Source: a virus. Taken from it: DNA of 27,344 nucleotides. Both the position numbers and the translations under genes were made by a program. Below, piece by piece: positions 1 to 27,344 of this stretch. The notes below the pieces were generated by a model, which was given only the letters and a program-made list of their open reading frames with translations, made no database searches and was not told the DNA's origin. Location of the stretch: IMG/VR virus record IMGVR_UViG_3300020164_000010, positions 1-27,344 of that record; one strand, written 5' to 3'. Each line of letters opens with the position of its first letter. The first letter of the stretch is position 1.

Positions 1-62
1 ATATTACAAACTGTTAATATCCATTCTGCAAATTCACAAGCATATTTATCTTTTAATCTCAT
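1..62 (-). CDS. Partial hypothetical protein (N-terminal 20 codons)
   Basis: An ATG at 62-60 on the minus strand opens a frame with no stop to the window edge. It begins MRLKDKYACEFAEWILTVCN. It starts 3 nt after the stop of the upstream gene (66-494), the tight spacing typical of this leftward operon. Too little is present to assign a function; reality of the gene is inferred from the open frame and operon spacing. Confidence 0.5.
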   Translation of the reverse strand, partial: MRLKDKYACEFAEWILTVCN

Positions 63-65
63 AAG

Positions 66-494
66 TTATTTCTTTTTCAATTGTTCAATAAACCATTTAG
101 TGTGAGTTTCTGCATAACCAACAGAATTTACTATATCACATTCTTTTTTTATAAACTCATAAAAAGCTATTAAATCATTTTTAGTAAAAAGTTCCTCACT
201 ATAACTTCTTTCTTGTTGCCATTTAGCACCAAATTTTGCAGCTTTATAAAGAGTACAGTTCTTAACATCTTTCTTTCTAAAAAATAACTCAGTAGCTTCT
301 TCAAGAGTAGTTTCTTGTTTAGGTTCTTCTAAATACCACTTATCAAACCTACAATCATACATAACATTATTGCATTTAGGACAACAATATTGGTCATAGT
401 CTGTATCTTGTTCATTTTTCATTTCATTAAATAGCCCTAACCAATGACACTCTGTGCATTTATATTTTTTAGGTTCTTCTTTTGGCTTTTCCAT
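66..494 (-). CDS. Zinc-ribbon protein with phage C-terminal module
   Basis: This 142-aa protein is unrecognised as a whole. The N-terminal part carries two Cys pairs (CTEC near residue 13 and CCPKC near 38, plus another Cys near 48), consistent with a zinc ribbon. The C-terminal half has the pattern LEEPKQETTLEEA followed by KAAKFGAKWQQERSYSEE, a module I know as a recurrent tail on diverse small proteins of Bacteroidetes phages; it may be a helical interaction domain. It lies 1 nt after the homing endonuclease fusion gene in the same operon. The same C-terminal module usually follows the N-terminal domain found in that neighbour, so this locus looks reshuffled. Function unknown. Confidence 0.75.
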   Translation of the reverse strand: MEKPKEEPKKYKCTECHWLGLFNEMKNEQDTDYDQYCCPKCNNVMYDCRFDKWYLEEPKQETTLEEATELFFRKKDVKNCTLYKAAKFGAKWQQERSYSEELFTKNDLIAFYEFIKKECDIVNSVGYAETHTKWFIEQLKKK

Positions 495-495
495 A

Positions 496-1440
496 TTATA
501 AATCTTTTAATGTTTCTAAATATTTTTTGTTAGCATCTTTTTCATTATCAAACAAACCTAAGTATTTTGTCTTACCTTCTATTGTTATTTGAGAAATCCA
601 TTTTTTAGCATTTTTACTCCAAGAAACTCCAACATAAGTAGAAGTAGAATCTTTTATGCTTCTTGATACATTTTCTCTATGTCCAATAAGTCTTAAATTT
701 TCTACGCTGTTATCTGTTTTAATTTCATTTATGTGGTCAACTACTACATTATGTGTTCCATCAGGAATATGATTTAAAAAACAAATAGCAACTAAACTAT
801 GAACTTTAAATATCTTTCTATCTGAATTTTTACAAAGTATAACTTGATAATATCCATTTGTACTTGTAGAGAATTTTAACAACTTTTCTTTTAACAATGT
901 AGGAGCATCATTTTTACCTAAAATAGTCCTTGATAATGATTTTACATTCCCAAGATTACTTACTTGATAGTAACCCTCAAAATCAGGAATATCTTTCCAT
1001 ACTTCAAGGTTTGGAATGATGATTTTGTATTTTTGACCTCCAATTCCATTTTTATAATACAAATCTAAATCTGCTATTGTTGTAACTTCAACCTCCTCAC
1101 AACTTGAATTCTTAACAAACCATTTTAAGAACTCATCATCAATAGCTTGTACACCATCTTTGATAAGTTGGTCATCTGTTGTTAGGATGATTTTTTTATA
1201 ATATGGAAAATTTGGTAAGTTAGGATTAACTCTTAAATATTTATATGCTACAGCTTGATTTGCATCATTATCAAATACCCAATCTCCTTCTTTAATTTCT
1301 TCATCATTAGTGATGTAGATGTTTTGGTTTTTACATAAGCCTTGACCTTTACCAAATACACCATTAGGATATAAATCTAATTTACTTGTTATATGTAACC
1401 TACTTGGTTTATCTGTTGCTAATATGTGTATTTTTTTCAT
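496..1440 (-). CDS. Phage protein fused to NUMOD4-HNH-AP2 homing endonuclease
   Basis: The protein is 314 aa from the ATG at 1440. I chose this start over 1467 because it forms an ATGA stop/start overlap with the upstream gene. Residues 1-143 resemble a common Bacteroidetes-phage hypothetical domain (KKIILTTDDQLIKDGVQAI, ending YKIIIP). Residues about 146-171 match NUMOD4 (VWKDIPDFEGYYQVSNLG). An HNH nuclease core follows (H214, DHIN at 235-238, NSVENLRLIGHREN around 244-257). Residues about 266-310 look like an AP2-type DNA-binding domain (YVGVSWSKNAKKW, KYLGLFDNEKDA). Such enzymes cut DNA at a homing site and spread by repair. The clean junction after YKIIIP suggests in-frame insertion of a mobile endonuclease. 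Confidence 0.88.
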   Translation of the reverse strand: MKKIHILATDKPSRLHITSKLDLYPNGVFGKGQGLCKNQNIYITNDEEIKEGDWVFDNDANQAVAYKYLRVNPNLPNFPYYKKIILTTDDQLIKDGVQAIDDEFLKWFVKNSSCEEVEVTTIADLDLYYKNGIGGQKYKIIIPNLEVWKDIPDFEGYYQVSNLGNVKSLSRTILGKNDAPTLLKEKLLKFSTSTNGYYQVILCKNSDRKIFKVHSLVAICFLNHIPDGTHNVVVDHINEIKTDNSVENLRLIGHRENVSRSIKDSTSTYVGVSWSKNAKKWISQITIEGKTKYLGLFDNEKDANKKYLETLKDL

Positions 1441-1718
1441 TTGTTTATGTGTTTTAAATAAATCCAATGTACTATTGATTCTGTTTCTTTACCTTCTAAT
1501 CCAGCTTCTACAAAATCTGCTTGTTTAAAACCAGCTTCAAATGCTTGTCTCATTAGTTCTAATGTTTGTTTCTCTGTGTGATTGTTCTTCTTCTTTGGTT
1601 TAGCTTTACATTTCTCACAATACAACTCTTTAGTTGCAGGACCTGTAGATATAATAGTTCTACATATATTACAGATCATTCCTCCCATTCCTGAATTAAA
1701 CTTGTAAATTGGTTCCAT
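1437..1718 (-). CDS. Small zinc-ribbon hypothetical protein
   Basis: This 93-aa protein has a four-Cys knuckle pair (CNICRTI near residue 16 and CEKCK near 34), so it probably binds zinc. A basic stretch (KPKKKNN) and an amphipathic helix (LELMRQAFEAGFKQA) follow. Its stop overlaps the start of the next gene by ATGA, indicating translational coupling. It starts 3 nt after the stop of the upstream 39-aa gene. No function can be named; a nucleic-acid or protein-binding adaptor is possible. Confidence 0.75.
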   Translation of the reverse strand: MEPIYKFNSGMGGMICNICRTIISTGPATKELYCEKCKAKPKKKNNHTEKQTLELMRQAFEAGFKQADFVEAGLEGKETESIVHWIYLKHINK

Positions 1719-1721
1719 AAT

Positions 1722-1841
1722 TTATTTATTTACAGGTTTAGGTGTACACACATGTCCATCACTCCATTTGATTCCTGGAGGTGGTGTTGTTTCTGGTGAG
1801 CTGTATTTTGTACCACACTCACTACATTCAAATCTATTCAT
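1722..1841 (-). CDS. 39-aa zinc-knuckle microprotein
   Basis: This short frame begins MNRFECSECGTKYSSPETTP and contains a CxxC pair plus a later H-V-C (GHVCTP). Stop TAA is at 1724-1722, 3 nt before the start of the next gene. The reading frame, codon use like its neighbours and tight spacing support it as a real gene. It could be a half zinc ribbon that dimerises or inserts into a partner. Function unknown. Confidence 0.65.
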   Translation of the reverse strand: MNRFECSECGTKYSSPETTPPPGIKWSDGHVCTPKPVNK

Positions 1842-1868
1842 AATATCTAATTTATTAGTTTAAAGAAT

Positions 1869-1891
1869 AAGGGCTCCACTACAGAGCCCTT
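1869..1891 (-). terminator. Hairpin between two microprotein genes (terminator or attenuator)
   Basis: An 8-bp perfect stem (AAGGGCTC / GAGCCCTT) with a 7-nt loop lies between the 48-aa gene and the 39-aa gene. On the minus strand it is followed by the moderately U-rich TATTCTTT. With no clear promoter after it, it may be a leaky terminator that lowers expression of downstream genes. Its loop (TGTAGTG) closely resembles that of the hairpin at 5570-5592. Confidence 0.55.
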
Positions 1892-1903
1892 TAATTCCCC
1901 TCC

Positions 1904-2050
1904 TTAATAACCCAACTGTTGAAGTTGGTCTATATTGGCTTCTACAATATACACACCATGTGCTATTGTACATGAGAATGCTATACACATAGCAAACGCT
2001 AATTGTCTGAACTGATAAAACTCAGTTGGTAATAATTTAATTGTTTTCAT
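1904..2050 (-). CDS. 48-aa single-membrane-span microprotein
   Basis: The frame starts at 2050 with MKTIKLLPTEFYQFRQ and ends QLQQLGY. Residues about 17-35 (LAFAMCIAFSCTIAHGVYI) are hydrophobic and form one predicted membrane helix; residues 1-16 carry the basic and aromatic side. The start codon sits 10 nt downstream of the decamer TCCTTAATAA that precedes several other leftward genes. It lies immediately downstream of the tmRNA terminator, so it needs its own promoter or readthrough. Function unknown; small phage membrane proteins often act on the host envelope, but that is inference. Confidence 0.65.
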   Translation of the reverse strand: MKTIKLLPTEFYQFRQLAFAMCIAFSCTIAHGVYIVEANIDQLQQLGY

Positions 2051-2060
2051 TGTTATTTAG

Positions 2061-2070
2061 TTATTAAGGA
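2061..2070 (-). promoter_or_regulatory. TCCTTAATAA leader motif (first of six leftward copies)
   Basis: The decamer TCCTTAATAA (minus strand) occurs just upstream of six leftward ATGs: here, 5273-5282, 6102-6111, 7084-7093, 7712-7721 and 7928-7937. Spacing to the ATG is 10, 11, 1, 2, 9 and 10 nt respectively. It is not a Shine-Dalgarno sequence. Its position suggests a translation-enhancing or regulatory leader element shared by the leftward genes. Confidence 0.5.
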
Positions 2071-2074
2071 TTAA

Positions 2075-2110
2075 TACAAAATAAAAAAGGCTACCATTTC
2101 TGATAGCCTT
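2075..2110 (-). terminator. Strong intrinsic terminator of the tmRNA transcript
   Basis: A 10-bp stem (2087-2096 with 2101-2110, one G-U pair) is closed by a GAAA tetraloop on the minus strand and followed by TTTTTTATTTT. This is a textbook intrinsic terminator. It ends the leftward transcript carrying the tmRNA and separates it from the 48-aa gene. Confidence 0.85.
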
Positions 2111-2271
2111 ATTGTTGAGGTTGGCACTAGTAAAACTCAAACCATAAAGTACTCAACTCCTTCTTTGCGTAGATAGGACTTAACATTCGTGATGTGCAAA
2201 CTACCCAATGTCTGTTACTTAAGTTATGCTTCAAGTAACTGCTATTGTTAACTGATTGATAATCAGTCTAG
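2111..2271 (-). other. Gene-free 3' trailer of tmRNA with several hairpins
   Basis: No credible gene is present. Several stems can be drawn: GTTGAG/CTCAAC (2114-2119 with 2152-2157), TTTGC/GCAAA around 2164-2204 enclosing ACAT/ATGT, a 7-bp GTTACTT/AAGTAAC near 2213-2238, and CTGATT/AATCAG near 2252-2267 close to the tmRNA 3' end. They may be processing signals or further small RNAs between the tmRNA and its terminator. Confidence 0.4.
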
Positions 2272-2599
2272 TGGACTAGGGGAGATTCGAACTCCCGTGT
2301 TGCTTACTTCAAAAATACAATTTTATACAGCTTATTTAGGGTCAAGCTTAGCTTAACGTTCCCACCACTCTATTTAATCTAATAGAGAAATCTTGGTAAT
2401 TTAGGCTGCTAAACCAACTACTACATCCTCATTCAATAATGAGAATACTTTGTTCATATTAGCTTCGATTTGTGCGTTTGCTCCTAGAGCCACTACACGA
2501 CTTGTGTTTTTGCCATTTAAAATAATTCACCTTAGTTTACAGTTATCTCTCTGGCTGAATTGTATAATCTATAATAACCAGTCAATTCCAGTCTAGCCC
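2272..2599 (-). ncRNA. ssrA: Phage-encoded tmRNA (ribosome rescue RNA)
   Basis: The 5' end on the minus strand reads GGGCTAGACTGGAATTGACT, close to the bacterial tmRNA start (GGGGCTGATTCTGGATTCGAC). The 3' end has a T-arm with 5-bp stem GGGAG/CTCCC and loop TTCGAAT, then CTAGTCC and discriminator A. GGGCTAG and CTAGTCC pair over 7 bp with a G3-U70 wobble, the alanine identity element of AlaRS. No CCA is encoded. A P2-type helix pairs ATACAATTCAGC (2565-2554) with GCTG and AATTGTAT (2331-2328, 2322-2315). A tag frame ending GLAA-stop lies inside. tmRNA frees stalled ribosomes and adds a degradation tag; a phage copy may sustain late translation or alter tagging. A promoter (2814-2849) and terminator (2075-2110) flank it. 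Confidence 0.92.
2401..2490 (-). other. tmRNA tag-peptide reading frame
   Basis: Upstream of the frame the minus strand reads TAGTG|GCT, matching TAGTC|GCA before the E. coli resume codon. Starting at GCT (2490-2488) the frame runs 29 codons to TAA (2403-2401). It begins ALGANAQIEA and ends NEDVVVGLAA. The terminal LAA is the usual ClpXP-type degron. The tag is clearly longer than the roughly 10-residue tags of most bacteria. The exact resume codon is inferred by analogy; GCA at 2481-2479 in the same frame is an alternative that gives a shorter tag. Confidence 0.75.
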
Positions 2600-2603
2600 A
2601 TTT

Positions 2604-2617
2604 CCCTCATGTGAGGG
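2604..2617 (-). other. Short hairpin directly 5' of the tmRNA
   Basis: CCCTC/GAGGG (5 bp, 4-nt loop) lies 5 nt upstream of the mature tmRNA 5' end. In this AT-rich region a GC-rich hairpin at that spot may guide 5' end processing. Between it and 2716 no gene is seen, only weak hairpins such as GTTGA/TCAAC near 2638-2654. Confidence 0.4.
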
Positions 2618-2715
2618 CATTTATCAATTGTTGTGTTGTTGACCAATGATCAACTATTATCTTTTGTATCACTCTAGTGAGTTTTAAACTGACTACAATG
2701 ATATGAAACATAAAT

Positions 2716-2803
2716 GTATAATATAGGTAAGTTCAATGATACGCAACACATACATTGACTATTTAAACTGCTATGTGGCGTTTATAGTCCCCAGTGATTA
2801 TAC
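2716..2803 (-). ncRNA. tRNA-sized structured RNA domain at 5' end of tmRNA transcript
   Basis: A 7-bp closing stem (GTATAAT/ATTATAC, 2716-2722 with 2797-2803) encloses an 88-nt domain. Inside, GACTAT + AAAC pair with GTTT + ATAGTC (2757-2789), and CAATG pairs with CATTG (2734-2738 with 2753-2757, competing by one or two bases). No T-loop consensus exists, so it is not an ordinary tRNA. The stem begins about 11 nt after the candidate -7 promoter box, so the transcript would open with this domain. It may be a stability element, riboregulator or separate small RNA. Confidence 0.4.
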
Positions 2804-2806
2804 AAA

Positions 2807-2833
2807 ATCCCTGCAAATATAATTCACAGGGAT
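2807..2833 (-). terminator. Terminator of the AAA-VWA operon
   Basis: A 7-bp stem (ATCCCTG/CAGGGAT, 2807-2813 with 2827-2833) with a 13-nt loop lies 24 nt after the VWA stop codon and is followed on the minus strand by TTTTG. The -7 box of the tmRNA promoter lies inside its loop, so end of one unit and start of the next overlap. Confidence 0.6.
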
Positions 2834-2849
2834 AAATAAAACAAACAAA
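2814..2849 (-). promoter_or_regulatory. Bacteroidetes-type promoter for the tmRNA transcript
   Basis: On the minus strand TTTG (2845-2842) is followed by 20 nt and then TATATTTG (2821-2814). This fits the Bacteroidetes vegetative consensus, TTTG (-33) and TAnnTTTG (-7). The start site would be near 2807, about 200 nt upstream of the mature tmRNA. A second TTTG at 2849-2846 gives a less likely spacing. Confidence 0.6.
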
Positions 2850-2856
2850 TAACCAA

Positions 2857-4248
2857 TTATATTTTAATTTCTTGTTCTCCTACACCCTCTGTGTAGCTAT
2901 AGATCTTCTCTTCTTCTGTCACCTTAATCTGTTTACCACCTGTAGCAAGACATAAATCTCTCAATTCATCATTGAATTGCATTAATGATATTGCATTCAC
3001 CTTATAAGGAAATGCATCTACACCAATATGATCTTGTCCATCATTGATAATTAAGATTTCTGGTTTCTCTTCTGCTAAATCTACTTTAAGATTACATAGT
3101 TTGTGATCAGCTATCTCTTCAGCAATTCTTTCAACCATATCACCAACAGCTGTTTGTCCACCATTAGGCTCATTAGAAAATGTTTGCCAAAAGTTTATGA
3201 CATCTTCTCTATTAGTAATGTGTTGAAACTCTAATTGATTTGGATTATGTACAAAATAACTAAAGAACACTTCAGCTTCACCTCTCATCACATACTTAAA
3301 CCTGTCGATTAATATAGCATTTACCCAGATTTGTTTCTGTTCTTCATGCATACTACCAGAGAAATCTAGTATAATGATAATCTTTTGAATCTGTTCTTTT
3401 CTATCAACTGGGACATTTACTGTCAAATCTTTAGTTAAGAACTTAGTTCTGAAATTGGGAAACATCTTCTGATATAGATCCATCATGTGCATTTGAGCAT
3501 AATCTCTCATGATCATCTTAGAATATTGATCAGAATTAGCCACTATCTTTTCAGATATTTCCTTTTCCACCTTGAACTCATTACCAAATTTACCTACAAG
3601 AGATAGATGATTCATAATCTCCATCTTTTTATCTCTACTAAGTTCATTTAGTTCTAATTGTTCATTGATGTTAGGATCAGTGTACAAGCTTCTATCAAAA
3701 TCTAATGCTTTATTCATATCTGGAGTATCATCTTCATCTCTTACACCATCTTCATCTTCATTCTTGTTCTGCAATTGCAAATATATAGCAACAGCTTGTT
3801 CAAGAGGTGTGAATCCAGGAATATATTGATTGTAAATAGAATCAAATAAGTCTTTCTTTCTAGAATACTCAGCTCTATCTTCATCATTAAGAGAATCAAC
3901 ATCTTTAAACTTATCAGCTAAATACTCAGTGTCTTCAATCATCTTGAAATAGCATATACGTGCTAATTCCTTGATCATATCAATACTCTCTTGCTTCTTA
4001 ACATATCTAAGCTTCTTCTTGATCTCTTTAGATGTTGGTGTGATGTAGTTAACTGGATCTTTAACAAACAAATTACTATCATCATCTTCAAAGTCTACAA
4101 CAAATGAATAGTTGGACCAAGAACTTCTTGACCAACCACCACCACCATATTTACTCTTCCAACCTCCACTAGCTTTTTTAGGAGCTTGGTAGGTTGGAGT
4201 ATAATAACTATCATAATAGTCATCATCATTTGCCCATATGCTTGCCAT
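2857..4248 (-). CDS. VWA-domain protein (MoxR partner)
   Basis: The protein is 463 aa. Residues 1-60 are Gly/Ser/Tyr/Asp-rich and probably disordered. A helical middle (about 70-285) precedes a von Willebrand factor A domain at about 286-445. The metal-ion-dependent adhesion site is intact: DFSGS at 295-299, T366 (GGQTAVGD) and D403 (INDGQD). VWA proteins of this kind bind targets through a chelated divalent cation and work with MoxR-family ATPases in assembly or metal insertion of protein complexes. The start overlaps the stop of the AAA+ gene (TAATG), so the two are translationally coupled. The target is unknown: virion assembly or a host complex are both possible. Confidence 0.88.
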   Translation of the reverse strand: MASIWANDDDYYDSYYTPTYQAPKKASGGWKSKYGGGGWSRSSWSNYSFVVDFEDDDSNLFVKDPVNYITPTSKEIKKKLRYVKKQESIDMIKELARICYFKMIEDTEYLADKFKDVDSLNDEDRAEYSRKKDLFDSIYNQYIPGFTPLEQAVAIYLQLQNKNEDEDGVRDEDDTPDMNKALDFDRSLYTDPNINEQLELNELSRDKKMEIMNHLSLVGKFGNEFKVEKEISEKIVANSDQYSKMIMRDYAQMHMMDLYQKMFPNFRTKFLTKDLTVNVPVDRKEQIQKIIIILDFSGSMHEEQKQIWVNAILIDRFKYVMRGEAEVFFSYFVHNPNQLEFQHITNREDVINFWQTFSNEPNGGQTAVGDMVERIAEEIADHKLCNLKVDLAEEKPEILIINDGQDHIGVDAFPYKVNAISLMQFNDELRDLCLATGGKQIKVTEEEKIYSYTEGVGEQEIKI

Positions 4249-5555
4249 TATATGAATGAAGCTATTTGAACGTTCTTAACAAACTTATCATTAGCTGCTG
4301 TAGCAGCTTTCACTAATTGTGAATGCATTTGTGCAATATCATCACTAACTGTTAAGCCTTTGATGTCTTTAATTTGTTTACCAAGATCAGTGATTGCATC
4401 TCTATACATCTTCTCATCTTCTTTAGATACTAATGGTAAATGTATAAGAGTTTCAATGCTATAGGTAATAGCTGCAGATAAGTCTCTGAACTTAATAGTA
4501 GCTTCAAACTTCTTAATCACTTCAGCAATCAATGATGGTTTCTTTGCAAACTCTGCAATAAACCCTAATGATTCAGGACCACATTGATCATACACTTGAT
4601 ATGCTGTAACAGCCACACGAGGTGAAATGGTTACACCATTCTTAGCATACTCTTGTAATAGATAAGGAATCACTGGATCCACATTATCTACACCAAACTT
4701 ACTCTCAAGTAATCTGTTATAAGATATTTCTGTATAGTTATCCCAGATAACATTCAATTCAAGAGGAAATCTTTCCATCAATGCTTTCAATGACATGTTC
4801 TTAGAGAATTCATCACGAGTTCTATTTGTACAACAAATGATGAACTTAGTGCTTATAGGAAATATCTGTGTACCATTTCTAAATACACCTGATGATAGAA
4901 TATCCTTTAATTGCTCCAAGATGAAATCTGGTGCATCAAACAACTCTTCGAACACTACATATTCATTATTCATAAATGAATTCTCTACAAGATATTCTAT
5001 TTTACCTGTTGTTTCAAATGTAGGTATATCTAATCCACCAAACAATCTGTCTGTTGTCATACCTGTACCCATTGTAATAACATAAGGTGTGATACCTTTA
5101 GCTTGTAGGAAATCTAATGTCATTTCTGATTTACCATGTCCACCTGGACCATACAATACAACATTCTTTGATGTAGAGAATCCTACGTTTAAAATGCTTG
5201 CTGTTTTGTCCATAAATACGAACTTCTCTGTACTTGCTGCTTTCTTTGTTGTTGCTTTCATTGTTTTTTTATTTATTAAGGAATTTTGATTATTTAATTT
5301 AATTTGTTCTAATACTTGCTCTATTGGTATTATTTCTTCTTCTTTAAGTACACAATCATTTGCTTCGAATATCCAACCTTGATGATGAAAGTCTGAATTT
5401 GATTCAATGTTTTTGATAAATTTATCAAGAACATCTTCTCCCATATATCCATTCATTGATCCTGATTCACACCATCTATCTGGTACATCATATTCATCAT
5501 TCCAATAACCTGTAGCTTTAAACTCTTCTTCTGTCTTTATTCTATATTTACTCAT
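4248..5555 (-). CDS. MoxR-type AAA+ ATPase with fused N-terminal domain
   Basis: The 435-aa frame has an AAA+ core typical of MoxR ATPases: Walker A GPGGHGKS (136-143), the GLDIP segment (174-178), Walker B VVFEE (200-204), sensor 1 N244 (CCTNR), an arginine in MERFP near 262, and SPR at 311-313. Residues 1-98 form another unit (starts MSKYRIKTEEEFKATGYW), a domain I recognise as free-standing in other phages. Met99 (codon at 5261) is preceded by the decamer leader TCCTTAATAA and an A-rich stretch, exactly like independent leftward genes. The frame probably fuses a small upstream gene to the ATPase while keeping an internal start, so a 337-aa ATPase may also be made. The ATPase presumably remodels a complex together with the VWA protein. 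Confidence 0.88.
   Translation of the reverse strand: MSKYRIKTEEEFKATGYWNDEYDVPDRWCESGSMNGYMGEDVLDKFIKNIESNSDFHHQGWIFEANDCVLKEEEIIPIEQVLEQIKLNNQNSLINKKTMKATTKKAASTEKFVFMDKTASILNVGFSTSKNVVLYGPGGHGKSEMTLDFLQAKGITPYVITMGTGMTTDRLFGGLDIPTFETTGKIEYLVENSFMNNEYVVFEELFDAPDFILEQLKDILSSGVFRNGTQIFPISTKFIICCTNRTRDEFSKNMSLKALMERFPLELNVIWDNYTEISYNRLLESKFGVDNVDPVIPYLLQEYAKNGVTISPRVAVTAYQVYDQCGPESLGFIAEFAKKPSLIAEVIKKFEATIKFRDLSAAITYSIETLIHLPLVSKEDEKMYRDAITDLGKQIKDIKGLTVSDDIAQMHSQLVKAATAANDKFVKNVQIASFI
5273..5282 (-). promoter_or_regulatory. Internal leader motif inside the AAA+ reading frame
   Basis: The decamer TCCTTAATAA is 11 nt upstream of the in-frame ATG at 5261. In this frame it is read as SLI with no stop, so the motif that elsewhere sits between genes here lies inside a continuous frame. 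It argues for internal initiation of the ATPase. Confidence 0.5.
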
Positions 5556-5569
5556 AGCTTTAATATAAA

Positions 5570-5592
5570 AAGAGAGCCATTACAGCTCTCTT
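5570..5592 (-). terminator. Intrinsic terminator upstream of the AAA+ gene
   Basis: An 8-bp stem (AAGAGAGC/GCTCTCTT) with loop TGTAATG (minus strand) is followed by TTTTTATATT. It lies between the 165-aa gene and the AAA+ gene. No clear promoter follows within the short gap, so partial readthrough is likely and may set the ratio between these genes. Confidence 0.75.
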
Positions 5593-5602
5593 ATTAGTTT
5601 AT

Positions 5603-6100
5603 TTAGTCATCATCACCATCACCATTTCTTCTTCTTTGCTCTTCAGCTAACTTATCAAGAAACTCTTTAAGTTCTGGTGGTAATGAATCACCATCAATTG
5701 GTTCATCTTCACTCTGTCCTTTTGTAAGATTATCAAGCATCTTTTTGATATTATCTGGAAGATCATCAGCATCTAATTGTATAGATTTAACTGATGATTT
5801 CAGATTTTTCAACTTTTGCTCTAATTTCTCTCCAAATCTATCTATTTTATCTTGTAGATACATTGATGATAAAACTACCAATTGAGAATAACTAAACTCA
5901 TTAGCACATGTTTCTACTAATTGACTTGGTGATGAATTTTCTCTAATATTTTTATCATCATCAAATATAAAATCTTTTAGTATAGTTGATACTTGTGTAC
6001 CAAGATCATCTAAATAAGAATCTTCTACACCTATTGCTTTAGCAAGTTTCTTCTGACCGTGATCAAAGGTGAATATTCCACCTGATTTTGTTGCATTCAT
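5603..6100 (-). CDS. Acidic helical hypothetical protein
   Basis: This 165-aa protein is unrecognised. It starts MNATKSGGIFTFDHGQKK, has a helical coiled-coil-like middle (DKIDRFGEKLEQKLKNLKSS, about 95-115) and an acidic tail ending RRRNGDGDDD. The start is 1 nt after the leader decamer at 6102-6111. It sits immediately upstream of the MoxR-like ATPase and VWA genes and may be their substrate or adaptor, which is inference from position only. Confidence 0.75.
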   Translation of the reverse strand: MNATKSGGIFTFDHGQKKLAKAIGVEDSYLDDLGTQVSTILKDFIFDDDKNIRENSSPSQLVETCANEFSYSQLVVLSSMYLQDKIDRFGEKLEQKLKNLKSSVKSIQLDADDLPDNIKKMLDNLTKGQSEDEPIDGDSLPPELKEFLDKLAEEQRRRNGDGDDD

Positions 6101-6120
6101 GTTATTAAGGATTTAATTGA

Positions 6121-6276
6121 TTACTGTTCTATTGTTTGTCTAACGTCTATTGTTCTTTCTCTTACAATTCCATTTCTGAAATTATATATCACTTCAATGA
6201 TCAACCTCTTAGCTTTGATTCCTCTAAATCTATCTGTTGATGCTACCAATGTACCTTTACTCACTCTAGCTCTCAT
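6121..6276 (-). CDS. 51-aa basic hypothetical protein
   Basis: The frame starts MRARVSKGTLVASTDRFRG and ends RTIDVRQTIEQ. It is rich in Arg/Lys and alternates hydrophobic residues as in a small beta fold. Its ATG overlaps the stop of the upstream 76-aa gene as ATGA, the same coupling seen at 1437 and 6681. Function unknown; nucleic-acid binding is possible from its charge. Confidence 0.65.
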   Translation of the reverse strand: MRARVSKGTLVASTDRFRGIKAKRLIIEVIYNFRNGIVRERTIDVRQTIEQ

Positions 6277-6503
6277 AATAAGCTAATAAGTGATACTATG
6301 ATATTAAATGCTATTAATGAATATAAAGATATTACAAGAATCTTATTCTCTTTCTTATAGATAGTGATTAATCTATCAGCTACATCTAATCTTGAATCTT
6401 TTAGCTTCATAAGATCATCAGCTATTCTAATTGCTTTTTGTTGCATTTCTATTAACTCATTCATTGAGTGTAATGCATCTTCCATACTTCTTTCTTTTGC
6501 CAT
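6273..6503 (-). CDS. Tail-anchored small membrane protein
   Basis: This 76-aa protein has a long amphipathic helix (residues about 5-52, many Met/Glu/Lys, coiled-coil-like) followed by one C-terminal membrane span (55-76, ILVISLYSLIAFNIIVSLIS). The topology suggests a cytoplasmic helix tethered to the inner membrane. Its start is preceded by AAATAACAATG, a context shared with several genes here. It is coupled by ATGA to the 51-aa gene. A holin-accessory or host-envelope role is conceivable but not shown. Confidence 0.7.
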   Translation of the reverse strand: MAKERSMEDALHSMNELIEMQQKAIRIADDLMKLKDSRLDVADRLITIYKKENKILVISLYSLIAFNIIVSLISLL

Positions 6504-6522
6504 TGTTATTTGATTTAATTGA

Positions 6523-6684
6523 TTATTTCTTTGCTATCATCATACCAATTATCATTGGCACTGTAAAAGGGCTAAATATAAATACTATATAAGCTCTTTT
6601 TGTAACTTCGTCTAATGTAGAATATTCTTCTAACATCATTCCTGCCATAACTAAGTATGACAGGAATATGTATAACATCATCAT
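6523..6684 (-). CDS. 53-aa two-span membrane microprotein
   Basis: The frame begins MMMLYIFLSYLVMAGMMLEE and ends IIGMMIAKK. Two hydrophobic spans (about 1-17 and 31-50) flank a charged 12-residue loop (EEYSTLDEVTKR). The first of three tandem ATGs (6684) overlaps the upstream stop as ATGA; one of the next two ATGs could be used instead. A small double-span protein in a phage operon may alter the host membrane; function is not known. Confidence 0.65.
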   Translation of the reverse strand: MMMLYIFLSYLVMAGMMLEEYSTLDEVTKRAYIVFIFSPFTVPMIIGMMIAKK

Positions 6685-6872
6685 AGTCCTATCATTTCAT
6701 CAAAGCAACTCTCTAACAAGAATGTTAAATGTTGTCTTTCGTGATACAATACATCTAATTGTTCCTCAAGCTCATGAATGTTTGTGTCATCATGTGCATC
6801 TCTAAGACTATCTATACAATGTATTTCATTTGTAATAGTCTGTAATCTCTGTTCAATTTGTTCTGTTATCAT
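6681..6872 (-). CDS. 63-aa coiled-coil hypothetical protein
   Basis: Starting MITEQIEQRLQTITNEIHC, the protein is predicted to be almost entirely helical with a heptad-like pattern of Leu/Ile and Glu/Gln (HELEEQLDVLYHERQHLTFL). It has His and Cys residues but no clear metal motif. It is coupled to the downstream membrane microprotein gene by ATGA and lies 2 nt after the upstream 68-aa membrane protein gene. These may form one complex; function unknown. Confidence 0.65.
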   Translation of the reverse strand: MITEQIEQRLQTITNEIHCIDSLRDAHDDTNIHELEEQLDVLYHERQHLTFLLESCFDEMIGL

Positions 6873-6874
6873 AA

Positions 6875-7081
6875 TTAATAGTTGTTAAGTTTTTCTTCAA
6901 GATCACATGCTACAATAACACTTGGTATCCAACCAAATATTCCCATACACATTAATGTTCCCATATTTATGTAACAATCACGTAAGGATAGATCAGATAA
7001 GAAATATCCAATAAGACTCATAAGAGTCCATGTACCAATAGCTGTAAATATAACAGCTAACATAATTTTTGTTGATTTCAT
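6875..7081 (-). CDS. 68-aa two-span membrane protein
   Basis: A basic start (MKSTK) is followed by a span at about 7-28 (MLAVIFTAIGTWTLMSLIGY) and another at about 40-59 (MGTLMCMGIFGWIPSVIVAC), ending with an acidic tail. The TCCTTAATAA leader lies 2 nt upstream of the ATG and contains the stop codon of the preceding gene. Function unknown. Confidence 0.7.
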   Translation of the reverse strand: MKSTKIMLAVIFTAIGTWTLMSLIGYFLSDLSLRDCYINMGTLMCMGIFGWIPSVIVACDLEEKLNNY

Positions 7082-7086
7082 AATTA

Positions 7087-7413
7087 TTAAGGATTAACGT
7101 TAAAATGAATTCTTTTAGGAAATTTGTTATCAAATACAAACTTTGTTACATCACACAACCAAACAGGTGTAAAACCTAAATGATATATACATCCATTTGG
7201 TGGTGTTTGAATAATTCTCTTCAGTGTAGTATATCCATAAGGACATTCTTTATCTGTTGACAGTGATAAACTCACTGTAGTTCCATTGTTTGATAGATGA
7301 TCTAATAATGTATCAGCTCCTCCTACCATTTGTAATGCTGCTTTTGTTCCTTCCCAAGTTGGTAATACTATATACCAATTGCCTTGTTCTTTGTTAAATG
7401 TGTAATCGTTCAT
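7087..7413 (-). CDS. DUF6717-like protein
   Basis: The 108-aa sequence fits my recollection of the DUF6717 family: GNWYIVLPTWEG near residue 12, VGGADTLLDHL at about 30-40, a strand-rich centre with TLKRII, then VWLCDVTKFVF and FPKRIHF at the end. Length suits a single compact domain. The family has no established function; members occur in phages and bacteria. Its final codons (N-P-stop) are built from the leader decamer of the next gene. The family call is from pattern memory only. Confidence 0.65.
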   Translation of the reverse strand: MNDYTFNKEQGNWYIVLPTWEGTKAALQMVGGADTLLDHLSNNGTTVSLSLSTDKECPYGYTTLKRIIQTPPNGCIYHLGFTPVWLCDVTKFVFDNKFPKRIHFNVNP

Positions 7414-7420
7414 TGTTATT

Positions 7421-7702
7421 TTATTTGTTTTTTAAATATTCTTCTATTTCTTCTGTAAGTTGTTCTATGTAGAACATATGACTATCAGCTTCTCTATTAG
7501 ATAAGTATTTAATACTACTTAAATAGATTGAGTTATAATCAATTGGAAAAGTTGATGATCCAAATGAAGGATGTGGATGTGCTATAACAATTCCTTCACT
7601 ACCAAATCCTAATGATGTACATTTATATATTGTTCCATGTTTATCTGAAAATACATACACCATATCATTTACTGTCTTATTCTTTCTTAAATCTATTGCC
7701 AT
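7421..7702 (-). CDS. Hypothetical protein, SH3-like strand-rich
   Basis: The 93-aa protein begins MAIDLRKNKTVNDMVYVF. Residues about 12-60 look strand-rich with Gly and aromatic residues (DKHGTIYKCTSLGFGSEG), and the end is helical and acidic (IEQLTEEIEEYLKNK). The leader decamer lies 9 nt upstream of its ATG. No family recognised. Confidence 0.65.
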   Translation of the reverse strand: MAIDLRKNKTVNDMVYVFSDKHGTIYKCTSLGFGSEGIVIAHPHPSFGSSTFPIDYNSIYLSSIKYLSNREADSHMFYIEQLTEEIEEYLKNK

Positions 7703-7728
7703 TCTTGTTTGTTATTAAGGAGTTAATG

Positions 7729-7917
7729 TTATATTTTATTTTGACCAAATATATCAAAATCTTGTGCTTCCATATCAGCATTTATATCATCAATGTATTT
7801 GATTTCTTGAAACAATGCTTCAATATCTTTAGCTGTTTCTTCAGAAGCATATTGTTCTAATGATATAATAATATTCAGAGCTCTGTCTAAATACTCATTT
7901 AATTGAGTTATGTCCAT
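7729..7917 (-). CDS. 62-aa helical hypothetical protein
   Basis: It starts MDITQLNEYLDRALNIIISL and is predicted all helical with an acidic second half (DIEALFQEIKYIDDINADME). The leader decamer lies 10 nt upstream of the ATG. It is the first gene after the structured gene-free block at 7.95-8.30 kb, which may form its 5' untranslated region. Function unknown. Confidence 0.65.
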   Translation of the reverse strand: MDITQLNEYLDRALNIIISLEQYASEETAKDIEALFQEIKYIDDINADMEAQDFDIFGQNKI

Positions 7918-7957
7918 ATTCTATTTGTTATTAAGGAATTAATAGTTAAAATAATAA

Positions 7958-8287
7958 TCTCTCATAGTCCGCTAGATGTGTTAGTAGGAATGTTCCATAC
8001 TATGAGAGAATATTAAAATCATTGTTATCAAAAGCGTGCTTTACAGGATGTCGCTTTTAGCCTGACAAAATATAACAATGAATATAGTTAAGGTTAGACT
8101 TCTCTGCGAGCTTACCATGTACTCTTTCAACATATGCTGGCGGTCCATCTCTTTATAACTATTTATTGTAAATCAACTATAGCATGTGTTATATCCTTTA
8201 ATGCTCTTCTAAACTACACCAATCATCTGTTGGTAGTTGATTATTCATACATTCTTAGGAGTGTATAATATACTCAGGATATGTATG
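7958..8287. ncRNA. Array of five tandem stem-closed RNA domains
   Basis: No credible gene lies here. Five back-to-back inverted-repeat-closed units tile the block: 7958-8009 (11-bp stem TCTCTCATAGT), 8020-8080 (9-bp CATTGTTAT, inner 7-bp AAAAGCG), 8084-8162 (7-bp ATAGTTA), 8171-8242 (9-bp AATCAACTA, with inner ACCAA/TTGGT and AGCAT/ATGCT arms) and 8246-8287 (7-bp CATACAT, inner GAGT/ACTC). Gaps are 3-10 nt. Units are 42-79 nt, but none has a T-loop or anticodon arm of a tRNA. The stems are perfect, so strand cannot be decided; leftward transcription would make them the leader of the 62-aa gene operon. They may form one multidomain RNA or several processed RNAs. Confidence 0.55.
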
Positions 8288-8298
8288 TTTATTTAAAA

Positions 8299-8316
8299 GG
8301 GCCCGTAGAAGAGCCC
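8299..8316 (-). terminator. Terminator after the 8327 gene
   Basis: On the minus strand GGGCTC pairs with GGGCCC (6 bp, one wobble, loop TTCTAC), followed by TTTTAAAT. It is 10 nt after the stop of the leftward gene at 8327-8575 and insulates the structured RNA block. Confidence 0.65.
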
Positions 8317-8326
8317 ATTATTATTA

Positions 8327-8575
8327 TTATCTAACTTCTATTTCTTGTAATATATAAAAAGATTTAGTTCCTAATGATATACAAGCTTTACTTTCTATAT
8401 ATTTACTAAAGTCTTGAGACCATTTAGTTATAACAAATAAGTTTCCTGTTTCTTTATCTTTACATAAGTAGTTCATAATGCTATATATATTATTTATGTT
8501 GATTAGTTTTGTTGTTGTTTGATTTAGTGTGTTATTAGTGTGTATGTCTCCACTACTACCAATAAACACACACAA
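8327..8575 (-). CDS. Small hypothetical protein, start uncertain
   Basis: The open frame codes for up to 82 aa, but the first 33 residues (MCVFIGSSGDIHTNNTLNQ onward) are low in complexity and look like translated leader. An internal ATG at 8476 would give a 49-aa protein, MNYLCKDKETGNLFVITK onward. I favour the shorter form but give the full frame. The terminator at 8299-8316 follows. No family recognised. Confidence 0.5.
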   Translation of the reverse strand: MCVFIGSSGDIHTNNTLNQTTTKLININNIYSIMNYLCKDKETGNLFVITKWSQDFSKYIESKACISLGTKSFYILQEIEVR

Positions 8576-8605
8576 AAAGTTTTTTTCTCCCTCGTAAAAA
8601 GTTTT
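8574..8605. promoter_or_regulatory. Paired AAAAAGTTTT repeats in a 118-bp intergenic gap
   Basis: AAAAAGTTTT occurs at 8574-8583 and 8596-8605, a near-palindromic decamer repeated at 22-bp spacing, two helical turns. The gap 8576-8693 has no gene. It may hold a promoter or operator for the 8327 gene, but no clean TAnnTTTG box is seen. Confidence 0.3.
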
Positions 8606-8686
8606 ATTTATCTATATATATAGGAGTGAAAACTAATTGTGTGTGATTTTGTGTTATATATGTGTATAATCATATATGAGGAACCA

Positions 8687-8705
8687 ATAGTGCTTAAAGC
8701 ACTAT
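8687..8705 (-). terminator. Hairpin overlapping a stop codon
   Basis: A perfect 8-bp stem ATAGTGCT/AGCACTAT with a 3-nt loop contains the TAA stop of the 8694-9059 gene in its loop region. The downstream U-tract is weak (ATTGGTTCC), so termination may be partial, or the hairpin may protect the mRNA 3' end. Confidence 0.5.
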
Positions 8706-9059
8706 CAATTCTTCATCAGTAACTTCCACTTTAATAACATGTTTAATACTAAGCTTAGCAGTATCATGCCAAATAACTTCAGCTTGTTCATTGTGAATAG
8801 AATAGTTTCCCTTATCATCTTTAGATAATGGATAATCTAACAATGCACCTAATGATATTTGTTTACTCTTAAGCAATACACTTAATGCAGGACTAACAAA
8901 TCCATCATACACAATACCTGTCTTCGCATCTTTCAATGCAAGCTTAACACCAACATTCATTGGTTGTGCTAAATTCTCTTTGGTAGTACCAATGTTTAAT
9001 CCTTTTCCAACTAAATCTTTTAATACTCCTACTTTAGTAAATGTTCTTAAATCTGACAT
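8694..9059 (-). CDS. Hypothetical protein, first leftward gene from the divergence point
   Basis: The 121-aa form from 9059 (MSDLRTFTKVGVLKDLVGKG) is preferred over the longer frame starting at 9107, because the extension would cross a GGGGATATCCCC palindrome and G-rich control DNA. The protein is strand-rich with conserved-looking segments (NVGVKLALKDAKTGIVYDG, LLKSKQISLGALLDY) and ends VEVTDEELIVL. I do not recognise the family. As the gene nearest the divergent control region it may be expressed early and abundantly; a nucleic-acid-binding role is possible but unsupported by a motif. Confidence 0.7.
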   Translation of the reverse strand: MSDLRTFTKVGVLKDLVGKGLNIGTTKENLAQPMNVGVKLALKDAKTGIVYDGFVSPALSVLLKSKQISLGALLDYPLSKDDKGNYSIHNEQAEVIWHDTAKLSIKHVIKVEVTDEELIVL

Positions 9060-9093
9060 GTTTCTGTTTTTTAATTCGACGTTTAGTTTAATG

Positions 9094-9249
9094 GGGGATA
9101 TCCCCAACCGTCAAAAAATAGGTGGGGTGGTGAGTTGGGATGGGTCTCTCCCAGCACATACACAATAGGTTTCTAAAATTTTGAAAAAAAAAATAAAAAA
9201 AATTTGGAGGGTATGATTTTTTTGTTATACCTTTGGGGTGGTGGTTGGG
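9094..9249. promoter_or_regulatory. Divergent G-rich repeat / A-tract region, candidate origin
   Basis: Between the divergent units (9060-9377, no gene) lie: a 12-bp palindrome GGGGATATCCCC (9094-9105), the G-rich repeat GGGGTGGTGAGTTGGG (9124-9139), an A/T tract near 9175-9213, a GGTAT/ATACC inverted repeat (9210-9230), and a second G-rich copy GGGGTGGTGGTTGGG (9235-9249) differing by one base. Such G-runs are striking in AT-rich DNA and could form G-quadruplexes. The layout suits a replication origin, a transcription switch or a protein-binding locus; which one cannot be decided from sequence. Confidence 0.45.
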
Positions 9250-9347
9250 CGAGGTTATCTAATACACTTCTATAGATAAAAAAGTTCATAATATAGCATT
9301 GGAATAAATATTTTTATCTATTATGTCTTTTATATGTTTTTATTATA

Positions 9348-9355
9348 TATCTTTG
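9348..9355 (+). promoter_or_regulatory. Candidate -7 box for the rightward module
   Basis: TATCTTTG matches the Bacteroidetes -7 consensus TAnnTTTG and lies 22 nt upstream of the preferred ATG at 9378. No clean TTTG is seen at -33; only TCTTTT occurs near there, so the promoter may be weak or need a phage factor. Confidence 0.4.
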
Positions 9356-9377
9356 TCATGTGATTATAAACTACATT

Positions 9378-9776
9378 ATGGAACCAATGATTATACAAAA
9401 ACTTAAGAAGGAAGTATATACAGATATTCAATTAGCTGAGAAATACTACAGTATTCTATCTGCTATTAACAATCTACATCTTACAGAAAGAGAGATTCAA
9501 TTGATATCCTTTACAGCTATTAAAGGGAACATTACATATGCTAATGTTAGAGAAGAATTCTGCAGAACATATAATAGTACATCTCCTTCTATTAATAACA
9601 TCATCTCCAAGTTAAAGAGAATAGGAATATTCATTAAGGAGAATGGTAAGGTGAAGATTAACCCAGTTATTGTGATTGATTTCACAAAGAATATAACATT
9701 AGATATAAAACTAGTACATGGAGAAGCCAACATCAATGTCGATAAAGGAGTGGATAATAAAGAGGATGTCCATTAA
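9378..9776 (+). CDS. Winged-helix-like DNA-binding protein
   Basis: The 132-aa protein starts at ATG 9378 (MEPMIIQKLKKEV), chosen over a GTG at 9360 because AACTACATTATG is a leader shared with three other rightward genes. The central part (LHLTEREIQLISFTAIKG, then SPSINNIISKLKRIGIFIKE) has the spacing of a winged helix-turn-helix with a recognition helix ending in a wing and the strand KVKINPVIVI. As first gene of the virion module it may regulate late transcription or take part in packaging. Family not certain. Confidence 0.7.
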   Translation: MEPMIIQKLKKEVYTDIQLAEKYYSILSAINNLHLTEREIQLISFTAIKGNITYANVREEFCRTYNSTSPSINNIISKLKRIGIFIKENGKVKINPVIVIDFTKNITLDIKLVHGEANINVDKGVDNKEDVH

Positions 9777-10074
9777 CATGGTGATATCAGAGAAGGTGAT
9801 TGATCAAGTGATAACACACCAATTTGATAGTGCAAACGATGCTCTTAATACAAATGATAGTCTAGAGATCTCTGGGTTTGGTAAGTTTTTGTTTAATACA
9901 AAGAAAGCTAATGCACATTATACAAAGCTTTTAAATATGAAGCAGTCATATGATAATATTCTGGCTGATCCAACTACATCAGAAAAGAAGAGACATTCTA
10001 CAGAGATGAGAATGTTGACAGTGTTAAATGATATCAAAATATTAAAACCAAAAATAAAAGATAATGACATCTAA
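9766..10074 (+). CDS. HU/IHF-like DNA-binding protein
   Basis: The 102-aa form starts at 9766 (MSINMVISEKVIDQV), overlapping the previous stop by 11 nt; 9778 is an alternative. Residues 6-50 fit the HU/IHF helical body and first strand, with the hallmark G-F-G-K-F (EISGFGKFLF). The long DNA-binding arms of typical HU are replaced by a helical C-terminus with a basic stretch (SEKKRHSTEMR). IHF-like genes are frequent in crAss-like phages. A role in bending DNA for transcription or packaging is inferred. Confidence 0.75.
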   Translation: MSINMVISEKVIDQVITHQFDSANDALNTNDSLEISGFGKFLFNTKKANAHYTKLLNMKQSYDNILADPTTSEKKRHSTEMRMLTVLNDIKILKPKIKDNDI

Positions 10075-10342
10075 ACTAAACCAAATAGCTGAAGGATGGA
10101 AGAACAATCTTACTCCTCAAGCATTCTTAGATAAAAGAGTGATAGAAGTATCAGCTGAAAGAATGGCTATATGTGAAGAATGTGATTTACATTCTAAACA
10201 TTATACATCAATAAGACCAGATGCACATTGCACTAATTGTGGATGTACATTATCAGCAAAGACTAAATGTTTAACTTGTGAATGTCCATTGAAGAAATGG
10301 ATGGCTGCAACAATACCAACAGAAGATGTTAAAACTACGTAA
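10064..10342 (+). CDS. Cys-rich zinc-binding protein upstream of terminase
   Basis: This 92-aa protein has eight cysteines in zinc-ligand spacing: C37, C40, C56, C59, C61, C69, C72 and C74 (CEEC, CTNCGC, CLTCEC), followed by PLKKW. A double zinc site is likely. It overlaps the HU-like gene by 11 nt and the next gene by 17 nt, so the set is cotranslated. Similar Cys-rich small proteins are common just upstream of terminase in Bacteroidetes phages. Function unknown. Confidence 0.75.
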   Translation: MTSKLNQIAEGWKNNLTPQAFLDKRVIEVSAERMAICEECDLHSKHYTSIRPDAHCTNCGCTLSAKTKCLTCECPLKKWMAATIPTEDVKTT

Positions 10343-10607
10343 AATACCATTGCTTCCTCTTATTGAAATCCTTCAAGATCTATATGATAGTGGAGCAGAT
10401 TATATTGATTTGTCAGGTGAGCAGAATGATGGTGATGGTGATTCATCAAAAGACATTATACAGATAACAGTGAAACCTGAATACATATTACATGAAGAGG
10501 ATGCTGAGGATGTTACACAAGAGATAGAATTAGATTACTCTGATGATGATATACCAAGCACTAGTAAAAGGAGTCTTTCTGATGATGACATAAATGATCT
10601 TATATGA
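10326..10607 (+). CDS. Acidic hypothetical protein
   Basis: The 93-aa protein starts MLKLRKIPLLPLIEILQDLY, a hydrophobic helix, then turns strongly acidic (GDGDSSKD, ELDYSDDDIPS, LSDDDINDLI). The acidic repeats suggest a disordered tail or DNA mimic. It overlaps both neighbours. No family recognised. Confidence 0.7.
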   Translation: MLKLRKIPLLPLIEILQDLYDSGADYIDLSGEQNDGDGDSSKDIIQITVKPEYILHEEDAEDVTQEIELDYSDDDIPSTSKRSLSDDDINDLI

Positions 10608-10876
10608 AGCAGCCAAACTACTATTATCAAATAATACAAACATTAAAACGTTTGAGAAAAGCCCATGCTACATATAATATGGGAAGACATATTTCTACAG
10701 CATTAGATGGATCTGAATTATGGGGTGTATCAGACAAAGAACTATTTCTTTCATTACAGATATATGAAGCAAGCTTAGATATGGATATAGATCATATAGA
10801 TGAAGAAGAAATAGAAGCCATTATAAAAGATGGCATGAATTTAGAGAACACATTGTTCGAAGAGGAGGAAGACTAA
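10604..10876 (+). CDS. Small acidic helical hypothetical protein
   Basis: This 90-aa protein begins MKQPNYYYQIIQTLKRLRKA and ends with the acidic string NTLFEEEED. The start overlaps the upstream stop as ATGA. A basic N-terminal helix and acidic C-terminus suggest a protein-protein adaptor. It is part of the pre-terminase cluster; function unknown. Confidence 0.7.
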   Translation: MKQPNYYYQIIQTLKRLRKAHATYNMGRHISTALDGSELWGVSDKELFLSLQIYEASLDMDIDHIDEEEIEAIIKDGMNLENTLFEEEED

Positions 10877-10901
10877 TAACTAATATAATACCAACTACAT
10901 T

Positions 10902-11204
10902 ATGAAAGATTTTTTAAAAATTGAATTAGAATCTACAGAAAGTAAATTCTATAATCCTGGAACTATACCAGCATGTAATCCAGAAAATGATTGTAGTGTT
11001 ATACAAGATTTACTTGGAGAAGAAGATGGATCTTATGATGAATATCTAAGAATCAAAAGAGATGCACTAAGATCAATTGTATATGAAGAAGATAGAATAC
11101 AAGAACTTATGTTTAAACTAAAAGAACATATGTTAATTATTAAAAACTGTAAAGAAGAAATTGATTCAGCTTTTGCAAAATACATATCAATACAATGGCA
11201 GTAA
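10902..11204 (+). CDS. Coiled-coil hypothetical protein
   Basis: The 100-aa protein starts MKDFLKIELESTESKFYNPG; residues about 45-95 form a likely coiled coil (EYLRIKRDALRSIVYEEDRI onward). The start carries the AACTACATTATG leader found at three other rightward genes. Its end overlaps the candidate TerS gene by 10 nt. Function unknown. Confidence 0.7.
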   Translation: MKDFLKIELESTESKFYNPGTIPACNPENDCSVIQDLLGEEDGSYDEYLRIKRDALRSIVYEEDRIQELMFKLKEHMLIIKNCKEEIDSAFAKYISIQWQ

Positions 11205-11527
11205 AGAAAACTACATATATAAATACAGAACTTGATTGGGCTGAAGAACAATTATCAAGCTGGAAACAATACGTTGATCTCAATCCCTTACATACATTAG
11301 AGGATAGAATCAAATGGAAAGAAACCAAAGCTGGTGGTGCTATGCCTATGGTAATAGCAAGTATTGAAGCACAAGGAAAGTTTGTACAAGAGACAATGAA
11401 AAACTATTTAGCTCTCTTAGAACAAGTTGAAAAGCTTAGAGAGAAAGAAGAAGCTAAGGTGGTGCCTGTTAGAGGTGGTGCTGAACTTGGGAGTATGGCA
11501 GAAGATTTCTTAAAGGGTAGAAGATAA
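11195..11527 (+). CDS. Candidate terminase small subunit
   Basis: This 110-aa protein starts MAVKKTTYINTELDWAEEQL and is mostly helical, with a coiled-coil segment (KNYLALLEQVEKLREKEEAK, about 69-88) and a basic end (MAEDFLKGRR). Its stop overlaps the TerL start at 11527. Small size, helical oligomerisation segment and position directly before TerL fit a small terminase subunit that recognises phage DNA, but no recognisable DNA-binding motif proves it. Confidence 0.5.
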   Translation: MAVKKTTYINTELDWAEEQLSSWKQYVDLNPLHTLEDRIKWKETKAGGAMPMVIASIEAQGKFVQETMKNYLALLEQVEKLREKEEAKVVPVRGGAELGSMAEDFLKGRR

Positions 11528-13551
11528 TGGATGGCTTACAAAGTATTGAATATGGAGATTGGTTTATCAATCAAAAGAGAGTTCCATCAAAAGACTCAGA
11601 AGAGTATAAAGCGTTCTATGCTTTCCATAAACAATTATGTATTGATGGTTGTACAATGGGAGGAGTTTATATTAACCCTTTTCTATATTGGCATTTAAAC
11701 TTCTGGAATACAGAGGTGGATATCATTGATGAGCGTGGAAGGATTAATCAGAAATATGCTAATCCATATCTACGTGATAATGAATGGATTATAACAAATG
11801 AAATAGATAGAGCACACACGGAAAAGAAAGGCCTAGTAATATTAGGCATTCGTCGTTTAGCTAAGTCAGTAATTGAGAGTTCCTATATAGGTCATGGGGC
11901 AACATTCGATGAGAATTCCCAGAACATTATAGCAGGATTGAATGCTCCCGATATAAAGCTTATCACAGATAAGATTGACAAAGGATTAAACTTCTTACCT
12001 GAAGCCTGGAGATGGCAGAGAGTGGAAGACAATTGGAAAAACCAAGTTACATTAGGGATCAAGACAAAAGCAGGAGAGAGAATCCCCTTTTCTCAGATCC
12101 TTATTCGTAACTTAGATGGTGGTAATAATGAAGAAGCTATCGCAGGTACAAAACCAAGAAGACTTATTATTGATGAGATAGGTAAGGGTAATTTCTTACG
12201 TGGTCTTCAGGCTGCTACACCAGGTTTCACCACACCATTTGGTTGGGGATGTTCCCCAATTCTTACAGGTACAGGTGGAGATATGCAAAACTTTATGGAT
12301 GCAAAAAGCTTAATGTTTGATGTAGCCAATTTTAACTTCCTGGAATACAATAGTGCAAAAGATGATCAAAGAATCCATGGACTATTCATCTCCCATAAAT
12401 ATAGAATGGAAGCTAAAGAAGATTCCACATTAGGAGCCTATCTTGATCAACCAGCAGAATCAGAGTTGCATAATGTAAAGATGCTAGTCTCTAATGAAGA
12501 GAAAGCAGATAAGATTACAAATGATAATCTTGAGAGATTAAAGAAAGCTGGTGATAGACTAGCTTATTTAAAAGAGAAGATGTACTACCCACAAGAGGTG
12601 GATGATATATTCTTGAATGAGGATACAAACATATTTGATATTGAAGCATCTAAACGTCAGAAAGCCAGGCTATTATCAGTAGAGAGAACAGGAACACCTG
12701 TTATTTTATATGATGATGGTAATGGTGTCAAACATGAGTTTACAGATAAACTTCCTATATCAAACTTCCCACTTAAGAATAGTGATAACAAAGAAGCTCC
12801 TGTAGTGATATATGAGTTTCCAATTGAAGCTCCTCCATATGGATTATATGTTGCAGGGATTGACCCTTATAGACAAGGTAAATCTGCTTATTCAAGTTCA
12901 TTAGGATCTGTGTATATATACAAACGTATGCATGCTATATCAGGAGAGAAGTATCAAGATATGTTTGTAGCTAGTTATTGTGCTAGACCAGATAAGAAAG
13001 AAACATGGGAAGAACAAGCTAGATATTTAATTAAGTATTATAATGCTAGAGCTCTATGTGAGAATGATGAAATATCCTTTATAGACTATATGATAGCTAA
13101 AGGTGATTCACATTACTTAGAGAGACAACCAGATTGGTTAAAAGAAATAGTTCCAAACACTACTGTTAGAAGGGATTTTGGAATACATAGATCTTCTGAG
13201 AAAATAAGAGACTTCTTACATGGATGTCTTAAGAAGTATACAGAAGAAGCAATACATATTGAAAAGGATGCTGATGGTAATATCATTTCAGAGATCAAAG
13301 GTATGTCTAAGATATTTGATCCTGTATTATTAGAAGAGATGATCCAATATAATGAATCAGGTAACTTTGATAGAATCATTGCAGCAGAGTTAGCAATAGC
13401 TTTAGCAATGAAACTAGATCCCATTATGGGAAAAATAGGAGGAGAGCAAGATGTAAGAATACAATCAATGTTCAAAAAGAACAAAAAGAATAAACTGTTT
13501 ACAGAAAGCAGATCAATGTTTAACACACCAAAAAATAAATTGTTTACATAA
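11527..13551 (+). CDS. terL: Terminase large subunit (DNA packaging motor)
   Basis: At 674 aa this fits a crAss-like large terminase. The ATPase has a Walker A-like GIRRLAKS (107-114), as in the terminase variant with Arg before Lys, and Walker B LIIDE (213-217). The nuclease domain begins around 440 with GIDPYRQGKSA (catalytic D446) and continues with CEND near 511-514 (acidic E512). It pumps DNA into the procapsid through the portal and cuts it at the end of packaging. Its stop overlaps the portal start (TAATG), giving translational coupling. Confidence 0.95.
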   Translation: MDGLQSIEYGDWFINQKRVPSKDSEEYKAFYAFHKQLCIDGCTMGGVYINPFLYWHLNFWNTEVDIIDERGRINQKYANPYLRDNEWIITNEIDRAHTEKKGLVILGIRRLAKSVIESSYIGHGATFDENSQNIIAGLNAPDIKLITDKIDKGLNFLPEAWRWQRVEDNWKNQVTLGIKTKAGERIPFSQILIRNLDGGNNEEAIAGTKPRRLIIDEIGKGNFLRGLQAATPGFTTPFGWGCSPILTGTGGDMQNFMDAKSLMFDVANFNFLEYNSAKDDQRIHGLFISHKYRMEAKEDSTLGAYLDQPAESELHNVKMLVSNEEKADKITNDNLERLKKAGDRLAYLKEKMYYPQEVDDIFLNEDTNIFDIEASKRQKARLLSVERTGTPVILYDDGNGVKHEFTDKLPISNFPLKNSDNKEAPVVIYEFPIEAPPYGLYVAGIDPYRQGKSAYSSSLGSVYIYKRMHAISGEKYQDMFVASYCARPDKKETWEEQARYLIKYYNARALCENDEISFIDYMIAKGDSHYLERQPDWLKEIVPNTTVRRDFGIHRSSEKIRDFLHGCLKKYTEEAIHIEKDADGNIISEIKGMSKIFDPVLLEEMIQYNESGNFDRIIAAELAIALAMKLDPIMGKIGGEQDVRIQSMFKKNKKNKLFTESRSMFNTPKNKLFT

Positions 13552-16136
13552 TGGCAATAATTAGATATACAAAAGATGCTACTATCAGGTATGCATATTT
13601 AAACATCTTCCCTGATCAGTTCAAAACAGATAAGGAAAAGCAAGATGAGAGTTGGATCAAGAATACAATGGATTATTTCTCTAACAAAGCATACGCTGAG
13701 TATGTAAAGAATAGAGATACATTTGTAAAGAACTATGATCTTATGAAAGGAATTCTTCGTATGGAAGATTTCTATCAAGAACCAGAGGTGAGAAGTTTTA
13801 CAGATGTTCTTACATCTGATTTAGAACTTCCTGCTTATGTAAAAATGTATTCAATTATTACCACTCCTATCAATGAACTTGTAGGAGAGATATCTAAAAG
13901 ACCAGATACATTCAGAGTAAAAGCTTTTGATGATGATAGTAAAGCAGAAGAGTTACAATTTAAAACAGATACTCTTCAACAATATGTTATTAGTCAAGTT
14001 CAACAACAACTTACTATTAAAGCTGCTATGGCAGGAGAAGAAATTGATCCTGAGCAATTACAGAAGATGACAATGGAACAGGTTAAAGATCAGCTAGATA
14101 GCTACACTTCTGTTGCAGAGAAATGGGGAAATCATATTCTTACATGTCAAAAAGCTGAGTTCAATTTGAAAGAAAAGAGTGAGGATGCCTTTAGAGATTT
14201 ATTGATATCAGCTAGAGAATTCTATCATATATATGAAGACAATTCAAAACTTGGATTCAACATCGAAGTGGCAAATCCAAAGAACACTTGGTTCTTAAGT
14301 ACACCAGATAGAAAGTGGATATCTGATCCAACAGGTAGAGCACAAGGAGCTTATGCAGCTGGGACAGTTGAAGTGATGGAGCTTTCAGAGATTATTGAAA
14401 GTGTACCAGATCTTACAAAAGAAGAGATAGATCACTTACGTAGTTCATTACAAGATTATGGATTGATCAATGTTAGAGAATCAAATCTTGGTAATCCAGA
14501 TGCTGTTCCAGGACAAGACTCTGTAATGTATGATACATTTGATCCACTTGTTCTACAAACAAGAATGATCATTGAATCAGAGATGAAAGAAAACAATGAT
14601 GGCTTAAAAGATTTCTTAGGCTTAACTAATAATGTAAGTTCATTTGGATATAAGTATGTGGTTGTTAGAAGCTATTGGATATCTAAAAAGAAAATAGGTA
14701 AATTGATTTATATAGATGATATGGGTAATGAGCAATCAACACTTGTAACTGAAGACTATAAATCAGGAATGCACCCTACACAACAATCATTGGAATGGGG
14801 ATGGATTAACCAATGGTATCAAGGAACTAAGATTGGTCCAGATATTTATCATATCAAACCATTTAAATTATTAAACTATTGTCCTATTATAGGAACAACA
14901 TATGAGGTGAAGAATACAGAAGCTAAAAGCTTAGTAGATCTTATGAAACCTTTTCAAGTATTATATAATGTATGTATGAACCAATTATACAAACTTCTTG
15001 AGAAAGAAGTAGGTAAGGTTCAGTTAATGTCATTAAGACACATTCCTATTCCTAAAGATGGAGATGCACAAGATGCTCTTGATATATGGGAAATGGAAGC
15101 TCGTAATAGGGGAGTAGTATTTATTGATGATAGTCCTGAGAATATGAAATCTCCTAGTTCTTTTAATCAATTCCAAGCTCTTGATCTTACACGTACACAA
15201 GAGATACAATCTAGATATACATTAGCTCAACAACTTAAAATGGAGTGTTGGGAACTTGTAGGTATGTCTAAACAACGTATGGGGTCTGTTTCTGCCTCTG
15301 AAAGTGCAACAGGTACTAACACTGCAATGCAACAGAGTTACTCTCAAACAGAGCCTTTATTTGTGGCTCACGAGTATGTGCTTGGACAGCTGTATCAAGG
15401 TATTGTAGATGCTGCATTATATGTAGAAAGTAGTAAACCAGAATCAACTATATCATATATTACAGATGAAGGAGAAGCTGCGTTTGTACAAGTGAATGGA
15501 ACTGATCTTTCATTACGTGATTTGAAAGTGTTCCTTACTAACAGACCAGAAGATACACAAATGTTTAATGAGCTTAGACAACTTTCTCAAGCTATTATTC
15601 AAAATGGTGGCACACTTTATGATGTAATAGAATTATATTCTACCAAGTCTATGAGAGAGATGAAGAAAACATTCAAAGATCTTAGAGATAATCAAATTGC
15701 TCAACAAGAACAAGCTTCTCAACAAAAACAACAAGAAATACAAAATCAACAAGAACAAGCTCAAGCACAGATTCAACAAGCTGCTCAACAGCATGAAGCT
15801 CAACTTGCTCATGATGATTACCAAAAAGAACTTGATAGAATCAATAAAAAAGAGATTGCAATTATTGCTGCTACAGGATTTGGTAATGTTGCAAGTGAAG
15901 ATACAAATGCTAATGCAGTTCCTGATGTAATGGAAATCAGTAGGTTAACTCATGATCAAGACAAAGCTACTAAAGAATATAGTTTAAAGGTAGCTGATAT
16001 GCAATCTAAAAATTACCAATTCAATGACAAGATGGCCATTGAAAAAGATAAAATCAAAGTGGCTAGAGAGAATATGGCAAATGATTTAGCTGTTGCTAAA
16101 GAAAATGCTAAAGGACGTAATAACAAAAAAGGTTAA
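13551..16136 (+). CDS. Portal protein
   Basis: This 861-aa protein directly follows TerL and matches crAss-like portals in size and layout. The N-terminus begins MAIIRYTKDATIRYAYLNIF; a helical wing and stem region spans about 80-640. Residues about 713-760 are Gln-rich and coiled-coil forming (QQEQASQQKQQEIQ), forming a C-terminal helical barrel or core-facing segment. The dodecameric portal is the DNA gate at one capsid vertex and the docking site for TerL. Identification rests on position, size and overall composition, as portals have few short motifs. Confidence 0.88.
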   Translation: MAIIRYTKDATIRYAYLNIFPDQFKTDKEKQDESWIKNTMDYFSNKAYAEYVKNRDTFVKNYDLMKGILRMEDFYQEPEVRSFTDVLTSDLELPAYVKMYSIITTPINELVGEISKRPDTFRVKAFDDDSKAEELQFKTDTLQQYVISQVQQQLTIKAAMAGEEIDPEQLQKMTMEQVKDQLDSYTSVAEKWGNHILTCQKAEFNLKEKSEDAFRDLLISAREFYHIYEDNSKLGFNIEVANPKNTWFLSTPDRKWISDPTGRAQGAYAAGTVEVMELSEIIESVPDLTKEEIDHLRSSLQDYGLINVRESNLGNPDAVPGQDSVMYDTFDPLVLQTRMIIESEMKENNDGLKDFLGLTNNVSSFGYKYVVVRSYWISKKKIGKLIYIDDMGNEQSTLVTEDYKSGMHPTQQSLEWGWINQWYQGTKIGPDIYHIKPFKLLNYCPIIGTTYEVKNTEAKSLVDLMKPFQVLYNVCMNQLYKLLEKEVGKVQLMSLRHIPIPKDGDAQDALDIWEMEARNRGVVFIDDSPENMKSPSSFNQFQALDLTRTQEIQSRYTLAQQLKMECWELVGMSKQRMGSVSASESATGTNTAMQQSYSQTEPLFVAHEYVLGQLYQGIVDAALYVESSKPESTISYITDEGEAAFVQVNGTDLSLRDLKVFLTNRPEDTQMFNELRQLSQAIIQNGGTLYDVIELYSTKSMREMKKTFKDLRDNQIAQQEQASQQKQQEIQNQQEQAQAQIQQAAQQHEAQLAHDDYQKELDRINKKEIAIIAATGFGNVASEDTNANAVPDVMEISRLTHDQDKATKEYSLKVADMQSKNYQFNDKMAIEKDKIKVARENMANDLAVAKENAKGRNNKKG

Positions 16137-16142
16137 AAAACT

Positions 16143-16160
16143 TCCCCTCTTTAGAGGGGA
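16143..16160 (+). terminator. Hairpin after the portal gene
   Basis: A perfect 7-bp stem TCCCCTC/GAGGGGA with loop TTTA lies 6 nt after the portal stop, preceded by an A-run and followed by TAATAATATT. The weak U-tract suggests partial termination or mRNA end protection, allowing separate control of the capsid genes. Confidence 0.6.
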
Positions 16161-16215
16161 TAATAATATTAATGCTATATTATCAAGAAAATTGGGTCAT
16201 ATTGACTCATAACCC

Positions 16216-16246
16216 TTTGATATTAGAAACTCTTATTATACTTTTA
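16216..16246 (+). promoter_or_regulatory. Candidate promoter for scaffold-capsid unit
   Basis: TTTG (16216-16219) is followed after 19 nt by TACTTTTA (16239-16246), one base off TAnnTTTG. The predicted start lies about 25 nt before the scaffold ATG. Position after the portal terminator fits a promoter for the highly expressed capsid genes. Confidence 0.4.
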
Positions 16247-16278
16247 CATAAATAAACCAAACATAAATACAACTACAT

Positions 16279-17550
16279 ATGGCTGATAATGAAACTATGG
16301 ATAATTTTAGTATCCAAGGTACTATGGAAATGGGGATGGGTAATCAAGAATTATTGAATGACTTATTTTCCCCTGAAACAGCATCCTCTGATCCAGATGA
16401 TGTTACTGCAATTATCAAAGATGCTGAAGCTCCTGCTGCACCAGTTGCACCAGAAGTAAAAAAAGGTAAGGATATAGTTCCTCCTAAGAGTGTCGATGGT
16501 AAAACAGATGATGAGAAACTTGATGGACAATCAATGATCTCTGACTTCTTAAGTGATAGTGATGATGAAGATGATGATACACCTACTCCAGTATCAAAAC
16601 CTGCAAAAACTGCAAGTGTTGATAATGATGATGACAGTGATGATTCAGATGAACCACAAGGAACACAATTTACTGCTCTTGCAAATGATCTTTATAAATT
16701 AGGTGTATTTACATCTGATGATGGTGAGGAAGATGAAACAGTAAACACTGCGGAAGATTTCTTAGAAAAGTTTAACAATGAAAAGAAAAAAGGTGCTACA
16801 GAATTAGTTCAAAATTTCATAGGGCAATTTGGTGAAGACTACCAAGAAGCTTTTGATGCCATATTTGTAAAAGGAGTTAATCCAAAAGATTACTTTGGTA
16901 CTTATAATCAAGTAGTTAATTTCGCTGAGATGGATCTTTCTGATGAAGACAATCAAGTGAGAATAATGAAACAAGCTTTAACTGATCAAGGATTTGAACC
17001 TGATGATATTGAAACAGATATCGAAAGACTTAAAAACTATGGTGATCTAGAAAGCGTGGCAACTAAACATCACAAGGTGTTGGTTAAAAAAGAAGCAGCT
17101 AAGTTACAACAAATGGAAGCTGCCTCTCAACAAGAGTTACAACAAAAACAAGTTGTAAAAAATCAGTACATACATAATGTACAATCCATCTTAAATGATA
17201 AGGTGAAAGCAAAAGAGTTTGATGGGATTCCTATCAATCCAAAATTAGCAACAGAACTACAAGACTTCTTATTAGTTGATAAGTGGAAAACTCCATCAGG
17301 AGAAACCTTAACTGATTTTGATCGTGCTATATTGGATATGAAAAAACCAGAGAATCATGAAATGAAAGTAAAGGTTGGACTTATTCTTAAAATGTTAGAA
17401 AAAGATCCTACATTATCAACTATACAAAGAACAGGCGTTACAAAGAAATCTAACGAACTGTTTGGAGAAGTTGCAAGACAAGTATCAAAGGCTAAAACGC
17501 CTGGAGCTACTAGTACTAGTAGTGCTAATTCAAAATCATGGTTCTTATAA
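16279..17550 (+). CDS. Head scaffolding-like protein
   Basis: The 423-aa protein lies just upstream of the MCP, the usual place of the scaffold. It has a long disordered acidic N-terminal region (residues 1-135, with DDEDDDTP and DNDDDSDDSDEP), a helical middle, a Gln-rich coiled coil around 275-300 (LQQMEAASQQELQQKQ) and a basic/Ser-rich end. Scaffolds guide capsid shell assembly and leave before or during packaging. The start has the AACTACATATG leader. Function is inferred from position and composition. Confidence 0.75.
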   Translation: MADNETMDNFSIQGTMEMGMGNQELLNDLFSPETASSDPDDVTAIIKDAEAPAAPVAPEVKKGKDIVPPKSVDGKTDDEKLDGQSMISDFLSDSDDEDDDTPTPVSKPAKTASVDNDDDSDDSDEPQGTQFTALANDLYKLGVFTSDDGEEDETVNTAEDFLEKFNNEKKKGATELVQNFIGQFGEDYQEAFDAIFVKGVNPKDYFGTYNQVVNFAEMDLSDEDNQVRIMKQALTDQGFEPDDIETDIERLKNYGDLESVATKHHKVLVKKEAAKLQQMEAASQQELQQKQVVKNQYIHNVQSILNDKVKAKEFDGIPINPKLATELQDFLLVDKWKTPSGETLTDFDRAILDMKKPENHEMKVKVGLILKMLEKDPTLSTIQRTGVTKKSNELFGEVARQVSKAKTPGATSTSSANSKSWFL

Positions 17551-17584
17551 CAAAACAATAAATAATTAACAAAAACGAATAACA

Positions 17585-19147
17585 ATGGCAATTCAAACAA
17601 TTCCTGGGTTAACTGGTTTTACTTATGCTCGTGTAGCGTCTATGGACAAACGTGCAGTAGGGAAACTAACAGACTCTAACCACTTAGAGAGTTTTCACTC
17701 TACTGAGCCTGCAGACTATGATAAAAAAATCATCAGTCTTTATACACAGAGCTCACTTTACAGTAATGACTTCTTAGACATGATCAACAAAAGCACACCT
17801 TATTATATTGATAATAATAGTGATGCATGGAAATGGCAAGTAGCAGTTCCTTACAAATTCCCAAAAATTATTGACATCCCTTCTTCCACACAAGACTTAA
17901 TTGATCTTGGTAAAACAGGTATTGATGGTCAAGAATTTCAATTAGTATTAGATACTAATGAGTTTTCTAAAAATGCTATCATCTCTGTAGGTACACGTCA
18001 ATATGGTCCACGTTTCTACGTGATCAAAGATCCATTACCTTGGAACATGGGTTACTTATATTCATTTACATTAGTAACTGATAACCCACAAGTTGATTTT
18101 GTTAATCCTGTATTCTTGCAATATGGTGTTGAATTAGAATTAGTTGATGCAGCTATCGGTGAGTTTGATCAAGACTTATTAGGTCTTCCAAGATTAGGTG
18201 AGCAAATTACAATGTTTGAATCTTTAGGTTCTGCATATGGATATGAGCACAAAATCACAGAATGGGCTGATGACAAAATGATGAGAGATGCTTCTGGTAA
18301 ACCATTAGACATCTTGGTATATGCTCCACAAAGACGTAACCAATTACCACTTACACGTAATGATGTTAAATGGGAACCGTTCATTGAATTCTGGATGCGT
18401 AAATCTATGATTGAATTGAAAGTTAAACGTATGATCTGGGCTAAACCAGGTACAGTTAAATCTGGTGGTGGTAAGCAAGAATTGAAACGTACTTCAGCTG
18501 GTGTATATCACAGAATGCGTAACAATGGAAACTTGGTACAATATAACAGAGGTGAATTCTCTGCTAACTTAATCCGTTCTGTATTTGGAGATTTATTCTA
18601 CAGAAGAGTGGATGTGAAAGATAGAAGTGTTAAGATGTATACTAATGAAGCTGGATTCGATGTATTCCAACAAGCTTTGAAAACAGATGCATTAAATTCA
18701 GGTCTTACTTTCATGGCTGATTCTGGAAACAGATACATGCAAGGTGAAGGACAACATATCACTTACAACTTTGCATTTGATGCAATGGTAACTCGTGAGA
18801 CTGGTAGAGTTGAATTGATTCACTTAAAAGAATTAGATTTACCACAATCTAACTTAGAGTTTGGACAAAACAAAAAATCTACTCCAGTATTTATGGTGTT
18901 TGATGTTTCTCCAATGTCTGATGGTTCAATGGTAAACAACATTAGAGAAGTACGTATGAAAGGTGCTCCTTCTATGACATGGGGTTATATTGATGGAACT
19001 CGTCATCACTTAGGTTTTGCTAAATCTCAAGGTATGTCAAGTGCTAACAAATTCCCTGGATACGAAATCTGGATGAAAGACAGATGTGATGTATTTATTG
19101 AAGATTTATCTAGAACTGTGTTGATTGAGGAAATGCCACAATTCTAA
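17585..19147 (+). CDS. Major capsid protein (crAss-like, HK97-fold expected)
   Basis: This 520-aa protein starts MAIQTIPGLTGFTYARVAS, with TAACAATG before the start. Length, position two genes after the portal and sequence character (DAWKWQVAVPYKFPKI, strand-rich middle, ending VLIEEMPQF) agree with crAss-like major capsid proteins. Many copies would build the icosahedral shell. Codon choice is more regular than in neighbours (CGT for Arg, AAC, GAC), as expected of an abundant protein. A hairpin-plus-T-run terminator follows. Confidence 0.88.
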   Translation: MAIQTIPGLTGFTYARVASMDKRAVGKLTDSNHLESFHSTEPADYDKKIISLYTQSSLYSNDFLDMINKSTPYYIDNNSDAWKWQVAVPYKFPKIIDIPSSTQDLIDLGKTGIDGQEFQLVLDTNEFSKNAIISVGTRQYGPRFYVIKDPLPWNMGYLYSFTLVTDNPQVDFVNPVFLQYGVELELVDAAIGEFDQDLLGLPRLGEQITMFESLGSAYGYEHKITEWADDKMMRDASGKPLDILVYAPQRRNQLPLTRNDVKWEPFIEFWMRKSMIELKVKRMIWAKPGTVKSGGGKQELKRTSAGVYHRMRNNGNLVQYNRGEFSANLIRSVFGDLFYRRVDVKDRSVKMYTNEAGFDVFQQALKTDALNSGLTFMADSGNRYMQGEGQHITYNFAFDAMVTRETGRVELIHLKELDLPQSNLEFGQNKKSTPVFMVFDVSPMSDGSMVNNIREVRMKGAPSMTWGYIDGTRHHLGFAKSQGMSSANKFPGYEIWMKDRCDVFIEDLSRTVLIEEMPQF

Positions 19148-19158
19148 AAATAAACAGT

Positions 19159-19207
19159 AGTTACTACGCTACCCACAAGAACAGCGTCCCAGAGTAACTC
19201 GTTTTTT
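19159..19207 (+). terminator. Terminator after the major capsid gene
   Basis: AGTTACT + ACGCT (19159-19170) pair with AGCGT (19183-19187) and AGTAACT (19193-19199), with a 5-nt bulge CCCAG, followed by CG and TTTTTT. This is a convincing intrinsic terminator 12 nt after the MCP stop. Confidence 0.75.
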
Positions 19208-19209
19208 CC

Positions 19210-19256
19210 GAGAAGAATCCCCTCACCTCCTCTCCCTCCTCGAGGGGAAGCTTCTC
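19210..19256 (+). other. Hairpin with pyrimidine-rich, anti-SD-like loop
   Basis: GAGAAG (19210-19215) and CCCCTC (19219-19224) pair with GAGGGG (19242-19247) and CTTCTC (19251-19256). The 17-nt loop is almost pure C/T and includes ACCTCCT. With the preceding stem bases it reads TCACCTCCT, identical to the 3' tail of 16S rRNA around the anti-Shine-Dalgarno site. Role unknown; it may bind an SD-containing RNA or simply be structured spacer. Confidence 0.5.
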
Positions 19257-19259
19257 AAA

Positions 19260-19316
19260 TAGAGTGTTTGAAATAGATAGTATCTAGGTTCAGGTTCCTT
19301 CGGTGGGACCACTCTA
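19260..19316 (+). ncRNA. tRNA-like three-way RNA element
   Basis: A 7-bp acceptor-like stem TAGAGTG/CACTCTA (19260-19266 with 19310-19316) encloses two arms: TAGAT/ATCTA (19274-19286, 3-nt loop) and GTTCC/GGGAC (19294-19309, loop TTCGGT). At 57 nt it is shorter than a tRNA and lacks one arm and the T-loop. It is followed by CTACAAATT (19314-19322), the same nine bases that end and follow the real tRNA (19391-19399). It may be a degenerate tRNA, a tRNA mimic or a processing guide. Confidence 0.45.
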
Positions 19317-19321
19317 CAAAT

Positions 19322-19393
19322 TGCGATTTAGTGTAACTGGTTAGCACATTGGGCTCATAACCCAGAAGCGAGGTTCGAGTCCTCAATTCGCTA
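19322..19393 (+). tRNA. tRNA with CAU anticodon (Met or Ile2), imperfect stems
   Basis: The D-arm (GTGTAACTGGTTAGCAC), anticodon arm TTGGG-CTCATAA-CCCAG with anticodon CAT, and T-loop TTCGAGT are clear. The acceptor TGCGATT/ATTCGCT and the T-stem CGAGG/CCTCA contain mismatches (two U-U, one C-A); shifting the frame by one gives GCGATTT/AATTCGC with one U-U. CCA is not encoded. It could be elongator Met, initiator Met, or Ile after lysidine modification; identity cannot be decided here. It lies between the MCP and the next structural gene. Confidence 0.8.
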
Positions 19394-19426
19394 CAAATTA
19401 AAACCAATTTTTTAAATTAACTACAT

Positions 19427-20398
19427 ATGGGTAAGACAGGCAAAATTTCTACTATTAAGAGAGACTATTCAAATAGTGCTCAACTTCAAACAATGGATAG
19501 TGGACTATCACAAAAAGGAATGACAAGAATCCCTGGAACAGGAGTATTCAAATATCCTTATAAAGAATTAGATGGAAAGTACAGAACAGGATTAGATGAG
19601 AATGCTACGTACATTAAAAGAATCCAAGATCCTTTAGAAAAAGAATTAGAGATTGAAAGAGTGAGAGCTCTTAAAATTAAACTTGAGAATGAAATAGGTG
19701 ATATTGATTTAGGACCTCGTTCACAATTTTGGAACTATGGTTTATCAACTTCTACAGATGATCAGACACACGTACAAGTGGTTAAATTATTAGATGGTGA
19801 TAACTATTTTGATTTATCAAATGCTTTTCAAGAAATAGCTTTTTCATGGTTAAGAGTTCATCCTACTATTGCAAGTTCATATCAAGCTTGGGAAAGAGGA
19901 GAATATGCAGCTGATACACAATTTTATGTTGTGGATGATGAAATTGAAAACGCAGTGATCTATAAGAAAAAGCAATTGATTAATAAAGCAATTGTTAAAT
20001 TTGATTCTATGACTCCTGAGAAGAAGAAAAAAGTTGCAAGACTTTTAGGTCTTCCAGTAACAGAAGAAACAAAAGAAGAAGTTGTATATAACTTAGTAGA
20101 TAATTTATTGAAACAAACAGAATTTAAGAATGGTAAACATTCAGGATTAAGTCCAGTTGAAGTGTTCAATAGATTTGCAGATATGAAAGAAGCTTTACTC
20201 CATATAAAAGATTTAGTAAAACAAGCTGTAGCTCACTCAATATATAGAATCAAACCTAATGGTAAGATTTATGAAGGAGAGTATGAGATAGCTAAAGATG
20301 AAGATGATTTAATTAAATTCCTAGCTGATGATGATAACCAAGATGAGTTATTAACATTAGAAGGTAAATTGAAAACTAAAAAACTAGCTGCTGTATAA
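19427..20398 (+). CDS. Conserved structural-module protein downstream of MCP
   Basis: The 323-aa protein begins MGKTGKISTIKRDYSNSAQL with the AACTACATATG leader. It is mixed alpha/beta in the first 170 residues (FWNYGLSTSTDDQTHVQVVK) and helical and basic/acidic after (SMTPEKKKKVARLLGLP). Its place after the MCP suggests a head or connector component, but I know no motif that defines its role. It ends with an A/K-rich tail and is followed by a 16-bp repeat. Confidence 0.7.
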   Translation: MGKTGKISTIKRDYSNSAQLQTMDSGLSQKGMTRIPGTGVFKYPYKELDGKYRTGLDENATYIKRIQDPLEKELEIERVRALKIKLENEIGDIDLGPRSQFWNYGLSTSTDDQTHVQVVKLLDGDNYFDLSNAFQEIAFSWLRVHPTIASSYQAWERGEYAADTQFYVVDDEIENAVIYKKKQLINKAIVKFDSMTPEKKKKVARLLGLPVTEETKEEVVYNLVDNLLKQTEFKNGKHSGLSPVEVFNRFADMKEALLHIKDLVKQAVAHSIYRIKPNGKIYEGEYEIAKDEDDLIKFLADDDNQDELLTLEGKLKTKKLAAV

Positions 20399-20416
20399 GT
20401 AGCTAGTTTTAAAAAT

Positions 20417-20687
20417 ATAAAAGCATATGATAACGTATGTAGTTATTAATTCAGGAAATAAAGTAAGAGAATGTTTCTTAGATGATAAAAAAGTAAATAT
20501 AAAAAATGTAACACCAGTGGCTACATTAAATGAAAAAACTAATAAAATTATCTGGCTTGATGAAACATTTAAAAATAAAGAAATTAATACTCCTGTAATT
20601 GCTATTAATTTCAATAAAAAAATAACAGTAGATGACCCAAAAGGTATTTTTTGTATAGGGCATTTAAATAAATAAAAGCATATGATA
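20417..20687 (+). repeat. 16-bp direct repeats bracketing the 82-aa gene
   Basis: ATAAAAGCATATGATA occurs at 20417-20432 and 20672-20687, each copy holding the start codon and leader of a gene (20427 and 20682). The repeat interval is 255 bp. Deletion between copies would remove the 82-aa gene exactly and leave an intact leader for the 243-aa gene, so the small gene looks like a recent insertion with leader duplication. Confidence 0.8.
20427..20675 (+). CDS. 82-aa inserted small protein (moron-like)
   Basis: The protein starts MITYVVINSGNKVRECFLDD and looks strand-rich (VTPVATLNEKTNKIIWLDE, DTPVIAINFNKK-type segments), ending IGHLNK. It contains two Cys and is lysine-rich. It sits between two virion genes and is bracketed by 16-bp repeats carrying the leader, suggesting acquisition as a cassette. 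A decoration or accessory protein is possible; function unknown. Confidence 0.65.
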   Translation: MITYVVINSGNKVRECFLDDKKVNIKNVTPVATLNEKTNKIIWLDETFKNKEINTPVIAINFNKKITVDDPKGIFCIGHLNK

Positions 20688-21413
20688 CCAGTAGATAGTT
20701 TATTATACAAGATCGATCAGAAACTAAATAAACTATCAACTAATGAGCACCAAATGATTCAATTAGAAGACAAAATCTTAGCTTTGAATGAAGCTCAGAT
20801 TAAGTTGATAAAACAAAAGGTTGATGGAATTAGTGTTGCTAATGGATTAGGAATGGATTCATTTAAAAAACGTTATGAAGACTTACAAAGTCTTGTAATG
20901 AATTATAATCACCAACCTTTAACATTAACATTAAAGGATGCTGATTTAAACCAATGGGCTGCTAACATTCATTTACTTGAACCTAAGTATATGTTTTATG
21001 TTGATAGTTATGCATTAGCTGATAAAGGAAGATGTAAAGATAGAAAGATATGGATCAATAGAGACCTTGCAAAACATGGTGATCTTCAATTCATATTAAA
21101 CAATGATCATTACAAACCTTCATTTGAATACCAAGAAACATTTAATTTCTTAGCCTCAGATGAAATAAGTATATTCACAGATGGTACTTTTACCCCTAAG
21201 AATATACAGATAATGTACATGAGATATCCAGTGTATATAAATAAGACAGGATATATTATGTTAGATGGTTTACCATCTTATGATGCTGATTGTGAATTAG
21301 AAACATATCTAGAAGATGAACTTTTAGATCTTACAGTTCAGAATCTAGCAATGTATACAGAGAATCAATCTGCTGTTCAAAATGCAGCATATAGGATTCA
21401 AACAAACGAATAA
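20682..21413 (+). CDS. Head-tail connector / ring-like structural protein
   Basis: The 243-aa protein starts MIPVDSLLYKIDQKLNKLST with a helical N-terminal third, then a strand-rich part (KYMFYVDSYALADKGRCKDR, FTPKNIQIMYMRYPVYIN) and a C-terminal helix (ELETYLEDELLDLTVQNLAM). The final helical pattern and the place between MCP and tail genes fit adaptor or ring proteins that connect portal and tail in crAss-like virions. This is an inference from layout. Confidence 0.6.
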   Translation: MIPVDSLLYKIDQKLNKLSTNEHQMIQLEDKILALNEAQIKLIKQKVDGISVANGLGMDSFKKRYEDLQSLVMNYNHQPLTLTLKDADLNQWAANIHLLEPKYMFYVDSYALADKGRCKDRKIWINRDLAKHGDLQFILNNDHYKPSFEYQETFNFLASDEISIFTDGTFTPKNIQIMYMRYPVYINKTGYIMLDGLPSYDADCELETYLEDELLDLTVQNLAMYTENQSAVQNAAYRIQTNE

Positions 21414-21440
21414 ATTTTATTAACATTTAAATAAATAAAA

Positions 21441-22619
21441 ATGGCTGATTTTTCATTAACCACGCTCTTCGTGGTTCCAGTAGGGCAAGCTGCACTCCCT
21501 AGCTCTGGCTCAACACAAAACTTGACTGCAGGACAAGTTGGGATTTTTAATAATGTGTATGCAACAGTTACTGCTGGTACAATTGCTAGCTTTCCTTATT
21601 TCTACGTTGCTCAAGGTAGAACAAACACTTATTTGCAAGGATCTAAAAGATCTGACAGAATTTCTGGTATTAACAATTCTGCTTACGGTACTAACGTAAC
21701 TGAATGGTATAAAGTATCAGGATGCCCAACAGCTGCTAATCAAATTACTGATGTATCTGATTTCACTGTACAATGTGGAGAAGTTATCACGTTAACTTTA
21801 CGTGCTCACTCTTCTTATATTGATACATTGTATTTCAATGGTTTCACTCGTTCAGTAACTATTCAAGCTCCTTGTTGTAACTGTTCAGATAATCCATGTG
21901 ATAGTGTAGATCCTTCTATCATTATCGATGAATTAATTTATCAATTAAACTTGAAAGCTCCAGGAAACAACCCTGACAACATTTCTTTCTCTACATTCTA
22001 TACATTTGAAAATGTAGGTGGAACTATTTTACGTATTACAGGAAAACCATTGACTATCTATGGACAACCTTGTGATGTAGCTGCATTCCCTTTTGAATAT
22101 GACAGAATGTCTTTCAGAACGTTTGTATATGCTGGTCCAGCTACTACTGCTGACTTTATTGTTGCAGATGCTTGTAACTTTGTTGCACAACCTATTATCA
22201 CACAACGTGCTTCTTATGCTACAGGACAAACTGCAGAAATTGCTCAATTAGAGAAAAACTTCTACAGCTACCAAGCTGGTTACTTGAAACACCTTTACAG
22301 AATGAACGGTTACAATGAGAACTTCGAGTCTTGGGTAGCTGGTGGTGTTACTTATGATACATATTATATTAAATTCAATGAGTTTGATAAATCTGCATAT
22401 CAATGGGGTGATTACATTATGGAAGATTCAACAGTGATCATTGCTGCTCCAAATGCTGCTTCACAAACAGGTGGTGCTACAATTGCTGCAGATATCGAAG
22501 CTGTATTAGTTGCTGCTTTAGGAATTGTAATAGATAACAATGCTTGTATTACAACTACAACTACTACATCTAGTGCACCTGCATCTACTACTACTACAAC
22601 TTCTACTCTTATCCCTTAA
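21441..22619 (+). CDS. Virion structural protein with Thr-rich C-terminus
   Basis: The 392-aa protein begins MADFSLTTLFVVPVGQAALP and is strand-rich (SFPYFYVAQGRTNTYLQGSK). It has a Cys cluster near 145-155 (APCCNCSDNPCD), a long middle with many aromatic residues and a C-terminal Thr/Ser tail (residues about 369-390, TTTTTTSSAPASTTTTT). Its regular, high-expression-like codon use resembles the MCP, suggesting an abundant virion part such as a tail, ring or head auxiliary protein. Exact role unknown. Confidence 0.65.
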   Translation: MADFSLTTLFVVPVGQAALPSSGSTQNLTAGQVGIFNNVYATVTAGTIASFPYFYVAQGRTNTYLQGSKRSDRISGINNSAYGTNVTEWYKVSGCPTAANQITDVSDFTVQCGEVITLTLRAHSSYIDTLYFNGFTRSVTIQAPCCNCSDNPCDSVDPSIIIDELIYQLNLKAPGNNPDNISFSTFYTFENVGGTILRITGKPLTIYGQPCDVAAFPFEYDRMSFRTFVYAGPATTADFIVADACNFVAQPIITQRASYATGQTAEIAQLEKNFYSYQAGYLKHLYRMNGYNENFESWVAGGVTYDTYYIKFNEFDKSAYQWGDYIMEDSTVIIAAPNAASQTGGATIAADIEAVLVAALGIVIDNNACITTTTTTSSAPASTTTTTSTLIP

Positions 22620-22654
22620 GACTAAGAAGAAGTAATAAATATTATTAAATAACC

Positions 22655-22698
22655 TATGCCAGGGGAAAGAGGATATACACTCATATTCCTCTGGCATA
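22655..22698 (+). terminator. Strong 13-bp hairpin terminator
   Basis: TATGCCAGGGGAA (22655-22667) pairs with TTCCTCTGGCATA (22686-22698) over 13 bp with one G-U pair and an 18-nt loop, followed by TTTATT. It lies between the 392-aa and 187-aa structural genes, 36 nt after the stop, and probably reduces transcription of the tail genes. Confidence 0.75.
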
Positions 22699-22712
22699 TT
22701 TATTAAAAAAAC

Positions 22713-23276
22713 ATGGCAAACTTACAATTAGATATATTAGTAGTCCCTACTTATAGTGTACTTACAATTGGTGTTACAGATGCTTCTGTATATCCTACCA
22801 ATCCTCCAGTGGTATCAGCACCAACTATTGAGATTGAAATACCAGGATTTGGAACAACAATGTTACCTTTTGTTCCTAATGAAATCAATGTATTTACATC
22901 ATCTAATTTAGGGATAACCGATGTTGGTTGTAATCAACCACTTCCTGATGGAGTGTATAGATTTAAATATTCTGTAGCTCCTGCATATGCAAATTATGTA
23001 GAGAAATCAATATTACGTGTTGACAGGCTTCAAGAGAAGTTTGACAATGCTTTTCTTCAATTAGATATGATGGTGTGCGATAGGGCCCTTAAAACGCAAT
23101 CTAGCGTAACATTAAATACAATTAACTTCTTTATTCAAGGAGCTATCGCAGCAGCTAATAACTGTGCAGAATTTGAATCAAATACATTATATGCTCAGGC
23201 AGATAATATGTTAAACAGTTTTCTTAAATCCAACTGTGGTTGTTCTGGTAACAACTACCAAATAAACTTTTATTAA
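22713..23276 (+). CDS. Conserved structural-module protein
   Basis: The 187-aa protein begins MANLQLDILVVPTYSVLTIG. Residues 1-95 look like a beta-sandwich (TIEIEIPGFGTTMLPFVPNE, PDGVYRFKYSV); residues 100-185 are helical (EKFDNAFLQLDMMVCDRALK) with a Cys-containing end (NCGCSGN). Such a strand domain plus helical bundle with DRALK is familiar to me from Bacteroidetes phage tail modules, but without a named function. It starts 14 nt after the terminator hairpin. Confidence 0.65.
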   Translation: MANLQLDILVVPTYSVLTIGVTDASVYPTNPPVVSAPTIEIEIPGFGTTMLPFVPNEINVFTSSNLGITDVGCNQPLPDGVYRFKYSVAPAYANYVEKSILRVDRLQEKFDNAFLQLDMMVCDRALKTQSSVTLNTINFFIQGAIAAANNCAEFESNTLYAQADNMLNSFLKSNCGCSGNNYQINFY

Positions 23277-23278
23277 TT

Positions 23279-23374
23279 ATGGCACAATGTTCAAGCTGTG
23301 GAGCGAATGTAGGGTGCGGTTGTCAATTGACAAACGGAGTGTGTGCAGCATGTGCTGCTAAGGTAAATAAATAA
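23279..23374 (+). CDS. 31-aa Cys-rich microprotein
   Basis: The frame starts at 23279, 2 nt after the previous stop, and begins MAQCSSCGANVGCGCQLTNG. Six cysteines form CxxC (C4, C7), CxC (C13, C15) and CxxC (C22, C25), fitting one or two zinc sites. The Cys density, open frame with TAA stop, and place in a tight row of virion genes make it very likely real. It may be a virion or chaperone-like zinc microprotein; function unknown. Confidence 0.7.
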   Translation: MAQCSSCGANVGCGCQLTNGVCAACAAKVNK

Positions 23375-23384
23375 AATTGATATT

Positions 23385-24848
23385 ATGTTATCACCAAGAC
23401 TAACTAATTGCCCTGAGTGTGCAAACATTCCTTCTTTACTTAAAAAAATAGATTGCAAGTTAGCAGAGCTTGGTAATAGTTTGTATAACAACATTTCATA
23501 TATGTTGAATCAACCTATACCTGCTGGTGATATTCTTCAATTAATAGCATATAAAAGGATACTAACTTATAAGTATTGTAATCCTAACTATGCATATTAT
23601 TACTCTGTAGCTATGATAGCTAGCAGAGTTATACGTATTACAGCAGGTTGTGTTAGTAGATGTAACACACCAGAGCCTTGTATAGAGGTTCCTTGTAACA
23701 TTACTATTGTACAAAATCCAACAACTACAACAACTAGTACAACAATAGCACCACCAACAACTACCACCACAACTACTGCTATAAAATATAATTACACTGT
23801 AGCTGGATGTGAGAGACAAGATTATTTTGTTATTGCTTATGATGGTCCAGGTATATTACCAACAGGAACAATTGTTAGTAATGGTACACCTGAGTGTTTC
23901 TATATACTAGATCAAACTCTTGCTATACCAGATGTAGGAACAATAGCTAATGTATATGGTATGGTTAATTGTAGTGTATGTATTAATGAACACACAACAA
24001 CAACTACCAGTAGTTCTTCTACTTCTTCTTCTACAACAAGTACTAGTAGTTCAACTACTACCACTAGTTCTAGTTCAACTAGTACAACAACTAGTTCTAG
24101 TTCAACCACAACAACAACTACAACATCACTTCCTAATTGTGTAACAGAATGTCTTCCTTATTTTAGTAATGGTTCTTCTGTCTTTATATATAAAAATAGT
24201 ACAATTGTTAATTTAACTCCATACATTACAGGACCTATTCCTATAACTGGAGATATAGCAAATACAGCAAACAAACTATGGTTATATACACAAACAGATA
24301 TTTATGAATATGATATAATAAGCACATGTCCATTTGCAGCACAATATAATAAAACTATACATTTAGATTCTGGAACCTTTGGTTCAGGTTTAACAGCAGT
24401 TGATGATACTACATTATATTGTTCAATAGGAGGTAGTATATGTAGAATTGATATATCAGGTACAAGTGTAGTAATAATTCAATCATTCTCAATGCCTCCA
24501 AATAGAGATATTTCAGGAGATATGATTTATACTACATCAAATCAATTAGTATGTTCTTATGTAGATAATATAACTAGCAACACATACATAACTATATATA
24601 ATCTATCTACTGGTTTAATTCTTACAGATATTAATATTTCATCAATAACTAATCCATGGGGATTATATATAGATAGTGGTGTTTTACATATTTGTGATAA
24701 TAGTGGACAAATCTATTCTCTTAATCTAATTACAGAAGTATTAACATTAGTTGGTGCAGTTGGTCAAAGTTTAAATGGAGCTTCACAAAATCCTGAATGT
24801 GCTATATTAGATTTTACACCTACCACTACCACTACAACAACAGTTTAA
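23385..24848 (+). CDS. Modular tail protein with Thr/Ser linkers and propeller-like end
   Basis: The 487-aa protein has an N-terminal Cys-containing helical domain (1-110, MLSPRLTNCPECANIPSLLK), a Thr linker (113-131), a small strand domain (133-203) starting YNYTVAGC, a long Thr/Ser linker (204-248) and a C-terminal domain (250-475) of repeated four-strand-like motifs (LWLYTQTDIYEYD, TTLYCSIGGSICRID, LHICDNSGQIYSL), typical of a beta-propeller. It ends with another Thr run. The N-terminal domain likely anchors to the tail, with the propeller as candidate receptor or glycan binder. Thr/Ser tracts may be flexible or O-glycosylated stalks. The binding role is inferred. Confidence 0.75.
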   Translation: MLSPRLTNCPECANIPSLLKKIDCKLAELGNSLYNNISYMLNQPIPAGDILQLIAYKRILTYKYCNPNYAYYYSVAMIASRVIRITAGCVSRCNTPEPCIEVPCNITIVQNPTTTTTSTTIAPPTTTTTTTAIKYNYTVAGCERQDYFVIAYDGPGILPTGTIVSNGTPECFYILDQTLAIPDVGTIANVYGMVNCSVCINEHTTTTTSSSSTSSSTTSTSSSTTTTSSSSTSTTTSSSSTTTTTTTSLPNCVTECLPYFSNGSSVFIYKNSTIVNLTPYITGPIPITGDIANTANKLWLYTQTDIYEYDIISTCPFAAQYNKTIHLDSGTFGSGLTAVDDTTLYCSIGGSICRIDISGTSVVIIQSFSMPPNRDISGDMIYTTSNQLVCSYVDNITSNTYITIYNLSTGLILTDINISSITNPWGLYIDSGVLHICDNSGQIYSLNLITEVLTLVGAVGQSLNGASQNPECAILDFTPTTTTTTTV

Positions 24849-24868
24849 ATCTTTTAAAATAAAATAAT

Positions 24869-25966
24869 ATGTCAAATTGCTCAAATTGTTATAACGGATG
24901 TACAGAGATTATCTCTGACAGATGTGTTAAATATACAGGAATAGATGTTCCTATCCTTGGAATCCAAACTGGTGATTCTCTATCATTTATAGAACAAGCT
25001 CTTATTACATTTCTTGTATCAACATTAGATGGTACAGGAGTAAAGATAGATCTTGGAACTACAGTAGTATGTACTCTTGTACAGAAATATCTTCCTACAT
25101 GTGGAGATCTTTCTATTGTAGATATATCAAAAGCTCTTATACAAGCTGCTTGTGATCTTCAAGAACAAGTTGATGCAATAGTTGCTGAACTTGCTATATT
25201 AAATGCTGATTATACAATTGGATGTTTAACAGGAGTTACAGCTTCTTCAGATACACATGCTATTGTACAAGCTACAATTAATAAAGTTTGTCAATTAGGA
25301 GTTAATTTAACAGCTCTTACTCTTGATCTTCATACAAACTATGTAAGATATGATGAGCTTGATCAGTTGATTCAAAATTATTTAGATTCTTCATCTAATT
25401 CATTATATAATTCCAGAATGGTTCCTTATGCTGTACTTCCTTATTTTGGACCTATAACATTTTTTAATTCTTCAGGAGCAGGTACAGGTGATTGGAATAG
25501 AATATTTTTATGTAATGGTTTAAATGGAACTCCTGATTTAAGAGGTAGAGCTTTAACAGGTGCAATTGTTGGTGTTCCTGGACCAACTTTAAATCCTGTT
25601 GTAGATCCTGCAGCTAGTGCTGCTAATCCAAATTATAATCTTTATGATCAATATGGTGCAAATCAAATTACATTATTAGATACACAAATTCCTTTACATA
25701 CACATAATAATACTGCTATATCTATAGTTACTGATCCAAAACATAAACATGATTATTTAGCTTCTACTGGAAATGGTAGTGCTACAGGTGCTGCAAATAG
25801 TCATCCTGATGGACCTATTGTTACTAAACAAACAGGAGAAAGTTCTACAGGAATAACAGTTGCCACTACAATAACTAATGCTTCTGGACCTATAGGTGGA
25901 GGACTTCCTCATAACAACATTCAACCAGTAACAGCTTGTTATTACATTCAATATAGACCTATTTAA
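24869..25966 (+). CDS. Tail-collar-type fibre protein
   Basis: The 365-aa protein begins MSNCSNCYNGCTEIISDRCV (N-terminal Cys motif). A helical shaft (about 60-175) precedes a collar-like C-terminal domain: WNRIFLCNGLNGTPDLRGRA (about 208-227), QITLLDTQIPLHTHNN, KHKHD and a terminal LPHNNIQPVTACYYIQYRPI. The pattern LNGTPDLRGR...HTH...HNNIQPV...YYI is the hallmark of the phage tail collar / microcystin-dependent-like family, where His pairs bind metal ions in trimeric fibre tips. It is a candidate receptor-binding protein. Confidence 0.88.
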   Translation: MSNCSNCYNGCTEIISDRCVKYTGIDVPILGIQTGDSLSFIEQALITFLVSTLDGTGVKIDLGTTVVCTLVQKYLPTCGDLSIVDISKALIQAACDLQEQVDAIVAELAILNADYTIGCLTGVTASSDTHAIVQATINKVCQLGVNLTALTLDLHTNYVRYDELDQLIQNYLDSSSNSLYNSRMVPYAVLPYFGPITFFNSSGAGTGDWNRIFLCNGLNGTPDLRGRALTGAIVGVPGPTLNPVVDPAASAANPNYNLYDQYGANQITLLDTQIPLHTHNNTAISIVTDPKHKHDYLASTGNGSATGAANSHPDGPIVTKQTGESSTGITVATTITNASGPIGGGLPHNNIQPVTACYYIQYRPI

Positions 25967-25978
25967 TAAATCAATAAG

Positions 25979-27344
25979 ATGGCATATCCATATTTACCAG
26001 TAAATCCTTGCTGTACAGACATAGTTTTAAATAGTCCTTGTGGATGTAGTTCTACAATCACTAATAGTGGTTGCAATAGCAATGATCCATGTTCAACTAA
26101 TTTAACTGCTTCTAGTACCATTGTATATAATGGTCCTGTATTATCATGTATAATAGCTGAGCCATGTGATACCCTTAACGTAATATTACAAAAGATTGAT
26201 GAAATTATATGTAATCTATTAATACAAATTAATACATTAAATATTCAAGTTCATAATATTACAGGACAGATAATAAATATTAATGGTGATATAATTAATA
26301 TATACAATACATTAGATGTATGTTGTAATGTTACAACTACTAGTACAACAACAATACATCCTTGTGAAAGCTTTTCATTAACAAATACTAGTGTAGATCC
26401 AATTGCTATAATCATTACTGATTGTACTACAGGATTACAAGAAGCTATATTAATATTACCAGGAGATACAAATATTTGTGTTGAAACAGATAGTCCTCTA
26501 ACTGTTCCTGGAACTATTATTGTAGTACCAAATGGGCCTTGTGGTATATCTACAACAACAACAAGTAGTAGTAGTAGTTCTAGTACAACAACCACTACTA
26601 CAACAGCAATTCCTTGTGAATGCCTTACATTTACTAATACAAGTAGTAGTGCAATAGATTATAATATTTCATATAATGATTGTCTTGGAGATCTTATTGA
26701 TACTACAATTTCTGCAAATGCAATACTTCAATTTTGTGGATGTTGTGGTTCAGCAGATAGTCCATTAGTAACAATAACAATTGGAGCTAATTGTATTGAT
26801 GGAGTTTGTCCAACACCATTAATAAATTGTATATTTACAGGAGATGCTAATGAAATAACTACCACCACTACAACTTCTAGTAGTTCAACTAGTACTTCTA
26901 CTAGTACAACAACATCTGCACCTACAACAACAACAACAACAACTGTTATATGTAAAATATATACAGTAATAAAAACTGTAGAACCAGCTGCTGGCTGGGA
27001 AGCAACCTTATGTGTAGATGGTTCTATTGTATCAGGAAACGCAAATTCTTCAGGATCTTTAAATACACCTTGTGTAGTACAAGATTCATTAATATTAGAT
27101 GCAGGAGTAGAGATAAGAGATATAAATGAATGTGATGCTTGTATTTCTTACACTGTAGAATGTTTCTATATTTTAGGTGGAACCTGGTCAGCAGATAATT
27201 GTAATGGAGATAAAATTGGTGGAAGTTTAGCACAATTTGAAAGTGTGTCTACAGGATGTATTCAAATTGCAACTCTATCATTAACTGATGTTGTTATCAC
27301 TGCATTAGAAGGACTTTGTACAACCACTACTACAACCACTATAT
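25979..27344 (+). CDS. Modular Cys/Thr-rich tail fibre protein (partial, 3' end missing)
   Basis: An ATG at 25979 opens 455 codons without stop to the window edge; it begins MAYPYLPVNPCCTDIVLNSP. An N-terminal Cys-rich and helical part (1-118) is followed by strand-rich modules separated by Thr/Ser linkers at about 119-126, 191-210, 294-322 and 448-455. The first two modules are related: each starts PCE, contains TNTS and an internal DC, and ends in G-Cys motifs (GPCGIS, DGVCP). The third (KIYTVIKTVEPAAGWEATLC) differs. It is probably an adhesin-like tail fibre extended by module duplication. True length is unknown. Confidence 0.75.
   Translation, partial: MAYPYLPVNPCCTDIVLNSPCGCSSTITNSGCNSNDPCSTNLTASSTIVYNGPVLSCIIAEPCDTLNVILQKIDEIICNLLIQINTLNIQVHNITGQIININGDIINIYNTLDVCCNVTTTSTTTIHPCESFSLTNTSVDPIAIIITDCTTGLQEAILILPGDTNICVETDSPLTVPGTIIVVPNGPCGISTTTTSSSSSSSTTTTTTTAIPCECLTFTNTSSSAIDYNISYNDCLGDLIDTTISANAILQFCGCCGSADSPLVTITIGANCIDGVCPTPLINCIFTGDANEITTTTTTSSSSTSTSTSTTTSAPTTTTTTTVICKIYTVIKTVEPAAGWEATLCVDGSIVSGNANSSGSLNTPCVVQDSLILDAGVEIRDINECDACISYTVECFYILGGTWSADNCNGDKIGGSLAQFESVSTGCIQIATLSLTDVVITALEGLCTTTTTTTI

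Follow-up and report, generated by a model that had tools for sequence, protein, structure and literature searches.

An array of five small structured elements, probably separate RNA genes, at an accessory locus of a crAss-like phage contig

The window analysed here, one whole IMG/VR contig of 27,344 bases, carries five consecutive structured units that are probably separate small RNA genes, processed after transcription and acting most likely as decoys or inhibitors of host factors. As conserved, exchangeable structured elements the units are on solid ground; they are most probably RNAs, and the function proposed for them is hypothetical. The rightward genes of the window encode a terminase, a portal and a major head protein that match crAss-like families. 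The array lies within a leftward operon, between two small minus-strand ORFs for which no PHROG family was matched in the PHROG comparison. The features, in leftward order, are the following:

8327..8575, minus strand: small 82-aa ORF with a TTG start, preceding the array; no family
8299..8316, minus strand: conserved terminator-like hairpin, GGGCTCTTCTACGGGCCC followed by TTTT, upstream border of the array
8246..8287, minus strand: unit 5, 42 nt, a hairpin interrupted by an internal loop and closed by a 7-bp stem
8171..8242, minus strand: unit 4, 72 nt, three-way junction, P1 of 9 bp
8084..8162, minus strand: unit 3, 79 nt, 7-bp closing stem, long imperfect hairpin
8019..8081, minus strand: unit 2, 63 nt, 10-bp closing stem around a predicted H-type pseudoknot
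7958..8009, minus strand: unit 1, 52 nt, 11-bp closing stem, core AUGGNN..UCCUACUAACACAUCUAGMGG
7729..7917, minus strand: small 62-aa ORF that follows the array; no family

A sequence-only reading of the window had described five tandem units with perfect closing stems of 7-11 bp, and an independent scan recovered all five at these positions, with perfect Watson-Crick closing stems and gaps of 2-9 nt between consecutive units. That reading had proposed a comparison with dinucleotide-shuffled sequence as a possible refutation. The summed stem score of the array is 44. In 1000 shuffles with dinucleotides preserved it averaged 10.7 (sd 6.3) and peaked at 34, and neither the score of the array nor the number of five units was reached in any of the 1000. 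The block 7958-8287 is also gene-free as had been stated, the longest ORF overlapping it on either strand being at most 44 aa. Folding of the entire block gave an energy just moderately below expectation (z about -2.2, whichever strand is folded), so that the tiling and the homologues, rather than the energy, carry the case. When the perfect-stem test, which does not count bulged or G-U-containing stems, was applied to nine arrays of relatives, the observed score was reached in 0-3 of 500 shuffles in four of them and in 18/500 and 28/500 in two, and nothing unusual was seen in the remaining three. Elsewhere in the window, the highest density of perfect inverted repeats (score 37) lies at 20401-20740, over a small ORF and its flanks.

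The array matched no known family. The Rfam search suggested by the earlier reading (Rfam 15) gave no match at the gathering threshold and none convincing at relaxed thresholds, and neither ARAGORN nor Rfam called a tRNA or tmRNA in 7958-8287, in agreement with the statement that the units are not tRNAs. The block matches itself only as a whole, with no near-identical tandem repeats of about 36 nt among the five units. Searching annotated phages and plasmids with the whole block at the DNA level returned nothing convincing, and searches of annotated phages with the cores only returned matches at chance level. One unit-4-like match in crAssphage cr124_1 was discarded, as it lies inside a CDS and scores like the other chance matches.

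Relatives were collected through the terminase of the window, which has 469 confirmed relatives among virus contigs; searches anchored on the proteins of two ORFs near the array returned none. The region was compared by BLAST with 80 loci, followed by iterative profile searches and pattern scans. The BLAST matches were partial and ended near unit edges: only unit 1 in L006, only unit 4 in L013, units 4-5 in L028 and units 2-4 in L020. The number of loci was 14 for unit 4 (in single copy per record), 9 for unit 1, 7 for unit 2, 3 for unit 5 and 2 for unit 3. Other blocks present at the same locus in relatives were labelled A-N, and ten of them recur in at least two loci. Altogether there are at least 15 recurrent blocks and 21 distinct unit-unit junctions, mostly downstream of the terminator-like hairpin, which bounds the array on its upstream side in about 20 relatives. 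Representative block orders are:

Window: hairpin-5-4-3-2-1
L020: hairpin-4-3-2
L028: hairpin-5-4-M
L093: hairpin-4-1-M-E2
L006: hairpin-H-G-1
L013: hairpin-H-4-B
L021: hairpin-K-4-M
L035: hairpin-J-A-4-B

Eight different units are found directly after the hairpin across relatives. In L012, L017 and L053 small ORFs, not units, follow the hairpin; small ORFs occupying the same place indicate that the locus is an accessory one. Comparison of these loci shows the predicted units being gained, lost and exchanged singly between phages, as accessory genes behave. Block B (L011, L013, L031, L032, L035, L059 and L096) is conserved at both its 5' and 3' ends, between which lies an insert that varies greatly in length and sequence; it resembles a fixed core with a free peripheral arm.

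These block orders bear on two of the explanations offered by the earlier reading. The direct tandem of five units with very short gaps would suit one multidomain RNA of about 330 nt working as a whole. This is scarcely credible since the units are separable in evolution: they occur alone, reordered or beside other units, and the full set of five is absent from every relative, including the nearest, L020, which lacks units 1 and 5. The second, a cis-acting structured leader or attenuator of the ORF at 7729-7917, draws on unit 1 ending about 40 nt before the start of this ORF. We consider it very unlikely, because the same unit precedes different ORFs (in L006, L122, L123 and L126) or other units (in L092 and L093). 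The position of the ORF is itself taken by unrelated ORFs or other units in relatives, and the constant link to one downstream gene that is expected of a cis-regulatory leader or riboswitch was not found.

The structures were then assessed by covariation, with counts based on 4-12 sequences per unit and ignoring the kinship among them. For unit 1 (9 loci), four quite different closing stems enclose a near-invariant core. All 54 of its 54 pair cells are standard, 13 being changed on both sides, and the covariation score is 0.815, against 0.272 (sd 0.071) for shuffled sequences and at most 0.267 with slid partners. In unit 2 the closing stem is replaced with pairing kept: all four of the 4 inner closing-stem pairs are changed on both sides, as is one pair of the inner hairpin. 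The predicted layout of the unit 2 pseudoknot is CAGG-CUA-(stem)-ACAUCCUGUAAAGCA-(stem). The CAGG/CCTG pairing proposed by the earlier reading is possible and kept in all homologues; it is invariant save for one change of G-C to G-U. The three-way junction that had been read in unit 4 was seen again in homologues, with a second arm of very different lengths. Its P2 is variable, P3 is GCAU/AUGC and the joining strand UAGAAGAGC is conserved; compensatory changes occur in P1 and P3. Among the lettered blocks, covariation was assessed for family G alone, and its closing stem covaries. Thus the covariation that had been called for was found as compensatory changes in units 1, 2 and 4, and for units 3 and 5 divergent copies are too scarce: unit 3 has a single near-identical relative (L020), and unit 5 has two relatives in which the closing stem is invariant. 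The case for structure is strongest in the control with slid partners and in the fact that stems are replaced completely.

By this comparison units 1, 2 and 4 are conserved structured elements. Judging from the sequences, each unit is a family of its own, with a near-invariant core and a closing stem that is free in sequence provided that pairing is kept. As a separate observation, the CAGAGAAGUC stretch of unit 3 is reminiscent of the hairpin ribozyme. This candidate was rejected, the second loop not being seen and no Rfam match being found.

Units 1 and 2 reach beyond close relatives. Unit 1 is present, with its core kept, on two other crAss-like phages, L126 and L122, whose terminases share with that of the window 31% identity over 285 aa and 29% over about 439 aa, respectively. 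L126 is a 45-kb contig binned in a Chitinophagaceae MAG and carries genes for terminase, portal and head; unit 1 shares its strand with tRNAs and with a pistol ribozyme, the latter at L126 2569-2630 (plus strand), 0.5 kb from unit 1. Unit 1 also occurs on L123 and L125, which were counted apart from the crAss-like L126 and L122; L125 carries in addition a tRNA nucleotidyltransferase. Exact matches to the unit 1 core, sought in one genome each of about 85,000 species, were restricted to two single-copy MAG contigs. A search of 395 Bacteroidota genomes with the unit 1 model recovered L126 and two weak matches, which were rejected as the conserved core is missing. Unit 2 was found in the phage contigs L086 and L088, which carry ribonucleotide-reductase and HNH genes. 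There it lies inside a gene-free block of 1.75 kb together with tRNA-Met, tRNA-Ile and a permuted tmRNA, all on the same strand. By eye, the L086 block (6000-7760, minus strand) holds further tRNA-like sequences not called by ARAGORN. For the unit 2 core, about 85,000 genomes of bacteria and archaea gave no exact match. Units 1, 2 and 4 are single copy per genome.

We also weighed the possibility that the units are DNA-level elements without RNA function, such as recombination sites, mobile palindromes or operators. Each unit is bounded by inverted repeats and looks mobile, and one Chitinophagaceae operator matches the 5' half of unit 2 at 26 of 27 nt. Unlike terminal inverted repeats, though, the closing stems of homologous units differ completely yet pair; there is one copy per genome; orientation follows the tRNA and tmRNA genes; and the operator match was seen in one genome out of 395 and is a member of the series of operators of that gene itself. 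Taken with these points, a purely DNA-level role is highly improbable. The operator in question is located at L143 1480-1540 (G047:C23:8490-8527), at a gene pair for mobile mystery proteins A and B (XRE + Fic) that neighbours a tRNA gene. Mimicry of it by unit 2 was set aside as a probable coincidence, other operators of the mobile-mystery A/B family showing no resemblance.

The homologues, the flanking genes, the co-located tRNAs and tmRNA and the wobble pairs (6 G-U against 2 A-C cells, which favours the minus strand) together indicate that the units would be transcribed on the minus strand. The sequence in front of the array has no promoter-like site above chance level, and the Bacteroidota -7 promoter motif shows no excess in the window. 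Transcription therefore probably comes through the hairpin and, as the hairpin looks like a terminator, read-through is assumed. A short element, CACACACAAAAAGTTTTTTTCTCCCTCGTAAAAAG..., located before the leftward operon at window 8574-8609, is strongly conserved in relatives, where it is sometimes present twice or on both strands; it is a possible phage promoter or regulatory site.

The reading that we favour is that of five minus-strand RNA genes of 42-79 nt each, situated in a variable accessory locus of the leftward operon. Read-through of the operon would yield a polycistronic transcript, RNases would cut the short A/U-rich linkers of 2-9 nt between units, and the closing stems would protect the released RNAs, as in phage tRNA clusters. 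Each RNA would then bind a particular host factor (an RNase, a toxin, the ribosome or an RNA-processing protein) as a decoy or inhibitor, which would make the units the RNA counterpart of small anti-host or anti-defence proteins. The earlier reading had listed a set of processed small RNAs among its options. The part of it that concerns separate units is sustained, the units being inherited, lost and exchanged singly with covarying closing stems; transcription and processing are at the stage of a prediction. Host-factor binding is the most likely role, although this is inferred and less certain, because the content of the locus varies like that of accessory genes while the cores are almost frozen. 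A conserved host component as the partner best accounts for a near-invariant, largely unpaired core within a stem that can be replaced, for single-copy units present in some phages and absent from others, and for their spread among distant phages. A single copy per genome is modest for a sponge and counts to a modest degree against a decoy.

Two further explanations assign the units other partners or a narrower role. In the first, the units would be base-pairing regulatory RNAs whose conserved single-stranded stretches, presented by the stems, are antisense seeds against phage or host transcripts. Long invariant unpaired stretches, such as UAGAAGAGC of unit 4 and CUACUAACACAUCUAG of unit 1, speak for it, and 8-9 nt of the former are complementary to the loop side of GGGCUCUUCUACGGGCCC, the conserved hairpin. 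We regard it as doubtful, given that the hairpin sequence is unchanged in L006, L012 and L017, relatives without unit 4, that 21 Chitinophagaceae genomes contain the complement of the unit 1 stretch no more often than its reversed control, and that the cores are kept across the whole motif, beyond a seed. The complement of unit 2 is commoner than its control, though not at one shared site, and rRNA as a universal antisense target was not supported. The hairpin loop GCUCUUCUA is the segment complementary over 8-9 nt to the invariant UAGAAGAGC strand; a pairing of unit 4 with the terminator hairpin was rejected, the complementarity being real yet the hairpin being kept where unit 4 is absent.

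In the second, the units, above all unit 2, would imitate the antitoxins of type III or other RNA-inhibited toxins, which is a special case of the decoy model. The size (about 38 nt) and the predicted pseudoknot topology of unit 2 agree with this, and phage pseudo-ToxI provides a precedent (PMC3475682). Such mimicry is nevertheless unlikely: there is no Rfam match, the units are not tandem repeats of one sequence and, with no exact match to the unit 2 core in the genomes searched, a cognate antitoxin is not in sight.

It is a serious possibility, just short of probable, that crAss-like phages, and other phages too, keep in their accessory loci a large stock of exchangeable small-RNA cassettes that has gone undescribed, each with a near-frozen aptamer-like core inside a closing stem that evolves freely. 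Such cassettes would be the RNA counterpart of anti-host and anti-defence gene islands. Phage accessory genes have so far been catalogued almost only as proteins; if expressed, the units would form a second, RNA-based accessory gene pool, invisible to gene callers and Rfam. Near-frozen cores common to distant phages could serve as baits for the host factors bound, and the anatomy of the units (an invariant core, a free but pairing closing stem and short A/U-rich linkers) could serve as a search rule. No description of such arrays in crAss-like phages was found in the literature searched, most subscription papers lying outside it; with this partial coverage, priority cannot be claimed.

A tmRNA gene with the tag ANAQIEANMNKVFSLLNEDVVVGLAA was detected at 2269-2599 on the minus strand (E 3.7e-15, just below the Rfam gathering score), within a second gene-free block of the window at 1719-2856 that contains further hairpins. 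A 50-nt piece of this block region is 92% identical to Cellulophaga phage phi14:2, and tmRNAs were also predicted in two relatives, L022 and L033.

None of the four kinds of phage RNA with which we compared the array, T4 RNAC/RNAD, ROOL/GOLLD, pseudo-ToxI and Racr, matches it in sequence or in all defining features. The RNAC and RNAD genes sit in the T4 tRNA cluster. Both RNAs resemble the units in being small, structured and phage-borne, but T4 has two of them, whereas relatives of the window exchange at least 15 blocks at their accessory locus, in many cases with no adjacent tRNA, and no sequence match to the units was found in annotated phages. They appear late in infection and their function is unknown (PMC9697503). 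ROOL and GOLLD are structured RNAs carried by phages, whose function is unknown and which frequently lie close to tRNA islands (PMC12286853); they are single large RNAs (GOLLD often exceeding 800 nt) that form multimers, in contrast to the separate 42-79 nt units, and their Rfam models have no match in the array. The pseudo-ToxI of phage PhiTE acts via a small pseudoknot (PMC3475682); the one predicted for unit 2 is of the H type and of similar size. Pseudo-ToxI, however, repeats a single 36-nt sequence, similar to a host antitoxin, in tandem, whereas the units differ from one another and no host counterpart was found for the unit 2 core. Racrs are small phage RNAs, organised as solitary units, that sequester host defence proteins (PMC10651486), and by analogy the units may work like these RNA anti-CRISPRs; Racrs imitate host CRISPR repeats, whereas the unit 1 and 2 cores were not found as host repeats. 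Phage tRNA/tmRNA clusters resemble the array in another respect. The units themselves are not tRNAs according to ARAGORN and Rfam, but such clusters are likewise tandem, polycistronic RNA genes gained and lost between relatives, and in L086 unit 2 is located within one.
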